DNA of 64,000 nt from Diaphorobacter aerolatus. GTDB taxonomy: Bacteria; Pseudomonadota; Gammaproteobacteria; Burkholderiales; Burkholderiaceae_C. Position numbers and translations under genes: made by a program. Under the pieces are notes generated by a model, which had not been told where the DNA came from, searched no databases, and saw only the letters and a program-made list of their open reading frames with translations. Below are positions 1-64,000 of this stretch, piece after piece. The DNA is taken from contig NZ_CP060783.1 of assembly GCF_014489535.1 (NCBI RefSeq), positions 1,302,001-1,366,000 on the forward strand, given 5' to 3'. Every line of letters starts with the position of its first letter. Position 1 is the first letter of the stretch.

Positions 1-1
1 G

Positions 2-28
2 CGCACCCCCAAATTCACCGGCCAATAA
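2..28 (+). CDS. 3' tail of an upstream gene (partial)
   Basis: A reading frame open from the window edge ends RTPKFTGQ followed by a TAA stop, 29 bases before the next start. Enoyl-CoA hydratase/crotonase proteins commonly end in a basic-P-x-F-x-G tail like this, which would suit the beta-oxidation-like genes downstream. Eight residues are too few for a firm call, so the family is only a suggestion. Confidence 0.35.
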   Translation, partial: RTPKFTGQ

Positions 29-57
29 CGCCTGTCTGTCATCTTCAAGGAAAAACC

Positions 58-839
58 ATGCAACTCAATTCCGGCATTTCTGCCGTCATCACCGGGGGGC
101 TTCCGGCCTGGGGGCCGCCACGGCCCGGCGTTTGGCCAGCCATGGCGTCAAGGTCGCCATCTTCGACATGAACGAAGCCGTCGGCCAGGCGTTGGCCAGC
201 GAGCTTGGCGGCGTTTACTGCAACGTGGACGTAACGTCCGAGGAGCAGGTGGACGCAGCCTTCGCCAAGGCCCGCGCCGCGATCGGGCAGGAACGCGTTT
301 TGGTCAACTGCGCCGGCACGGCCGACGCCGTCAAGACTGTCAGCCGCGATCGGAAAACGGGTGAGATCCGCCCGAGTGCGGTGGATCGCTTCAACCGCAT
401 CGTGCAGATCAACCTGGTGGGCACGTTCCGCTGCATTGCCAAATCGACGGCGGGCATGCTGGCGCTGGAACCGCTGGCCGACGGCGACCGCGGCGTCGTG
501 GTCAACACCGCTTCGGCCGCTGCGGTGGACGGCCAGGTCGGCCAGGCCAGCTATGCCGCCAGCAAGGCCGCCGTCATGGGCATGACCTTGCCGATCGCAC
601 GCGACCTGATGGACGAAGGCGTTCGCGTCAACACCATCCTGCCGGGGATCTTCGGCACCCCCTTGCTGCTGGCCCTGCCGGACAACGTCAAGCAAGCGCT
701 GGCGGCCAGCGTGCCCTTTCCCAAGCGTTTGGGCGACCCCGATGAATTCGCGCAGGCCGTCGAGTTTCTGGTCACTTGCGGCTACATGAACGCCGAGTCC
801 ATCCGCGTGGATGGGGCCCTCCGCATGGCGCCGCGCTGA
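58..839 (+). CDS. SDR-family dehydrogenase (3-hydroxyacyl-CoA dehydrogenase type 2-like), frameshifted near the start
   Basis: An NAD(P)-dependent short-chain dehydrogenase of about 260 residues. The protein starts MQLNSGISAVITGG at ATG 58. The expected glycine-rich nucleotide motif (TGGASGLG) is only obtained if one G is restored in the G run at 94-99; the rest of the protein then reads on in the next frame to 839. Visible SDR hallmarks are NCAG, a catalytic Ser in NTASAAA and the YAASK active site. The closest familiar pattern is the HSD17B10/3-hydroxyacyl-CoA dehydrogenase group, which oxidises 3-hydroxyacyl-CoA in fatty-acid-like degradation. That fits the thiolase and ABC importer downstream. 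The specific substrate is unknown. The indel is probably a sequencing error. Confidence 0.8.
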
Positions 840-986
840 CGCCTTGAACCCTCGAAGAGCTGCGCATGATGTCGTCAACCCGAGAAAGCCGCGCGACGGG
901 AGCCTGGAATGTCAGGGGGCCGGCCACGGGTGACTGCAAGTCATGGCGTGATGTCGATCCGCAGCTCGCCAGGAGCGTCATTCGCC

Positions 987-1718
987 ATGATTGACCTGCA
1001 TTACGCACCGACACCCAACGGCTGGAAGATCTCCATCCTGCTTGAGGAACTCGGACTTCCCTATACGGTGACTCCGGTCAACATCCGCGCTGGCGAGCAA
1101 TTCAAGCCGGAATTTCTGGCGATCAGCCCGAACAACCGCATTCCGGCCATAGTGGACCATGCGCCGCTCGACGGCGGCGGCCCGCTTTCGGTGTTCGAGA
1201 CCGGCGCCATCCTGGTCTATCTGGCCCAGAAAACCAACCGCTTCCTGCCCACGGATCTGCGCGGCTTCACCCAAACCATGCAATGGGTGATGTGGCAGGT
1301 GAGCGGACTGGGGCCCATGCTCGGCCAGCATGGTCACTTTGCGCTGTATGCGCAGGAAAAGATCGCCTACGCGATCGAGCGTTACCGCGACGAAGCGGCG
1401 CGGCTGTATCGCGTGCTCGATACCCAGCTCGGCAAGACCGGCGCCTATGTCGCCGGCGCCGAGTACGGCATCGCCGACATCGCCTGCTTTCCCTGGGCCA
1501 TGACCCACAAGGCGCAAGGCTTCACGCTCGACGATTTTCCCCACATCAAGCGCTGGTACGCCAGCGTGCGCGCCCGGCCGCAAGTGCAGGCGGGACTGGC
1601 GGTCGGCAAATTCGAGAAGGAGCCGCTGGACGACGAAGCAAGAAAGAACATGTTCGGCCAGAAGGCCAAGGAGATGGCACACCGCATGTCGCCCAACAAC
1701 CAGCGAGAAACACCATGA
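987..1718 (+). CDS. Glutathione S-transferase family protein (YfcG/YghU-like)
   Basis: A 243-residue cytosolic GST. The N-terminal thioredoxin-like half carries the PNGWKISILLEEL helix and the SPNNRIPAI segment with the cis-Pro. The C-terminal helical half has the GAEYGIADIACFPW motif typical of the family. YfcG/YghU-type enzymes use glutathione for disulfide-bond reduction or conjugation. The start at ATG 987 is chosen because AGGAG lies at 971 and the mature GST fold begins immediately; an in-frame start at 909 would add unrelated sequence. The stop overlaps the next ATG (ATGA), so the two genes are translationally coupled. With the HCCA-isomerase-like neighbour it suggests glutathione-dependent handling of an aromatic or unsaturated intermediate, which is inference. 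Confidence 0.85.
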   Translation: MIDLHYAPTPNGWKISILLEELGLPYTVTPVNIRAGEQFKPEFLAISPNNRIPAIVDHAPLDGGGPLSVFETGAILVYLAQKTNRFLPTDLRGFTQTMQWVMWQVSGLGPMLGQHGHFALYAQEKIAYAIERYRDEAARLYRVLDTQLGKTGAYVAGAEYGIADIACFPWAMTHKAQGFTLDDFPHIKRWYASVRARPQVQAGLAVGKFEKEPLDDEARKNMFGQKAKEMAHRMSPNNQRETP

Positions 1719-2323
1719 TCGAATTCTTCTTCGACTGCTCCAGCCCCTGGACCTATCTCGCCTTCCACAACATCCAGCCGCTCGCCGACGAACTGGGCGT
1801 CGAGGTCACATGGCGGCCCATCCTGGTCGGCGGCATCTTCAACACGATCAATCCGACCGTCTACGCCTCGCGCGAGACGCCGGTGCCGCAGAAGGCCCGC
1901 TACCTGAAAAAGGATCTGGCAGATTGGGCCCGCTCGACGGGGCTTGCGATCAAGATGCCGCCGACGGTGTTTCCCGTCAACAGCGTGAAGGCGATGCGCG
2001 GCTGCGTCTGGCTCGGCAACGACATGGTGCCGTTTGCCCGCGCCATATTTGAAGCCTATTGGGGCGAGGACCAGGACATCTCGCAGGATTCGGTGCTGAC
2101 CCATGTGTGCCAGCGCATTGGCATCGATCCCGCCCCATTCTTTGCAGGCATCGGCGAGCAGGCGATCAAGGATCAGCTCAAGGCCAACACCGATGAGGTG
2201 GTCGCGCGCGGCGGCTTTGGCTCGCCGACCATCTTTGTGGACAAGACCGACATGTATTTCGGCAACGACCGCATGCCGCTGATCCGCGAAGCCGTGCTGC
2301 GCCTGCAAGGGAAGACGGCCTGA
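1715..2323 (+). CDS. 2-hydroxychromene-2-carboxylate isomerase family (DsbA-like) protein
   Basis: A 202-residue kappa-class GST/DsbA-fold protein. It begins MIEFFFDCSSPWTYLAF, the usual beta-strand followed by the active-site Ser in CSSPWTY of HCCA isomerases, and ends with the GSPTIFV cis-Pro segment and a DR motif. Known members isomerise 2-hydroxychromene-2-carboxylate in naphthalene degradation with glutathione. Many members act on unknown compounds. It overlaps the GST gene by 4 bases and lies 55 bases before an ABC substrate-binding gene. Family confidence is high; the exact substrate is not deducible. Confidence 0.85.
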   Translation: MIEFFFDCSSPWTYLAFHNIQPLADELGVEVTWRPILVGGIFNTINPTVYASRETPVPQKARYLKKDLADWARSTGLAIKMPPTVFPVNSVKAMRGCVWLGNDMVPFARAIFEAYWGEDQDISQDSVLTHVCQRIGIDPAPFFAGIGEQAIKDQLKANTDEVVARGGFGSPTIFVDKTDMYFGNDRMPLIREAVLRLQGKTA

Positions 2324-2378
2324 TACCGCAAGCAGGGTTCACCCATCCATTCATCTCACCACCACCACAGGAGACATC

Positions 2379-3569
2379 ATGCAAAAAAGACAATTCATCA
2401 CCATGCTTTCCGGCGCCATGCTGACCGGCGTTTCTGGCCTGGTCCGCGCGCAGGGCGCAGGCACCCCGGGCGTGACGGATCGCGAGATCAAGATCGGCTC
2501 GACCGGGCCGCTCAGCGGCCCGGCCGCAGGCTATGGCGTCGTCGGCAAGACCATGTCTGCATGGTTTGACCTGGTCAACGCCGAGGGCGGCGTGAATGGG
2601 CGCCAGCTCAAGCTGGTGCTGGCCGACGATGGCTACAGCCCGCCGAAAACCCTGGAGCAATCGCGCCGCCTGGTGGAGCGCGATCAGGTGGCTTTTCTCG
2701 CGGCGCAGATAGGCTCGTCCACTGGGCTGGCGTCGCGCAGCTATCTCAACAACGCCAAAGTACCGCAACTCTTCGTTTCGTCCGGCTCTGCCACGTGGCT
2801 GGATGATGCGGCTAAGTTCCCCTGGAGCATGGGCTGGCTGCCCCTGTACACCGACGAAGGGCGCATCCTGGCCAGGCACATCCTGCAGACGCGGCCCAAC
2901 GCGAAGATCGCCATGTTCTACCAGAACGACGACGCCGGCAAGGATGTGCTGCGTGGCGTGAAGGAGGTTCTGGCTGCCGCCGGGAAGAAGCTCATCAGCG
3001 AAGAGTCGCATGAAGTGTCGGATCCGACGGTGGACTCGCAGATCGTCTCCATGCATGCCTCGGGCGCGGACGTGCTGGTGGCGTGGGGTTCGCCCAAAGC
3101 CACCCTCCAGTCGCTGCGCAAGACCCACGACATCGGCTGGCGCCCGGCCATCTACATCAACCCGAGCGCATCTTCGGTGCCCGCGGTGCTGACTCCGGTG
3201 GGGCTGGACAAGGTCAAGGGCATCATGAGCGCCGCGTTCCTCAAGGATCCGAGCGATCCGACCTGGAAGGACGACCCTGGTGTCCTGGCCTGGCATGCCT
3301 TCATGGACAAATACAACAAAGGCGCGGCCAAGGAGTACCTCACCGTGCTCGGTGCCTGCCTTGGGCAAGTGACAGTGCAGTTGCTCAAGCAGTGCGGCAA
3401 CGACCTCTCGCGCGAGAACATCATGCGGCAGTCGCGCCGCCTGGACATGGATTTGCCCATGATGCTGCCGGGCCTGCGTGTCAAGACCAGCGACGCCCGC
3501 CCTCACCCGATACCGGACATGCGCATCCAGCAGTTCGACGGCACGAGCTGGAAGGTGATGCCGTCCTGA
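2379..3569 (+). CDS. ABC transporter periplasmic substrate-binding protein, branched-chain amino acid type
   Basis: A 396-residue LivK-type binding protein. The N-terminus has a signal peptide (MQKRQFITMLSGAMLTGVSGLVRAQ). The mature protein opens with IKIGSTGPLSGPAAGYG, the classic start of periplasmic-binding fold type I. A GGAG ribosome site sits 8 bases before ATG 2379. It is followed, with a 16-base gap, by the two ATPase and two permease genes of the same importer. In catabolic clusters such proteins often bind aromatic or alicyclic acids rather than amino acids. The ligand here is unknown. Confidence 0.88.
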   Translation: MQKRQFITMLSGAMLTGVSGLVRAQGAGTPGVTDREIKIGSTGPLSGPAAGYGVVGKTMSAWFDLVNAEGGVNGRQLKLVLADDGYSPPKTLEQSRRLVERDQVAFLAAQIGSSTGLASRSYLNNAKVPQLFVSSGSATWLDDAAKFPWSMGWLPLYTDEGRILARHILQTRPNAKIAMFYQNDDAGKDVLRGVKEVLAAAGKKLISEESHEVSDPTVDSQIVSMHASGADVLVAWGSPKATLQSLRKTHDIGWRPAIYINPSASSVPAVLTPVGLDKVKGIMSAAFLKDPSDPTWKDDPGVLAWHAFMDKYNKGAAKEYLTVLGACLGQVTVQLLKQCGNDLSRENIMRQSRRLDMDLPMMLPGLRVKTSDARPHPIPDMRIQQFDGTSWKVMPS

Positions 3570-3585
3570 CGGGGCGAGCGCAGCG

Positions 3586-4353
3586 ATGGAACCCATTCTT
3601 TCCGTACGCGACCTGACGATCCGCTTCGGCGGTGTCGTCGCGCTGGACGCCTTCTCGATGGACGTGCCCGAGGGCTGCATCTTCGGCCTGATCGGGCCGA
3701 ACGGCGCTGGCAAGACGACCTGCTTCAACTGCATCAGCGGCCTGTACCGGCCCACCCACGGCAGCGTGCGCTTCGGCCAGGCCGAGTTGACGCGCCTGCC
3801 GCGCCACGGCGTGGCACGGCTGGGTCTGAGCCGCACCTTCCAGAACGTGGCGCTCTACCCCTCGCTCACGGTGCGCGAAAACGTGATGGTGGGTGCGCAC
3901 GCGCGGCTGCCGGTGTCGATGCTGGGTGCCGCGCTGCGCTCGCGCGCCGTCCGTGCCGCCGAGGAAGAAATCGCGCACTCGGCTGACGCGGCCCTGGCCA
4001 CGCTGCGGCTGTCCGACTATGCCGACCGGGGCGTGGCGGAACTGCCGGTGGGCATCCAGCACCGCGTGGAAATCGCGCGGGCGCTGGTGACGCGGCCCAA
4101 GCTGCTGCTGCTTGACGAACCCGCCGCTGGCCTCACCGCTGGCGAGGTCGATGAACTGCGCGACGTGCTGCTGCGCCTGCACGAGGAATTGAAGCTGACC
4201 ATGGTGATCGTGGAGCACAACATGCGCTTCGTGATGAAGACCTGCTCCGACCTCGCGGTACTGAGCTTTGGCCGCAAGCTCGCCCAGGGCTCGCCCGAGG
4301 AAGTGGCCAACAACGACGCCGTGCTCGATGCCTATCTGGGAGGTGTGCTGTGA
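3586..4353 (+). CDS. ABC transporter ATP-binding protein, LivG type
   Basis: A 255-residue ATPase of a branched-chain-type importer. It has Walker A GPNGAGKTT, a Q-loop in SRTFQNVALYPSLTV, an unusual signature region (LPVGIQHRVEIARAL instead of the LSxGQ consensus), Walker B LLLLDEPAAGL and the switch His in VEHNM. The ATG is 16 bases past the binding-protein stop. The stop overlaps the GTG start of the next ATPase, so the genes form one transcript. It acts at the inner face of the membrane with the partner ATPase and permeases downstream. Confidence 0.88.
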   Translation: MEPILSVRDLTIRFGGVVALDAFSMDVPEGCIFGLIGPNGAGKTTCFNCISGLYRPTHGSVRFGQAELTRLPRHGVARLGLSRTFQNVALYPSLTVRENVMVGAHARLPVSMLGAALRSRAVRAAEEEIAHSADAALATLRLSDYADRGVAELPVGIQHRVEIARALVTRPKLLLLDEPAAGLTAGEVDELRDVLLRLHEELKLTMVIVEHNMRFVMKTCSDLAVLSFGRKLAQGSPEEVANNDAVLDAYLGGVL

Positions 4354-5066
4354 CCCAACGGCTTGAAATCCGCAACCTCGCGGTGGCCTACGGCCGAACG
4401 GCGGTGGTGCATGGCATCGACCTGCACGTGCAGGCCGGCGAGATGGTGGCGCTGCTCGGCGCCAACGGCGCGGGAAAGACCTCCATCCTGCGCGCCATCA
4501 GCCACCAGCAGGTGACTGCCAAGGGCACGCTGCGCTTCGAGGGCCAGGACATCATCGACATGGCCGCGCCCGCCATCGCCTCGCTGGGCATCGCCCACGT
4601 GCCCGAAGGGCGCGGCACCTTTGGCGACCTGACGGTGCTGGAAAACCTGCGCGTGGGCGCCATCCACCGCCGCGACAAGGACGGCATCGAGCAGGACATC
4701 GCCCGGATGCAGACGCTGTTTCCCAAGCTGTCCAGCCGCGCGAAGCAGGCGGCGGGCACGCTCAGCGGCGGCGAGCAGCAGATGCTGGCCATCGCGCGCG
4801 CGCTGATGACGCGCCCCAAGATGCTGCTGCTGGACGAGCCTTCGTTCGGCATCGCGCCGCGCGTGACGCAGGAGATCTACGAACTCCTGCACCAGTTGCG
4901 CGAAACCGAGCACCTCACGGCGCTCATCGTGGAGCAGAACGCCCAGGTCGCGCTGAACCTAGTCAACCGGGCCTATGTGCTCGAAAGCGGGCGCGTCACT
5001 GCCCAGGGCACCGCAGCCGAGCTGCGCGAAGACGACGCCGTGCGCCGCAGCTACCTCGGCCACTGA
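4350..5066 (+). CDS. ABC transporter ATP-binding protein, LivF type
   Basis: A 238-residue second ATPase of the importer. The GTG start at 4350 overlaps the LivG stop as GTGA. Motifs are Walker A GANGAGKTS, signature LSGGEQQMLAIARAL, Walker B MLLLDEPSFGI and switch His-equivalent region VEQNAQ, where Gln replaces His as is usual in LivF proteins. The sequence HVPEGRGTFGDLTVLENL is typical of the family. It pairs with the preceding LivG to power uptake through the two permeases encoded next. Confidence 0.88.
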   Translation: MTQRLEIRNLAVAYGRTAVVHGIDLHVQAGEMVALLGANGAGKTSILRAISHQQVTAKGTLRFEGQDIIDMAAPAIASLGIAHVPEGRGTFGDLTVLENLRVGAIHRRDKDGIEQDIARMQTLFPKLSSRAKQAAGTLSGGEQQMLAIARALMTRPKMLLLDEPSFGIAPRVTQEIYELLHQLRETEHLTALIVEQNAQVALNLVNRAYVLESGRVTAQGTAAELREDDAVRRSYLGH

Positions 5067-5085
5067 TCAAAAAAGGTTCATCACC

Positions 5086-5958
5086 ATGCAAGCATTCCTT
5101 CACCAGATAGCTTCGGGCCTGGCGGCGGGCGGCATCTATGCCAGCCTCGCCATCGCGCTTGTGCTCATCTATCGCTGCACTTCGTCCGTCAACTTCGCGC
5201 AGGGCGAACTGGCGATGTTCTCCACCTATATGAGCTGGGCGTTGGTTCAGGCGGGCGCATCATGGTGGGTGGCCTTCGCCGTCGTGGTCGTGGGTTCCTT
5301 CCTGCTCGGGCTGGCGCTGGAACGGGTCATCTTCCAGCCCCTGCGGCACAAGCCGGTGCTCTCGGTCGTGGCGGCCAGCATCGCGCTGCTCATCATCTTG
5401 AACAGCCTGGTCGGCTGGCTGTTCGGGCATGAGATGCTGGAGTTCGCCACGCCGTTCGGTGGCGTCCTCAGCCGTGCCGAACCCTATCTGTCGGCCCACG
5501 AGGTCGGCGTTCTGCTCGTCACCCTGGCCGAACTGGCGGCGGTATTCGCGTTCTTCCGCTTCACCCGGTTCGGCCTGGCGATGCGTGCGGTGGCGGTGAA
5601 CGCGCCGTCGGCGGAACTGTCGGGCATCAGCACCAACAAGGTGCTGGCCGTGGGCTGGGGTCTTGCAGCGGTGGCCGGTGCCGTGGCGGGGCTGATGGCC
5701 GCGCCCATCGTGTTCCTGGAGCCGTCGATGATGATGGGGCCGCTGATCTACGCACTGGCGGGCGCGCTGCTGGGCGGCATCGCCAGCCCTGTGGGCGCCG
5801 TGGCCGGGGGCTTCGCCGTCGGGGTACTGGAGAACCTGCTGGGCGCCTACGTGGTCGGCAACGACCTGAAACTGACCTGCATCATGCTGTTGATCATCGC
5901 GATGCTGGTCTTGCGGCCCGCCGGTATCTTCGGCAAGACGGCCCAGGTGAGGGTGTGA
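5086..5958 (+). CDS. ABC transporter permease, LivH type
   Basis: A 290-residue inner-membrane permease with about eight hydrophobic segments. The start is ATG 5086 (MQAFLHQIASGLAAGGIYAS), which gives the normal LivH N-terminus; upstream in-frame codons run back inside livF. Family signs are NFAQGELAMFS near residue 45 and the cytoplasmic EAA-like region around RAVAVNAPSAELSGI. The stop overlaps the next gene. It forms the transmembrane channel with LivM. Confidence 0.86.
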   Translation: MQAFLHQIASGLAAGGIYASLAIALVLIYRCTSSVNFAQGELAMFSTYMSWALVQAGASWWVAFAVVVVGSFLLGLALERVIFQPLRHKPVLSVVAASIALLIILNSLVGWLFGHEMLEFATPFGGVLSRAEPYLSAHEVGVLLVTLAELAAVFAFFRFTRFGLAMRAVAVNAPSAELSGISTNKVLAVGWGLAAVAGAVAGLMAAPIVFLEPSMMMGPLIYALAGALLGGIASPVGAVAGGFAVGVLENLLGAYVVGNDLKLTCIMLLIIAMLVLRPAGIFGKTAQVRV

Positions 5959-6964
5959 GCATGAGTACCATGAACGCCCCACTCAACATCCGCCCGGCGG
6001 CATCGCCCACCTGGTTGCGCTGGACGGCCTCGGTGGTCGGGCTCGCGCTGCTGGCCTGGTCCTTTAGTTGGCAAAGTTATCCGTTGTACGTGATGACGCA
6101 GGTGCTGATCTATGGCATCGCCATCATGGGCCTGAACCTGCTCACCGGCTACACGGGCCAGATCTCGCTCGGCCACAGCGCCTTCTTCGCCATCGGTGCC
6201 TATACTGCGGCGGTGCTCTCGCATCACCTGGGCTGGCCATTCTACGTGGGCGTGCCGGTGGCGGCGCTGTTGTGCTTCGTGGCGGGTTTCCTCTTCGGCT
6301 TCCCGGCGCTGCGGCTGCCCATGCTTTATCTGGCGCTGTCCACCTTCGCGGTGGCGGTGGTGACACCGCAGGCGCTCAAGTGGAAAAAGATCGAGTGGCT
6401 GACCGGCGGCGTGGCGGGGATCGTCCTGGAAAAACCTGTGTTCCCAGGAGTGCTGGCCGACCGGGCGGACTGGGCCATCATGGCCTGCGTTGCGGCCTGC
6501 GCGCTCTGCGCCTTCCTGCTGGCGCGGCGGATTCTCGGCTCGCAGTTCGGCCGCCTGGTGGACGCCTCGCGCGACCAGCCGCTCGCGGCGGCGGCGGGCG
6601 GGCTCGACATCACCGCCCTGCGCACGCAGATGTTCGGCCTCAGCGCGGCGTTCACCGGCCTGGCCGGTGCCCTGAGCGTGGTGGCGGGCCAGTTCGTCGC
6701 GCCCGAGAACTTTCCCTTCCTGCTCTCGGTGTCCCTGCTGGTGGGCAGCTTCGTGGGCGGGGTGCGCAGCCTGTGGGGCGCCTTCCTGGGGGCTGCCTTC
6801 ATCGTGCTCACGCCCAACTTGGCCGAGAGCGTGTCGCAATCCGCGCCGTGGATGATCTTCGGCTTCGCACTGCTCGCGGTGGTCTTCCTGGCCCCAATGG
6901 CTTGAGCGGCTGGATCACCAGCCTCCGGCGCAGGCGTGCAAATTCCTCATCCGCCCAGTCTTAG
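5955..6964 (+). CDS. ABC transporter permease, LivM type, frameshifted near the C-terminus
   Basis: The second permease of the importer, about 335 residues when repaired. Start candidates are GTG 5955 (overlapping the livH stop) or ATG 5961. It contains GLNLLTGYTGQISLGHSAFF, the standard LivM signature, and many membrane helices. In the sequence as given the frame stops at 6905 (FLAPMA). Restoring one C in the run at 6892-6895 gives FLAPNGLSGWITSLRRRR, the usual basic LivM tail, ending at the TAG at 6962-6964. The next gene's ATG follows immediately. The indel is probably a sequencing error. Confidence 0.82.
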
Positions 6965-7275
6965 ATGCTTTCCATGCAGCCCGTCTTCGTCGCTGGCACG
7001 GGCATGACCCGTTCCGGCAAGCACATTGACTGCGGTCTCAAATCGCTCACCGCCGAGGCGATTGGCGAAGCCATTGCCGATGCAGGCATCACCCCGTCCC
7101 AACTGCAGGCGCCCCACATGCGCAACGCCGCTGCTGGTGTCATGGCCGACCAGGTGCTGATCCCCGGAAAGGTGGCGTTGCGCGGCATGGGCATCAGGCG
7201 CATTCCGGTCGTCAACATCGAGAACGCTTGTAGACGCATCCTTGCAGTGGGTGCTCGATATGCTGCTGGCTTCAG
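6965..7275 (+). pseudogene. N-terminal remnant of an SCP-x-type thiolase, cut by the ICE junction
   Basis: About 100 residues of an acetyl-CoA acetyltransferase/lipid-transfer-protein-type thiolase that normally has about 390. It starts QPVFVAGTGMTRSGKH and reaches the active-site Cys context IPVVNIENAC. There the frame appears to slip by one base: after position 7231 the other frame reads DASLQWVLDMLLASD, a plausible continuation of the Cys helix. Recognisable thiolase sequence then ends at about 7275, exactly where the convergent relaxase gene ends. The later catalytic His and Cys residues are absent, so the gene is truncated regardless of the indel. It was the last visible gene of the upstream operon. 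Confidence 0.8.
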
Positions 7276-9253
7276 ATAACAGATAAGCCCTGTTGCCGTC
7301 GGATTTGCCAGGATACGCGGCCGTCATGTACCTGCGCAGAAATCGGCATACCGAGTCGTTGTTCGATGACAGGCCTCCATGGCACCAGGCTGAACCCCAT
7401 GCCGTCATCGAGCATGGCGTAGCGCCCGCTGGCCAGCATGACGCTGCGGCGGTAGATGCCCGCCACGCGCTGGCCATCGGCCACGGGCCGATGCTCCAGG
7501 CCAGTTTCGGCGGCCAAGTCCTTCGCGGCATGCGCTACATCCCGGCTGCGCAGCGTTGCCAGCAGATTGCGCGCCAGGATGACGCGTTGGCCGCGCCGCT
7601 CGGCCAGCCCCTGTTCGGCCAGGAAGTCGGTGCGCTGTTGCATTGCCTGCTTGGCCTCACCGCCAAAGCCCAGGTCGCCCAGGCCAGAGCCGCCGCCGAT
7701 CAACTGCTGGTCAAGCCAGGTGGCCCCGATCACGCGGGCCTGCCGCTCGATGGGCAGGTGCGATTTCAGCTCCACGGCCACGCCGCCCAGGCGCTGCGCG
7801 TCGTAGCGACGGCCCTGATCGGGCAGGTCGCCCGGCACCTTCCATAGCCCTTCGGCCACGCGCTCCACGATGCCTGCCCGGCGCAGGGCTTCCAAGCGCC
7901 GGACGTGGGCCGCGACGACTTCCTGCGGATCGCGGCCCGGCACGGCCTGGCCCTGCGCGATAGCAAGGTGGTGGTCGGTGCGGTACAGACCATCGCTCGC
8001 CAGCACGGCGATGTTCTTGTCGGCCGCGCGCACGTCGGCCGATCCCTTCACCTCCACCACGGCGCCGGTGGGATAGTTCGCCAGCTCGTCGCGGGTGTTG
8101 AGCGCGACGTAGTGGGCCTTGCCGTCCACCCCGTCGATGACCAGATAGCCACGGTCGCGCAGCTCGTCGGCCAGCCCCTTCGCGGCTACGCGGCCGAGAA
8201 TGGTTCGGCCATCGTCGCCCGGCTCGAACACCGCCAGTTCGCGCGGCTCGCCGCGCATGGCACGCTGCATGGTGCGGATGATGTCGCCACGCTCGCCCAG
8301 GGCGCGCAGGGTCTTCTCGGCATCGGCATGGACGGCCCAGGTGCCCGGCTGCGTCTCGTCGGCCAGCCCCAGGCGCTGCAAGCGTTGCAGGCGGCCGATC
8401 AGCAGCAGGCGTTGGCGTTGCAGCTTCGGTTCGTTGAAGCGTTCGATCTGCACCCGGCCGTCTTCGCCGGCCTCGCGTTTCAGCGTGCGATCCAGGCTCG
8501 TCCACCGCTCCTGCTCCACCTCGCGTTGCAAGGTCTGCTGGATCTCCAGTTCGGTGCGCGGCCCCAGCCATTCGGTCGCCAGCTCGGATGCGCGATGCCG
8601 AAAGCCATCGGCGATGTAGTCACCCGCGATGATGAGGTCTTTGCTGGTATCGTCGCGCCCGCGCACGATCAGGTGGGCGTGGGGGTTGTCGGTGTTCCAG
8701 TGATCAACGGCCACCCATTCCAGCCGTGTGCCCAGGTCAGCTTCCATGCGGTTCATCAGATGCCGTGTATAGGTGCGCAGGTCTTCCAGCTCCGCGCCGT
8801 CCTCGGCGAGACGATGAAGCGGAAGTGATGCCGGTCGTCGGCGCAGCGTTCCTTGAAGGCGTCGAGGTCGGCGGTATCGGTCTGCGGCCCGTAGGCTTGG
8901 CCTGGCTCGCCGTCGCGGCCCACGCCGTCGCGCTCGATGTAGCGTAGGTGCTTGGCGAGCGATTGCGGGCTGGCCCGCTGCTGGTTCACCAGTAGGGTCT
9001 TGATGGTCACGCGCCGCGACATGGGTGTCAGCTTCGCGCCCGCAAACCGCGCCGCCGTATGGCCGCGCCCCAGGCGTGAGCCGGGCCGCTGGCCGGTGGC
9101 CTTGCCGCCGACGGCCGATGCCGGACGGCGCACCGAGGACTTGCCGCCACTGGCCTTGCCGGCCTGCTGGAGCACCTTGGAAACGAAGCCCTGGCCGCGG
9201 TTTTTTGGCGCGCTGGGGCGGATGTGGAAATCGTCGTCGCGGCGGTTGATCAT
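7272..9253 (-). CDS. Conjugative relaxase (VirD2-like, DUF3363, Tn4371-family RlxS), frameshifted
   Basis: A relaxase of about 660 residues that nicks oriT and leads transfer of the ICE. The start at 9253 (MINRRDDDFHIRPSAP) has GGAGAG upstream. The N-terminus carries KHLRYIERDGV with the likely catalytic Tyr. The histidine-triad metal site follows, as HWNTDNPHAHLIVRG. The long C-terminal half with RGYLVIDGVDGKAHYV matches DUF3363. At about 8804 one base is missing: HFRFIVSP continues as EDGAELEDLRTYTRHL only after the frame changes. The last residues (QQGLSVI) reach into the junction with the broken thiolase, so the natural C-terminus may be slightly altered. Its neighbours TraF, DUF2840 and ParA are the standard Tn4371-type order. 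Confidence 0.85.
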
Positions 9254-9689
9254 GACTTCTCTCCCTGAAAGCTGGGGCGTAGTCCGTCGTGCGAAGCACG
9301 CGAACAAGCCCATATCGACGCGGGCCACGCGCCACAAGCAGCACGGCGGCGAAGCCGCTGCGTGCCGCGCCACCCCCACGTGCAGACTGGCTTTGCGGGC
9401 CGACAGGTGCCGCCCCCTTTTGTCTTGCCTTCCGCATTTGCCTCCCGCATCCGCTCCAGGCAACTGCGGCCCGGCGGCAAGGCTGCACCGGCAGCCAGCG
9501 CACCGGCGAACACGGCGATGGCCGCAGGCCATCCGTGTTCGAGACAAGACGCCTGCACGTGGGACGGCTGCGCCGGAGGCAGCGTGAAGTGCGGCGCGGA
9601 TGCGCTCGCACTGCATGTGCGACGACACACGGAACGCCGCCGGAACGACACGCCCGATAGCACGATGATGCACAGCGAATCAGCGGCCA
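9254..9689. other. 436-bp intergenic region between relaxase and TraF
   Basis: No convincing gene is seen; the open frames here are GC-driven and lack any family signature. The stretch holds one copy of the CACGCCYGATAGCACGAT motif at 9649-9666 and small inverted repeats such as CGTGCGAAGCACG near 9281. In Tn4371-type elements the origin of transfer is expected near the relaxase gene, so this is a reasonable place to look for oriT, but no nick site can be named from sequence alone. Confidence 0.4.
9649..9666 (+). repeat. Isolated iteron-like copy
   Basis: An 18-bp copy of CACGCCYGATAGCACGAT, identical to the second unit of the array at 11859-11923. It lies just beyond the 3' end of traF. A matching motif 2.2 kb from the main array could be a second binding site for the same protein, RepA or a partition protein. 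Confidence 0.6.
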
Positions 9690-10277
9690 TCATGGGCGCG
9701 ACTCCAGCCAAACCGGGCGCGCAACGCCAACCACGGCGGCTGCGCTGACCGGCCCGAAATACCGGCTGTCGAAAGACGCCGGATTGGTCGCGCTGAGCAG
9801 GAACAGCTCGCCAGGCTGAAGGCGACGGCACTGCTGCCAGGATGGCAGCGGCCGGCCCCAGCGATCGGCAGGCAACACGGCGGCTGAAGGCACGCCGTCG
9901 ATGCGGACTTTGCCGTCAGCGATACACACCTCTTGCGGCGCCATCGCGCCCACGCGCTTGAGCAACGGGATGCGCGTCGGTAGGTAGCCGCGCTGCGCAG
10001 CCAGCGCGGCGGCCTCGGCGGGCAGCGGCACCAACACGATGCTACCCACGGACAACGGACGTGGCGGCGAGCTGGTGCGATGGTCGAGCGGATCGACGCG
10101 ATACCATCCGACCGCCACGCTGTCGGATGGGTTGTAGGTCAGGCGCGGCAGCGGATGCACGAAGGACGCCCAGGCAAGCGCAGCGAGGCCGCAGGTGGAC
10201 AGGCCCGCCAGCATGAGGCGAGCGCGCAGGCGCGAGCGTGGATGCGTGACAGCAGTGGGAACAGAAATCGTGCTCAT
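9690..10277 (-). CDS. traF: S26-family signal peptidase, TraF type
   Basis: A 195-residue membrane-anchored serine peptidase. It has one N-terminal transmembrane segment (LMLAGLSTCGLAALAWASF). The catalytic Ser lies in YNPSDSVAVGWYR and the catalytic Lys in LLKRVGAMAP, as in LepB-type peptidases. In IncP and Tn4371-type systems TraF matures the pilin. The start overlaps the DUF2840 stop by 4 bases, showing one transcript with the genes upstream. The pilin gene itself (trbC) is not in the window. Confidence 0.85.
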   Translation of the reverse strand: MSTISVPTAVTHPRSRLRARLMLAGLSTCGLAALAWASFVHPLPRLTYNPSDSVAVGWYRVDPLDHRTSSPPRPLSVGSIVLVPLPAEAAALAAQRGYLPTRIPLLKRVGAMAPQEVCIADGKVRIDGVPSAAVLPADRWGRPLPSWQQCRRLQPGELFLLSATNPASFDSRYFGPVSAAAVVGVARPVWLESRP

Positions 10278-10798
10278 GACAGCGCCCTCACAGCCAGCCA
10301 GGCGGCGTGCCGCTCGGCGCTGTATTCGGGCAGCGGCAAGCGCGCCGCGAGCCGGTTGCCCAGCGTGCGCCAGTACGCGGGCGAGGCGGTAGCAGGCGTG
10401 ATGCCCAGCGCTTCGATGCCGTCGATGCGTTCCAGCACGGCACGCACCGATTGCTCACCCTCGGCGTGCAGCAACAGGCGCGCGCCCGGCTGCACGCCGG
10501 GGATGCGCTGCGCGCCATCCATCGGCATGCACGCCTGCATCACCATGAGCTGCCAGCGGATCGTGCCGTAGTCGTTGGCCTGCCAGCGGATGCGGCAGAG
10601 AACCGCGTTCGGCGTGAACACCGCGCAGCGACGCCAGCGGTCGAATCGGATGATGCGCGAGGGATCGCCGAAGCGCAGATAGAGGTCGAAGCGTTGGTCG
10701 ATGTAGGCGAGCGCAACGCGCGTCAGCGGCACGCCATCGGCTCGGCCGACTGGCGGGGCAGATGACGTCGGCAATGCTGTCGAAACGGGTGTGATCAT
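10274..10798 (-). CDS. DUF2840 family ICE protein
   Basis: A 174-residue protein with the pattern RVALAYIDQRFDLYLRFG, then RFDRWRRCAVFTPNAVLCRIRWQANDYGT, matching DUF2840. This gene is found almost only between parA-type genes and traF in Tn4371-family ICEs. Its function is unknown. Four-base overlaps on both sides place it in the parA-traF transcript. No membrane segment or catalytic motif is visible. Confidence 0.8.
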   Translation of the reverse strand: MITPVSTALPTSSAPPVGRADGVPLTRVALAYIDQRFDLYLRFGDPSRIIRFDRWRRCAVFTPNAVLCRIRWQANDYGTIRWQLMVMQACMPMDGAQRIPGVQPGARLLLHAEGEQSVRAVLERIDGIEALGITPATASPAYWRTLGNRLAARLPLPEYSAERHAAWLAVRALS

Positions 10799-11058
10799 GG
10801 AGACTTCTCCGGGAATTCCCGCTTCAGCAGCGCGCGCAACAGATCAGCCACCGTCACGCCTTGCGTGAAGGCCGATACCTTGATGCGCGCCCGCATGGCG
10901 GGCGTGATGTCGAGGGTCAGGCGGGCCGTGTAGAGGTCGCCTTTCTGGAGGTCATCGGCGCTGCCCTGGCGAATCCACGCCTCGGCGTGCGGATTCGCGG
11001 GCGGGCGCGCGCCGATGCCCACGCGCTTGCCCGTGCGTTTGCTGGCGGGACTGCTCAT
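10795..11058 (-). CDS. Small ribbon-helix-helix-like protein next to ParA
   Basis: An 87-residue basic protein. The C-terminal half, YTARLTLDITPAMRARIKVSAFTQGVTVADLLRALL, resembles a ribbon-helix-helix DNA-binding domain (a short strand followed by two helices). The start at 11058 overlaps the ParA stop. Small DNA-binding proteins of this kind often act as the ParA partner or autoregulator. That role is inferred from position. The nearby iteron-like repeats are possible targets. Confidence 0.7.
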   Translation of the reverse strand: MSSPASKRTGKRVGIGARPPANPHAEAWIRQGSADDLQKGDLYTARLTLDITPAMRARIKVSAFTQGVTVADLLRALLKREFPEKSP

Positions 11059-11693
11059 GACGGCCACCGCAGCAGTTCGTCCACCAGCGCGGTGATTTCG
11101 CTGGCGGCGGCGCTGTCGGGCGCCGTCTCGCGCGCCAGTCGGCCAGCGGCCACGCTGTCGGCGAACACGATGCGTTGATGCACTTCCGCGCGCAGCGCGG
11201 GCAGCGGCTGCTCGGCCAGCGCTCCGCGTGCTTCGCGTCCGATCACCGTGGTGCTGACGCGCCGGTTGATGACAAACGCCGCGCGCAGCGCAGGCCGAAA
11301 CACCTGCGCCTCGCGGATCAGCGCCACCATCTCGGCACTGGCCCACAGGTCGTAGGGACTGGGCTGCACGGGAATCAGCACCCGCTCGGCCGCCAGCAGC
11401 GCGGAGCGCGCCAGCGCCGCGATGCGTGGTGGCCCGTCGATGACGACGTGATCGGCCCGCCTGGCGAGTTCTGGCGCTTCCTGGTGCAGGGTTTCGCGAG
11501 CAAGGCCCACAGCGCTGAACAGCCTTGGCAAGCCTTGCTGGCTGCGGCGCTGCGTCCAGTCCAGCGCGGAGCCCTGCGGATCGGCATCCAGCAGGACGAC
11601 GTGCTGGCCGCGCATCGCCAGCTCGCCGGCGATGTGCGTTGCGAGCGTGGTCTTGCCCACGCCGCCTTTCTGGTTGAGCAGCGCGACGATCAT
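11055..11693 (-). CDS. parA: ParA-family partition ATPase
   Basis: A 212-residue Walker-type ATPase. It starts MIVALLNQKGGVGKTTLA, the deviant Walker A motif with the signature Lys, followed by VVLLDADPQGSALDW and Walker B HVVIDGPPR. The length fits the short ParA class of mobile elements without an N-terminal HTH. It is thought to keep the excised ICE stably inherited. It is the first gene of the parA-RHH-DUF2840-traF run. The repA gene lies upstream beyond an iteron array. Confidence 0.9.
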   Translation of the reverse strand: MIVALLNQKGGVGKTTLATHIAGELAMRGQHVVLLDADPQGSALDWTQRRSQQGLPRLFSAVGLARETLHQEAPELARRADHVVIDGPPRIAALARSALLAAERVLIPVQPSPYDLWASAEMVALIREAQVFRPALRAAFVINRRVSTTVIGREARGALAEQPLPALRAEVHQRIVFADSVAAGRLARETAPDSAAASEITALVDELLRWPS

Positions 11694-11858
11694 GGCCTGG
11701 CCCTCCGCGTTGGAAAGCCCGGCTGTTGCCGCTGCGCTTCGCGTCCTGTGGCGGTTGTCCACCGAGACGCGGCGCTGCTACTACCAGTTAGAGTATTTAA
11801 GTTAGGGAAGTTAAGGGAGACCGAAACCCGCGCCAGCATTGGCTTTGCGGCCGATGGA

Positions 11859-11923
11859 CACGCCTGATAGCACGATAGTCCCACGCCCGATAGCACGATA
11901 CCTGGCACGCCTGATAGCACGAG
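11859..11923 (+). repeat. Iteron array: three 18-bp direct repeats between repA and parA
   Basis: CACGCCYGATAGCACGAK occurs at 11859-11876, 11882-11899 and 11906-11923, with start spacings of 23 and 24 bp, about two helical turns. A fourth copy is at 9649. The position between a RepA-type initiator and ParA is where a replication origin or partition site would be expected. Direct repeats on one face of the helix are typical of initiator binding. Which protein binds is not shown by sequence. Confidence 0.75.
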
Positions 11924-11946
11924 CCCGTCCACAGGACGCGCACCGT

Positions 11947-12807
11947 TTATCCCCGTGCCGTGGACGGCACGGGACGCCCTGGCCGGAAGGTCAGCAGCTC
12001 GGCGCCATCCAGCCGTTCGATGCCCAGGACGTAGCCCGGCAGTGACTGCCGCGCGACCAGCGCACGCAGGTCGCAGGCAAAGTCGTAGGGCTTGGCCGTG
12101 CTGCCCGACTTGCGGTACAGGTGCTGGAAGTCGAACTGCCACCCGCCCGGCTGCCGCCCACCGTGCTTGCGCACCAGGCGGTACAGCCAGCGCTCGATCC
12201 CGCCCGTCAGCCGGAAGTACGCCGGGTCGATGGTCAGCACCAGGGCGGCATCGAGCACGCCCGCATAGAACCAGTCCGGCAGGATCAGCTCCAGTCCCAA
12301 GGGCGTTCCCCTGGCATCGGCCAGCTCCTTCCACTCGTTGATCCACGAGAAGCGGTGCAGCCGCCTTCCCGTGGTCTCCCGGATGGACGTGGCCACCGTC
12401 GTGGATTGCAGGCGATCCAGCGCGGCCTTGAGGCGCTGGTAGTCGCGCAGCGATGTACCGCGCCCGATGAAGCGCAGGATCTCGTAGGGCGTGGCCTGCA
12501 TCAGCCGCGACGGGCGCAAGCCCGCGTCGCGCGCCTCCACGATCTGCGAGGCCGCCCAGATCAGCACGTCGGCATCCCAGATCGTGGCGATGCCGTGTTC
12601 CTGCGTGCCTTCCACGCGGATCGTGATGCCGCCGGCCTGAAAGTCGATCGGCGTCGTGCGCCGCGACTTCGCCAGCGAGAAGAACGGAAAGGCCATCAAG
12701 TCCTGGCTGTCGCGCGGCGCCATGTCGCCCGGCAAGGCGCGAAACAGATCGAGCTGTTCGCGCTCCTGCCTGACTGCCCCGGATGGGCTGAACATGGCGA
12801 AGGCCAC
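11947..12807 (-). CDS. repA: RepA-type replication initiator protein
   Basis: A 286-residue protein of the RPA (replication initiator protein A) family found in Tn4371-type ICEs. Characteristic stretches are MAFPFFSLAKSRRTTPIDF, IWDADVLIWAASQIVEA and LIRFIGRG-like TPYEILRFIGRGTS, consistent with a winged-helix initiator. The frame begins with GTG at 12807; an internal ATG at 12795 is the alternative start. It lies between the AlpA-like gene and the iteron array. It probably supports replication of the excised circle or controls the element. No indel is seen. Confidence 0.82.
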   Translation of the reverse strand: MAFAMFSPSGAVRQEREQLDLFRALPGDMAPRDSQDLMAFPFFSLAKSRRTTPIDFQAGGITIRVEGTQEHGIATIWDADVLIWAASQIVEARDAGLRPSRLMQATPYEILRFIGRGTSLRDYQRLKAALDRLQSTTVATSIRETTGRRLHRFSWINEWKELADARGTPLGLELILPDWFYAGVLDAALVLTIDPAYFRLTGGIERWLYRLVRKHGGRQPGGWQFDFQHLYRKSGSTAKPYDFACDLRALVARQSLPGYVLGIERLDGAELLTFRPGRPVPSTARG

Positions 12808-12821
12808 CCGCGCGCCAGTGA

Positions 12822-13112
12822 TCAGCGCGCACGGCTGTCCGCCGAGTGCTGCTCGGCGTATTCGGGATCGGACGTGCTCTCGAAGCTGCGCTCGGCGGCC
12901 CAGGCATCGAGGTCGGCCACGGCGTACATGACGCGGCGGCCGAACTTGCGGAACTTGGGGCCGCCACCCAGCACGCGCTGCTTTTCCAGCGTGCGCGGCG
13001 ACAGCCGCAGGTAGTCGGCAGCCTCGTCGTTGGTGAGATAACGCTGCGGCTGTGCAGCAGCGGCCGGGGTAGCTGCGGGTGCGGCGGCAGGCCGCAAGGG
13101 AGCAGGACGCAT
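12822..13112 (-). CDS. AlpA-like helix-turn-helix DNA-binding protein
   Basis: A 96-residue protein with an Ala/Pro-rich leader and a MerR/excisionase-type domain: YLTNDEAADYLRLSPRTLEKQR, then GGGPKFRKFGRRVMYAVADLDAW. This is the pattern of AlpA/Xis-type winged HTH proteins. GGAGG sits 8 bases before the ATG at 13112. In Tn4371-family elements this gene always precedes repA. It could act as recombination directionality factor or as a transcription regulator. The two roles cannot be separated here. Confidence 0.8.
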   Translation of the reverse strand: MRPAPLRPAAAPAATPAAAAQPQRYLTNDEAADYLRLSPRTLEKQRVLGGGPKFRKFGRRVMYAVADLDAWAAERSFESTSDPEYAEQHSADSRAR

Positions 13113-13195
13113 GGTGAGAACCTCCATCGGTTGCAGGGCTCCGGCCACACAGCGCAACCGGATGGAGGCAGTCTCAGAAAACGAAGCGCTCCTGC

Positions 13196-13957
13196 TCAGG
13201 GTCGTTTTGCGTCCTCTTCAAAACGACCCTTCTCAAGCGGCGCAAGCTGTGCTAGGCGGCGATAGCCGCCGCGCATCAGCGCATCGCCGCGCCGCACCAG
13301 GCGGCGCACCTTGGAGCGCAGGCCGCCGTCGCTGTACCAGCCGGCCGCGGCGTCCGCACCGAACAAGCCCTCGGCCACGTCGCGCAAGGACGCGCCCGCC
13401 AGGGTGGCGTCGAGCGCCTGCAGGGTGTGCAGCTCCAGCAGCGCCGCAGGGGGCGGTCGGGGGCGAGCCATCGGCGCTGGCGTGTCAGGCACGTGGGTGG
13501 CCCCACGGCCACGGTAGGCATGGGCCACGGCCATGCCGTCCTCAAGGCCAGGCGCCAGCGCATAGCGCTGGCAAAGGCCGGGGCTGCGCGCGATCAGCGC
13601 CAGGCCCTTGCCGTCGTGGAGCAGTTGCTTGTGGCCGGGAATGCGCCAAAACGCGAACGGCTCGGCATCCGGTGGCGGATCGGCATCGGGGTGAAGCTGC
13701 ACCACGGCCTCATGGCCGGGGAGCCAGGCCGGATGCGCGTCACGCGCGTCCAAGGCCGGGTCTTCCAGCAGACGCAGGCCCCAGCGATGCGCAGCCTCAT
13801 GCATTGCTTGTGCTTGGCGATGACGGCGCAGCCAGTCGAGCCGGTAGTCGGGATGGCGACGCAGGTACTCCCAGGCCAGTGCGAGCGTGTCCAGGCACAG
13901 GACGTAGAGGTAGGCGGCGGTCGGATACCAGTGCGCGAAGTGGTGCGGCTCGGCCAT
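13196..13957 (-). CDS. DUF2285/DUF6499-family ICE protein
   Basis: A 253-residue protein. The N-terminal part, HWYPTAAYLYVLCLDTLALAWEYLRRHPDYR, is the DUF6499-like segment, and the C-terminal part ending SKVRRLVRRGDALMRGGYRRLA fits DUF2285. Proteins of this type occur next to alpA-like and repA genes in Tn4371 and related ICEs and are probably DNA-binding regulators. The basic C-terminal helix supports that, but no function is proven. It reads toward the AlpA-like gene, 83 bases away. Confidence 0.78.
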   Translation of the reverse strand: MAEPHHFAHWYPTAAYLYVLCLDTLALAWEYLRRHPDYRLDWLRRHRQAQAMHEAAHRWGLRLLEDPALDARDAHPAWLPGHEAVVQLHPDADPPPDAEPFAFWRIPGHKQLLHDGKGLALIARSPGLCQRYALAPGLEDGMAVAHAYRGRGATHVPDTPAPMARPRPPPAALLELHTLQALDATLAGASLRDVAEGLFGADAAAGWYSDGGLRSKVRRLVRRGDALMRGGYRRLAQLAPLEKGRFEEDAKRP

Positions 13958-14299
13958 GACGCAAGCTCCCGTAGAGCAGGACGGCCGTCACCGGTTTCAC
14001 ACGCAAACGTCACCGCATCAAACTTGCATCCAATCGTGAATAAGCTGGTAGATTGGTAACTTGCGTGTCAAGACGAAATGCATCGGATGGGTTGCATGGA
14101 TCGTCTGAATGCGACGGTGGCGCGCGAGGACATACGCGCCTCCTGCGATATCCACCGTGCCCGATGCCACGGCCGGCATCATGACCGATTGCGCCACGAT
14201 GGCACCGATTTGGTGCGATAGTGCGGACTAAGACCGGACGGGTCTGGAGCAAGACCGAAATAGTCTCAATGCGCCCGGCTTGGCCTGGGCGCGAACGGC
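13958..14299. other. 342-bp intergenic region upstream of the DUF2285 gene
   Basis: No gene is supported. Compared with its neighbours it is slightly AT-richer around 14030-14070, where a promoter for the DUF2285-alpA-repA run on the - strand would be expected. No single -10/-35 pair stands out clearly. Confidence 0.4.
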
Positions 14300-14646
14300 T
14301 CAATCGAGGATGGAGCCGTTCTCCTGGGCCAGCCGCAGGTACTCCGACAACGGGCGCACCGCCCGGAAATACCGGTCCCGCATCACGGGCTGTTTGCTCG
14401 GCCCGACGATGGATGCGAGGTCGGACAGCTTGATCTCGCCTAGCTCGGGCATGCCGATCCCCAAGTCGATCAGGCCATGGGCCGTATCGCCGTCGGCGGG
14501 TCGAGCGACACCAACAGCCAGGTGGCGTGTGCATCCGGCGTGAACAGCCGCACCACGGGCAGCGGGTCGATGACCCGGCCAGCGGCGCGGGCTTGGCCGT
14601 GTTCCAGCAACAGCCTGCGCTCGTCCTCGGTGATGAGCTGGTTCAT
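14300..14646 (-). CDS. DUF2958 family protein (copy 1), frameshifted
   Basis: A protein of about 115 residues when repaired. It starts MNQLITEDERRLLLEHG, continues VVRLFTPDAHATWLLVSLDP, and then, after one base is restored in the run at 14498-14500, ADGDTAHGLIDLGIGMPELGEIKLSDL to a stop at 14300. The layout matches DUF2958 and the intact copy at 35164-35514 (LFTPDAGATWLLTEIDP, DLGLGMPELG). Members are common in ICEs with ParB and DUF932; their function is unknown. The indel is probably an artefact. Confidence 0.75.
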
Positions 14647-14684
14647 GGGCGTCCCCTCATTCGCACAAAACCGCCGAAGCGTGA

Positions 14685-14740
14685 AAGCGCAAAACCGCAT
14701 TGGCGGGTTTGTGGAAAGGCACGGATGCGGCTTTGCGCTT
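14685..14740. repeat. 16-bp inverted repeat upstream of DUF2958 copy 1
   Basis: AAGCGCAAAACCGCAT at 14685-14700 is matched by ATGCGGCTTTGCGCTT at 14725-14740 with one mismatch and a 24-base spacer. Related GCACAAAACCGC and GCACAAAAGCGG words lie at 14663 and 14775. The cluster sits between divergent genes (DUF2958 on -, XRE on +) and is a plausible operator region. Confidence 0.5.
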
Positions 14741-14799
14741 CTGTGAGAAGCCGCAGATACGGATTTCCGTAAAAGCACAAAAGCGGCAGGCAGGCATAG

Positions 14800-14828
14800 T
14801 TGAACACTATAGATTGTAGCCCTATAGG
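14800..14828 (+). promoter_or_regulatory. Candidate sigma-70 promoter and operator for the XRE gene
   Basis: TTGAAC at 14800-14805 and TATAGG at 14823-14828 are separated by 17 bases, close to the sigma-70 consensus. Two CTATAG palindromes (14807-14812 and 14822-14827) overlap the core. That would let the XRE protein encoded 42 bases downstream repress itself. Confidence 0.55.
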
Positions 14829-14869
14829 GCGCAATCGGCTGTCATCTTGGATTTTGGGGAGATCCAGGG

Positions 14870-15163
14870 TTGGCAGCGAAACATACATTGTCGGAGGCAC
14901 TAAAGACCATCAGGAAAGCGCGTGGATTGAGCCAGGAGGCGTTCTCCGACGTGTCCAGCCGCACCTACATGAGCACGCTGGAGCGCGACCTCAAAAGCCC
15001 CACCCTGAACAAGCTGGCCGAGCTGTGCGAGGTCATGGAGGTGCACCCGCTCACGCTGCTGACGCTGGCCTATGCCGGCGACGACCTGCAGCAGGTTGAT
15101 CAGCTTCTGGTGCAGGTGCGCCAGGAGTTGGAGACTGTGGCGAAGAAGAGTGACACGCCATAG
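14870..15163 (+). CDS. XRE-family helix-turn-helix regulator
   Basis: A 97-residue regulator starting at TTG 14870 (MAAKHTLSEALKTIRKARGLSQEAFSD). The HTH region covers about residues 8-62, with the recognition helix near SSRTYMSTLERDLKSP and the usual LNKLAELCEVMEVHPLTLL tail of XRE/Cro domains. It is the only + strand backbone gene in this half of the ICE and is preceded by a good promoter. It probably controls ICE genes; the targets are unknown. Confidence 0.8.
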   Translation: MAAKHTLSEALKTIRKARGLSQEAFSDVSSRTYMSTLERDLKSPTLNKLAELCEVMEVHPLTLLTLAYAGDDLQQVDQLLVQVRQELETVAKKSDTP

Positions 15164-15186
15164 CGTGCGACGTTGCTGGCGTGGCC

Positions 15187-15243
15187 GATCCGGCTCAGCC
15201 GGTTCGGGGACTGCAGGGGCGCCAAGCATCGCGCGGCGGGGAT
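15187..15243 (+). repeat. 57-bp direct repeat, copy 1
   Basis: Starts GATCCGGC and ends GGGGCGCCAAGC-A-TCGCGCGGCGGGGAT; the same sequence with a few differences recurs at 16410-16467. It lies in the gene-free stretch 15164-15527 between the XRE and DUF736 genes. The rest of that stretch contains only GC-rich sequence including the AGGCAAGCGAAGCGCGCAG word, which also occurs in the 132-bp repeats at 34669 and 36398. Confidence 0.6.
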
Positions 15244-15527
15244 AGGCCACAGGGCTTTCCCCAGGAGGCAAGCGAAGCGCGCAGCGCCGCAGGCGCGAAG
15301 GCGTGAGGGATTGCAGCCGGATGGCCGTGACGGCGAAGTCGGCACGGGGCGCAGCCCGTAAAGCCCGGCGGTGCAACGCACCGACACGCCCGGCCACCGC
15401 TTGCGGCGGGCAACTCAACACATGCGAAAGCCGCTCGACACGGCGCAGCCTTGGCGATGGTGTTGCCTCCTTGAAGTGCCGCGAAGGCAGCACAGCGCCC
15501 CGCCACGTGGGCGGGGCGCTGTGGCGG

Positions 15528-15842
15528 TCACGCCGCCTGGGGCTTGCTGCGCGACCAGATCAGGTCGTGCGTGCCGTCCTCGCCTTCGATCAGGCGGGCA
15601 TAGACCGTGGCCGGGAACGAAGGATCGTCAAGGGTCACGGAGATGTACTCCCGCCCGGCCTCGCTGGTCTTCTTCCACGCCGCGCCGATATCGTGGCTGG
15701 CGGCCTGCAGGCGAAAGTCCGGGGCCTTCTCGTTGTCCCCCTTGTCGTTGGGCACCAGCTTGACCTTGACGTTGAGCGTCAGGGTGCGAAGCGTGCCGGT
15801 GTAGCCGTCTTTGTCTGCGGTGAAGCTGCCGATGTTGGCCAT
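15528..15842 (-). CDS. DUF736 family protein
   Basis: A 104-residue protein starting MANIGSFTADKDGYTGTLRTL and running through VKLVPNDKG to DLIWSRSKPQAA, the full-length DUF736 pattern. AAAGGAG lies just upstream of the ATG at 15842. DUF736 genes are regular members of Tn4371/PFGI-type ICEs and of conjugative plasmids. Their biochemical role is unknown. The protein is small, soluble and beta-rich in appearance. No indel is seen. Confidence 0.85.
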   Translation of the reverse strand: MANIGSFTADKDGYTGTLRTLTLNVKVKLVPNDKGDNEKAPDFRLQAASHDIGAAWKKTSEAGREYISVTLDDPSFPATVYARLIEGEDGTHDLIWSRSKPQAA

Positions 15843-16409
15843 GATGAAACTCCTTTTGGTGGAACAAGGTTCGCGCCCATCGCGTCCTTGTTGTGATCCG
15901 GCCGGCGGGGGACGGGCGGGCTGCACCGCTTGCGGTCGAAACGCAGTGGAGAGCCGGGAGGCGAAAAGAATTTGCTGCGCGAGGAAGCCGCGCAGCGGCG
16001 GGGAAATTGTTTTCGCTGGACGGTTGCAGCCATGAAGCCCGAGGCGCAGCCGCGCCCCGCCAGGATTCACAACAACACAAGGACGCCTTGGGCCGAACCG
16101 CACCGAAAAGAGACAGGGCCGACTCGGCATCCCCGCACGAAGGCTGCACCGGCTCGCCCACTGACGCGGGCCGGGTCAACCACCCGACGACAAGCGAGAA
16201 CGCCCCGGCCGCACCTTGCGGCGCCGGTCTTGAGGCGTGGCGTGGAAGCTCCATGGCGATGCCGGGCGGGATGTCCGTGAACCGTCCTTCGTGACGTGAT
16301 GGGCGAGAACCGCCAGCGTTGAGGACGGCACGCATTCGTACAACCTGCCGCAGTAAGCGCCAGCGTGTTCGCCAGCGCCTCGTCCATCGTGGCGGGCGTT
16401 GGCCGGGTC
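15843..16409. other. 567-bp gene-poor region upstream of DUF736
   Basis: No gene is supported. It contains an inverted repeat near 15975-16005 (CTGCGCG...CGCGCAG) and the upstream region of DUF736. The open frames on both strands look like GC-rich noise. The region probably includes the DUF736 leader and the scar left by loss of the 5' part of the helicase gene. Confidence 0.4.
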
Positions 16410-16467
16410 GATCCGGCATCGCCGGTTCGGCGGTATTTGAGGGGCGCCAAGCTCGCGCGGCGGGGAT
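16410..16467 (+). repeat. 57-bp direct repeat, copy 2, at the helicase break
   Basis: This second copy of the 15187-15243 repeat ends exactly where recognisable helicase sequence begins. That suggests recombination at the repeat removed the 5' part of the helicase gene. Confidence 0.6.
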
Positions 16468-17200
16468 GTCCGACGCAGTGCTGGAACACATGCGCACGCG
16501 CTACCGTGTCGATGCACATTGGCTCCCCAACCGACAATCCGCGCAAACCTTGGCGGACCAGGCTACTGCGTGGGGCCGCATGGCGGGACCGGCCGACAGC
16601 AAGACGTGGGTGGGGTTGCCGTTGGCCGTGCACCGGCGCTGCGACAAGCCGATGCACGGACTGGCCAACCGCATCGCCTACGACGGTGCGATGGTGTACG
16701 GCACCATCGCACCGCGAGCCGACAAGGAAACCCCCGCCCGACTGCCTACGGGGTGGATTCACGCCAGTGGAACATCCGACGGGAACTGGGTGCCGGCTGA
16801 AGGAAAAGCCCTGCGGGCGCTGCTGGCCTTGCTTCATGAGGACGGAGTGAATGCAGCCGACATTTCGGTCATCACGCCCTTCAAGAATGTCCTGGAGAAC
16901 CTCAAACGCTTGCTCGGCGACACGATGGTTTCCGGAACCATCCACACCATGCAGGGAAAGGAAGCGCCGGTTGTCATCATGGTGTTGGGCGGAAATACCG
17001 ACGGTCCCGGCGCACGCGACTGGGCGGTCTCGGAGCCCAACCTGCTGAACGTGGCGGCAACGCGGGCGAAGCGGCGCTTCTATGTGATCGGCGACCGCAA
17101 CGACTGGCAGAACCGCGCTCTGTTTTGTGATGTCATGGATCTCTTGCCGCTCCAGCGTCTTCCCGAACATGAAGCCGTGGCGATGACTCAACCTCAATAA
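16466..17200 (+). pseudogene. C-terminal remnant of a superfamily 1 helicase
   Basis: About 244 residues of a DNA2/NAM7-type helicase. It has VHRRCDKPMHGLANRIAYD (motif IV region), GTIHTMQGKEAPVVIM (motif V) and NVAATRAKRRFYVIGD (motif VI). The Walker A and B half is absent, so the protein cannot hydrolyse ATP. Homology starts at about 16466, right after the direct repeat; the frame remains open upstream but with unrelated sequence. A full-length gene would normally be over 1,000 residues. Large helicases of this kind are common ICE accessory genes. Confidence 0.75.
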
Positions 17201-17354
17201 TTGTGCAGGCTGAGACCGTGCATGCACAGGTCATACTGGCGGCAAGCCTTGACTTCCCTGCAACTACCGAGTGTGCCGCCCGGCCACCTCCTGACACTGG
17301 CCCTGGACGGGCCAGTGCCCGAAGGCATTGCGCAATGCAGCAATGCCTTCGACA

Positions 17355-17386
17355 CCGGGCGCGGCCACCGCCGCGCCCGGATTTTT
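17355..17386 (+). terminator. Rho-independent terminator after the helicase remnant
   Basis: A perfect 10-bp GC stem (CCGGGCGCGG / CCGCGCCCGG) with a 6-base loop is followed by ATTTTT. Two further perfect hairpins flank it at 17320-17349 and 17394-17426, making this a strongly structured 3' region. Confidence 0.65.
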
Positions 17387-17437
17387 GAAGCTCACCGCGC
17401 CTAGGGCGAAACGACCTAGGCGCGGTGCTGACGATGG

Positions 17438-17650
17438 TTATTCCTTTGTCTCAATGATCCACCACACGGCCCGCGCTAAGGCACGGCCCGTGATGGGATG
17501 AATGTCGGTGAGATCGGCTCGGGCCATCCAGCCCGAGGGCGGACGGTAACCGCGCACATCGCCCTCGCCGTGCCAGCGGCGGGCGCGTACCGTGCCGGGC
17601 GCGTAGACCGCCGCCATGCGCGGGCCACTGGTGATGTTGATGGTGGGCAT
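17438..17650 (-). CDS. Small conserved ICE protein, unknown function
   Basis: A 70-residue basic protein, MPTINITSGPRMAAVYAPG to ALARAVWWIIETKE. The start at 17650 is chosen because the sequence upstream of it has GC-driven composition. It has no recognisable domain; two WW/W-rich turns and Arg clusters are visible. Its position at the edge of the cargo block and its composition fit other small ICE backbone genes. It may be the last backbone gene before the cargo. Confidence 0.5.
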   Translation of the reverse strand: MPTINITSGPRMAAVYAPGTVRARRWHGEGDVRGYRPPSGWMARADLTDIHPITGRALARAVWWIIETKE

Positions 17651-17766
17651 GGTTCGGCTCCCTGCGGCAAAGCGCTCCGGCCTTGGCCCGGGCGCTTGCC
17701 TGCGGCATGGGTCAGGCGGCCAATGCCTCGGCAGGTTCATGCATCACGGTGGCTATTCTGGGCAAT

Positions 17767-17850
17767 TAAAGTCGTAAACACCCACCCAGCATCCATGCGG
17801 CTGTTCGCAATGCCCAGCCAGGCCGCTGCCTATCTAAAGTCGTAAACACC
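17767..17850 (+). repeat. Pair of 16-bp direct repeats at the cargo edge
   Basis: TAAAGTCGTAAACACC occurs at 17767-17782 and 17835-17850, 68 bp apart, in the 255-base gap between the last ICE gene and the MBL hydrolase. The word is AT-richer than its surroundings. It could be a recombination site, a duplicated insertion target, or a protein-binding site. Nothing else is seen in this gap. Confidence 0.6.
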
Positions 17851-17905
17851 AGCGTGGACTGCCCTCTCAATGAATGAGGTAGCTGAGGCCGGAGATGGTG
17901 CGGCC

Positions 17906-18958
17906 TCACGACTTCAGCTCATACCATGCGACGCCGCTCCCATCCACGGTGCACCCTACGGCGCTTTCCGCGATGAAGTAATTCATACAGGCCACGGCCT
18001 CGCCCGTGGCGAGACTCAGTTGCTGCCCGTCCTGCTCATCGATGGCACGGTGGAACAAGGCGGGGAACACGTCCACGATGCGCTGCGGCCCGCCCGTCAG
18101 CGACTGGCGCAGCCGTTCCAGCGCCCGCTCCTGACCGGCGCGCAGCGAGCCCAGGCGTTCGTGCAGCCCGTAGAAGGGTTCATTGTGCGAGGGCAGCACC
18201 AGCACATCGGCGGGCACTTCCCGCGCCAGCTTGTCCAGCGACTCGAACCACTCCTTGAGCGGATTGGCCTGCGGCTCGGTGGCGAACACCGACACGTTCG
18301 ACGAGATGCGCGGCAGCACCTGGTCGCCCGCAACCAGCAGTTTCAGGCCGGGGCAGTACAGGCAGGCATGCTCCGGCGAATGGCCGCCGGTGGTGATGAC
18401 CCGCCAGGCGTGCGCGCCCAACTGCAGCAGGTCGCCATCCTGCAGGCGCCGGAAGCTCTCGGGCAGCGCATGGATGTGCTTGCCGAAGCTGCCGAAGCGG
18501 CTGCGGTAGCCCTCGATGGCTGCCTCCGACCAGCCCGCGCGGCGGTGGAACAGCACGCCGTCGGGCGGCGCCTCGCGGTTCGTGTCGGCGTGCATCACGC
18601 GGCAGCTCAGGTATTCCAGGCGGCTCATGTGCAGCGGCACGCCAGCGCGGCGCGTGAACCAGCCTGCCAGCCCGATGTGGTCGGGGTGCATGTGCGTGGT
18701 GTACACGCCCTGCAGCGGTCGCGCCAGCGGCCCCTCACCCATCAGCGCCAGCCAGTCGGCCACGGTGGTGGGGTTGTTCAGGCCGGTGTCCACCAGCACC
18801 CAGCCATCGTGCGTGTCGATGGCCCAGACGTTGATGTGGTCGAGCCGGAACGGCATGGACAGCCGGATCCAGCGCACGCCGGGGGCGACCTCGACCGTGT
18901 GGTGCGACGCCGGGGGCTCGAAGGGGTAGGTCAGCGCGGGGGTGTCTGGCTTCGTCAT
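17906..18958 (-). CDS. MBL-fold metallo-hydrolase
   Basis: A 350-residue metallo-beta-lactamase-fold hydrolase. Zinc ligands are seen in THMHPDHIG, in the histidine of GGHSPEH and in the Asp of LLVAGDQVLP. The C-terminal helical extension (LKEWFESLDKLAREVPADVLVLPSHNEPFYG) resembles the LACTB2/glyoxalase-II-like class. It is the last gene of the cargo operon, 9 bases after the SDR. A thioesterase or lactone hydrolase role on a pathway CoA ester is plausible but inferred. Confidence 0.82.
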   Translation of the reverse strand: MTKPDTPALTYPFEPPASHHTVEVAPGVRWIRLSMPFRLDHINVWAIDTHDGWVLVDTGLNNPTTVADWLALMGEGPLARPLQGVYTTHMHPDHIGLAGWFTRRAGVPLHMSRLEYLSCRVMHADTNREAPPDGVLFHRRAGWSEAAIEGYRSRFGSFGKHIHALPESFRRLQDGDLLQLGAHAWRVITTGGHSPEHACLYCPGLKLLVAGDQVLPRISSNVSVFATEPQANPLKEWFESLDKLAREVPADVLVLPSHNEPFYGLHERLGSLRAGQERALERLRQSLTGGPQRIVDVFPALFHRAIDEQDGQQLSLATGEAVACMNYFIAESAVGCTVDGSGVAWYELKS

Positions 18959-18967
18959 CGCATCAGG

Positions 18968-19800
18968 TTATATGCCAGTGAGCCCGCCCGTGCACAGCAG
19001 GGTCTGGCCGCTCACGTAGTCGGACTCGGGAATGCAGAACAGGTAGGCCGCGCCGGCGGCCTCCTCGGGCGTGCCGGCCCGGCCCAGCGGAATGTTCCGC
19101 TCCATCGCTGCCATCAGGTCCGGGTTCACGCCCACCTTGATCTCGCGTCCCTCGACCTGGATGGCGGCGTCGGAATCGGCGGTGGCCTCGGTCATGCGGG
19201 TGCGGATGAGGCCGTAGGCCACGCAATTGACCGTGGTGTTCAGGCGCCCCACTCCTTGGCCAGCGCCATGGTCAGGCCCACGATGCCCGCCTTGGCGGCG
19301 GAGTAGTTGACCTGCCCCGCATTGCCGAAGACGCCCGAGACCGAGGAGACGTTGACCACCTTGCGCACCACACGGCGGCCGGCCTCGGCGTCGGCCCGGC
19401 TCAGCGCGCGGACCACCGGCTGCGCCGCGCGCAGGATGCGGAACGGCGCGGTCAGGTGCACGTCGATCATCGCGTCCCACTGCGCGTCGCTCATCTTCTG
19501 GATGACGTTGTCCCAGGTGTAGCCCGCGTTGTTGATGAGGATGTCCAGCCCGCCAAACGCGCCGGTGGCCGTGCCGATCAGCCGGTCGGCGAAACCGGCT
19601 TCGGCCACGCTGCCGCAGCAGGCCACCGCCTCGCCGCCCAGCGCGATGATCTCCTCGCGCACGGCCATGGCGGGTTCGTCGTCGAGGTCGTTGAGGACGA
19701 GCCGGGCCCCTTCGCCCGCGAGCTTGAGGGCCATCGCCCGGCCAATACCCCGGCCCGAGCCGGTGACCACGGCCACCTTGCCGCGCAGTTTTTCCGACAT
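18968..19800 (-). CDS. SDR-family oxidoreductase (FabG-like), frameshifted
   Basis: An NAD(P)-dependent dehydrogenase of about 277 residues. It starts MSEKLRGKVAVVTGSGRGIGRAM with the TGxxxGIG cofactor motif, then NNAG, the catalytic VSSVSG Ser and the YSAAK site. At 19247-19250 one base is missing from a C run; restoring it joins TMALAKEWG to RLNTTVNCVAYGLIRTRM and on to GQTLLCTGGLTGI. It probably oxidises a hydroxyacyl-CoA intermediate. It is closely spaced with its neighbours (16 and 9 bases). Confidence 0.82.
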
Positions 19801-19816
19801 GGTGTGCTCCTCCTGT

Positions 19817-21420
19817 TTACCGGGCGGGTGCCGCCTCGGCGTCGTAGGCGCCGGCGCTGCCTTGCTGGCGCAGGACGGCGCGCTGGATCTTGCCGGTCGC
19901 CGTCTTGGGCAGGCTGTCCATCTGGCGCAGGTAGCGCGGCTTGGCGAAGCGTGGCAGTTGGGCGCTGGCCTGGCGGACGATGTCCGCCATGTCCAGCGCC
20001 GCTCCCTCGCTGGGCACCAGGGCGAGCATCACCTCGTCCTCCCCGCCCGCGCCCTGCGCCGGAACGGCGTAGGCCGCCACTTCATGGACGCCGGGCAACT
20101 GGCCCACCACGACCTCGACCTCGGTGGCCGAGATGTTCTCGCCCCGGCGGCGGATGCAGTCCTTGATGCGGTCCACGAAGGTGATAAGCCCTGTTCGTCC
20201 CGCGTGCCTGCATCGCCCGTGTGGAACCAGAGGTTGCGCCAGGCCTCGACCGTTTTCGCCGGGACGTTCAGGTAGCCCGCCATGAAGCCGAAGGGCACCT
20301 TGGGCCGCACCAGGATTTCGCCCACTTGCCCGGCCAGCACCGGCACATCGGTCTCGGGGTCGGCGATGCAGATCTCGAAACGGTCCTCGTGCGCCCAGCC
20401 GGCCGCGTTCGGCGCAGCGTGCCCGATGCGCCCCCAGATGGGAATGCCGACCTCGGTCATGCCGAACCCAGACAGCACGTCCTTCACGCCGAAGCGCTCG
20501 CGGAACACGGCCTCGTGCTGGGCCGGGTTGGGCGCGCTCAGGCTGGCGCGCAGGCGGTGGTCGCGGTCCTGCTCCGTGGGCGGCTGGTTGATGACGAACA
20601 TGGCCGTCGTGCCCAGGTGGTTGGTCAGCGTGGCGCCGCTGCGGCGGATGTCGGCCAGCCAAGTGCTGGCGCTGAACCGCTGCTTGAGGAAGGCCGGTAT
20701 GCCCGCCAGCACCGTCGCCCCCAGTTGCATGAACAGACCGTTGGCATGGAACAGGGGCAGGCAAATGTAGTACTTGTCGGCCTCGGTGATCTCCAGGCTG
20801 CGTATCGCCCCCAGCCCGAGCAGGGCGCAGTGGCAGTGCGGCATCAGCACGCCCTTACTGGGCCCGGTAGTGCCGGAGGTGTACATGATGCAGAAGATGT
20901 CCTCGGGCCGGGGCGCGGGGCCTTCCCACGGCGCGCAGGCGCTGCTGTCCATCCAGGCCACCTGCCGCCAGCGTTCGGGCACGGCGGCGGGCGCGTCGCC
21001 CACCACGACCAGGGTGCGCAGGTGGGGCAGCTCATCCGCCAGGCTGGCGACGTGCTCGACCAGCGCGGAGTCCACCACGATGGTGGCCAGTTGGCAATCG
21101 TTCAACTGGTGGCGGAGGAAGGAGGAACGCAGCTCGGTGTTGAGCATCACCGCCGTGGCCCGCAGGTAGCCGATGCCGAACGTGGTCGCCACCATGGCGC
21201 AGCTGTTGGACATGAAGACGCCAACGCGCTCTTCGGGCTGCACGCCCAGTTGGTGGTGCAGGAAGCTCGCAAACCGCTGGCTGCTGGTGAACGCCTGCCC
21301 CACGGTGAAGGCGATGCCCTGGCTGTCCTCCAGCCAGGGCGCTGCGGGGCGGCTGGCGGCCCATTCGCGCAGGGCATCGGTCAGCGTGCATGCGTGGGGT
21401 TCGTGGATGCGGCTGTACAT
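19817..21420 (-). CDS. AMP-dependent acyl-CoA synthetase/ligase (copy 1), frameshifted
   Basis: An adenylate-forming ligase of about 534 residues that activates a carboxylic acid to its CoA ester. The P-loop motif is YTSGTTGPSKGV; the A5-type motif is SGFGMTEVGIPIWG; the hinge region has FHTGD. At 20190-20192 one base is missing: GTRDEQG continues as GLITFVDRIKDCIRRRGENISATEVE only in the next frame, which restores the A8 hinge and the C-terminal catalytic Lys in LPKTATGKIQR. The pattern is close to crotonobetaine/carnitine-CoA ligase-like enzymes. Substrate unknown. Confidence 0.85.
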
Positions 21421-21431
21421 GGCCTTCTCTT

Positions 21432-22052
21432 TCAGACTTCGAGATCCTGGAGCCAGGGAACGTGGGCCAGCGCCTCCGAGGGCATGGGCTCCAGCTCCGA
21501 GCCCATCAGGCCGTTCCAGCGATTGAACCAGCCGACCATGGCCACGCAGGACACGATCTCGACGATTTCCTCCTCGGAGAAGACCTGCCGGGCCTGGTCG
21601 ATGGCCTGGCCCGGTTCGCGCACCGGCAGGCTGCCGCCTGCGGTGGCGATGGCCAGCGCCTTGCGCTCCTGCTCGGTGTACCGAGGGTCGTCCCGGTAGG
21701 ACGGCAGCGCGGCCAGCTTGTCCCAGCCCACGCCCAGGTGGTGGGCGGCGTGGACGAGGTGCGTCGTCGTATAGCGACAGCGCGCACCGCGCGCGGCTTC
21801 CGCGGCGATCAGGAAGCGCAGCGCCTGGGTGAGCTGCCCGTCGCCGCGCAGCGTCACGCTCAACAGCTTGAGCAGCGCGGGCACCACGCCGGGTTTGCGC
21901 GCCATGGTCAGCAGCGCATTCGGGCGGTAGCCGACGAAATCCACCAGCTCTTCGAGCACGGGGTCGCGCGAGCGGGGGTCGCTTTCATGCAGGGGCGCGA
22001 TGCGCGCGGCGGTGCGGGCGTTCATGGGCATGCCTTGGATTGGGGTTTGCAT
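21432..22052 (-). CDS. Carboxymuconolactone decarboxylase (AhpD-like) family protein
   Basis: A protein of about 206 residues with ARGARCRYTTTHLVHAAHHLG, the helix that in AhpD-like proteins carries the CxxC; here only one Cys of the pair is present, so peroxidase activity is doubtful. The C-terminal half (FSEEEIVEIVSCVAMVGWFNRWNGLMG) matches the CMD fold. The start is placed at 22052; ATG 22025 is the alternative. It lies 13 bases past the LivF stop and 11 before the ligase in the operon. Related proteins are common in CoA-ester catabolic clusters but their reaction is often unknown. Confidence 0.75.
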   Translation of the reverse strand: MQTPIQGMPMNARTAARIAPLHESDPRSRDPVLEELVDFVGYRPNALLTMARKPGVVPALLKLLSVTLRGDGQLTQALRFLIAAEAARGARCRYTTTHLVHAAHHLGVGWDKLAALPSYRDDPRYTEQERKALAIATAGGSLPVREPGQAIDQARQVFSEEEIVEIVSCVAMVGWFNRWNGLMGSELEPMPSEALAHVPWLQDLEV

Positions 22053-22065
22053 GGGCACGGAGCGG

Positions 22066-22773
22066 TCACGCCGCTGCGCCCGTCGTGATGAGGCCCTCGA
22101 CGTGGGCGCGCTGCGCGTCCAGTTCCTGGGCCGTGCCGGACCAGGCGACCTGGCCATGGTCCAGCACGTACTGGCGGTGGGCCAGCTTCAGGGGCACCTT
22201 GAGGTTCTGCTCCACCAGCACGATGCCGGTGCCCTGGCGATGGACTTCGCTGAACACGCGGACCAGTTGGTCCACGATGACCGGCGCCAGCCCCTCGGTG
22301 GGTTCGTCGAGCAGCAGCATGCGCGGGTTGCCCAGCAGGGCGCGCCCGATCGACAGCATCTGCTGCTCGCCGCCGGAGAGCTGGTCGCCGCCGAAGTCCA
22401 GCCGTTCCCGCAGGCGCGGGAAGGCGTCCAGCACCCGGTCGAGGGTCCAGTGCCCCGGCTGGTGGGCCAGCGCGCCGATCTTGAGGTTCTCCAGCACCGA
22501 CAGGTTGGGGAAGATGCGGCGCGTGTCCGGCACCAGCGCCACGCCGAGCTTGGCGATGGCCTCCACGCCCAGGCCCGAAATGTCCTGCTCGCCCAGCAGG
22601 CGCCGGCCGGCCACCAGGGGCATCAGGCCGACCAGGGCCTTGAGCAGCGTGGTTTTGCCTGCGCCGTTGCGCCCGACGATGGCGACGATTTCATGGAAAT
22701 CGATCCGCACGGAGATTTCTTCCAGCGCCAGGGCCTGGCCGTACCTGACGCTGGCTTTTTCGAGTTCGATCAC
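22066..22773 (-). CDS. ABC transporter ATP-binding protein, LivF type (cargo importer)
   Basis: A 235-residue ATPase with Walker A GRNGAGKTT, signature LSGGEQQMLSIGRAL, Walker B MLLLDEPTEGL and VEQNLK at the switch position. The start overlaps the LivG stop by 4 bases. It differs clearly from the LivF at 4350-5066, so the window holds two distinct importers rather than a duplication. Confidence 0.88.
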   Translation of the reverse strand: MIELEKASVRYGQALALEEISVRIDFHEIVAIVGRNGAGKTTLLKALVGLMPLVAGRRLLGEQDISGLGVEAIAKLGVALVPDTRRIFPNLSVLENLKIGALAHQPGHWTLDRVLDAFPRLRERLDFGGDQLSGGEQQMLSIGRALLGNPRMLLLDEPTEGLAPVIVDQLVRVFSEVHRQGTGIVLVEQNLKVPLKLAHRQYVLDHGQVAWSGTAQELDAQRAHVEGLITTGAAA

Positions 22774-23522
22774 TGCGCGTCCTCCCCAAGGTAAATCGAC
22801 CGCACCGCTTCGTTCCTGCGGATGTCCTCGGGGGCGCCGCAGGCGATGACCGAGCCGTTGCTCATGACCACGATTTCGTGGGACAGCGACATCACCGCAT
22901 CCATGTTGTGCTCGATCAGCAGCACCGTGCGCCCCTGCGCGGCCTTGCGGATCAGGGCCAGCGCGGCCTGGATCTCGTGGTGGCCGATGCCCGCCAGCGG
23001 TTCGTCCAGCAGCAAAATCCTGGGATCGGGCAGCAGGGTCACGCCCAGTTCCAGCGAGCGCTGCAGGCCGTAGGGCAGCGTGCCCGCGACGTCGTCGCGG
23101 TGGGCCGCCAGCCCCGTCAGCTCCAGGATGGCATCCAGCTGCTCGCGGAACTGCCGGTCGAAGTGGCGGCTCATCCAGAAGGGCTGGAACCCGGGCCGGC
23201 GGGACTGGGCCGCGACCAGCAGGTTCTCGGCCACCGTCATTTCGCCGAAGATCTTGATGATCTGGAAGCTGCGCCCGATGCCCATGCGGGCCCGTTCGTA
23301 GGCGGGGCGCTGGCTGATCTCCCGGCCGCCGCAGTACACCTTGCCCGCATGGCGCATCTGCCGCCCGGCCAGCACGTTCAGCAGCGTGGTCTTGCCCGCG
23401 CCGTTGGGTCCGATCAGGCCGTAGATGCAGCCCTCCAGGAATTCATGGCTGACGTCGTTGACCGCCTTCAGGGCGCCGTAGCTGACAGTCACGCCCTCGC
23501 ACCGCAGTGCTGCCTGGCTCAT
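22770..23522 (-). CDS. ABC transporter ATP-binding protein, LivG type (cargo importer)
   Basis: A 250-residue ATPase starting MSQAALRCEGVTVSYGALKAV at 23522, overlapping the LivM stop by 4 bases. Walker A is GPNGAGKTT, the Q-loop lies in GRSFQIIKIFGEMTV, the signature region LPYGLQRSLELGVTLL is a weak match as in many LivG proteins, and Walker B ILLLDEPLAGI is followed by IEHNMD. It works with the LivF, LivM and LivH encoded beside it. Confidence 0.87.
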   Translation of the reverse strand: MSQAALRCEGVTVSYGALKAVNDVSHEFLEGCIYGLIGPNGAGKTTLLNVLAGRQMRHAGKVYCGGREISQRPAYERARMGIGRSFQIIKIFGEMTVAENLLVAAQSRRPGFQPFWMSRHFDRQFREQLDAILELTGLAAHRDDVAGTLPYGLQRSLELGVTLLPDPRILLLDEPLAGIGHHEIQAALALIRKAAQGRTVLLIEHNMDAVMSLSHEIVVMSNGSVIACGAPEDIRRNEAVRSIYLGEDAQ

Positions 23523-24485
23523 CGCGCACCTCCGCGCCGGTTCTTCTGGTAGGCCGCGAAACCCTGCTCCAGCTCGCCAACGATGCCGCGCGGGAAGAAG
23601 ATGGTTGCAAGGATGAACACCAGGCCCAGCACGCCGTACCAGTACTCGGTCCAGCTGCTCAGCCATTCCTTGAGCACCTCGAAGGCGATCACGCCGACGG
23701 TGGCGCCCCACAGCGAGCCGGAGCCGCCCAGCAGGGTCATGATGATCACGTCCCCGAGGTGGTCCAGTGCAGCATCTGCGGGTTCATGTACATCAGCAGC
23801 GAGGCCAGCAGCGCCCCGCCAGGCCGCTCAGGCCGCCCGAGATCACGAAGGTGATCTGCTTGTAGCGGTTGACGTTGAAGCCCAGTTGGTCGGCGCGGGT
23901 CTCGTTGCCACGGATCGCCGCGATCACGCGGCCGAACGGCGAACTGCGCAGCGAGATCACCGCCAGCATGACCAGGGCATACACGCCCAGCACGAACCAG
24001 TAGTAGTGGACGGGGTCGTAGAAGTCGATGCCCAGGAAGCCCGGGCGCTCCACGCCCGAGATGCCGTCCGACCCGCCAGTGAAGCCGCGCAGCTTGCTGT
24101 CCGCCAGGATGAAGATCAGCTGGGACAGCGCCAGGGTCACCAGCGCGAAGAAGATGCCGGACACCCGCAGCGCGAAGAAGCTGAACAGCAGGGCGAACGC
24201 AGCCCCCACGATGATGGCCAGGCCCACGCCGGCGGAGAAAGGCAGCCCGTATTTCTGCGTCGCCAGGGCCACGGCGTAGCCGCCCACCCCGAGGAAGGTG
24301 GCGTGCCCGAAGGACACCATGCCCAAAGCGCCGAACACGAAGTCGAAGCCGATGGCGAAGATCGCCCAGATGGCCGCCAGGGTGACCAGCTGGATCAGCG
24401 CTTCACTCGGGTTGAGGAAGGGCAGCAGGATGCCGGCCGCGGCCAGCAGCAGGCCGAAGCAGATGTCGAACAGGGAGAGTTTCAT
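23519..24485 (-). CDS. ABC transporter permease, LivM type (cargo importer), two frameshifts
   Basis: A permease of about 322 residues from ATG 24485 (MKLSLFDICFGLLLAAAG). The family signature is GALGMVSFGHATFLGVGGYA. Two single-base losses break it: in the C run at 23814-23817 (GLSGLAG should continue GALLASLLMYMNPQM) and in the run at 23752-23755 (TSG should continue GDVIIMTLLGGSGSLWG). The C-terminus then reads normally to 23519. Both ends overlap neighbouring genes by 4 bases. Two indels in one otherwise clean gene argue for sequence error. Confidence 0.82.
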
Positions 24486-25337
24486 GCCGTCCTCGCCGCG
24501 CGGTAGAACAAGCCCTGCGGGCGCGTCAAGAGGGTGCCGATCAGCAGCACGAAGGTCATGATGTCCACCCAGCCGGGCAGGTACACGTAGCCCAGGGCAC
24601 GCACCATGCCGATCAGCATGGACGCCGCGATCGCCCCCGGATGTTCCCCAGCCCACCCAGGATCACGACGATGAAGCAGTCGATGATGGTGTTGGTCGCC
24701 ATACCCAGCTCGATGGGGAACAGCGGCGCCGCGATCGCGCCCGCCAGGCCCGACAGGCCACAGCCCGTGGCGAAGACCGCCATGCGGATCGCGCCCACTG
24801 GCAGGCCCAGGATGCGCACCATTTCCGCGTCGCTGCTGGCGGCCCGCACGAGCATGCCGAAAGTGCTCTTCTCAAGCACCAAGTACAGGCCCGCCGAGAC
24901 GAGAGCGCCGAACCCGATCACGAACAGCCGGTACATCGGGATCGTGCTGCCCAGCATGTCCACGGTGCCGTTCCACAGCGGCGGAATCGCCACCTCCTGG
25001 TAGCCGGGGCCCCAGACGAAGCGCACCACGTCGCTCAGGATCAGGATCAGGCCGAAGGTCAGGATCAGCTGGTAGAAGTGCGGGCGCTCGTAGAGCGGTC
25101 GCAGCGCCAGCTTCTCGATCACCGCGCCCGCCAGCGCGGTGAAGAACGTAGCGGCCAGCACGCCCATGAGGAACGAGCCCGTGCGCCGCCCGTTTCATAC
25201 GAGACGTAGGCGCCCAACATATAGATGGCACCGTGGGCAAAATTGATCACACCCAGCATGCCGAAGATGAGCGTCAGGCCCGCCGCCAGCAAAAACAGCA
25301 GCATGCCCAGGCTCAAGCCGATCACGATAGTTGACAT
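24482..25337 (-). CDS. ABC transporter permease, LivH type (cargo importer), two frameshifts
   Basis: A permease of about 285 residues starting MSTIVIGLSLGMLLFLLAAG at 25337, with MLGVINFAHGAIYMLGAY as the LivH signature. Missing bases near 25186 (YETGG continues RTGSFLMGVLAATFF) and in the C run at 24634-24638 (GGLGNIRG continues AIAASMLIGMVRALGY) split the frame. Repaired, the gene ends TGA at 24482, overlapping the LivM ATG. It is the channel partner of LivM. Confidence 0.82.
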
Positions 25338-25385
25338 AGCGATTCACCGAGTGCGGAAGGCCGGGGCGGCCTCCCGCTGCGGCCT

Positions 25386-26582
25386 TCAGTTCTTGCAGGC
25401 CTCGAACAGCTTCTCTTCGGGAAAGACCTTGGTGATCTTCATCGTCAGCGCGGGGGCTGGCGGGGTGCCCTGCACCACCTCGCCCCAGAAGCCCGGCTGC
25501 AGGGCCTGGTGGTCGCAGGCACGCATGGTCTTCTTGCCTTCCACGGAGTTCTCGCGGACGCTGGCGGCGAAGGCGTCCACCCACTTCTCCTTGTCCCAGG
25601 AGCCGGTCTTTTCCACCGTGTCCAGCCACCACGCCATGCCGTCGTAGGCCTCCCCGGCCGTCATGCTGGGGAAGATGCCGAACTTCTTGCGGTAGGCCTC
25701 GACGAACTTGCGGTTGGCGGCGGTGTCGATGGTGTGGTCGTAGCGCAGGCCGGAATTGACGCCCAGCGAGGCCGGCCCCACGGCCGCCGCCATGGTTTCA
25801 TCGGCGGCCACGGGTCCGAAAAGCACCTTGCTCTTGCCCAGGTTCACCTGGCCGGCCTGCTTGAGCAAAGTAACCACGTCCGAGCCCGTCAGCATCAGCA
25901 GCACGCCGTCGGCGTCGGACTTGGCGATCTTGTCCACGATGGACGAATAGTCGCGGTTGCCCAGGGGCGGGAAGTCCTCACCCACGATCTGGATACCGTT
26001 GGGGCCGGTCTGCTGCTTGATCCACTCGTAGCCGTCACGGGTGGCCTGGTAGTCGGCGGTAACGATGTAGATCTTCTTGAGCTTCCTGTCCTGCATGTAC
26101 GCCAGCGCCATGCGGTTTTCCATGCCCAGGTTGTTCGATGTACGGAAGGTGTAGCGGGAGCCGCCGGGCACGGTGATCTTGTCGTCCGCCGAGATGGTGA
26201 CGAGGTGGGGCACCTTGCGCTGCTTGGCCAGGTTCATGACCGCCAGCGTGGAGGCGGAGCTGAGCGCACCGAAGATCATGTGCGAGCCCTCGGAGATCAG
26301 CTTGGTGGCCTTCTGCACGGCGGGCTGGGGCTTGGTTTCGTCGTCCTCCCAGGTGACTTCGATGGGCACGCCCATCACCTTGCCGCCGCGCTCCTCGACG
26401 GCGATCTGCACGCCCCGGCGCATGTCCTCGCCCAGCAGCCCGTAGGGACCGGAGAGCGACAGCACGCCGCCGATCTTGAACTTCTCGGGCTTGGACTGGG
26501 CATGCCCGTTGGACACCAGCCCCATGGCCGCCGCCGCGGCGACCACCATGCCCTTTTTAAACCATTTCGCAACGCTAACCAT
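25386..26582 (-). CDS. ABC transporter substrate-binding protein (cargo importer)
   Basis: A 398-residue periplasmic binding protein. The start at 26582 has CAGGAG 7 bases upstream. The signal peptide is MVSVAKWFKKGMVVAAAAAMGL...GHAQS; the mature part begins KFKIGGVLSLSGPYGLLGED, typical of type I binding proteins for Liv-type importers. It lies 48 bases before livH. It binds the compound taken up by the cargo pathway. The gene has no indel. Confidence 0.88.
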   Translation of the reverse strand: MVSVAKWFKKGMVVAAAAAMGLVSNGHAQSKPEKFKIGGVLSLSGPYGLLGEDMRRGVQIAVEERGGKVMGVPIEVTWEDDETKPQPAVQKATKLISEGSHMIFGALSSASTLAVMNLAKQRKVPHLVTISADDKITVPGGSRYTFRTSNNLGMENRMALAYMQDRKLKKIYIVTADYQATRDGYEWIKQQTGPNGIQIVGEDFPPLGNRDYSSIVDKIAKSDADGVLLMLTGSDVVTLLKQAGQVNLGKSKVLFGPVAADETMAAAVGPASLGVNSGLRYDHTIDTAANRKFVEAYRKKFGIFPSMTAGEAYDGMAWWLDTVEKTGSWDKEKWVDAFAASVRENSVEGKKTMRACDHQALQPGFWGEVVQGTPPAPALTMKITKVFPEEKLFEACKN

Positions 26583-26619
26583 GATGTGTCTCCTGTCGTT
26601 GATTTGCATGTATTCCAGG

Positions 26620-27428
26620 TCAGCCGATGCGGGCGGAAATACCGCCATCGACCATGATTTCGGCGGACGTGACGTACTTGGATTCGTCACTCGCCAGCCA
26701 CAGGGCCGTGGTGGCCACGTCCCATGCGTCTCCCATGTGGCCCATGGGGCACTGCCGGTCCCGCTTGGCCAGCATTTCCTCCTGCGACGCTTCCCGGTAC
26801 CCGTCCGCCAGCGACAGCACGGGCTGTCGGACCATGGGCGTATTCATCAGGCCCGGCATCAGCACGTTCGAGCGGATGCCCCGCTTGGCGTATTCCAGGG
26901 CGACGCTGCGGGAGAAGCCGAGCACCGCGGCCTTCGAGGCGCTGTAGGACACGTAGGCCACGCCGCTGTCGCGCACGCCGGCTACCGAGCCGATGTTGAC
27001 GATGCTCCCCGGCCTTTCCGGAGCATGGAGGGGATCGCATGCTTGCAGGTCAGGAACATGGAGGTGAGGTTGATGTCGAAGACCAGGCGCCAGTCCTCCA
27101 GGCTCTGCTCGACGACCCCACCCAGGCGGGCGGTGCCGACGTTGTTCACCAGGATGTCGATGTCGCCATAGGTGGTCACGCAATCCTGGACCAGCGCTTC
27201 CACCGCGCCGGGGTCGGTCACGTCGCACTGGGCCACGCTCATGGCCCCGCCCTCTTCCCGCACGATCGACTCGGTCTCGCGCGCTGCGTCCAGGTGGATG
27301 TCGCAGCCATAGACCTTCGCCCCTTCGCGGGCGAACAACACGGCCATGGCCTTGCCATTGCCCCAGCCGGGCCCCGATGATCCGCAACCGGTGACCAGGG
27401 CCACCTTGCCTTCCAGGCGTTTCACCAT
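26620..27428 (-). CDS. SDR-family oxidoreductase (copy 3), frameshifted
   Basis: A dehydrogenase of about 269 residues from ATG 27428: MVKRLEGKVALVTGCGSSGPGW, a slightly lengthened cofactor loop, then NNVGTARLGG, IVNIGSVAG with the catalytic Ser and YSASKAAV. One base is missing in the run at 27007-27010, between SMLRKGRG and SIVNIGSV. The C-terminus VTSAEIMVDGGISARIG is standard. It lies 11 bases after the thiolase and likely supplies the ketoacyl-CoA for thiolysis, which is inferred from the gene order. Confidence 0.82.
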
Positions 27429-27439
27429 GATCTCGTCCC

Positions 27440-28627
27440 TCAGTCCGCGCGCCCGTACAGGGTCACCACGGTGGCGCCGCCCAGGCCCGCGTTGTGCTGC
27501 AAGGCCAGGCGTGCACCCTCCACTTGGCGTGCTTCGGCGCTGCCGCGCAGTTGGTGGGTCAGCTCGTAGCACTGCGCCAAGCCGGTCGCGCCCAGCGGAT
27601 GGCCCTTGGACAGCAGCCCGCCCGAGGGGTTGACGACGACCGCGCCGCCATAGGTGTTGCTGTCCGACTCGACGAAGGCCCGGCCCTCGCCGACGGCGCA
27701 GAAACCCAGGCCCTCGTAGCTGAGCAGCTCGTTCTGCGCAAAGCAGTCGTGCAGCTCGCACACGTCGATGTCCTGCGGTCCCACGCCTGCCGCCTCGTAG
27801 ACCTGGCGGGCGGCCTCGCGCGTCATGTCGAAGCCCACAACGGAAATCGCGGACTTGTCGGCGAACGCGCCGGGGCGGTCGGACACCAGCGACTGCGCCA
27901 ACACCTGCACGTTGGCGGAGAGGCCCATCTTCTGGGCGAACTTCTTGCTCACGAAGACGGCGGCAGCGGCGCCGCAGGTCGGCGGGCAGGCCATCAGGCG
28001 GGTCATGGCGCCGGGCACCAGGGGCGAGCTGGCCAGCACCTCCTCCACCGTCACCTCCTTGCGGAACAGCGCCAGCGGATTGCGCGCAGCGTGGCGGCTG
28101 GCCTTGGCGCGGATCCTGGCGAAGGTGTCCAGCGGGGTGCCGTACCGCTCCATGTGCTCGCGGCCCGCCGCGCCGAAGTAGCGGATCGCCATGGGCAGCT
28201 CGGGGTGGCCGAAGATCTCGTCCATGACCCCGTTGAAGTGGTCGAGCGGATCGGGCCGGTCGTCCCAGTACGCCCTCAGGGCGCCGGCGGGCATCTGTTC
28301 GAAACCCACCGCCAGCGCGCAGTCCGCCGAGCCGTTGGCCACGGCCTTGCGCGCCATGTACAGGGCCGTGGAGCCGGAGGAGCAGTTGTTGTTGACGTTG
28401 ATCACCGGCACCCCGGTCATGCCGACCTCGTAGACCGCGCGCTGGCCGCTGGCCGAGTCGCCATAGACGTAGCCCGCATAGACGTCCTGCACGTCGGAGT
28501 AGGTGAGGCCCGCGTCCTGCAGCGCCTCGCGGATCGCCTGCGCAGCCATTTCCGGGTACGGCAGGTTGTCGCCGGGTTTCTTGAAAGGGGTCATGCCGAC
28601 ACCGGCAACGAGAACGGGCTCTTGCAT
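27440..28627 (-). CDS. SCP-x-type thiolase / lipid-transfer protein
   Basis: A 395-residue thiolase-superfamily enzyme. It has the nucleophilic Cys in VINVNNNCSSGSTALYMA, ELHDCFAQNEL and the C-terminal SKGHPLGATGLAQCYEL His motif; the second Cys of classical thiolases is replaced in NAGLGGATVVTLY, as in SCP-x/lipid-transfer-type proteins. In other bacteria such proteins cleave branched or steroid side-chain CoA thioesters, sometimes only with a DUF35 partner. No DUF35 gene is visible here. The gene is intact. Confidence 0.87.
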   Translation of the reverse strand: MQEPVLVAGVGMTPFKKPGDNLPYPEMAAQAIREALQDAGLTYSDVQDVYAGYVYGDSASGQRAVYEVGMTGVPVINVNNNCSSGSTALYMARKAVANGSADCALAVGFEQMPAGALRAYWDDRPDPLDHFNGVMDEIFGHPELPMAIRYFGAAGREHMERYGTPLDTFARIRAKASRHAARNPLALFRKEVTVEEVLASSPLVPGAMTRLMACPPTCGAAAAVFVSKKFAQKMGLSANVQVLAQSLVSDRPGAFADKSAISVVGFDMTREAARQVYEAAGVGPQDIDVCELHDCFAQNELLSYEGLGFCAVGEGRAFVESDSNTYGGAVVVNPSGGLLSKGHPLGATGLAQCYELTHQLRGSAEARQVEGARLALQHNAGLGGATVVTLYGRAD

Positions 28628-28662
28628 TGCGATACCTCCGGGGTTGAATCACCAAACGTGCG

Positions 28663-30227
28663 TCAGGAAACCATGCGCTCCTGCGCGTGCCAATACTTCT
28701 TGCGGACTTCTTTCTTCAAGACCTTGCCCACCGCACTGCGCGGCAGCTGCGCGACGATCTCGACCTCCTTGGGCGCCTTGATGCTGCCCAGGCGGTCCTT
28801 GACGAACTGGATGAGCGCCTGCGGCTCCACGGACTGGCCCGGGCGCAGCTCGATGACCGCCCTGACGGCCTCGCCCCACTTGTCGTCGGGCACGCCGATG
28901 ACGGCGCAGTCCTTCACGGCCGGGTGGGCCATGACGGCGGCCTCGACCTCGGACGAGAAGACGTTGAAGCCGCCCGTGACGATCATGTCCTTCTTGCGGT
29001 CAACGATGAACAGGAAGCCCTGCTCGTCGAAATAGCCCACGTCGCCCGTGCAGTGCCAGCCGTGGCGCTGCACTTCAGCCGTGGCCTCGGGTTCTTGTAG
29101 TAGCCCTCGGTCACGATGTCGCCCTGCGCGACGATCTCGCCCACGGCCCCCGGCTGGGTGAGCAGGCTGCCGTCGTCGTCCATGACCGCCACCCGCGTGA
29201 AGGGGAAGCGGCGCCCCGCGCTCAGCAGGCGCTGGCGGGGCGCCACCTGCCCGTCGATGAAATGGTCCTCGACCCGCAGCACGGAGATCGCGCCAGGCAC
29301 TTCCGCCTGGCCATAGATCTGCAGCATGACGGGGCCGAACACATCGATGGCCTCCGCCAGTTTGTCGGGCGACATGGGTGCGGCGCCGTACATGAGGTAG
29401 CGCAGCGCGGAAAAGTCGAAATCGCGGACGTTGGGCTGCGCCAGTAGCGTATAGATGACTGTTGGGGGCAGGAACAGCATGTTGACCCGCTCCTGCTCGA
29501 TCACCTTGAGCAGGTTCTGCGGATCAATCCCGTCCATCAGGACAACGCGGCCACCGCGCGCCATGAAGGGCAGCGACACCAGCCCCGCCGTGTGGGTGAT
29601 AGGTGCCGCCGCCAGCACGGTCATGCAGTCGGTAATGTTCATGGCCGACATATGGTTGGCCATGGTCGCCGTCAGGTTGCGGTGGCTGAGCATGACGCCC
29701 TTCGAGCGCCCCGTGGTGCCACCGGTACCCATGATCATGGCCAGCCCCCGCGGCTGCAGCGGCGCTGCGTACATCTCGGGCGGCTGGCCTTGGATCAACC
29801 GAGCAATCGACAGATCCGCCCCATCGGCCTCTTCCAGAGCTATGTAGTGACGAATGCGGGGGACCTTGCCGCGGATCTCGGCGACCTGGCTGATATAGCG
29901 GGCCTGATAGAAAAGGACGTCGCAGTCCATGTCCTGCAGGAACTCGATGTTGGTCTCCACGCTGTTGCGCGCATTAACGGGCAGCCAGACACCCCCTCCG
30001 CGCAACACCCCCAGCAGCGCCACGAAAGCAGCCCCGGCATTGCCGCTCAGCACTGCGCCGTGAAAACCAGGTGCGAGTCCCAAGGCCTGTAGCCCCCGTG
30101 CGATCTGGCACGTGAGCGCTCCCGCTTGCGCATAGGTGACGGCCGGGGTATCACGCCCGCAGTCCACGAAACAAGGCGCATCCGGATGGCTGGTAGCACC
30201 AGCATCGAAATAGTCCAGCAGATTCAT
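28663..30227 (-). CDS. AMP-dependent acyl-CoA synthetase/ligase (copy 2), frameshifted
   Basis: A ligase of about 521 residues and the first gene of the cargo operon. It begins MNLLDYFDAGATSHPDAPCF. The P-loop is MGTGGTTGRSKGVMLSH; an aromatic/fatty acid ligase-like QIYGQAEVPGAI follows. A base is missing near 29088: EGYYKNP continues EATAEVQRHGWHCTGDVGYFDEQGF in the next frame, then VDRKKDMIVTGGFNVFSSEVE and the catalytic Lys in LPRSAVGKVLKK. It activates the imported acid with CoA; substrate unknown. The promoter region is shared with tetR. Confidence 0.85.
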
Positions 30228-30358
30228 TGCTGTGCTTCTCCGTTCAAGTCAAGTCTGGTTCGGTGGAACAGCTATCGCAGACAATTCACATGCCTGCGGC
30301 GGCGGCGTTCAGCTGGAGGCCTCTGCATTCGGTGATGCCCCTTGCATGCTGTTCAAGC

Positions 30359-30428
30359 GGTACCATTTCTTTTAAATTGGTACCATTAGACGCGCTCGAT
30401 TGGTACCAAGTCAATTGACTTGGTACCA
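30359..30428. promoter_or_regulatory. Four GGTACC half-sites: TetR operator pair
   Basis: GGTACC occurs at 30359, 30379, 30402 and 30422 (spacings 20, 23, 20). The right pair lies in a perfect 28-bp palindrome, 30401-30428, with TGGTACCAAGTCAA as its left arm. The left pair is similar but less symmetric. The array sits just upstream of the tetR start and between tetR and the divergent cargo operon, so it is the natural operator for both. Confidence 0.8.
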
Positions 30429-30450
30429 TGTCTCATTAGGAGAAACCCGC

Positions 30451-31146
30451 ATGAAAAAGAAGCTCACAGACGAAGAGTTCTTCGATGCGCTGACCCATCT
30501 GCTCCTGACGGAGGGGGTCAAAGGCCTGACCGTGGGTGAAATCGCCGCACGGCTGCACTGCTCGCGGCGGCGCCTCTACGACATTGCGCAGACGAAGGAA
30601 GAGATCTTCTGCGCCGTCGTGCAACGCTTTTTCGATAGCCTCCTGAGACAGGGCGAAGCACTGATCCACCGTGAACAGGATTTGACGACAGCACTCGCTG
30701 CCTACCTGGACGTAGGCGTCCAGGCGGCTAGTCGCATCGGTGTCCAGTTCCTGAAGGACGTCGAAGATTCAGCAGTTGCCAGAGGTATCTTCGATCACTA
30801 CCAGCAGGTCCGTACCCTTAGGCTATCCCAACTCATCGACGATGGGGTACACCAGGGTGTCTTCGCACCCTGCCATGGGCTGGTCGTATCCGAACTCATT
30901 CTGGGAGCCGCACTAAGGCTGCGCCGCCCGGCATTCCTTGCCCAGGCCAATCTCACCCTTGAGGACGCATTCCAAGAGTTCTACCGGGTGCTGCTAGGTG
31001 GGCTACTGATCGACTCAGCCACACCAAAAGCGGCTCGTAGGGGCGTACGGGCAAGCCGAGCCACTTCGCAGCGCACCGTCACAAAGAAAGATACAGACCC
31101 TGATGAAGTCGGCACGATGCTAATTGCCGCCTGGAATCGCGGTTAG
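30451..31146 (+). CDS. TetR-family transcriptional regulator of the cargo operon
   Basis: A 231-residue regulator. AGGAG sits 7 bases before ATG 30451. The N-terminal HTH is EFFDALTHLLLTEGVKGLTVGEIAARLHCSRRRLYDIAQTKEEIF, with the recognition helix at about residues 36-46. The C-terminal ligand domain is helical and shows no close match. It is transcribed away from the 12-gene catabolic operon with a repeated palindromic operator between them. It likely represses the operon until a pathway CoA ester or acid binds. The inducer is unknown. Confidence 0.85.
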   Translation: MKKKLTDEEFFDALTHLLLTEGVKGLTVGEIAARLHCSRRRLYDIAQTKEEIFCAVVQRFFDSLLRQGEALIHREQDLTTALAAYLDVGVQAASRIGVQFLKDVEDSAVARGIFDHYQQVRTLRLSQLIDDGVHQGVFAPCHGLVVSELILGAALRLRRPAFLAQANLTLEDAFQEFYRVLLGGLLIDSATPKAARRGVRASRATSQRTVTKKDTDPDEVGTMLIAAWNRG

Positions 31147-31242
31147 GGAAGGTCTGCACAACACCCGCTGCGACAAGCGCCGGCACGTGATGTTTCAAGA
31201 CCTGCACGTTTTCCTAGTGGTTGAAGCTGGCAGTACTATGGT

Positions 31243-31424
31243 TGCCTGCCCGCTTCAAGCGCCTGATGCGCGCTGCGCCCCGGCCGGAAGCCGTAGCTGT
31301 GCTCGCTGAAGGTCGGATCGATGAGCGGTTGCAGCACCTGCAGCAGGGCCTGCTGGATCAACCTGTCCACCACGGTGGGAATCCCCAATTCCCGCGTCCC
31401 TCCGCCCGGCTTGGGTACCCGGAA
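31243..31424 (-). mobile_element. Group II intron reverse-transcriptase remnant
   Basis: In one - strand frame the DNA reads RVPKPGGGTRELGIPTVVDR, then LIQQALLQVLQPLIDPTFSE and HSYGFRPGRSAHQALEAGRQ: RT blocks 1-2 of a group II intron-encoded protein. Only about 60 residues survive; the YADD catalytic core, maturase domain and intron RNA ends are missing. It is fused to the 3' end of parB and borders the cargo block, so it marks an old insertion and deletion. Confidence 0.85.
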
Positions 31425-33450
31425 TAGTGGCGGCTTCTTCCGCGCCGTTCTGCTGCGCAACCTGCGGGCTTTCCTCGGGTACGTCTGCCTTCGTGAAGAT
31501 GGTAGGCATCCAGCCGGTGCCCTTCGCCAGCCGCTCGGCCTCGCTGGCAATGTCGGCCTTCTTGAGCTTTGCCAGCCGGTGGACGCTCTCGGGCGCGAAC
31601 TCGCCCACGGCTTGCAAAACCGCCGCCTTCGCAACGTGCTTGAAATAGCCTTCCGCCGTGGGTTGCCACCATACGGCCATGTCGAGGCCCACGGCCTGCG
31701 CCAGTTCCGCGCCGGGCTGCTGCGCCGTGCCGCGCGGCGTCACCACGTCCACCGTCGAAGCCACGCACACGGCCAGCAGCTTGACCAACTCGCCTTGCTC
31801 CATCGCCAGCAGCGCGACGAACAGTGCGGCGCTGTCCTCGGGCAACTTGCCGCCCCACGCCTGCTGCAATTCGCGGAGCGCTACGGCGGCGGGTGACTCG
31901 GGCCAGTCCGGTGCCATGCCTTCCAGCCGGTCTTGAATTTTCAGGCTCACGCCCAGCGGAATATCGTGGCCGTAGTAGCGGCCCTGCAAGACGGTCTGCA
32001 CCATGCCATGCACCAGCACGGCCAGCGCCACATGTGGATGCTGGGCCACCTCGATTTGCAGCGCCGCCGTGCGGTGCGCGCTCAGGCGTTGGGCCAGCCG
32101 GTCGGAAATCGCTGCGGCCTTGGGCTGCTCGTCTTCCTCGCCTTCGTCATCGTTCGCGGCGTCCGGGTCGCTAAAGCCTTGGCGCAACTTCTCCAGCGTG
32201 CGAAGGGCTTTCGCCTCGGCCTCGCGCAGCAGCCCTCGATGAATCACGGCCTCGCCGTTGCGGTCGATGGTGACGATGGCACCGGCTGCGGCCTTCACAT
32301 TCGCGCCGTATCCCTGCAAGCCTTCTTCCAGTGCCTGCAACTGCTCGCCCAGGGCTTCGCCTTCCTCCTGCAAGGCATCGGCCTTGTCCTCGTCGTCGGC
32401 GTCCATCGCGGCATCCACCGCTTCGGCCACCTCCTGCATCTTGGCTTGCAGCTTCTCGATGCGCTGCGCTTCGCGCTTGTTGGGTTCGCGCCGCTCCCTC
32501 GGGGCGCGCTGGAAGGCGTGCAGGTCGGCATGGGTCATGCCCGGCGTGGCATCGGCCCAAGCCCAGCCCTCGGCCTTCACCTCGGCGGCGATGCCCGCCA
32601 GCTTGTCCTGTGCCAGCCGTTCCAGCAATGCAGCATCAGTCAGGTACACGCCCGCGTCATCCTCCGCGAACAGGTCGCGGCGGATACCGCCGCCCTCCTG
32701 CTCGTAGGCGTCCAGCCCGACGAAGCGCACCAACGGATGCCGGTAAGCGTCGATTTCCCGTTCGGTGAGGCGTTCGCGCAAATGCGAAGGGTGGCGTTGC
32801 CACTGCGGGGCGTCGTAGAAAGCGGCTTCCTGCGCCGCGTGGTCATCCGTTCCGGCCAGGGCCATCAGCTGGTCCAGGCTCACGGCGTCGGCCCGATAGT
32901 CGGCCATCAGGCGCGGGGAGACATTCGCCAGCTTCAAGCGGCGCTGCACGACCAGCGGCGTGACACTGAAATCCGCCGCAATGTCCTCGATGGGCCGGCC
33001 TTCGGCCACCAGTGTCGCGAAGGCTTCAAATTGGTCTGCCGGGTGCATGGCTTCACGCTGCACGTTCTCGGTGAGGCTGGCCGTGCGCGCAGTGCCATCG
33101 GCCACCTGCAGGCAAGGCACGTCCCAATCCTTGGCGATGCGGTGCTTCTTCGCCAGCAGCTTCAACGCGGCCAGCCTGCGCCCACCGGCCACCACCTCGT
33201 AATGCAGGCCATCGGCGGCGGGAATCACGATCAGGTTTTGCAGCAGGCCCACGCGCTGGATGGATGCGGCCAGTTCAGGGATGGACATGCGCGGGGTCTT
33301 GCGCACGTTGCGGCCCGTGCGGCGCAGCACCAGACGCGACAGCGGCACCAGGATCATGTACTTGCTCGGGTCGGCGGCTTGCAGCACGTTCGCGGCGCTG
33401 CTGGCTGCGGTGTTGACGGCGCGGGCTTCGGTGGTGGTAACGGCGTTCAT
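31255..33450 (-). CDS. parB: ParB/RepB/Spo0J-family partition protein of the ICE, altered C-terminus
   Basis: A 731-residue ParB-like protein starting MNAVTTTEARAV at 33450 with GGAG upstream. The N-terminal nuclease/CTPase-like core has RLVLRRTGRNVRKTPRMSIPELAASI and VVAGGRRLAALKLL; the HTH region follows around IEDIAADFSVTPLVVQRRLKLANVSPRLM. A long acidic coiled-coil-like stretch (DAAMDADDEDKADALQEEGE) lies in the middle. The last 55 residues or so, after EEAATIPG at about 31425, are out-of-frame translation of the RT remnant, so the natural C-terminus has been replaced. ICE ParB proteins of this size occur near DUF932. Confidence 0.85.
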   Translation of the reverse strand: MNAVTTTEARAVNTAASSAANVLQAADPSKYMILVPLSRLVLRRTGRNVRKTPRMSIPELAASIQRVGLLQNLIVIPAADGLHYEVVAGGRRLAALKLLAKKHRIAKDWDVPCLQVADGTARTASLTENVQREAMHPADQFEAFATLVAEGRPIEDIAADFSVTPLVVQRRLKLANVSPRLMADYRADAVSLDQLMALAGTDDHAAQEAAFYDAPQWQRHPSHLRERLTEREIDAYRHPLVRFVGLDAYEQEGGGIRRDLFAEDDAGVYLTDAALLERLAQDKLAGIAAEVKAEGWAWADATPGMTHADLHAFQRAPRERREPNKREAQRIEKLQAKMQEVAEAVDAAMDADDEDKADALQEEGEALGEQLQALEEGLQGYGANVKAAAGAIVTIDRNGEAVIHRGLLREAEAKALRTLEKLRQGFSDPDAANDDEGEEDEQPKAAAISDRLAQRLSAHRTAALQIEVAQHPHVALAVLVHGMVQTVLQGRYYGHDIPLGVSLKIQDRLEGMAPDWPESPAAVALRELQQAWGGKLPEDSAALFVALLAMEQGELVKLLAVCVASTVDVVTPRGTAQQPGAELAQAVGLDMAVWWQPTAEGYFKHVAKAAVLQAVGEFAPESVHRLAKLKKADIASEAERLAKGTGWMPTIFTKADVPEESPQVAQQNGAEEAATIPGTQAGRRDAGIGDSHRGGQVDPAGPAAGAATAHRSDLQRAQLRLPAGAQRASGA

Positions 33451-33515
33451 GGCGAATCTCCAATCAAGTGAAACAAGGGAATGGAGGGGAACCGCCCCTC
33501 CGGCGGGGGAACGGT

Positions 33516-34340
33516 TCAGGCCTTGAGGGCGCGCATGCCATCGGCCAGCAGCCACAGGGCGCGATTCAGGCGAATGTCGGAATCAATGCCCTGCACGGGG
33601 CGGGTTTGCTGCCTGCGGCCATTGGCGGCGCGGCCATGCAATCCGCCCTTGGTCAGGTTCTCCTGCGTGCGGTTAAACACGCTCCACAAGTCGGGGCGGC
33701 GATCCTCGAAGCGGCGCGGCATCAGGATTTGCGATTCCGTGACGGGCGCGGGCTTGTTCGGGTCGTCGTACTTCAAAGCCAGCGCGGCACGGGCGAACAC
33801 TTCGGATTCGCCATCGTCCAAGGTGATGCCGCGCATCAGGTCGCGGGACTCCTGCACCCGGTCAAAGCCGCGCAGAACCTCGAAGGCGCCTTCGATGACT
33901 TGGCCCGCCACGTCGCCTTTGTGAGGCACGCGCACATCGGCAAAGGTGTCGCCGCACACCAGCCCATTGGCGCAGATAAATCTGAATTGCCCGGCCAGCA
34001 TCTGATAGCTGCTGGTGCCATCGTGCGAGTTCAGCAGCACGATTTCGTTAGCTTCCGCGCCGTTGATCTGGCTGGCGTGGCGTAGGCGCAGCAGGTGTTT
34101 CGTGTGTTCGCGCCGCCTCTCGTTGCGTACACGGGTCTGGCACACCATGAAGGGCTGGAAGCCTTCTTTGCGAAGCTCAGTCAAAACCGTAGCCGTGGGG
34201 ATGTAGCTGTATCGCTCCGAACGGCTCTCATGCGGGGAGTCCGCGAAGATGGACGGGGCCACGCGCCGGATTTGGTCATCCGACAGGGGATAGTCGGAAC
34301 GCAGTGCGGGGGAATGGTTTGCGAAACGGGATGCGAGCAT
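33516..34340 (-). CDS. DUF932 family protein
   Basis: A 274-residue protein starting MLASRFANHSPALRSDYPLS at 34340 with AGGAG 7 bases upstream. It contains RLRHASQINGAEANEIVLLNSHDGTSSYQ and ICANGLVCGD, hallmarks of DUF932 proteins found in phages, plasmids and ICEs. The function is unknown; an antirestriction or DNA-modification-related role has been suggested by context elsewhere. It lies 65 bases before parB in the same direction. Confidence 0.85.
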   Translation of the reverse strand: MLASRFANHSPALRSDYPLSDDQIRRVAPSIFADSPHESRSERYSYIPTATVLTELRKEGFQPFMVCQTRVRNERRREHTKHLLRLRHASQINGAEANEIVLLNSHDGTSSYQMLAGQFRFICANGLVCGDTFADVRVPHKGDVAGQVIEGAFEVLRGFDRVQESRDLMRGITLDDGESEVFARAALALKYDDPNKPAPVTESQILMPRRFEDRRPDLWSVFNRTQENLTKGGLHGRAANGRRQQTRPVQGIDSDIRLNRALWLLADGMRALKA

Positions 34341-34668
34341 GTCTTTCTCCTGACTTGGCTGTTGAAGAAACACCGGATTCCTAGATTCGGAGCCCAGCCT
34401 TTCGGCTGTTCGGTGCAGTCGGCACGAGGAACCCGGTTGGCCCTGTTGCCACCGTCTTTCCTGAGTTCATCGCCCGCGACGGTCAGGAGCGCGCGGACGG
34501 GGGCCGTCAAGGAGACAAGCGCAGGGTTGGTGCGGCCCGCAGGCGCAGCCGAGGACACGGCCCTGCGCGCCTTGACGGCACACGGCCGCGGGCTACAGTC
34601 GCGGACAAGGTGATGAGTCAGGGAAGACGGCTGGACAAGGCAACGGCCCCTCAACACGCCGACCGCAC

Positions 34669-34800
34669 GGCAAGCGAAGCGCGCAGGCCCGAAGCTGGAA
34701 GCCGGGCCGGAGGCGTCAGCCGACCGGAGGGAGGGGACGATGGAAGCCCGTCAGGGGCGAAACCCCGCAGGGGGTTCGATGCGCAGCACGACAGCGCGAC
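34669..34800 (+). repeat. 132-bp ICE repeat, copy 1
   Basis: The same 132-bp unit occurs at 36398-36529, about 88% identical by eye and without gaps. Both start GGCAAGCG, contain GCCGGGCCGGAGGCGTCAGC and the hairpin GGGGCGAAACCCC, and end CAGCACGACAGCGCGAC. It fills most of the 554-base gap between DUF932 (34340) and the small ORF at 34895; the rest of that gap holds a GTCAAGG/CCTTGAC hairpin region at about 34507-34582 and no other gene. Confidence 0.75.
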
Positions 34801-34894
34801 CGGCCATCTCCCAGGTGGCCGGGGACGTCCACATGACTTCAACGAAATCCCCTTGGACTGCTACTCGCCCAGCCATCGGCACAATGGCAATGAC

Positions 34895-35116
34895 ATGGAC
34901 ATACGAGCCCTACAAGACGATGAACTGATGGCCCAGGCCCGAGACTGGCGGCAACGGGCACTGCGCGGAGAAAAAAACGCACGCGGCTTTGCGCACGAAC
35001 TGGAATGCGAAGTGCGTCGGCGCTTCCCCAAGAACGACAGGCCCTTGACGCTGCCGCCCGTGCGCCTGCTGGGCACGGTGTCGCAGCCTATCCAGCGTCG
35101 ATGGAAGCCCTGGTGA
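34895..35116 (+). CDS. Small conserved ICE protein, unknown function
   Basis: A 73-residue basic protein, MDIRALQDDELMAQARDWRQ to QPIQRRWKPW, likely helical in its first 45 residues. The frame upstream of ATG 34895 is open but covers the 132-bp repeat and is not protein-like. It is convergent with DUF2958 copy 2. No known domain. Confidence 0.55.
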   Translation: MDIRALQDDELMAQARDWRQRALRGEKNARGFAHELECEVRRRFPKNDRPLTLPPVRLLGTVSQPIQRRWKPW

Positions 35117-35163
35117 ACGCCCAGGGGGAGTAGAGAAAAGGGGCGTGGCGCCCCTTGACAGAA

Positions 35164-35514
35164 TCAGAAGACGATCCGCCCCGCCAGCCGCGCATCCCGC
35201 GCATAGGCACTCAGCCGCTTCTCGGCACGAAAGTGCAGATCGCGCTCGATCGGCAACCCCAGCCGCCCGCGCACGGTCGCCAGTTCCTGCAGGCTGACCC
35301 AGCCCAGCTCGGGCATCCCCAGGCCCAGATCGCACAGACCGAAAGCATGGTCGTGATCGTCCGGGTCGATCTCGGTCAGCAGCCAGGTCGCGCCGGCATC
35401 CGGTGTGAACAGCTTGAGCACAGGGGCCGGATCAAAGTCCGACGTTTCGGTGGATTGCCGGCCGTTGGCCAGCAGCAGCGCACGCTGCTCGTCGGTGATG
35501 AATGCGCAGTTCAT
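35164..35514 (-). CDS. DUF2958 family protein (copy 2)
   Basis: A 116-residue intact protein: MNCAFITDEQRALLLANG, VLKLFTPDAGATWLLTEIDP, FGLCDLGLGMPELGWVSLQEL, ending in RLAGRIVF. CAGGAG precedes the start at 35514. It is paralogous to the copy at 14300-14646. Function unknown. The leader upstream (35535-35673) is one of two near-identical repeats. Confidence 0.82.
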   Translation of the reverse strand: MNCAFITDEQRALLLANGRQSTETSDFDPAPVLKLFTPDAGATWLLTEIDPDDHDHAFGLCDLGLGMPELGWVSLQELATVRGRLGLPIERDLHFRAEKRLSAYARDARLAGRIVF

Positions 35515-35534
35515 GGTGAACTCCTGAAGGATGC

Positions 35535-35673
35535 CGGGCGGAATTGCCCAGCCCTTCCGGGGCACGGCGCAGCGCAAGCAGTCAAGGGTCATCGACGGCC
35601 GCAGGCCGCAAGCGCCATCGGCGCGCAGCCCTTGACGGCGAGCACGCCGTGGCACGATGAAGGAAACAGCAAG
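35535..35673 (-). promoter_or_regulatory. Repeated leader, copy A, before DUF2958 copy 2
   Basis: About 139 bases related along their length to 36218-36360. On the - strand both read CTTGCTGTT(T/C)CCTTCA, then CACGGCGT, CTCGCCGTCAAGGG, a C/G-rich arm, and GGGCAATTCCGCCCG just before the ribosome site. The outer arms GTCAAGGG and CCCTTGAC at 35581-35588 and 35629-35636 can pair. The conserved position in front of two separate genes suggests a shared promoter or 5'-UTR control element. Confidence 0.65.
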
Positions 35674-35807
35674 CCGCCCCTCCAACGAAGGCACGGACTG
35701 GCAAGCGAAGCGCGCAGCGCCACAGGCGCGGAGAAACCCGCACCGGGCGCAGCAGAAAAAATGCGCCGCCCCCGCAAGGACGACGCACCGAAGGCTGCGC
35801 AGCGCGA

Positions 35808-36200
35808 TCAGTTCGCCGCCGGCACCGTCATCGACTGCAACTGCTCGATCACGCCAGGCTCAACGAACACGCAAGCCTGCTCGTCCGCGATCGGCACGTT
35901 GAACAACTGCGCGAACACCGTGCGTCGCAGATGGGCCAGCCGGCCCGTCCGGTATACCTGTTCGGGCTTCATGCGCCCGCCGGCCTGCGAGCCGCTGCGC
36001 TGCGGATCGCATTCGACCAGCGCGACAAAGCCATCGTCGGACAGCTTCTGATGCTCGGGGCACAGACCCCAGCCCGTCTTCGTATGGCGCTCCATGCTGG
36101 CGCGCAGGCGCTTGTCCAGCAGGATGGTGCCGGTATCGAACGCCGTGCCGCAAACGAGGCAAACGTGCTGTTCGAGGGAAACGTGTGATTTATCGTTCAT
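35808..36200 (-). CDS. Conserved ICE protein with a CxxC motif, unknown function
   Basis: A 130-residue protein starting MNDKSHVSLEQHVCLVCGTA at 36200; VCLVCG and the later GLCPEHQ could form a zinc site. The C-terminal half (TGRLAHLRRTVFAQLFNVPIADEQACVFVEPG) has no known fold. It follows leader repeat B. Proteins with this start are typical of the ParB-DUF932-DUF2958 stretch of ICEs. Confidence 0.65.
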   Translation of the reverse strand: MNDKSHVSLEQHVCLVCGTAFDTGTILLDKRLRASMERHTKTGWGLCPEHQKLSDDGFVALVECDPQRSGSQAGGRMKPEQVYRTGRLAHLRRTVFAQLFNVPIADEQACVFVEPGVIEQLQSMTVPAAN

Positions 36201-36217
36201 GACGATCTCCGGTTGCA

Positions 36218-36360
36218 CGGGCGGAATTGCCCGGAACCGTCGCCCCCACGGCGTAGCGCAGCAGTCAGGGGTCGCAGACGGCCGCCAGGACGCAAGCGCG
36301 CACAAGCGCGCGCCGCCCTTGACGGCGAGAACGCCGTGATACGGTGAAGGGAACAGCAAG
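36218..36360 (-). promoter_or_regulatory. Repeated leader, copy B
   Basis: The second copy of the element at 35535-35673, again ending with GGGCAATTCCGCCCG close to the start codon on the - strand. Its GTCAGGGG arm at 36263 and CCCTTGAC arm at 36315-36322 keep the pairing pattern with changed bases, which supports a structural role. Confidence 0.65.
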
Positions 36361-36397
36361 ACCGCTCACACCCGCCCACTGCAAACACCCACCTTTA

Positions 36398-36529
36398 GGC
36401 AAGCGCAGCGCGCAGGCCCGGATCAGCGAGCCGGGCCGGAGGCGTCAGCCGAGTGAAGCGAGGGAACGATGAAAGCCCGAATGGGGCGAAACCCCGCAGG
36501 GGATTCGATGCGCAGCACGACAGCGCGAC
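36398..36529 (+). repeat. 132-bp ICE repeat, copy 2
   Basis: Gap-free counterpart of 34669-34800, located between leader B and the 3' end of the DUF1016 gene. The GGGGCGAAACCCC hairpin and the last 29 bases are identical in both copies. A noncoding RNA or protein-binding module is possible. Confidence 0.7.
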
Positions 36530-36566
36530 GACGGCACGCCGGGACGCCCGAATGCGAGGAACAGAA

Positions 36567-37631
36567 CTACTCGCTGTCCGTCTTGCGCTGCTCGATTTGC
36601 AACCGCGCCCGCTCGGTCGCCTGCTGCAACCGCTCGCCCAGCACGGCGCGCGGTGGCAAGCTGGTCAGGTACTCGGCCACGTGGATGCCCGACTTGTCCA
36701 GTTCCAGCAGCTCGATCTGCTCGGACTTCTTGCCGGTGCAGAGGATGATCCCCAGCGGTGAGGCTTCTTCGGACTCCCGCTCGTGCAGGTCGAGCCAGCG
36801 CAGGTACAGCTCCATCTGCCCCTTGTAAGCGGCCTTGAACTCGCCGACTTTCAACTCCACTGCCACCAGCCGCCGCAGCTTGCGGTTGTAGAACAGCAGG
36901 TCGAGGTGAAAGTCGTCGCCGTCGATCTGGATGCGCTTCTGACGGGCAACGAACGTGAAGCCCACGCCCAGCTCCAGCAGGAAGGATTCCATTTCGCGGA
37001 TGATCGCGGCCTCCAAGTCGCCTTCCTGCCAGGTGTCTCGCAGGCCCAGGAAATCGAGGATGTACGGGTCTCGCATGACCAGAGCGGGCGACATGCGCTG
37101 CGCATCGCGCATCCTCGCCAGCTCTTGCGCAATCGTCTCGTCCGGCTTTTGAGATAGCGCCGTGCGCTCGTACAGCATCGAGTCGATGCGCTCGCGCAGC
37201 GTCCGCACGCTCCAGCGCTCGATGTTGGCCATCTGTGCGTAGTAGTCTCGCTGGAGCGGGTCTTTCAGCGGCAGCAAGGCCACGAAATGCGACCAGCTCA
37301 ATTGTCGTGACAGCGTCACGACAATTGGCTCGTCCGTGTAGGTAGCCGCGAACTGCACCATCCGGCGCAGGTTCTTGTCCGCGAAGCTGCGGCCGTAGTC
37401 CTGCACAAGCTGCGCAGCCAAGGTCGGCAGGATCTCATCACCGTATCCGGCCCGCTGACCAGCCAGCACTTCCGTGTGGATGCGCTGGCCGATGCGCCAA
37501 AACAGCAAGGTCAGCTCGGCGTTGACCGCTGACGCGGCGCGCTGCCGCGCCGCGTCGATCAGTACTCGAATGTCGCCCAGCAGCGTGGCTGGTGCCACAG
37601 ATGACGCCACGGCTGCTTTGCGCCTGTTCAT
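36567..37631 (-). CDS. DUF1016/YhcG-type PDDEXK nuclease family protein
   Basis: A 354-residue protein. The N-terminal half (INAELTLLFWRIGQRI-like VNAELTLLFWRIG, GYGDEILPTLAAQLVQDYGRSF) is the DUF1016 N domain. The C-terminal half has DFHLDLLFYNRKLRRLVAVELKVGEF, where D...E-x-K forms the PDDEXK core, and GIILCTGK. YhcG-like proteins are linked to Holliday-junction-type nuclease folds and occur near restriction systems and mobile elements. The ATG overlaps the integrase stop by 4 bases, implying co-translation. Confidence 0.87.
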   Translation of the reverse strand: MNRRKAAVASSVAPATLLGDIRVLIDAARQRAASAVNAELTLLFWRIGQRIHTEVLAGQRAGYGDEILPTLAAQLVQDYGRSFADKNLRRMVQFAATYTDEPIVVTLSRQLSWSHFVALLPLKDPLQRDYYAQMANIERWSVRTLRERIDSMLYERTALSQKPDETIAQELARMRDAQRMSPALVMRDPYILDFLGLRDTWQEGDLEAAIIREMESFLLELGVGFTFVARQKRIQIDGDDFHLDLLFYNRKLRRLVAVELKVGEFKAAYKGQMELYLRWLDLHERESEEASPLGIILCTGKKSEQIELLELDKSGIHVAEYLTSLPPRAVLGERLQQATERARLQIEQRKTDSE

Positions 37632-38980
37632 GCCGTGACCTCCTTCTGGTCCTGCATCAGATTCGGCGCAGCCCGCTTGGAATCAGGCGGCACGGCGCGC
37701 GTGGCGGCTTTGCGATGCCGGAATGGACGGTAGTTACCCAGGCTGGTGCGGGTCTTGTCGTCGTCCGTGACCACAGGAGACGGCTTCGGCAGCGCAGCCG
37801 GCGCATGGCCGTCGATGGCGCCCCGGCGTAGGGTGGCCACTTTCTCGGCAGCGGCACGCACCGGGTCATCCTCTGCATGGACATACGCCATGAACTGCGT
37901 GACGGTCTTGTGCGCAGTCAGCGCCATGCCGACCTTGATGGGGATACCGGAGTTGGCAATGTCGGTCGCCGCACGATGACGGATGCCGTGTGTTCCGACA
38001 TGCGCTACCTCTGCGCGGCCTAAGATGCGCTTCCAGCCGTTGTAGTACGTGCTCTCGGGCAATGGCTTCTTGGCATCAAAGATGGCTGGACACACGTAAG
38101 GCGAGTTGTCGATGCGGGGCGCATTGCGCAGCAACTGGTACGCCGCCTCGCTCATCGGCTTGGACATATCGCCCGTCTTGCTGTCAGACCAGACGACCCG
38201 GCGATTCTCGAAATCCACCCAAGCCCATTCGAGCGTGCGGATTTCGGTCATCCGCGCGGAAAACTCGAATTGCAGGCGAACCGCCAGCGTCACGGTCGGA
38301 TGCTCCAACCCCAGGGCATCCGCACGGTCGAGGTAAGCATAGAGCCGCCCCAGTTCCTCGTTGTTGATATACCGCGTCTCGCCGTCCTCGCGGTACTTGG
38401 GGACGTGTCGGCATGGATTGGAGCCGTCAGGCCGGTAGCCCCACACCTCGGCCATGTTGAACATCTTGCGCAAACAGGCCAGAACCCGATTGGCCGTAAC
38501 GCCGATCTTTGCCTTGTCCTTCATCAGCGTGGTGATGTGCGCCCGCGTTACGTCCGGCACCTTGAGCTTGCCCAGGGTAGGCAGGATGTGGCGGTCGATG
38601 TAGCCCTGGTAGGAATCGACCGTCCGGGGCTTGTTGCGCGGCTTGGAGTATTCCTCGATGAACTGCCCGCACAGTTCCTTGACCGTCGGGGCCATGCGGG
38701 CAGCCAGCTTGGCGGCGCTGGGGTCGTCGCCCTTGCGCACGTCGGCCAGCCAGTCCTGTGCGATCGACCGCGCTTGCTCGACGGTCAGCTCGCCGAACTG
38801 GCCGATCTTCGGCTTGCGGCGCTCGCCCCAGTTCGTGCGGTACTGGAGCATGAAGACCTTGCGGCCGTGGGCGGTGACTTTGCAGAGAAAGCCGGGGACA
38901 ATGGTATCCCGCAGTTCGTAATCCTTGCCGGTGACTTCTGCCGTATCGACAGCGGATTTGGTGAGTTTGATCTTAGCCAT
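37628..38980 (-). CDS. int: Tyrosine recombinase (ICE integrase)
   Basis: A 450-residue phage-type integrase. The N-terminal arm-binding region is DUF4102-like (VPGFLCKVTAHGRKVFMLQYR, KIGQFGELTVEQAR), followed by a SAM-like core-binding domain. The catalytic domain shows FSARMTEIRTLEWAWVD (Arg I; ARMTE in place of the usual GxRxxE), HGIRHRAATDIANSGI (HxxR), a later His in ALTAHKTV and Tyr in FMAYVH. It starts 177 bases from a tRNA-Leu 3' fragment, its likely attachment site. It mediates excision and integration of the element. Confidence 0.9.
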   Translation of the reverse strand: MAKIKLTKSAVDTAEVTGKDYELRDTIVPGFLCKVTAHGRKVFMLQYRTNWGERRKPKIGQFGELTVEQARSIAQDWLADVRKGDDPSAAKLAARMAPTVKELCGQFIEEYSKPRNKPRTVDSYQGYIDRHILPTLGKLKVPDVTRAHITTLMKDKAKIGVTANRVLACLRKMFNMAEVWGYRPDGSNPCRHVPKYREDGETRYINNEELGRLYAYLDRADALGLEHPTVTLAVRLQFEFSARMTEIRTLEWAWVDFENRRVVWSDSKTGDMSKPMSEAAYQLLRNAPRIDNSPYVCPAIFDAKKPLPESTYYNGWKRILGRAEVAHVGTHGIRHRAATDIANSGIPIKVGMALTAHKTVTQFMAYVHAEDDPVRAAAEKVATLRRGAIDGHAPAALPKPSPVVTDDDKTRTSLGNYRPFRHRKAATRAVPPDSKRAAPNLMQDQKEVTA

Positions 38981-39157
38981 GACGCCTCCTAGTTCGAGAT
39001 CGAACGCAGGAACCAGCCAGGAGCCACGGCATCAGAATGTCTGCCGCAATCGGTCTGGTCTAGGCGTAAGGCTAAACGGGACTAGCCTCTTGGAAAACCA
39101 AGCGCAGCAAGGCTCTGCGGGTTCCAGCGTGGTCTCATGCTAGTCTCGGGACTCAAT

Positions 39158-39210
39158 CTCAAAATCCGCCGCCGCAAGGCGTGCCGGTTCGATTCCGGCC
39201 TCGGGCACCA
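39158..39210 (+). other. attachment site: 3' fragment of tRNA-Leu(CAA)
   Basis: CTCAAAATCC, then the variable arm GCCGCAAGGC, the T-arm GGTTCGATTCC and the acceptor end CTCGGGCACCA: the 3' part of a tRNA-Leu from the anticodon loop to CCA. The bases before it do not form the matching D-arm, acceptor 5' strand or anticodon 5' stem, so this is not a complete tRNA gene. Element DNA lies to its left, so it is one end (att) of the island; the complete tRNA-Leu must be outside the window. Confidence 0.8.
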
Positions 39211-39264
39211 ACGGTTTGACGCTACAAAAGTGATTGCACTTTCCCGTAGCTTCCGCAACCGCTT

Positions 39265-39309
39265 ATCAAAAAGCCTGCGACCCAATATCTGGGTCGCAGG
39301 CTTTTTGAT
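39265..39309 (+). terminator. Strong rho-independent terminator after the tRNA-Leu end
   Basis: A perfect 19-bp stem (39265-39283 with 39291-39309) and 7-base loop; the core is AAGCCTGCGACCC / GGGTCGCAGGCTT and the 3' arm ends in five T. It belongs to the original tRNA-Leu transcription unit. Confidence 0.85.
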
Positions 39310-39436
39310 TTCTGGCTGGCAAGTTCCGGTCAGGGGCGCTGAGTGTGACTCGCAGACCCGCCGCAAGGATCTGACCAGACAGATGCATACGACTGGCCGC
39401 CGTTGCTGAAAACTTCACGTTGGACGACTTGCCATG

Positions 39437-40021
39437 TCAATGGAGGTTGAATTTATCAAACGTGATCATTCGTTTTTTATCAGCTTTAGTGACGCTCCTA
39501 GTATCCAATTTCAACGCATCAGAATTTTCATCACCAAGGACGTAGCTCTCGAAAACTGATCGGTAGAAATACCACTGGCGTTTGCTTCGATCATATTTAA
39601 ATGAAACCGAGTAATTCCAATGCTGTCCGCAGGCCGCGGTGTTTTCGAACGAGAAAACATTTGGTTGCGGTTGCGTGATACGCGGCTCATCCATGTCCAG
39701 CACCGGATCGCATTGCGCTGCCCCATCCAGCCGACCGACTACATTGTCATTGCGCGCAAACACCGTATAAGAACCTTGTTTTTCCTCGACGAGCAAGAGA
39801 GGGCGGGTCGGCGCCTCGGCAGCGTACCGCGGTGGTTCATCTGATCGCCGTGTTGCGACAACAATAAATTGAGGCGCGCTCTTGGGCGACATTTTCAGCG
39901 CCCTTTCTTCAATCAAAATATATTCCGCACCTAGTACCTTTTTAACAAACGCAGTCATGTCACCCGCACATGCAGCCGTTGAAATGAACGTGCCCAACAG
40001 CACGATTGGTACGAGTTTCAT
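39437..40021 (-). CDS. Hypothetical exported protein
   Basis: A 194-residue protein with signal peptide MKLVPIVLLGTFISTAACAG, starting at 40021; the longer upstream frame is rejected because the signal peptide begins here. Cys residues in AAQCDPV and TAACGQH could form a disulfide. The frame is AT-richer than its neighbours. No family is recognised. It is the first chromosomal-side gene next to the island end, and its composition may reflect acquisition with it. Confidence 0.6.
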   Translation of the reverse strand: MKLVPIVLLGTFISTAACAGDMTAFVKKVLGAEYILIEERALKMSPKSAPQFIVVATRRSDEPPRYAAEAPTRPLLLVEEKQGSYTVFARNDNVVGRLDGAAQCDPVLDMDEPRITQPQPNVFSFENTAACGQHWNYSVSFKYDRSKRQWYFYRSVFESYVLGDENSDALKLDTRSVTKADKKRMITFDKFNLH

Positions 40022-40172
40022 TTTTCCCTCAAAACAAGGACGGTTTTGGTGAATGGTAACGGACGTCTCGGCATATCGGGATATTGGTCCCGGATGATTC
40101 GGGCCAGATTTATCCACACGCATCGCCAGCCTGGGTTTGACCCATCGCATGACCATATCAAAGGACAATGCC

Positions 40173-40883
40173 GTGATGACCGAACAGACACTTTCCTCAT
40201 CCTCCTCATCGGCGTGCGAGCCAGCCGCTTCATCGTCTCTTGCCTTCAGTGCAGCCGAGCGCGCTGCCGTTTATCGCGCGATTCATGAGCGGCGCGACAT
40301 GCGCCATTTTTGTGGCGGCACCGTGCAGGATGACGTGTTGTTGCGCCTGCTGCGAGCGGCGCATCACGCGCCGAGCGTGGGCATGATGCAGCCGTGGCGT
40401 TTCATTCGCGTAAAGAGCCGGGAATTGCGCCTTGGCATTCATGCGCTGATCGAGCAGGAACGCGTGAGAACGGCCGAGGCGCTCGGTGAGCGGCAGCAGG
40501 AATTCATGAAGCTCAAGGTCGAAGGTGTGCTCGACGCGGCCGAGGTGCTGGTCATTGCCATGCCGCCGGGTCGCGAGGCCCATGTGTTCGGTCGCCGCAC
40601 ACTGCCCGAGATGGACATTGCAAGCGCGTCCTGCGCCGTGCAGAACCTCTGGCTTGCCGCACGCGCGGAAGGTCTGGGCATGGGCTGGGTGTCGATATTC
40701 GATCCGGTCGCGCTCGCGCAACTTCTGCGCATGCCGCAGGGTGCGCACGCGCTGGGCGTCCTCTGTCTCGGGCCGGTGAATGCCTTCTACAGCGAGCCGA
40801 TGCTGCAGCAGGAAAAGTGGACTCGACGAGCGCCGCTGGAAGACATGCTGATGGAAGATTTCTGGACCAGCGATGCAACCTGA
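40173..40883 (+). CDS. bluB: 5,6-dimethylbenzimidazole synthase
   Basis: A 236-residue flavin-destructase of the nitroreductase fold that makes the lower ligand of cobalamin from FMNH2 and oxygen. It has IHERRDMRHFCGGTV (FMN binding), HHAPSVGMMQPWRFI and LWLAARAEGLGMGWVSIFDP, the standard BluB pattern. AAAGGA lies before ATG 40173; an in-frame ATG at 40149 is the alternative. The Ser-rich first 20 residues are not conserved in the family. Confidence 0.88.
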   Translation: MMTEQTLSSSSSSACEPAASSSLAFSAAERAAVYRAIHERRDMRHFCGGTVQDDVLLRLLRAAHHAPSVGMMQPWRFIRVKSRELRLGIHALIEQERVRTAEALGERQQEFMKLKVEGVLDAAEVLVIAMPPGREAHVFGRRTLPEMDIASASCAVQNLWLAARAEGLGMGWVSIFDPVALAQLLRMPQGAHALGVLCLGPVNAFYSEPMLQQEKWTRRAPLEDMLMEDFWTSDAT

Positions 40884-41095
40884 ATCGAATCCATCAAGGC
40901 CGCGTACTCTGGCCTCCCCTGGATTGCCCGGCCCGGCATTCGGCTGCCGGGAATGGCGCTGCCCGGCGCGGGCTGACCGACTCCACCGACATCCGAAGCC
41001 TTGGGAGTCGGAGTAGTCCTCTTAGGTTCGCATCCAGCGAGGGTGGCAACGGTGGCGGCGAGCGCGACAACCGTAAGCGTGGTGCGGAATGTCAT
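40787..41095 (-). CDS. Small predicted lipoprotein
   Basis: A 102-residue protein with signal MTFRTTLTVVALAATVATLAGC, a clear lipobox ending in LAGC. The Pro/Gly-rich mature part (QPAPGSAIPGSRMPG) is short. The last 30 residues lie antisense to the 3' end of bluB, which is unusual; a nearby indel may have removed an earlier stop. Family unknown. Confidence 0.5.
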   Translation of the reverse strand: MTFRTTLTVVALAATVATLAGCEPKRTTPTPKASDVGGVGQPAPGSAIPGSRMPGRAIQGRPEYAALMDSIQVASLVQKSSISMSSSGARRVHFSCCSIGSL

Positions 41096-41288
41096 GACGG
41101 TACCTTGTGAGTGAATGAATGAACGAAGGCACCCAAATGGTAGAGCCGACCCGTCGCGTGCAGCCACGCATCTGCGTAAGAAGCCGGAAAAAGCGTAACG
41201 CCGCTTTTGCGCGTCAATACGCCTCCTGCAATCCCGAGCACCGCATGGTGGACAGGATTGCAGGAGGCGTATGGTTAGCAGCGTACCG

Positions 41289-41513
41289 TCAGGAGGTGCT
41301 GCGCCGAATCTGCTGCCTGCCCAGATCGGTGATGGTGAACTTGCCATCGACGGTCTTGCCGATCATTCCCCATTCCAGAAGACGCACGGAGAGGTGCTCC
41401 TTGAGTGCCTCGGTCATGCTGACCAGTTCGCCCATTTCAAGGCGTTTGAGCATGCTTAGCTCGTCCACTGTAGGTTCGAAAGTGGTTGCGTGATAGACAG
41501 CATCCAGTGCCAT
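41289..41513 (-). CDS. Small hypothetical protein, winged-HTH-like C-terminus
   Basis: A 74-residue protein starting MALDAVYHATTFEPTVDELS with AGGAG upstream of ATG 41513. LLEWGMIGKTVDGKFTITDLGRQQIR resembles the recognition helix and wing of PadR/MarR-like domains. No family is firmly recognised. Confidence 0.55.
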   Translation of the reverse strand: MALDAVYHATTFEPTVDELSMLKRLEMGELVSMTEALKEHLSVRLLEWGMIGKTVDGKFTITDLGRQQIRRSTS

Positions 41514-41698
41514 GGCAGTACTCCTTTTGCGCAGGTTTGTCGTTGTTGGTCTTGATTCGACCGGCGCGCCGCGAAGCGGTTCCGGGCACCCGTTCAACTC
41601 AAGCAGTTTTCCTACATTCGGCGGCTTGCCATACCAAACCGTCATGACGAATCAGCGTATTCCTGCGGCAGCGGCTTGCCATCAGGGTAAGGACCTAT

Positions 41699-42667
41699 TC
41701 ACGCGATGAAAGGGGGATCGCGGGGGCGGTCCTCGGTGCCTGGAATCTGACCGGTTGCACGCGCCAGCCATTGACTGAAGGCGCTGAGCACTGGCGTCGG
41801 CTGCTGCGCCGGGCTGACGAGGTAGTAGGCGCGCTCGCCGCGCAAGGGCCGGTTGCAGGCGACGATGAGGTCGCCGCGCGCCATCTCGGCCTCGATCAGC
41901 ATCGGCGGCACGAGCGCCACGCCAAGGCCCATGGCTGCGGCCACGGCAATCATGGAGAACAGCTCGTAGCGCGGGCCGTCGAGCGCGCGCGGCGCATCGA
42001 CACCCATCGCATCGAACCATTGCCGCCAGCCATAGGGACGCGTGCTCTGCTGCAGCAGCGGCAGTCGTGCGATTGCCTCGGGCGAGATGGTGGAATGCGC
42101 GCGCCCCCGGCCACGCGGGGCGGCACGCTCGAGCAGGCGCGGGCTGCAGACCGGGATCACGTCTTCCTGCATGAGCATCTGCGCCTGCACGCCCGGCCAG
42201 TTGGCGACCTGCTCGGGCGTTCCGGCATAGAGCGCCGCGTCATAGCCGGAGTCCGGAAAAAGAAAGGGCCGCGTCTGCGTCTCGATGTGGACCATGATTT
42301 CAGGATGTTCACTCGCAAGCAGTGGCAGGCGTGGAATCAGCCAGCGCGTGGCGAAAGTCGGCACGGCAGCGAGCGACAGCGAACCACCATGGCCCTGATG
42401 CGCCATCACGTCGAGCGTGTCGCGTTCCAGGCCCTGCAACCAGCGCGCGATCTGCTTGCTGTAGTGCCGCCCGGCTTCGCTGAGCGTGACGCCGTGGCGC
42501 GTGCGGCGAAAAAGCTGCACGCCCAATTGATCCTCGAGCGCCAGAACCTGCCGCGATACGGCGCTTTGCGTGAGCGCCAGTTCCTGCGCCGCGCGGGTGT
42601 AGCTTTCATGCCGCGCCGCAGCCTCGAAGCAGGCCAGTGCCTGGGTGGAAGGAATATGTCTGCGCAT
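41699..42667 (-). CDS. LysR-family transcriptional regulator (GcvA-like), divergent from gcdH
   Basis: A 322-residue regulator starting MRRHIPSTQALACFEAAARHES; the HTH covers about residues 17-45 (YTRAAQELALTQSAVSRQVLALE). The effector domain begins near LSLAAVPTFATRWLIPRL, as in GcvA/AmpR-type proteins. ATG 42676 is an alternative start. It is divergent from gcdH with 177 bases between, the usual arrangement for a regulator of glutaryl-CoA degradation. Confidence 0.88.
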   Translation of the reverse strand: MRRHIPSTQALACFEAAARHESYTRAAQELALTQSAVSRQVLALEDQLGVQLFRRTRHGVTLSEAGRHYSKQIARWLQGLERDTLDVMAHQGHGGSLSLAAVPTFATRWLIPRLPLLASEHPEIMVHIETQTRPFLFPDSGYDAALYAGTPEQVANWPGVQAQMLMQEDVIPVCSPRLLERAAPRGRGRAHSTISPEAIARLPLLQQSTRPYGWRQWFDAMGVDAPRALDGPRYELFSMIAVAAAMGLGVALVPPMLIEAEMARGDLIVACNRPLRGERAYYLVSPAQQPTPVLSAFSQWLARATGQIPGTEDRPRDPPFIA

Positions 42668-42844
42668 GCGGGTCATCTTATCCAAGTATTCTGAAACCGC
42701 ATATCTGAATGAAAACAACTCGCTTGCCGCAACCCTGAATCAAGGAATAACATGGGTTCAATCGATGAGTCATGCAATGCGCGCATGCGTGGCTCCCAAG
42801 GGTTTCAGCACCTTACCACCGCACTCACAGGAGACAAAATCATC

Positions 42845-44039
42845 ATGGCCAACGCACGTTTTCAATGGGACGACCCTTCCTCATCGAACAGCAACTGAGC
42901 GACGACGAACGCGCCATCCGCGACGCTGCCGCCGCGTATTGCCAGGACAAGCTCGCGCCACGCGTGCTCGAGCAATTCCGCCATGAAAAGACCGATGCAA
43001 CGATCTTCCGCGAGATGGGCGAGCTGGGCCTGCTCGGCCCGACGATTCCCGAGCAGTACGGCGGCCCCGGCCTGAACTACGTTGCCTATGGACTGATTGC
43101 CCGCGAGGTCGAACGCGTCGATTCGGGCTACCGCTCGATGGCCAGCGTGCAAAGCTCACTGGTGATGGTGCCGATCTACGAATTCGGCACCGAAGCGCAG
43201 AAACAGAAATACCTGCCCAAGCTCGCCAGCGGCGAATTCATCGGCTGCTTTGGCCTGACCGAGCCCGACCATGGCTCCGATCCCGGCAGCATGTCCACGC
43301 GCGCCTACAAGGTCGATGGTGGCTACAGGCTCAAGGGCAACAAGATGTGGATCACCAACAGCCCGATCGCCGACGTGTTCGTCGTCTGGGCCAAGGAAGT
43401 GAGCGAAGGCGGCGCGCTCGGCCCGATTCGCGGCTTCATCCTGGACAAGGGCATGAAGGGCCTGACCGCTCCGGCGATCCACGGCAAGGTCGGCCTGCGC
43501 GCATCGATCACCGGCGAGATCGTGATGGACGACGTGTTCGTGCCCGAAGAAAACGCCTTTCCCGAGGTGCAAGGCCTGAAGGGTCCGTTCACCTGCCTGA
43601 ACAGCGCTCGCTACGGCATCGCCTGGGCGCAATGGGCGCAGCAGAGTTCTGCTGGCACACCGCACGCCAGTACACGATGGACCGCAAGCAGTTTGGCCGC
43701 CCGCTCGCCGCCAACCAGCTCATCCAGAAGAAGCTGGCCGACATGCAGACGGAAATCACGCTCGGCCTGCAAGCCGCGTTGCGCTTTGGTCGCATGAAGG
43801 ACGAGGGCATCGCGTCGGTCGAAGCCACCTCGCTCATCAAGCGCAACAACTGCGGCAAGGCGCTGGACATCGCCCGCCTGGCGCGCGACATGATGGGTGG
43901 CAACGGCATCAGCGACGAATTCGGCGTGGCGCGACATCTCGTGAACCTCGAAGTGGTGAACACCTACGAAGGCACGCACGACGTGCATGCGCTGATCCTG
44001 GGCCGTGCGCAGACCGGTCTGGCAGCCTTCGCCAACTGA
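42845..44039 (+). CDS. gcdH: Glutaryl-CoA dehydrogenase, two frameshifts
   Basis: An acyl-CoA dehydrogenase of about 398 residues that oxidises and decarboxylates glutaryl-CoA to crotonyl-CoA with FAD. It starts [11 protein letters not shown]. One C is missing in the run at 42874-42876, and the protein resumes [22 protein letters not shown] second base is missing at 43625-43627 (YGIAW continues [16 protein letters not shown]). Family motifs are [46 protein letters not shown] and the catalytic Glu in [18 protein letters not shown]. Both indels are likely errors in a core gene. Confidence 0.88.
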
Positions 44040-44095
44040 TCCGCAGTGCTTTAATCCTCCCGGACACACACCATCAACACCAAGGAGACAAGCTC

Positions 44096-45071
44096 ATGAT
44101 GAAGATTCGTCGAAGCGTATTGGCGCTCGGTATTCTGGCCACTCTCGGTTCCCTGCCTGCGCAGGCGGAGGACCGCTACCCACCAAGCCCATCAAGCTGC
44201 TCGTGCCGTTTGCGGCCGGCGGCACGACCGACCTGATCGCCCGCATCGTCGCCGACCCGCTTGGCCGCGAGCTGGGACAGACCGTGGTGGTGGACAACAA
44301 GGGCGGCGGGGGCGGCAGCATCGGCGCGGCCGAAACCGCGCGCGCCGCACCCGACGGCTACAACCTGGGCATCGCCACCGTATCCACCACGGCCACGAAC
44401 CCGGCGATCAACCCCAAGATTCCCTACAACGTCGCGACCGACTTCACGCCCATCATCAACATCGCCGCCACGCCCAACGTGATCGCGGTGAATCCCAAGC
44501 AACCGTTCAGCGACTACAAGGGCTTTGTCGAAGCCATCAAGGCGAACCCCGGCAAATACTCCTACGCATCGCCCGGCAACGGCAGCATCACGCATTTGAT
44601 GATGGAGATGTACAAGCTCTCCACCGGGCTCGACATCGTGCACGTGCCCTATCGCGGCAGCGGTCCGGCGCTCAACGACGCGGTGGCCGGTCAGGTGCCG
44701 GTGATCTTCGACAACCTGCCTTCCGCGTTCCCATTCATCAAGGACAAGCGCCTCACCGCCATCGTCGTTGCCGCGCCGCAGCGCGTGCCCGCCATGCCCG
44801 ATGTGCCCACGTTCAAGGAACTGGGCCTCGAACAGGTGAACCGCATGGCCTACTACGGCATCGTCGGCCCCAAGAACCTGCCACGCCCGATCGTCGACAA
44901 GATCAATGCTGCCGTGCGCAAGGTCATGCAGGACCCCGGCATTCGCAAGAAGATCGAGGAGACCGGCTCCATCATCCAGGCCGGCACCCGGAAGAGTTCG
45001 CCAAACAGATGAAAGAGGAATACGCGGTCTACAAGGACGTGGTCGTCAAGCAGAAGCTCACCATGGATTGA
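44096..45071 (+). CDS. Bug-family tripartite tricarboxylate receptor protein, two frameshifts
   Basis: A periplasmic solute-binding protein of about 325 residues. It has signal peptide [24 protein letters not shown] and AAGG ribosome site AAGGAG. One C is missing at 44179-44181 (AEDRYP continues [22 protein letters not shown]) and another at 44987-44989 (IQAGTP continues [16 protein letters not shown]). The LLVPFAAGG segment and [19 protein letters not shown] are Bug hallmarks. No TctA/TctB genes are adjacent, as is usual for orphan Bug proteins. It may bind glutarate or a related acid, given gcdH beside it. Confidence 0.85.
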
Positions 45072-45136
45072 CACCTGGGCACGCATTCCGGGCGCAAGTC
45101 ACGCCGCGTCGCCCCGAAATTGAGAGAGAAAACCCC

Positions 45137-45164
45137 AAATGGACCGCAATGGTCCATTTTTTTT
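45137..45164 (+). terminator. Rho-independent terminator after the Bug gene
   Basis: AAATGGACC / GGTCCATTT with a 5-base loop, followed by a T run to 45164. It lies 66 bases past the stop and ends the gcdH-Bug transcript. Confidence 0.85.
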
Positions 45165-45543
45165 GCAGGGTATTCGCCGCCTTCGACAGGTCAAAAAGGC
45201 AACGCGCACAAGCCCACACATGTGCAAGCCTCTTTCATCCCATTTGCATTTGATTATTCAGACACGCTTGAATAATCGCAATTCAATATTCACAAAATGA
45301 GCCAATTCAATTGAAGGCGCTCAATTCAATTGAATATCAATAGCGGTGACCGAGGTTATTCGTAGCAACCAATGATTTTTCGCAATCAGTAGATTCGCAA
45401 CAGTTAATAACAATAGAATTATTTATTGATGCACAAATCAAAATTTATTTGATTTAACGCATGGAAATCATGTATTTCCAGACTCTACTGAAAACGCATG
45501 ATCAATAGTAAGTGAGACGATATTTTATTGATAGACATTTATT
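45165..45543. promoter_or_regulatory. AT-rich upstream region with two TTCAATTGAA palindromes
   Basis: From about 45240 the DNA is much AT-richer than the rest of the window. TTCAATTGAA occurs at 45306-45315 and 45325-45334, 19 bp apart and within a longer repeated word. The region holds no gene. It is the 5' region of the IPTL-CTERM protein gene and looks like an acquired or silenced (H-NS-like) promoter with a candidate operator. Confidence 0.55.
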
Positions 45544-46997
45544 ATGAAAACAACAGCCAGTTTAGCGATATCCGCCATGCTCGCCATCTCCTTGTTGCAG
45601 GCCGCGCGCGCAGACACGCCATTGCCGACACTTACCTGCAACCCCTTCAGTACCACCCCGGGAGTAATCTACCCTTCGCATTTCGGCGATGTGATGAATA
45701 CCTCCCCTGCCACTTATAAATATTGGAGTGCGGGTACGCAATTTTTGAGCACGCCAACCGATCACACGATAGGGATGCTGACGCCGCAAAGCCCTCTGGC
45801 TACAACGCGCCTCCCACGGTTCCCGCACTGGCAAGCGGTTGGCTTGCGCAAGACGGCCCCCGCCTGGTTCCTCTTCCGAGTAACACCATCGTTGGATGGA
45901 ACGGAACAGACAAGCCGAACATGAATCCCAACGTCATGTATTTTTTCCGGTATCGCTTCATGATGGACCCGCAGGCAGATGCCTCCCGGTTCAGCCTGAT
46001 GTTCGGAGATCTGCAGGCCGACGATGCATTGAAGGGTGTCTACCTGAATGGGAAATTGGTGCGGACGACAGCCGTGCCGGCCAACCCGGAGGAAAAACTG
46101 ACTGACTCACGCCTGTTTGCTTCGGGAGGAGCGCAATTCAAACCCGGCGAAAATGAAATGATATTTGCCGTGTTGAATATCGGTGACATCACCAAGCCGC
46201 CGCTTTACGTGGATGCGCATGGCCATCAACCCAGCATGGTTGCACTGCACCTTGCAGCTCCTATAGGAGGCCAATGTGCCCCGCAACCCACGATTTCGAC
46301 GCCCGTTATTCCCGCAGGTGTGCTGACGGCTACAACACCGATGGCATATAGCGGCAGCCTGACGAATTGGGGCCACTCGACGGTGGCGCAGATTCGCACG
46401 CTCAACACCGCAACGAATATCATTTACGGGCCTTTTTATGCCCGATAGATCCGGCGACCGGGACCTATTCCCTGTCCAACGCCCCGCCATTCCCGGTGGG
46501 TGACTACATCATGGTTGGAGAGCTCAATGTCGATACTTCTCCAATGGCACGGACATATTGTTCGCGCAGTCGGACATAGGCAGTTTTTCCGTCACCGGAC
46601 TCACCCTGAACCAGGCGACCAACGTGGATTCGCGTACGAAACCGAATTTCACCGGAACGGTTCCGAGCCGGGGAACGGCAACCACCGTCAGCGTGACCGC
46701 GACAAGGGCCAACGATCCCAAGACCTACGGACCCTACACGGCCACGATTCAAGCCGATGGCTCCTATCGCGTAGAGCCCGACCTGCTTCCACCGGGGACT
46801 ACACGGTCACCGCCACCGTCGTCGGGGCAGCGGATCTGAAGACAACCACCAGTTTCAAGGTGACGGCACCGGCGGACGTGCCCGTGACGGAATCCGTCAC
46901 TCCGGTTCCGAGCCTGGGGGAGTGGGCGCTGCTATGGTTGACCGCGCTGCTCGGAGCGTTTGGATATCTTGGGATGCGAAAGACACGCGTTCGCTGA
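45544..46997 (+). CDS. Secreted repeat-poor surface protein with IPTL-CTERM sorting signal, four frameshifts
   Basis: An exported protein of about 485 residues. It starts MKTTASLAISAMLAISLLQAARAD (signal peptide) and ends VPSLGEWALLWLTALLGAFG...RKTRVR, an IPTL-CTERM tail: short motif, transmembrane helix, basic end, recognised by an exosortase. Between them lies a beta-rich middle with Ig-like patterns (TVSVTATRANDPKTYGPYTA, YTVTATVVGAADLKTTTSF). Single-base losses at 45772-45774, 46441-46443, 46541-46542 and 46794-46797 split it, but each part joins smoothly. No exosortase is in the window. Function probably in surface or biofilm structures. Confidence 0.72.
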
Positions 46998-47087
46998 ACC
47001 CAACAAACCCGCCATGGCATGGGATCGAAGGGGCCGATGAGGCCCTCTCAATCCATGCCACGCGCGTTGGATCGCAGCGTTTGCCGC

Positions 47088-48335
47088 CTATTTCACCGGG
47101 GCCGGTGAAAACGTGCCAGCCCACTTCCATGTGGCAAACGCACACCAGACAAGGCCGACCACGGCAAGGCTGCCGCCCACGGTTCCCAGATGCTGCAGTC
47201 CGGCATGTGTGCCGACCTGGCTGCCCAGTAGCGCGCCCGCTCCGATGCCGATATTGAAGATGCCCGAAAACAGCGACATGCCGACGTCGGTCGCATCGGA
47301 TGCCAGACGCAATACCTTCGCCTGCAGCGGCAGCACCATGCAAAGTATCGCCACGCCCCAGATCGAACACACCACGTACAAAGCCAGCGGCGACTGTGTG
47401 CTCGGCAGCAGCAGCCACAGGCAGGCTGTCACCGTCGCGAGGCCGAGCAGCAGAAAGGCACGCGGCCAGCGCAGGCCAAAAGCGCTGAAGCAGATACTGC
47501 CGACAATGCCCATGCCGCCGTACAGCAGCAACACCCAGGTGGTGACTTGATTGCTCAGCCCTGCCACATGCTGGATCAAGGGTTCGATGTAGCTGTAGAC
47601 GGTGAACTGCGCGGTCACCATCACGATCAGCAGGGCATAGGTCGCCACCAGTGCGGGGCGCTTGAACAGCATCGGAATGCTGCTTGCCGAGCCCGCGTTT
47701 TCGCTGGGCAGGGATGGCAGCAGACGCCAGAGCGTCAGCATCACGACGAACGCTACGAAACCGATGGCGCCAAAGGTCGTGCGCCAGCCCAGCGCTTCGC
47801 CGACGATGCGGCCGAGCGGAATGCCAAGCACCATCGCGAGTGTCGTGCCGGTCGCGAGCAGCCCGAGCGCCTGCGCCTTCTTGCCCTCGGGCGCGACGCG
47901 CACCGCCAGCGCGGCGGTGATCGACCAGAACACCGCGTGCGCCAGCGCGATGCCGATGCGGCTGATCATCAGCGTCGCGTAACTCCACGCAAAGGCAGAA
48001 AGCACATGGCTTGCGATGAACAGCGCAAACACACCCATGAGCAATCGACGACGTTCGAGGTGGCTGGTCGCCAGCATCATCGGCAGCGACGTGAGCGCCA
48101 CCACCCACGCATAGATGGTGAGCATCAGGCCGATCTGCTCGGTGCGCATGCCGAAACTGCCGCCGATGTCGCTGAGCAGCCCCACGGGGACGAACTCCGT
48201 GGTGTTGAAGACAAACGCGGCCAGCGCCAGCGCGATCACGCTCATCCAGGCCTGCCGCGATGAACGCGAGTCAGGCGTCGGCAGGGAGCGGGAATGGGCA
48301 GCGATGGATTCGGACACGGGCGGACTCAAGGACAT
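47088..48335 (-). CDS. sotB: MFS sugar efflux transporter, SotB type
   Basis: A 415-residue, 12-helix major facilitator transporter. [40 protein letters not shown] and [25 protein letters not shown] are the SotB pattern (arabinose/sugar exporter). ATG 48335 is chosen because the family N-terminus follows; the frame extends further upstream without homology. The gene is intact. Broad sugar or drug efflux is possible; the true substrate is unknown. Confidence 0.85.
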
Positions 48336-48506
48336 GGGCAGACAAAAATATCGGGCATCTGCAGATCGGCCGAGCCGATGCTGCGATGCAACATTTATTG
48401 TCGGACGATTTGCCAGCAACCGCCCATCAGGCGCGAGATGTCCCCACTCCGCAGTGAGGTCACAGCGCCGTCATCATTGCTCCCGCGCGCAGGCTGTGCT
48501 TCGGGG

Positions 48507-49169
48507 TCAGTCTTGCGCTTGCGGATAGTGACAGACCGCCTCGATGTTGTGCCCATCGGGATCGAGCACAAAAGCGCCGTAGTAATCGGGGTGGTATTGG
48601 GCCTCAGGCCCGGCGCACCGTTGTCGCGCCCGCCCGCAGCCATTGCGGCCTTGTAGAACGCATCCACCTGCGCGCGGCTTCTGGCCCGAAAGGCCACGTG
48701 AATGGGTGGCTGATTCGGACTGCCCCGGCTAGGGCCTGTTCACCCAACCCACGGGGTCGCGCAAGCCAGGCAGGGCCGCTCATGCTAGGCGCGTGACGCC
48801 GCGCGGGTAGGCACCCGCGCAAGGAACGCAACACCGCAGGGGCGGCCCTGCCTGGCTTGCCCGAAGGGTTGTGCAGTCTTGGGCGGTCTGCGGCGTTGCA
48901 GTCTCTCGCAAGGTACCTACCTTGCTTCGAGCCTGCGCCTTGCATCCCATCCCAAGACTGCACAACGCGATCCCCGTGCGTTGGGTGAACAGGCCCTAGT
49001 CCAGAAATCATGCTTGGGCGCCTCACCGAATCCTGCCGTATCGGTGTGGCCGGTTTTGAGCCGCAGAGAGCTGCTTCAGCATCGCATAGCCCAGCGGTTC
49101 GAGCGCCTGCTCGTAGAACGCAAGGGACTTGGCAAAGTCGGAAACCATCACTCCGGTGTGATCGATCAT
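48507..49169 (-). pseudogene. VOC-family (glyoxalase-like) protein gene split by a small mobile element
   Basis: Reading from ATG 49169 (MIDHTGVMVSDFAKSLAFYE) the VOC fold proceeds to EAPKHDFWT, is interrupted by a 267-bp insertion, and resumes SRGSPNQPPIHVAFRARSRAQVDAFYKAA to VLDPDGHNIEAVCHYPQ. Removing the insertion plus one CTA copy rejoins the frame exactly. Two other indels are present: an extra T in the run 49054-49057, the only insertion seen, and a missing base at 48599-48601. About 130 residues, as expected for the family. The function was probably metal-dependent lyase or dioxygenase-like, now lost. Confidence 0.8.
48732..48998. mobile_element. 267-bp MITE-like element with terminal inverted repeats and internal hairpins
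   Basis: Ends GGGCCTGTTCACCCAAC and GTTGGGTGAACAGGCCC are perfect 17-bp inverted repeats, extending to about 30 bp with one mismatch and one gap (CCACGGGG/GCACGGGG). A CTA target duplication flanks it. Inside, GCAAGCCAGGCAGGGCCG (48761-48778) pairs with CGGCCCTGCCTGGCTTGC (48843-48860), and TTGTGCAGTCTTGGG (48869) pairs with CCCAAGACTGCACAA (48951). No transposase is encoded, so it must be moved in trans. Confidence 0.85.
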
Positions 49170-49300
49170 GAGTCGCTCCTATGGGCTAATCGGATGACTG
49201 TAAAAAAACCCAGTCACCGCGTATGCAGGACGGGATCCATTCCGTCCATTCATCGATTGCCAATTAACAATCGACAAACTTTGTACCTTCTGATTCAACT

Positions 49301-49420
49301 ATGAAGAATTGGCAAAACCTGACAAAGAAACTCAAAGGGGTCAACGAAAATGCCTCTCAGGACGTCGTACATGCAGCAGACGCTGTGGCAGCAACCGATC
49401 AATGTGCAGCGTCATCATGA
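49301..49420 (+). CDS. Possible 39-residue small protein
   Basis: MKNWQNLTKKLKGVNENASQ begins at ATG 49301 and ends with CAASS. Helical and polar, but with no recognisable family and no clear ribosome site. It sits in the otherwise gene-free, AT-richer stretch 49170-49484, which also holds an inverted repeat TCGATTG / CAATCGA at 49253-49274. Could be chance. Confidence 0.25.
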   Translation: MKNWQNLTKKLKGVNENASQDVVHAADAVAATDQCAASS

Positions 49421-49484
49421 TCGTCATTTTCACCCCGCTGCTCGGCAACACGACGACCAGCATTCACACAAGGGAGACTCCTAC

Positions 49485-50156
49485 ATGCTTAGCTCCACTT
49501 TCAGCAAGATCGCCATTGCGGGCGCGCTGGCGGCCACGATGGTTGGCTGCGTTGCCATGGATGATCCGTACTATCAGGGCGGCTACCAAGGTGGTTATGG
49601 CGGCGGTTATGCCACCACCACCTACAGCAGCTACCCGGCCTGGCAAGGCCCGGGCTACTACTACGATGGCGGCTACTACCAGACCAACCCCGGCGTCAGC
49701 GGCGCGATCTTCATCCGCAATCAGGATGACTGGCGCTCGCGCGACAACGATCGCCGCCGCGACTGGGAGCGTCGTCATGACAACGACCGCCGAGAGGCCG
49801 ACCGCCGCCGTGACGAACAGCGCCGCGATGCCGACCGTCGCCGTGAGATGGAACGCCGCGAGATGGAACGCCGTGAGGCTGACCGCCGCCGCGATGATCA
49901 ACGTCGCGACTGGGGCAATAACAACAACCGGCCACCACCACCCGTGTATCAGCAAAACCAGAACCCCGAGGCGCAGCGCGACTTCAATCGCAGCGAACGC
50001 ATCCTGCGCCAGCAGGAAAACCGCCAGTTGCGTGATCCCGATCCGCGCGTGAACCGCGAACGTGCCGAGATCTTCGAGCGCCAACGCCAGCAACGCGAAG
50101 ACGCCAACCGCAAGAACCAGAACCCCTGGGGAACCGGCAATAGCCCCGGAAACTGA
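49485..50156 (+). CDS. Predicted lipoprotein with Arg/Asp-rich repeats
   Basis: A 223-residue protein. AGGGAG precedes ATG 49485. The lipobox is AATMVGC; a Gly/Tyr-rich segment (YYQGGYQGGYGGGYATTTY) follows, then a long charged stretch built on RRRD/DRR units around residues 88-150 (DRRREMERREMERREADRRR). The C-terminus is Asn/Arg-rich. The charged stretch is likely an extended helix. Function unknown; cell envelope location is inferred from the lipobox. Confidence 0.6.
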   Translation: MLSSTFSKIAIAGALAATMVGCVAMDDPYYQGGYQGGYGGGYATTTYSSYPAWQGPGYYYDGGYYQTNPGVSGAIFIRNQDDWRSRDNDRRRDWERRHDNDRREADRRRDEQRRDADRRREMERREMERREADRRRDDQRRDWGNNNNRPPPPVYQQNQNPEAQRDFNRSERILRQQENRQLRDPDPRVNRERAEIFERQRQQREDANRKNQNPWGTGNSPGN

Positions 50157-50231
50157 TCGCGGCGAGAATGATGCTCTGTCGGGCAAGGTGTAATGCCTTG
50201 CTCGCCCGCTCGCTCAATTCACCTTCGCATC

Positions 50232-50944
50232 ATGATTCCTGATCGCAACGCCCTTGAATCCCCAGGCCGCTCGCTGCGGCTTGGCTGTTTGCTTTCCTTG
50301 TGCATGCTGGCCGCAGGGTTCGCGTCGCCCGCCAGCGCGCAGGTGATTCGCTGCACCGATCCGGCCACCGGCAAGGTCAGCTATACCGATGGCAAATGCG
50401 CAAGCGGTACCAGCGCGCAGGAGATCGAGGCACGCAAGTCGCCCGATGAAATCAAGGCCGAACGTGAACAGGCCGCACTGGCGCGGGACCGCATGCGCGA
50501 ACGCCAGCAGCAGGACGCCAAACAGCGCCAGCAGAGTGCCGTCGAGCAGCGCCGCGAGCAGGAAGGCCGCAACCAGACCCAGCAGGCCGCATCCAACAAT
50601 CCGGCCGATTCACAGGCCTGCGCGCAGGCACGGCGCCATCTCTCGGAAGTGCAATCCACGCTCGGCCAGGGCATGTATGACGAACCGCAGCGCCTGTCCG
50701 AGGCCCAGCGCGGCGCCGAACAGGCCTGCCTCACGCCCGACGAATGGGTGCGCACCCAGCGCGACGCGCAGTACAACAATAACGCCAACAACAACTACTA
50801 CCCGAGCTATCCCTACGTGGTGCGGCCACCGCATGTCGTGCGTCCCCCGCCAAACCGCCCCAGCCCGATCCCAGGCCACCGGCGTTCACGAACTGCAACG
50901 TGTTCCGCTGCACTGACGCCAGGGGCAACGTCTATCCGCGCTGA
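50232..50944 (+). CDS. DUF4124 domain protein, frameshifted at the C-terminus
   Basis: An exported protein of about 236 residues. Signal peptide MIPDRNALESPGRSLRLGCL...SAQV, then the DUF4124 domain VIRCTDPATGKVSYTDGKC. A Gln/Arg/Glu-rich coiled coil follows (AREQAALARDRMRERQQQD-like), and a Tyr/Pro/Asn-rich tail. One base is missing in the C run at 50870-50872; restored, the end reads NCNVFRCTDARGNVYPR, a second DUF4124-like Cys pair. Convergent with the epimerase gene, overlapping it by 13 bases. Function unknown. Confidence 0.72.
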
Positions 50945-51830
50945 CCGGCGCTCAGGCCCTGGACGACGGTGGGAAATTGAAGCCGCACGCGCAATTCCTC
51001 GCGCATGCGCCGCGTGTCGAGGCGACGTGATTCGCTCATGAAGCTCAGCAGGGTGACCGGCAACTGATCCCGCGCGGCGTCGCGCGGCACACGCGGCGGG
51101 CGCGGCAGGCCGAACAGATCGGCGGCCAGATCAAAGTAGTCGCCCATCTTCATCTCGGTCTCGTCGCTCACGTTGTAGACACGCTGGGCGCGACCTCGCC
51201 AGATTGCCGCGAGACAAGCACGCGCGAGATCGTCAGCCTGAATATGGTTGGTATGCACGTCGTCCTGCGCGGCCAGTACCGGCGTGCCGCGCTGCAATCT
51301 CGCAACCGGCGTGCCGTTCGGACGATCCAGGCCATAGATGCCGGGAACGCGCACGATGCTGGCGCGCACGCCGGCGCGACCCAGATGGCGGATTGCACGC
51401 TCGGCATTCACGCGGCGGTGCGCACGGGGGTGGCGGGCGCTGTGGCCCTCGTTTCATGCACCCTTTCGCCGCTGCAATCGCCATACACACCGGTGGTGGA
51501 CGCATAGACCAGCGCGCCGGGCAAGGAACGCAAACGCAGCGCGCGTGACAGGTTTTCGGCCCGCACGTCGCGCCACCACTGCGCTCCGGTCTCCCCTTCG
51601 CCGGGCGGCGGCGCGAGATACAGCACGCGCTGAAACACGCCCGCGAGCCGACCCAGCGAAGCCCGGTCGTCCAGATTGCCGAGCAGCGGCCGCACGCCAG
51701 CCGCGCGCAACTGCGGCGCGCGCGAAGGCGAGGAAGTGAGCGCCGAAACCGAAACCCGCGCGGCATCCGCACGCAATTGCCTTGCGGCGCGCATTCCCAC
51801 ATCGCCACAGCCGACGATCAACACGCGCAT
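50932..51830 (-). CDS. NAD-dependent epimerase/dehydratase family protein (extended SDR), frameshifted
   Basis: A protein of about 299 residues starting MRVLIVGCGDVGMRAARQL; GCGDVG is the nucleotide motif, followed by YASTTGVYGD with the catalytic Tyr region. A base is missing near 51414, between PVRTAR and VNAERAIRHLGRAG. The second half shows VRVPGIYG, HTNHIQADDLARACLAAI and VYNVSDETEMKMGDYF, typical of YeeZ-like atypical SDRs. Some of these lack classical epimerase activity. Role unknown. Confidence 0.8.
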
Positions 51831-52005
51831 GCGGCGAAAGCGGGCCGGAAGCGCTCCAAGGGGACTTTGGTTTGAGGGCAAAATCAAGACTTTCCCGAAG
51901 CATTCTGCCGCCGGATCGACAACCACATGATCGATCCCGGGCAATCAGCGCTCCGTGCAGAATGACAGAGTGAATACAAGAAAGAATTCCAAGGATACCC
52001 GCAAC

Positions 52006-53070
52006 ATGACGAGCGAGCAGACCACCACCGCTGCCACCTTCACCATCAGCGTGCAGCCGAGCGGCCGGATTTTCACAGCGCAAGACGACGAGACCATCCT
52101 CACCGCCGCGATCCGCAGCGGCGTCGGCCTTCCCTACAGTTGCAAGGACGGCTCCTGCGGCTCCTGCAAGTGCAAGAAACTCAGCGGTTCGGTGGTGCAC
52201 AAGGAACACGCGGAAAAGGCGCTTTCAGCGGCAGAGGAAGAAGCGGGCTTCGTGCTCACCTGCAGCGCCCGCGCGCTGACCGACGTGGTGCTCGAATCCC
52301 GCCAGGTCACGGACGAGAGCGCATATCCCGTCAAGAAGCTGCCGGTGCGCGTGTCCTCGCTCACGCGCGCGTCGCACGACGTCATGCAGGTCAAGCTGCA
52401 ATTGCCCGCAGCCGATCACTTCAAATACCACGCGGGCCAGTACATCGAATTCATCCTGCGCGATGGTGCCCGCCGTGCGTACTCGATGGCCACCGCGCCG
52501 CACTTTCAGGAACAGGCTCCGGGCGTGGAACTGCACATCCGCCACATGTCGGGCGGCAAATTCACCGATCATGTCTTCGGTGCCATGAAGGAGCGCGACA
52601 TCCTGCGCGTGGAGGGCCCGTTCGGCAGCTTCTTCCTGCGCGAAGATTCGGACAAGCCGATCATCCTGCTGGCCTCAGGCACGGGCTTCGCGCCCGTCAA
52701 GGCGCTGATCGAGCACATGCTGCACAAGGGCGTGACGCGCCCCGTCGCGCTGTACTGGGGTGGCCGCCGACCGGCCGATCTGTACATGGACGCATGGATA
52801 CGGGAGCGCGCAGCCGACATGCCGAACCTGAGCTACGTGCCGGTGATCTCCAACGCCCTGCCCGAAGACCAATGGAGCGGCCGCACCGGCTTCGTGCACA
52901 AGGCGGTATTGGAAGACTTCGCCGATCTTTCCGGCTACCAGGTCTATGCCTGCGGCGCTCCCATCGTGGTCGATTCGGCACGCAGCGAATACATCGGCGA
53001 GCGCGGGCTCCCGCAGGAAGAATTCTTCGCCGATTCATTCACATCCGAGGCGGACAAGCACGCCGCCTGA
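52006..53070 (+). CDS. 2Fe-2S ferredoxin-NAD(P)H oxidoreductase (CDP-6-deoxy-3,4-glucoseen reductase-like)
   Basis: A 354-residue one-component reductase. The N-terminal plant-type ferredoxin has SCKDGSCGSCKCKKL (C-x4-C-x2-C) and a fourth Cys in FVLTCSA. The flavin domain has RAYSMAT; the NAD domain has LLASGTGFAPVKALIEH and ACGAPIVVDSAR. AAGGAT precedes ATG 52006. Such proteins pass electrons from NAD(P)H to an oxygenase or dehydrase partner that is not obvious here. Confidence 0.85.
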   Translation: MTSEQTTTAATFTISVQPSGRIFTAQDDETILTAAIRSGVGLPYSCKDGSCGSCKCKKLSGSVVHKEHAEKALSAAEEEAGFVLTCSARALTDVVLESRQVTDESAYPVKKLPVRVSSLTRASHDVMQVKLQLPAADHFKYHAGQYIEFILRDGARRAYSMATAPHFQEQAPGVELHIRHMSGGKFTDHVFGAMKERDILRVEGPFGSFFLREDSDKPIILLASGTGFAPVKALIEHMLHKGVTRPVALYWGGRRPADLYMDAWIRERAADMPNLSYVPVISNALPEDQWSGRTGFVHKAVLEDFADLSGYQVYACGAPIVVDSARSEYIGERGLPQEEFFADSFTSEADKHAA

Positions 53071-53080
53071 CGGCTGGCCC

Positions 53081-53431
53081 TTAAGCGATCAGCTCACGGC
53101 AGAGCCCGGCGCAATGCCGGCAGCTTTCGGCGCAATCCTGGCAATGATCGGCCTCGTGCTTTTCACACTCGGTGGCGCAGGCCTCGCAAATGCGGGCGCA
53201 CAGTTCGCAGATCGGCGACACATGCGTGCTGTCACGCGCCATGGCGGCAGCGGCCAGACGGCACACCTCGGCGCATTCCACGTCTTGCGCCACGCAATTG
53301 AGCATATGCTCCGCGTGCACGTCGCGCAGACACGCAGCAGCGCAAAAGTCGCACAGCAGGGCCGCGCGCGAACAGGCAGCTATGCACTCCCAATAGCGGG
53401 ATTCGGACAGAGAAGTGGGCGCGTCAAGCAT
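53081..53431 (-). CDS. Cys-rich four-helix-bundle copper-binding protein (Csp3/DUF326-like)
   Basis: A 116-residue cytosolic protein with 18 Cys residues arranged mostly as CxxxC or CxxC along helices (WECIAACSRAALLCDFCAAAC, CELCARICEACATECEKHE, CQDCAESCRHCAGLC). This matches copper storage proteins that line the bundle core with Cys to bind many Cu(I) ions. The start at 53431 excludes an unrelated upstream extension. No signal peptide, so the cytosolic Csp3 type is favoured. Confidence 0.85.
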   Translation of the reverse strand: MLDAPTSLSESRYWECIAACSRAALLCDFCAAACLRDVHAEHMLNCVAQDVECAEVCRLAAAAMARDSTHVSPICELCARICEACATECEKHEADHCQDCAESCRHCAGLCRELIA

Positions 53432-53610
53432 GTGGCTCCTTTCCGCTGATGGCAGCGAGGCTGGCAAGAAACACACCGCGTGCCAGCAGCGCAGTTCCCT
53501 TTATAGGAAAACCCGTCGACACCATTCTGTAGGACTTGACTGCAATCTGCGCAGGAAAGTCGCACGCACCGCCCGACATTCGTCAGAATTTTCAGCACAA
53601 TACAGTCCCT

Positions 53611-54590
53611 ATGAACCGCAGAAACCTATTTCTTACGACTACAGCCGCCGTGATGGCCCTGTCAGCCCCGTTGGCCGTGAACGCACAGCAGCAGGACACT
53701 CCGATTCGCCTGGTGGTCCCCTATGCGCCCGGCGGGCCGCTTGACACCACCTCGCGCATCCTCGCCGAGCGCGTTCGTGACACCTTGGGGTGGTGGTCAT
53801 CGACAACAAGGCGGGTGCCGGGGGCAACATCGGTGCCGACATCGTCGCCAAGGCGGCGCACGACGGCCAGACCATCGGCCTCGCAGCCACTGCAACGCAC
53901 GCCGTCAATCCCTGGCTGTTCTCGAAAATGCCCTACGACGCGGACAAGGACTTCGCGGGCATCACCCAGATGGTTCGCGTGCCCAACGTGCTCGTGATGA
54001 ACGCCGCACGCGCCGAAAAGCTCGGCATCCATACCGTGGACGACCTGATCAAGTATGCGAAGAACAATCCCGCCAAGCTCAACTACGGCAGTGGCGGCAA
54101 CGGCAGCGCGGGCCACCTCGCGGGCGAATTGCTCAAGCAGCGCGCCGGCATCTACGCCCTGCACATTCCCTACCGCGGTGCCAATCCCGCGCAGCTTGCG
54201 CTGCTGGCGGGCGAGGTCGATTTCAACATCGACAACCTGGCCGCCGCCGCTCCGAACATCAAGGCAGGCAAGCTCAAGGCCTTGGCCGTGACCTCGCTCG
54301 ACGAATCGCCCATGCTGCCCGGTGTGCCGCCACTCTCGAAAACCTACAAGGGATTCGCCATCGATACCTGGTGGGGCCTGGTCGCTCCCGCAGGCACGCC
54401 GAAGGACGTGATCGCCAAGCTCAACAAGGCCTTCACCGAGGCCCTCAAATCACCCGAGACCAAGACCAAATTCGCCACCATGATGGCCGAACCCGTGCCC
54501 ACCACGCCGGAACAGTTCGACCAGTTCATGGCAGCCGAACGCGCGAAGTATCAGAAGCTGGTGAAGGCGTCGGGCGCGAAGGTGGATTGA
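53611..54590 (+). CDS. Bug-family tripartite tricarboxylate receptor protein (second), frameshifted
   Basis: A periplasmic binding protein of about 326 residues. Signal MNRRNLFLTTTAAVMALSAP precedes RLVVPYAPGGPLDTTSRILAE. One G is missing at 53787-53790; restored, RDTLG continues VVVIDNKAGAGGNIGADIVAK. HIPYRGANPAQLALLAGEVDFNIDNLAAA is the ligand-site region. Only about 325 residues and no TctAB partner: a stand-alone Bug receptor. Ligand unknown. Confidence 0.85.
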
Positions 54591-54667
54591 GCAAACCCCG
54601 CCCTGCCGCTTCACTCACCCGGCGCGTAAAGCACCTGAGGCCGCAAGGCCCTGGTTGAGGTTCAGTC

Positions 54668-55173
54668 TCAGCGCAGGCACCATTCCTCAGCCGGTGCCTT
54701 GCGTTCAATGCGCTGCCCGGAAATCAGGGCGCGCTGACTTTCGGTGAGCTGCGTCAGCACCTGCTCCCGAGCAACTCTGCCATCGGCAGCAGCACGAATG
54801 CGCGCTCCTGCCAGCGCGGATGCGGCAGCGTGAGTCTCTCGGTATTCATTTGCAGATCGTCAAAGCGCACGATGTCTAGATCGAGCGTGCGCGGGGCGTT
54901 GCGATAGGGGCGTTCGCGGCCTGCGGCCTGTTCGATGGCTTGCAGGCCATCCAGCAATTGCAGCGGCGTCAGCGCGGTTTCGATCTGCGCGATGGCGTTC
55001 AGGTAGTCAGGGCCGCCAGCGTCGACGGGCGCGCTGCCGTAGAGCGATGAGACGCGAACGACGCGCGTCTGCGCAAGCGCAGCGATGCCTTGCACCGCCT
55101 CGCGCAGCGCGGCGCGGGCATCGCCAAGATTGGCGCCGAGGCCGATCCAGGCGGTGTGTTTCTCAACGCTCAT
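54668..55173 (-). CDS. folK: 2-amino-4-hydroxy-6-hydroxymethyldihydropteridine pyrophosphokinase, frameshifted
   Basis: HPPK of folate synthesis, about 168 residues. It starts [20 protein letters not shown] and has [23 protein letters not shown], then [13 protein letters not shown] and [20 protein letters not shown], the complete HPPK signature. One base is missing at 54766-54768, so the frame as given stops early; restored, it reads [19 protein letters not shown] to TGA at 54668. It lies 16 bases after pcnB in one transcript, as in other Burkholderiales. An essential gene, so the indel is almost surely an error. Confidence 0.88.
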
Positions 55174-55189
55174 GGCGCGATCCTGGCTC

Positions 55190-56833
55190 TCAGTCTGGCG
55201 ACGAATCCTGGGAGCCGCCGCCTGATGAAGATGCTCCGCCCTCCGCACCACCGGGTTTGCGGCGACGGCGGCGGCGCTTCTTGGCAGGACCTGCCGCTGG
55301 TGGTTCGCCGATTTCCGCTTGCTCGAACGATCCTTCGGGCTCACGCGGCGGTGTCGCGGTGGTTTTGGCCTTGGGCTGGTCGGCGTTCGATGCGGCAGGC
55401 GCATTGCCTTGCTTGGGAGCGGCGCGCCTGGAGGCAGGCTGCGCCTTGCGCTGCTTGGCGCGCTGTTCCTCGCGGGCCTGCTCCATCATGTCGTCGCGGC
55501 GGGCGTCGTCGGCCTGCTGGAATTCCTGCCACCACTCGGCGATGTGCTCGTCGACCTCGCCCACATCGGCGCGCAGCCGCAAAAAGTCGAAGCCCGCGCG
55601 GAAACGCAGATGCGCGACCATGCCATAGGGCGTGGAGCCCGAGCGCTTGTCGAAACGCGGCTGCATCACCCAGATTTCGCGCATGTCGGCAGCGAGCTTG
55701 CCGCGACCGGAGACGTCGCCGATGCGCTTGTCGAACACGTCGTCGATGGCATCCTGGAGCGCAGGGAACGGCTGCTGACGCTGCATGCGCTGCTCCCAGC
55801 CGGTCTTCACGTCCTGCCACAGCACGCAAGCCAGCAGGAAGCTCGGAGCCACCGTCTTGCCCTCGCCCACGCGGCGGTCGGTGTCCATCAGCGCGGCGTT
55901 GACGAAGGTGTGATCGGCGCGCTCCACGACGATGTCGAGCAGCGGATAAATGCCCTTGGCCAGCCCGAGTTCCTTGAGCTGCGCAATCGATGCAATCGAA
56001 TGGCCGGTCTGCAGCAGCTTGAGCATTTCATCGAACAAGCGGCTTTGCGGCACGTCGTTGAGCAGGTGTTCGGATTCGACCAGCGGCCTGGAGGTCTTGG
56101 GATCGAGCTTGAAGCCGAGCTGCGAGAGCTTGGCTGCAAAGCGCACGGCGCGGATGATGCGCACCGGATCCTCGCGGTAGCGCGTGGCCGGGTCGCCAAT
56201 CATGCGCAGGATTTTTTTCTTGGCGTCTTCAATGCCCTTGTGAAAATCCACGACGACCTGGGTTTCCGGGTCGTAGTACATCGCGTTCACGGTGAAGTCG
56301 CGGCGCGTGGCGTCCTCGTCCTGCGGGCCCCAGACGTTGTCGCGCAGCACCCGGCCGCTCGCGTCCACGGCGTGGTGCATGCCCGCGAGCTGGGCCTTGC
56401 TGGTCTTTTCATTGCCGCTCACCTGCTCGGCGGCGGCGTTGTCGAGAAACGCGCGGAAGGTCGAGACTTCGATCACCTCATGCTCGCGTCCACGTCCATA
56501 GACGACGTGCACGATGCGAAAGCGCTTGCCGATGATGAAGGCGCGGCGAAACAGGCCCTTGACCTGCTCGGGCGTGGCATTGGTGGCCACGTCGAAGTCC
56601 TTGGGGCGCAGACCCAGCAGCAGATCGCGCACCGCGCCGCCGACGACGTAGGCCTCGAAACCCGCCTGCTTGAGGGTGCGCACCACGTCGCTCGCACGCT
56701 TGTCCACCAGTTCGGGATCGATGCCGTGTACCGCCACGGGCACATCCACGCGCTTGCCGAAGCGGCTCTTGCCGCGCCCTGCGGCGGCGCCGGTTTTCTT
56801 GCCGAGCAATTTGTCGATGAAGGTCTTGATCAT
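55190..56833 (-). CDS. pcnB: Poly(A) polymerase I
   Basis: A 547-residue nucleotidyltransferase that polyadenylates RNA for decay. The catalytic head has [29 protein letters not shown] (GG and D-x-D) and [13 protein letters not shown]; the PcnB hallmark [15 protein letters not shown] follows. The C-terminal extension is Lys/Arg/Gly-rich ([14 protein letters not shown]), typical of RNA-binding tails in betaproteobacteria. The start overlaps the HAD stop by 4 bases. Intact. Confidence 0.92.
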
Positions 56834-57549
56834 GGCTTTTGCCCAAACAGGTCCAGAATGCGCCAGCCGCGCTGTTGCGCGAGCGCGCGCAGACGATCAT
56901 CGGGGTTGGTCGCCACCGGATGCTGCACCTTTTCGAGAAGCGGTACGTCGTTCATGGAATCGCTGTAGAACGTGCACTCCACATCGCTCCAGCCCAGATT
57001 GCGCTTTGCAAGCCATTGCTCCATGCGCTGGACCTTGCCCTCGCGCATCGACGGAATGCCGTCGATCTCGCCCGTGATCCAGCCGCTCTCGTCGCGCGCC
57101 AGTTGCACGGCGATCAGGTTCTGCACGCCCAGTTCCTTGGCGATGGGCGCGGTCACGAACTCGTTCGTGGCGGTGATGATCACGATTTCGTCTCCTGCAT
57201 CGAGGTGCAAGCGCAGCAGGTCCTGCGCCTCAGGGCGAATCGCCGGGCGGATCACCTCGTCCATGAAGCGCTCATGCGCAAGCGCCGCATCGGCCTCGCC
57301 GCGTTCGCGCACGGCCTCGGTGGCAAAGCGCACGTAGTCATGCACGTCCAGGCGTCCCGCCAGATAGTCGTCGAAGAACGCCTGATTGCGGCGACCGAAT
57401 TCTTCCTTGTCGGCCCAGCCGATGCGGATCGAGAACTCTCCCCATTCGAAGTCGGAGTCGAGGGGAAGCAAGGTGTGATCCAGATCGAAGAGCGCCAGCC
57501 GGAGTCTTTGCGCCTGTGGCACCTGAGGCGCCGAAATGGTGGAATTCAT
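56830..57549 (-). CDS. HAD-superfamily (subfamily IB, SerB-like) hydrolase
   Basis: A 239-residue phosphatase. Motif I is LALFDLDHTLLPLDSD, motif II is VIITATNEF and motif IV is FYSDSMNDVPLLEKV, all present. Length and motifs fit HAD-IB phosphatases such as the histidinol- or phosphoserine-phosphatase-like group. It lies between hda and pcnB, which is conserved in related bacteria. Substrate unknown. Confidence 0.85.
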   Translation of the reverse strand: MNSTISAPQVPQAQRLRLALFDLDHTLLPLDSDFEWGEFSIRIGWADKEEFGRRNQAFFDDYLAGRLDVHDYVRFATEAVRERGEADAALAHERFMDEVIRPAIRPEAQDLLRLHLDAGDEIVIITATNEFVTAPIAKELGVQNLIAVQLARDESGWITGEIDGIPSMREGKVQRMEQWLAKRNLGWSDVECTFYSDSMNDVPLLEKVQHPVATNPDDRLRALAQQRGWRILDLFGQKP

Positions 57550-57603
57550 TCTTCTTTGTGTGTTGATGGGGCCGCCGCGCTCATGTCGCGGATGGCTTTG
57601 CGT

Positions 57604-58299
57604 TCATTCGTGCTGCAACATGTCCTTGAGCAGCGGAATGGTGATCGCGCGCTTTTCGCGCAGCGAATAGCTGTCGAGCTTTCCAAGCAAGTGCATGAGG
57701 CTGCCCAGATCGCGCGAGAAACGCTTGAGCATGTAGTCCATGACGTCGTCCGAAAGGAATACGCCACGTGCATCGGCCTCCTGGCGCAACACCTTGCGAC
57801 GTGCGTTTTCATCCAGAAAATGCAATTGGAACACGTGTCCCCATCCAAGGCGGCTGCGCAGATCGTCGCGCAGCGGCAAATCGGCGGGCGGCACGTCACC
57901 CGCAGCCAGCACCCAGCGCGGATTGCCCACCGGCGGATTCAGCGCATTGATGAACCAATTGAACGCCGCCGCCTGCTGCTTGCTGCTGTAGAGATGCACC
58001 TCGTCCATGATCACCGCCACCCAGCGATCGCTGAAGGCCGCCGGGTCGTTGACCGAGGCATCGAGCCAGCCCACGGATTGCCCCTGCTCACGCAGGGCTT
58101 CGTAGGCTGCACGCAACAGATGTGTCTTGCCGCAGCCCGACTCGCCCCACAGATACGTCGGGACCGGCGAGCGCACATAGTTGTGTCCCGAGCCTACCGA
58201 CAGCCGCAGATGCGCGAGTGCTTCCTCATTGGGGCCGACAAAAAAACGGTCGAAGGTCGGGCCCGGCGTGAGCCCGATGTCCAGCGCCAGTTGCTTCAC
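57604..58299 (-). CDS. hda: DnaA regulatory inactivator Hda
   Basis: A 231-residue AAA+ protein related to DnaA domain III. The start is GTG 58299 with AGGTGA before it; KQLALDIGL at the N-terminus is the clamp-binding motif. Walker A is WGESGCGKTH, and VAVIMDEVHLYSS is the Walker B region. Hda with the beta clamp promotes hydrolysis of ATP bound to DnaA and prevents over-initiation. The annotated longer TTG start is less likely. Confidence 0.88.
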   Translation of the reverse strand: MKQLALDIGLTPGPTFDRFFVGPNEEALAHLRLSVGSGHNYVRSPVPTYLWGESGCGKTHLLRAAYEALREQGQSVGWLDASVNDPAAFSDRWVAVIMDEVHLYSSKQQAAAFNWFINALNPPVGNPRWVLAAGDVPPADLPLRDDLRSRLGWGHVFQLHFLDENARRKVLRQEADARGVFLSDDVMDYMLKRFSRDLGSLMHLLGKLDSYSLREKRAITIPLLKDMLQHE

Positions 58300-58649
58300 G
58301 CCGTCACCTCGCAATCACCGCAGACACAGGCGCAGGGCCGACGGGCGGCGATTGGAACTGACGCGACGGACGGGATGGCAAGGGGCATGGGATAAACATC
58401 TGGGGCCGATGGGCCGGGTACCGGACGGCGTGGCGGAAAATCCGTCCGGCAGGAACCTGGATTTTAGTGCCTTGATCGCACAACGCCTCTCACGCGACGA
58501 ATTTGTCTTGAATTGCCCGGCGCAGCCCGACCGGAATCACGCGAATTGTCAGTGCCTGCACGCACGGAATTGCCTGTGACTGCGGGCAAGCCCTTAAAAT
58601 CTCCCGTTCTGCCTGCCTTGCAGGCTCATTCGCCCCTGAATTGCGATCC
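58300..58649. other. 350-bp divergent promoter region between hda and purM
   Basis: No gene is supported. TTAAAAT near 58594 may be part of the purM promoter, but the matching -35 is unclear. CCGGTGTC-type and CCGTCCGG inverted words near 58420-58450 may form hairpins. Confidence 0.4.
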
Positions 58650-59699
58650 ATGAGCTCCTCCACTCCCTCCACTCCCATTTCGTACAAAGACGCCGGTGTC
58701 GACATTGACGCTGGCGACGCGCTGGTCGAGCGCATCAAGCCGCTGGCTAAAAAAACCATGCGCGAAGGAGTGATGGCGGGGATTGGAGGCTTCGGAGCGC
58801 TGTTTGAAGTGCCCAAGCGCTACAAGGAGCCGGTGCTCGTCTCCGGCACCGACGGCGTGGGCACCAAGCTCAAGCTGGCCTTTGAATGGAACATGCACGA
58901 CACGGTCGGCATCGATCTGGTCGGCATGAGCGTCAACGACGTGCTGGTGCAAGGCGCGGAGCCGCTGTTCTTTCTCGACTACTTCGCCTGCGGCAAGCTC
59001 GACGTCGATACGGCAGCCGCCGTCGTGGGCGGCATTGCCAAGGGTTGCGAGCTTTCCGGTTGCGCGCTGATCGGTGGCGAAACGGCCGAAATGCCGGGCA
59101 TGTACCCGGCCGGTGAATACGATCTGGCCGGCTTCGCGGTGGGCGCGGTCGAGAAATCCAGAATCCTGACCGGCCAGAACGTCAAGCCCGGCGATGTGGT
59201 GCTCGGTCTCGCTTCGGCGGGCGCGCATTCCAACGGCTTCTCGCTGGTGCGCAAATGCATCGAGCGTGCCGAGGCCAATGGCTCGATTCCCGAGACCCTC
59301 GACGGCAAGCCGTTCCGAAATGCGGTGATGGAACCCACCCGCCTGTACGTGAAAAACGTGCTCGCGGCGCTCGAGCAGCACCCGATCAAGGCGCTCGCCC
59401 ACATCACCGGCGGAGGCTTGCTGGAAAACATTCCGCGCGTGCTTCCCGAAGGCACGGCCGCGCATCTCAAGGCTGGAAGCTGGCCGCAGACCGAACTCTT
59501 CGCCTGGCTGCAGAAGACCGCCGGCATCGACGACATCGAGATGAACCGCACGTTCAACAACGGCATCGGCATGGTGGTCGTGATCGCAGCCGACGCCGCA
59601 GACGCTGCGGCCGCCACGCTCGCATCGCTGGGCGAGAGCGTGCACCGCATCGGCGTGATCGCCGAGCGCGGTGACGGCGCCGCCGTCATCGTCGCCTGA
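58650..59699 (+). CDS. purM: Phosphoribosylformylglycinamidine cyclo-ligase (AIR synthase)
   Basis: A 349-residue purine biosynthesis enzyme. [19 protein letters not shown] is the ATP loop of AIRS-like enzymes; [24 protein letters not shown] and [18 protein letters not shown] are family blocks. ATG 58650 is preferred over the in-frame TTG at 58641. The gene is intact. Confidence 0.93.
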
Positions 59700-59719
59700 G
59701 TCTTCAAACGCGGAGATCT

Positions 59720-60814
59720 ATGCCCACTGCTTCGCCTGCGCCCGCGCCACAAGGGCGGCCGCCCGAGCCACCGCACCACCCCGGCGGCGGACCCAAGCCT
59801 TTCCGGGGCGTCGAGGTGGCAAGCTATCTGATGATGGCTGCCATGCTTCTGCTGGTGCTGCACTACAGCCTGTTGCCGGGTCTGCTGAGCGTCTGCCTGG
59901 GCTTTCTGGTCACGCGCTGGCTGGCTGTCAAGCTCACCTGGTTACGCCGCAGGTTTCCGCGCAAGGCCGGCCAGGTCAGCTTCGGGCCGGGACTGGCAGC
60001 CACCATGGTCATTCTCGCGCCCATGCTGCTGCTGGCCTTTGGACTCTCGCATTCGCGCACCTACATCGTCGATGCGCCGCAGCAATACAAGGAGCTGCTG
60101 GATTTTCTGGCCGATACCGTGCTGGAACTGCGCCAGAAGCTGCCCGCCGACATCGGAGCCATGCTGCCCGCCGGGGCCGAGGAACTGCAAAAGGTCATGG
60201 CGAACTATTTGGGCGCCAAGGCCGGCGCGCTCGCGATGGCTGGACGCGCGTGGCTCACGGGTCTGCTGTATGCCTACGTCGGCGTGCTCATCGGCGCGCT
60301 CGCGGCGGTACGCCACATCAGCAACCATCGTGGCCCGCTCGCCATTCAACTGATCCGGCGCATCACGCTGTTCGGAGAAGCATTCCGCCAGATCGTGGCC
60401 GCGCAGTTCTGGATCGCCTCGTTCAACACGGTGCTGACCGCGCTCTTCCTGCTCGCGATTCTGCCGCTGTGGGACCTCAAGCTCCCCTACACCCCTGCGC
60501 TGATCACGCTCACCTTCTTCGCCGGCCTGATCCCCATCGTGGGCAATCTGCTTTGCAATGCCGTGATCACGCTGGTCGGATTGTCGGTGTCACCGGCTGC
60601 GGCGGCTGCCTGCCTCGTGTTCCTGATCCTGATCCACAAGGCGGAGTACGTGATCAACGCCAAGGTGGTGGGCACGCGCACCCACATGGGCGTGTGGGAA
60701 CTGCTGGCGGTGATGTTCGTGGCCGAGGCCATCTTCGGGCCCTCGGGTCTCGTGGCAGCGCCGTTGTTCTACGCGTATCTCAAGAAAGAGCTGGAAGCCG
60801 CGCGTCTCGTGTAG
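59720..60814 (+). CDS. AI-2E family transporter (PerM-like permease)
   Basis: A 364-residue membrane protein 20 bases after purM. About eight hydrophobic segments, including MMAAMLLLVLHYSLLPGLLSVCLGFL and the C-terminal helical block with FAGLIPIVGNLLCNAVITLVGL (the PerM/AI-2E hallmark). The N-terminus is Pro-rich. It is a putative efflux/antiporter-type protein whose substrate is not settled in the family. Co-transcription with purM is typical in Burkholderiales. Confidence 0.85.
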   Translation: MPTASPAPAPQGRPPEPPHHPGGGPKPFRGVEVASYLMMAAMLLLVLHYSLLPGLLSVCLGFLVTRWLAVKLTWLRRRFPRKAGQVSFGPGLAATMVILAPMLLLAFGLSHSRTYIVDAPQQYKELLDFLADTVLELRQKLPADIGAMLPAGAEELQKVMANYLGAKAGALAMAGRAWLTGLLYAYVGVLIGALAAVRHISNHRGPLAIQLIRRITLFGEAFRQIVAAQFWIASFNTVLTALFLLAILPLWDLKLPYTPALITLTFFAGLIPIVGNLLCNAVITLVGLSVSPAAAAACLVFLILIHKAEYVINAKVVGTRTHMGVWELLAVMFVAEAIFGPSGLVAAPLFYAYLKKELEAARLV

Positions 60815-60978
60815 GGCCACAAGCAGGGCCACAAAACGCCCATCTGGATCACCACTTCGGCACTTGCTTCGGCTATGCTCGCGAGTAGGTCGCGGCGACG
60901 CTGCACTGCACTGGTGCATGCGGACGATGCGCTGCGAATGTCTGTAATCCACACGTTCAAACAAACTGGAGACCTTGC

Positions 60979-61371
60979 ATGACCATTCTGGTTGCCTATG
61001 TCGCTCGCCCCGAAGGCCGCGCTGCGCTGGACAAAGCCATTGAAATCGCCACCCGCCGCAATGAACCGCTGGTCGTGGTGAACGCCGGCCCCGGCGGTCA
61101 TCAGGATGATCCCGCGCTCATCAGCGGCTACGAGGCCGAGCGCGTGGAAGAACGCCTTGCCTCGCTCAGCATCAAGGCCGAGTTCAAGCAGTTCGTGCGC
61201 GGCAAGAGCGCCATCGACGAAATCGACAACCTGGTCAAGGAACTGGATGTCACCGTGCTGGTGATCGGCCTGCGCAAGCGCACCGCCGTCGGCAAGCTGC
61301 TTCTGGGCAGCATGGCACAGGAAATCCTCATGAGTGTCGATTGCCCGGTGCTGTGCGTGAAGGCCACTTGA
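60979..61371 (+). CDS. Universal stress protein (UspA family)
   Basis: A 130-residue Usp-fold protein: MTILVAYVARPEGRAALDKAIE at the start and VTVLVIGLRKRTAVGKLLLGSMAQEIL with the G-2x-G-9x-G(S/T) like ATP-binding pattern near the end, closing with CPVLCVKAT. AACTGGAGA precedes the ATG. Cytoplasmic stress-linked role is known for the family. Confidence 0.87.
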   Translation: MTILVAYVARPEGRAALDKAIEIATRRNEPLVVVNAGPGGHQDDPALISGYEAERVEERLASLSIKAEFKQFVRGKSAIDEIDNLVKELDVTVLVIGLRKRTAVGKLLLGSMAQEILMSVDCPVLCVKAT

Positions 61372-61404
61372 GCGCCTTTTTGCCATTGGCATCGCCCCAT
61401 GAAA

Positions 61405-61440
61405 AAACTGCGTGAGCCTTTCTTTCGGTTCACGCAGTTT
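61405..61440. terminator. Bidirectional terminator between usp and ppk2
   Basis: AAACTGCGTGAGCC (61405-61418) pairs with GGTTCACGCAGTTT (61427-61440), one G-T mismatch, 8-base loop, with A and T runs at the ends. It separates the convergent genes usp and ppk2. Confidence 0.8.
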
Positions 61441-61457
61441 CGCATCTTCATCCGCTG

Positions 61458-62339
61458 TCAATAGATCTGCGGCACGATCAGCGCCTCTGGCACCGGCTGG
61501 CGGAAATAATCCGGATTGCGGACACGCTCGGGCAGCACCACTTCGGCATGCGCCACTTCGTGATAAGGCATCTGACTGAGCAGGTGCGAGATGCAGTTCA
61601 GGCGGGCCTTTTTCTTGTCGTCGGCGGGCACGACCCACCAAGGCGCTTCGGGAATATGCGTGCGTTCGAGCATCACTTCCTTGGCCTTGGTGTATTCCTC
61701 CCAGCGCACGCGACTTTGCAGGTCCATGGGGCTGAGCTTCCACTGCTTGAGTGGATCGTGAATGCGGCCGAGAAAGCGCATGTGCTGCTCTTCGTCGGTG
61801 ATCGAGAACCAGTATTTGATCAGGCGAATGCCCGAGCGCACGAGCATCTTCTCGAACTCGGGCACGCTGCGAAAGAACTCTTCGTACTCCGCGTCGGTGC
61901 AAAACCCCATCACATGCTCGACACCCGCGCGGTTGTACCAGCTACGGTCGAACATGACGATTTCGCCCGCTGCGGGCAGATGGGAGACATAGCGCTGAAA
62001 GTACCACTGCGTGCGCTCGCGGTCATTCGGCGCGGGCAGCGCCGCAACGCGTGCCACGCGCGGATTCAAGCGCTGGGTGATGCGCTTGATGACGCCGCCC
62101 TTGCCTGCCGCATCGCGGCCTTCAAAGAGGATGACGACCTTCTCGCGCGACTGCTGAACCCAGTCCTGCAGCTTGACGAGTTCGCCCTGCAATTGAAACA
62201 GGCTCTTGAAATAGCTGTGCCGCGCCGCCTGATCGACGAGCGGGCGGCGTGCGCCATTTTCATCCACGTCGCGATCATCGATTTCGAGCTCAAGCTCTTC
62301 GTCATAGCTGTCCATGAGGTCGTCAGCCATGCGTTGCAT
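61458..62339 (-). CDS. ppk2: Polyphosphate kinase 2
   Basis: A 293-residue PPK2 (class I) that moves phosphate between polyphosphate and nucleoside diphosphates. VVILFEGRDAAGKGGVIKRI is the Walker A, and IVMFDRSWYNRAGVEHVMGF is the Walker B/lid region. The start at 62339 (MQRMADDLMDSY) is chosen over an in-frame ATG at 62393 because the acidic N-terminus begins there. Intact. Confidence 0.9.
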   Translation of the reverse strand: MQRMADDLMDSYDEELELEIDDRDVDENGARRPLVDQAARHSYFKSLFQLQGELVKLQDWVQQSREKVVILFEGRDAAGKGGVIKRITQRLNPRVARVAALPAPNDRERTQWYFQRYVSHLPAAGEIVMFDRSWYNRAGVEHVMGFCTDAEYEEFFRSVPEFEKMLVRSGIRLIKYWFSITDEEQHMRFLGRIHDPLKQWKLSPMDLQSRVRWEEYTKAKEVMLERTHIPEAPWWVVPADDKKKARLNCISHLLSQMPYHEVAHAEVVLPERVRNPDYFRQPVPEALIVPQIY

Positions 62340-62493
62340 GAATTCTTGGGGGCTAGTGCAGAGTTTTGAAACATAGGAAAGACCTACAAACACTCACTAA
62401 TGATGACTCATTTTCATGACAATCAGGTGACCGAAAAATGACGGATTGGCGTCTGTCACACTCCAAAAGTGCGTTTGTCTGGGTTTCGCCCAT

Positions 62494-63357
62494 TCAGCTT
62501 TGAGACTCGCGCAACCGGAGCAGCAGTTCCTGAATGGCCTCGGCATCCACCGACGCGCCTTCATGCTCCAGATAGATTTCCAGATCACTGATCGCATCCA
62601 TCATGTGGCCGCGCTCCACGTGCGCAAAGCCCCGGTCACGCCGCTCGTTCCAGGCTTCGGGCAACAACGCGATAAGGCGGCTTTGCACATCGATGAGCCG
62701 CTGCCAGTCGCCCTCGGCACGGTGAATTTCCTTGAGGTTGCGCAGCATGCGCACCAGAATCTGCCGCGACGACGCCGAGCGCAGATACTCTCCCAGCTCG
62801 CGCAGGCTGCCATCCTGGCTCGGGCGACTGTCCGAGATGAATGTATCTAGGCGCTCGCCCAGATCCTCGCGAGACAGCGAACGCCCGGTGGTCGGATCGA
62901 CGACTACCTGCCCCTCGGGCAACTGCACCTTGACGAGAAAATGGCCGGGAAACGAAATCCCGTGCGCACGCAAATCGACGCTTTGCGCTAGCTCCAGCCA
63001 CAACACCGCCAGCGAGATCGGAATGCCGCGACGCGAGCGCAGCACCACATTCATATAGCTGTTGTCGGGGTCGTAGTAGTTGTTGAGATTGCCGCTGAAA
63101 CCCAGATCATGGAAGAAGAACTGGTTCAGTGCCGCGAGTTTGCGCATCGGCTCAGCCGCTGGCTCCACCATGCGGACAAGGCGTGCCTGAAGCTGATCCA
63201 CTTCATCGAGCACCTGCTGCACATCGAGCAGCGGATAGGCATCCTGCGCGATGCACGCCGCTGCCTCGAGCAGCGGTACGGACTCCTGCTGGCCGCCTTC
63301 CTGGACGAGACTTGCAAAATATTCCAGTGGGGTGGGAACATTGAATTGCAGTGACAT
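62494..63357 (-). CDS. SirB1-family (transglutaminase-like) protein
   Basis: A 287-residue protein starting MSLQFNVPTPLEYFASLVQE. It has LAALNQFFFHDLGFSGNLNNYYDPDNSYM, then RRGIPISLAVLWLELA and HGISFPGHFLVKV with the transglutaminase-like His. The C-terminal part is TPR-like (GDWQRLIDVQSRLIALLPEAW). Its position beside murJ is conserved in Burkholderiales. Function not established in the family. Confidence 0.87.
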   Translation of the reverse strand: MSLQFNVPTPLEYFASLVQEGGQQESVPLLEAAACIAQDAYPLLDVQQVLDEVDQLQARLVRMVEPAAEPMRKLAALNQFFFHDLGFSGNLNNYYDPDNSYMNVVLRSRRGIPISLAVLWLELAQSVDLRAHGISFPGHFLVKVQLPEGQVVVDPTTGRSLSREDLGERLDTFISDSRPSQDGSLRELGEYLRSASSRQILVRMLRNLKEIHRAEGDWQRLIDVQSRLIALLPEAWNERRDRGFAHVERGHMMDAISDLEIYLEHEGASVDAEAIQELLLRLRESQS

Positions 63358-63434
63358 AGGACTTCCCTCAGCTACTGGACATGGGTGTTGGTGTCACGAA
63401 CACCGCGTCCGGTTCCTATTGATTCGAGAACGCG

Positions 63435-63460
63435 GGCTTTTTTCATCACTGAAAAAAGCC
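63435..63460 (-). terminator. Hairpin terminator downstream of murJ
   Basis: GGCTTTTTTCA and TGAAAAAAGCC form a perfect 11-bp stem with a 4-base loop, in the 128-base gap between murJ and sirB1. The AT-rich stem and lack of a long T run make it a moderate terminator. Confidence 0.6.
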
Positions 63461-63485
63461 GTTCGCCCTTGCGCTGACCGAACCA

Positions 63486-64000
63486 TTATCTGCGCAAAAC
63501 TTGCCGCAGATTCATTCGGGCCGCCCAGAGCGCGCCGAAGTACACCACCATAGAACCAATCAGCATGGCAGCCAGTAGGCCAAGACGCCACATTGGCTGC
63601 GCCCGAAGCGCGATCCAGTCGAAATGCTGATTTCCCCACCAAAGAAATCCCGTCAACAAAACACCGGCCATCAGAATGCGCGCGATGAAGCTGCCCCATC
63701 CGGGCCGCGGCTTGAAGCTGCCGCGACGTATCAGCCCGACCAGCAGCCAGGTCGCATTCACGAGCGCACCCAGGCCAATCGACAACGCCAGCCCCGCATG
63801 CGCCAACTTGGGAACCAGCAGCAGATTGAGCAATTGCGTGATCACAAGCACCACGACGGCGATCTTCACCGGGGTGCGAATGTCCTGCGCCGCGTAGTAG
63901 CCGGGCGCCAGCACCTTCACCGCGACCAGGCCCAGAAGGCCGACGCCATAGCCCTGCAGCGCAACCGTGATCTGCTGCACATCGCGATCACTCAGCGCCC
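63486..64000 (-). CDS. murJ: Lipid II flippase MurJ (C-terminal part, runs off the window)
   Basis: About 170 residues of the C-terminal half of MurJ/MviN. It reads ALSDRDVQQITVALQGYGVGL, then VLAPGYYAAQDIRTPVKIAV, the MurJ signature (APGFYAxxDxxTPVxI), followed by several transmembrane helices and a basic end ARMNLRQVLRR. MurJ moves lipid II across the inner membrane for peptidoglycan synthesis and is essential. The 5' part is beyond position 64000. Confidence 0.88.
   Translation of the reverse strand, partial: ALSDRDVQQITVALQGYGVGLLGLVAVKVLAPGYYAAQDIRTPVKIAVVVLVITQLLNLLLVPKLAHAGLALSIGLGALVNATWLLVGLIRRGSFKPRPGWGSFIARILMAGVLLTGFLWWGNQHFDWIALRAQPMWRLGLLAAMLIGSMVVYFGALWAARMNLRQVLRR

Follow-up and report, generated by a model that had tools for sequence, protein, structure and literature searches.

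The element that interrupts a VOC gene in Diaphorobacter aerolatus is very probably a non-autonomous MITE of the IS5 type, moved in trans, whose interior consists of an inverted pair of conserved hairpin units; this reading rests on sequence comparison. It apparently belongs to an undescribed superfamily of MITEs with a structured core, and its new part is a conserved double-hairpin module that is found across the class and in one family beyond it, between unlike ends. The window, meaning the whole stretch of 64,000 nucleotides that was analysed, corresponds to positions 1302001-1366000 of a 4.95 Mb genome assembled as one contig and estimated to be 94% complete. The following features were assigned, where R1 denotes a covariance model of the hairpin unit.

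48512..48731, minus strand: 3′ part of the VOC (glyoxalase-superfamily) gene, with one further frame break (tblastx; family from congener copy L198)
48729..48756, plus strand: left arm of the terminal inverted repeat or closing stem, including the CTA of the site (96% complementary)
48730..48731, plus strand: left TA of the target duplication, inside CTAG (flank sequence; 29-copy census)
48732..48996, plus strand: MITE-like element of 265 nt, GGGCCTGTTCACCCAA...TTGGGTGAACAGGCCC (five genome copies of 264-265 nt, 97-100% identity)
48763..48859, plus strand: hairpin A, a core-hairpin unit (R1, 77.7 bits)
48783-48839, plus strand: conserved core of hairpin A (sequence comparison of units)
48860..48868, plus strand: CCCGAAGGG, the junction between hairpins A and B (read from the sequence)
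48869..48964, minus strand: hairpin B, a core-hairpin unit inverted relative to hairpin A (R1, 84.2 bits)
48888-48944, minus strand: conserved core of hairpin B (sequence comparison of units)
48972..48999, plus strand: right arm of the terminal inverted repeat or closing stem, including the TAG of the site (96% complementary with the left arm)
48997..48998, plus strand: right TA of the target duplication (flank sequence; 29-copy census)
48999..49169, minus strand: 5′ part of the VOC gene, with one further frame break (tblastx; family from congener copy L198)

Three empty sites, together with near-identical copies at other positions of the genome, support insertion of the element into the VOC gene. 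In congeners G005, G002 and G004 the site is empty, the two flanks, matching at 76-82%, lie 2 nt apart, and the VOC frame runs uninterrupted for 129 aa; the family assignment comes from congener copy L198, which matches Pfam Glyoxalase at 4.5e-11. A search of 29 other genomes with the 5′ flank as query gave matches in three, each a congener of the host. The query had been translated one base out of frame, and comparison at the DNA level and by tblastx identified the matches as true homologues; with this off-frame query no match to the 5′ flank was obtained in congeners G001 and G003. A preliminary description of the locus had argued that removing the element restores the reading frame and thereby proves a recent insertion. 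This does not hold, because tblastx comparison with the congeners revealed one frame change before the insertion in the flank on the 5′ side of the gene (right in window coordinates) and another after it in the flank on the 3′ side, so that excision would leave the frame broken. The breaks may reflect decay or assembly indels in this single-contig genome. Recent spread itself is upheld on other grounds, namely four further copies of 264-265 nt that are 97-99% identical to the window element. The same description had named a single copy in all genomes, with no empty-site allele, as the outcome that would speak against it; the element is instead multi-copy, and its site is occupied by an intact VOC gene in three congeners. 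Copies of the element disrupt genes, the VOC gene being an example.

The element proper spans 265 nt and is flanked by a TA duplicated within a CTAG site. An element of 267 bp at 48732-48998 had been proposed; the element stands, and its length is corrected since the last two positions are one copy of the duplicated TA. The sequence around it reads ...ggCTA / GGG...CCC / TAGtcc..., and the direct duplication is therefore TA (CTAG with the terminal G and C included) rather than the CTA suggested earlier. The terminal inverted repeat is long, as described, with 28 nt at 96% complementarity, and it encloses both hairpins. Hairpin A has a perfect outer stem of 18 bp (48762-48779 / 48842-48859) within 29-nt arms that are 90% complementary, and hairpin B a perfect stem of 16 bp (48868-48883 / 48951-48966), in agreement with the two perfect internal hairpins of 15-18 bp first noticed. 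Between the hairpins, CCCGAAGGG or something similar was also seen by eye, uncounted, in other copies. Folded as RNA, the element reaches -199 kcal/mol (z = -17); 200 dinucleotide shuffles gave -120 +/- 4.7, and not one of them (0/200) folded as low. Among the listed reading frames, the longest wholly inside the element encodes 61 aa and two of 140-141 aa overlap it. Being short, without a transposase gene, and having terminal inverted repeats, a target duplication, dispersed copies and empty sites, the element shows the properties by which MITEs are recognized. The motif GGTAGG occurs in both apical loops of the window element (48805-48811 on the plus strand and 48911-48922 on the minus strand); the apical loops of units from other genera mostly differ from it.

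A single imperfect hairpin unit of ~97 nt makes up both hairpin A and hairpin B, in opposite orientation. The unit has a core, TGCnAGGCGC...GCAACnCCGCAG, that spans 57 nt in both hairpins and 57-59 nt in relatives, apart from one shortened copy of 45 nt, while the outer and apical stems are rewritten. RNAalifold analysis of 23 units returned 24 pairs, 19 of them with changes on both sides.

By BLAST, five copies measuring 264-265 nt, the window copy among them, are present in the host genome with 97-100% identity. A 16-nt element end gave 119 matches at up to 2 mismatches, compared with 1 for the reversed pattern. From these 119 end matches, 29 copies were assembled by pairing both ends by hand; this census excludes the two pairs that enclose genes, as well as L007b (51 nt) and L259, a doubtful pairing of 232 nt. 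The 29 copies range from 42 to 265 nt and fall into size classes: five of 264-265 nt, two of 206 and 216 nt, nine of 170-176 nt, two of 132 and 137 nt, and eleven of 42-106 nt. The nine copies of 170-176 nt retain hairpin B, and some of the smallest class are reduced almost to their ends. In several short copies the junctions coincide, by eye, with short shared motifs, consistent with internal deletion; the shorter copies would accordingly have lost one or both hairpins in this way. TA adjoins the left end in 20/29 copies, the right end in 20/29 and both ends in 15/29, compared with a background TA frequency of 0.014, and is absent from at least one side in 14/29. An exact 4-bp duplication was found in 8/29.

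A tblastn search of the host genome with the IS5-family transposase of congener G001 as query gave no match. Nine DDE_Tnp_1 matches were detected in that genome; element ends were absent at the seven loci inspected, and at the other two no end lay within 4.5 kb among the matches listed (100 of the 119 ends). Long end pairs were considered as candidates for an autonomous partner and rejected: two were seen (933 bp and 1475 bp, again among 100 of the 119 ends), both without a transposase. A same-genome autonomous partner, which is a supporting and not a defining criterion for IS5-family ends, was thus not found in the host genome. The 933-bp pair (L021:1022-1954; G000:C1:4336721-4337653) consists of two inverted element ends around an NADPH-dependent FMN reductase-like ORF, with no hairpin; judged by sequence, this ORF is a possible passenger gene between MITE ends. 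In the 1475-bp pair (L022:1017-2491; G000:C1:3006516-3007990) an RtcA-like ORF lies between two inverted half-elements. Both ORFs were named by reading their translations.

Matching ends were found in a congener. Genome G005 yielded eight tblastn matches to the G001 transposase, and each of the six IS copies read is 829 bp long. In all six, one end is exactly GGGCCTGTTCAC, identical to the first 12 nt of the element, and the other agrees at 11 of 12 positions; beyond these shared 12 nt the IS and element ends diverge. TA was present on both sides in 5/6 IS copies, as in 15/29 MITE copies, indicating the same kind of target. In Pfam, the two frames of the IS score above the cut-offs for DUF4096 (73.6 bits) and DDE_Tnp_1 (46.7 bits). 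Among NCBIfam models each half fits IS5_3 best, and the scores of 98.8 and 99 bits lie below the cut-off of 110 because halves were scored against a whole-protein threshold. We take this two-frame IS to be of the IS427 type. A related IS in G001 has the ends GGCGTGTTAACAC / GTGTTAACAGGCC at CTAG. The likely mobiliser of the element is thus an IS5-family transposase, judging from the shared ends; one of the G005 type, not found in the host genome today, would have mobilized the element in trans after recognizing its ends. The transposase with matching ends that the preliminary description had proposed to seek was located, then, in a congener and not in the own genome, and its label of MITE-like is borne out: the element is multi-copy, has inverted ends and a target duplication, is missing from its site in congeners, and is matched at its ends by this congener IS.

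An autonomous partner does share the genome with a core-bearing MITE in G009 and G029. In G009, of nine ISs read, three end GGGC(C/G)TGTTAACAC; that genome also holds a MITE whose first letters are GGGCCTGTTAACGC, and the best model for the IS is IS5_3, with halves at 103 and 108 bits. G029 contains an IS ending GGCAACGCTGA beside TTAA, whose transposase matches NCBIfam IS5_4 at 338 bits, over the cut-off. The MITEs of G029 with the GGCAACGCTGA end show an exact 4-bp duplication in 7/9 cases (CTAG twice, TTAG, TTAA, CTAA, CTAT and CAAA), in a census that leaves out two extra end pairings in L106. By these comparisons, MITEs with this hairpin appear to combine it with ends from two or more IS5 subgroups, which differ in duplication length. 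Elsewhere, MITEs of Azotobacter and Halomonas begin CTAGGG(T/C)CTGTTGACGTTT, and an element in G056 (L190), GGGTCTGTTGACGTTT, starts in a similar way and surrounds a weak tblastn match (E about 1e-7). For the end GTGTCCCTTAACA, no inward-facing pair 0.7-2.5 kb apart was seen in G188 among the matches listed and G359 gave no match; for GTACTCCNTCAAGG, none was seen in G374, G262 or G227 among the matches listed. In this IS search, 9/20 regions are cut off by a contig end shortly beyond the element end.

Those nine draft contigs (L211-L214 of G188 and L216-L220 of G374) indicate that the repeat breaks assemblies, so that copy counts in draft genomes may be too low; R1 provides a ready model for annotating a repeat at which several draft-genome contigs end. 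On a contig of a Treponema MAG (L100:274-717), a frame resembling the C-terminus of an IS5 transposase ends in GTTGTGTGAACAGGCCC followed by TAG. This is the same end as that of the element, in another phylum; the fragment has no Pfam match. Seven stretches with the element's ends were also seen in a Burkholderiales MAG.

MITEs are usually regarded as remnants of one IS. The element could be a plain internal-deletion derivative of one IS5 element, with inner palindromes that arose by chance and have no function, and its ends, target and size classes do fit IS5-type MITEs. Such elements can be mobile: in the available text of PMC3189936, MITEPsy1 of Pseudomonas syringae is described as a non-coding element of 100 nt with inverted ends and observed mobilisation, for which the IS5-type ISPsy2 was proposed as mobiliser from its terminal repeats. 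Its target is CTAG or YTAA with a 4-nt duplication, and its authors considered its distribution in P. syringae somewhat restricted, adding that similar sequences might be widespread (PMC3189936). Compared by description, MITEPsy1 resembles the element in being non-coding and in its inverted ends, IS5-type mobiliser and CTAG target, but it is 100 nt long and no hairpin core is described for it in the available text (PMC3189936). A plain derivative of this kind nevertheless appears very unlikely. The ISs whose ends match (L152, L137 and L192) contain no R1 match, a single one in L231 lies at the locus edge, outside the IS, and the 57-59-nt core spacing is kept unit after unit and recurs between different ends. 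Because the hairpin unit lies between other IS5-type ends in other genomes, we favour a shared module that is not bound to one pair of ends, placed within a MITE moved in trans.

The distribution of this module is broad. R1 detected units in 79/120 genomes of the host family, some with at least 34 units; in 81/274 genomes of a class sample, with up to 15 scored per genome and 62 families by our own count; and in 50/249 genomes of a phylum sample, with up to 16 scored per genome. Units were absent from 41 host-family, 193 class-sample and 199 phylum-sample genomes. These samples overlap and all include the own genome, and the searches used stricter filters and gave rough E-values. Outside the class, the phylum sample contained 31 matches, of which 23 belong to one family (f227), some with 13-15 copies; the other eight had one or two weak matches each (E 1e-6 to 7e-4) and may be chance. 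The fold had been called unusual for a simple MITE, which was right and understated the case, given that a covarying hairpin unit recurs over about 60 families of the class sample.

Eighty fresh copies taken from places listed by R1 contained 127 units: 34 loci with one unit, 45 with two and one with three, the third unit of the latter overlapping on the other strand. An outer inverted repeat was found in 64/80, with spans of 260-289 nt in 46 and 160-199 nt in 11; the filter combined a score with a span of 145-345 nt, limiting the spans that could be observed, and dropped the remaining 16/80. TA lay near both ends in 35/64 of these copies compared with 4/63 shifted positions.

Covariation was assessed in these sequences with a 40-pair structure, which was derived by folding the same sequences and is therefore biased towards them. 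In this structure 85.1% of cells pair, compared with 54.1% after shuffling, and 1617 cells carry changes on both sides, compared with 546. The covariation score was 0.722, with 0.175 for shuffled and 0.094-0.152 for slid controls. The finding that 36 of 40 pairs show a both-side change is uninformative, because shuffles give 33.8 and 13/500 reach 36. Pairs adjoining conserved core bases hardly vary and say little on covariation. Template switching can preserve complementarity between the arms of a long palindrome, so covariation alone is no proof of selection. It is tentatively possible that the pattern arose in this way, by mutation that copies the palindrome arms onto each other: the mechanism is a known one, and outer-stem columns are 79-98% paired despite containing all four Watson-Crick pair types. 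However, it leaves unexplained the conservation of core sequence, spacing and mismatches over many families. In the reading that we favour, the core would be kept because its folded form, whether as a transcript or as single-stranded DNA, aids persistence of the element, or because a protein that binds the core does so.

If the RNA of one strand were selected, G-T mismatches should outnumber A-C mismatches. Among isolated mismatches, 91 were G-T and 34 A-C, and the core strand as RNA folded better than its complement in 107/127 units and worse in 17 (mean difference -4.9 kcal/mol). The 31 variable pair columns together held 221 G-T and 107 A-C mismatches; G-T was the commoner in 21 of them and A-C in 8. 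Columns 19-132 and 65-93 alone supply 63 of the 221, and because the rows are related such counts are not independent. Outer-stem columns 1-15, summed by hand, gave 82 G-T and 59 A-C. With each unit read in its own core orientation, the G-T:A-C ratio in two-unit loci was 78:19 for the first unit and 74:38 for the second, and solo units gave 69:49. The bias is thus mixed, and hints at one-strand recognition per unit and not at one RNA.

These data bear on two further explanations. First, a structured RNA, such as an attenuator, an RNase III substrate or a small RNA, may be the selected thing, with mobility merely spreading it. We regard this as possible but doubtful. The very stable fold, the strong covariation, the better folding of the core strand and the G-T excess would all be expected of such an RNA, as would the position of two of the four annotated plasmid copies between co-directional genes. 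On the other hand, the hairpins are inverted, so that a single transcript holds one sense and one antisense core, and yet both first and second units show the G-T excess in their own orientation; the excess in the outer-stem columns is slight (82 vs 59). Rfam 15 returned no match across 6 kb around the element at E<=1, and no relevant match at 18 related loci at E<=0.5, where the only hit was nhaA-I, away from the element. That nhaA-I riboswitch match lies near a G005 copy (L055:478-538) and scores 40.8 bits (gathering score 37).

Second, REPs are bound by RAYTs and attC sites by the integron integrase, and by analogy the core might be a single-stranded DNA or cruciform recognition site bound by a recombinase, a transposase or a host protein. 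The near-constant spacing of the core, its conserved unpaired bases and the strand asymmetry of both units in core orientation would suit this, the inverted pair meaning that each strand presents one sense core. We consider it unlikely all the same: the target duplication indicates a DDE transposase working at the ends, no protein partner was found in a search that covered IS5-type transposases, and a REP tag is not visible in the consensus.

Known repeats offer further points of comparison. Correia/NEMIS in Neisseria and ERIC in enterobacteria are short palindromic repeats with size classes and a TA target, and NEMIS give rise to hairpin transcripts. By description, the element differs from these in containing two inverted copies of one conserved unit and in occurring across many families. 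Both groups appear in a table of PMC2267715, the available text of which reports hairpin transcripts for Yersinia ERIC. According to the available text of PMC3733652, a REP is a palindrome of 20-40 bp that carries a GTAG or CGTC tag; REPs have a high copy number and frequently form inverted pairs. The element shares with REPs and BIMEs the palindromic units, inverted pairs and high copy number, but has units of ~97 nt, IS5-type ends and a target duplication (PMC3733652). Membership of the REP/BIME group was considered and rejected, as the unit is 97 nt long and the consensus of 23 units has no GTAG or CGTC tag. A stem-loop survey of 2008 lists, among other SLS families, Bor-1 and Pae-1 as structured intergenic repeats of Bordetella and Pseudomonas, Pae-1 being a double hairpin with an 84-nt model and Bor-1 having models of 93 and 117 nt (PMC2267715). 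Its available text names no transposase ends or cross-genus core for them (PMC2267715); they may be related to the hairpin family, or unrecognised members of it. The words 'hairpin' and 'Burkholder' do not occur in the available text of a 2024 review of prokaryotic MITEs (PMC10969869). The literature searched, with most subscription journals outside its scope, contained no description of the core; one of five core strings was found, in a paper whose title and abstract concern an unrelated subject.

One structured core thus recurs between unlike ends in about 60 families of the class sample with no Rfam match, which makes it testable whether the folded shape of a transposon passenger is selected. 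With low confidence, we suggest that the hairpin unit could itself be the genetic entity, a structured module maintained throughout the class and in one further family, repeatedly acquiring the ends of different IS5-family (perhaps other) transposases and having a selected function in its folded state, as RNA or as single-stranded DNA to which a partner binds.

In a phage collection, two query elements gave no match. R1 matches also occur in plasmid or chromid records of Variovorax paradoxus, Comamonas odontotermitis, Azotobacter chroococcum, Halomonas sp., Mitsuaria sp. and Cupriavidus basilensis. No annotated feature underlies the 13 matches listed, in gene tables that are incomplete for plasmids (2/6 plasmid records fetched carry one annotated feature each). 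Co-directional genes flank 2/4 annotated plasmid copies, and an IS481-family transposase gene (L345:430-1368) adjoins the Cupriavidus plasmid copy.
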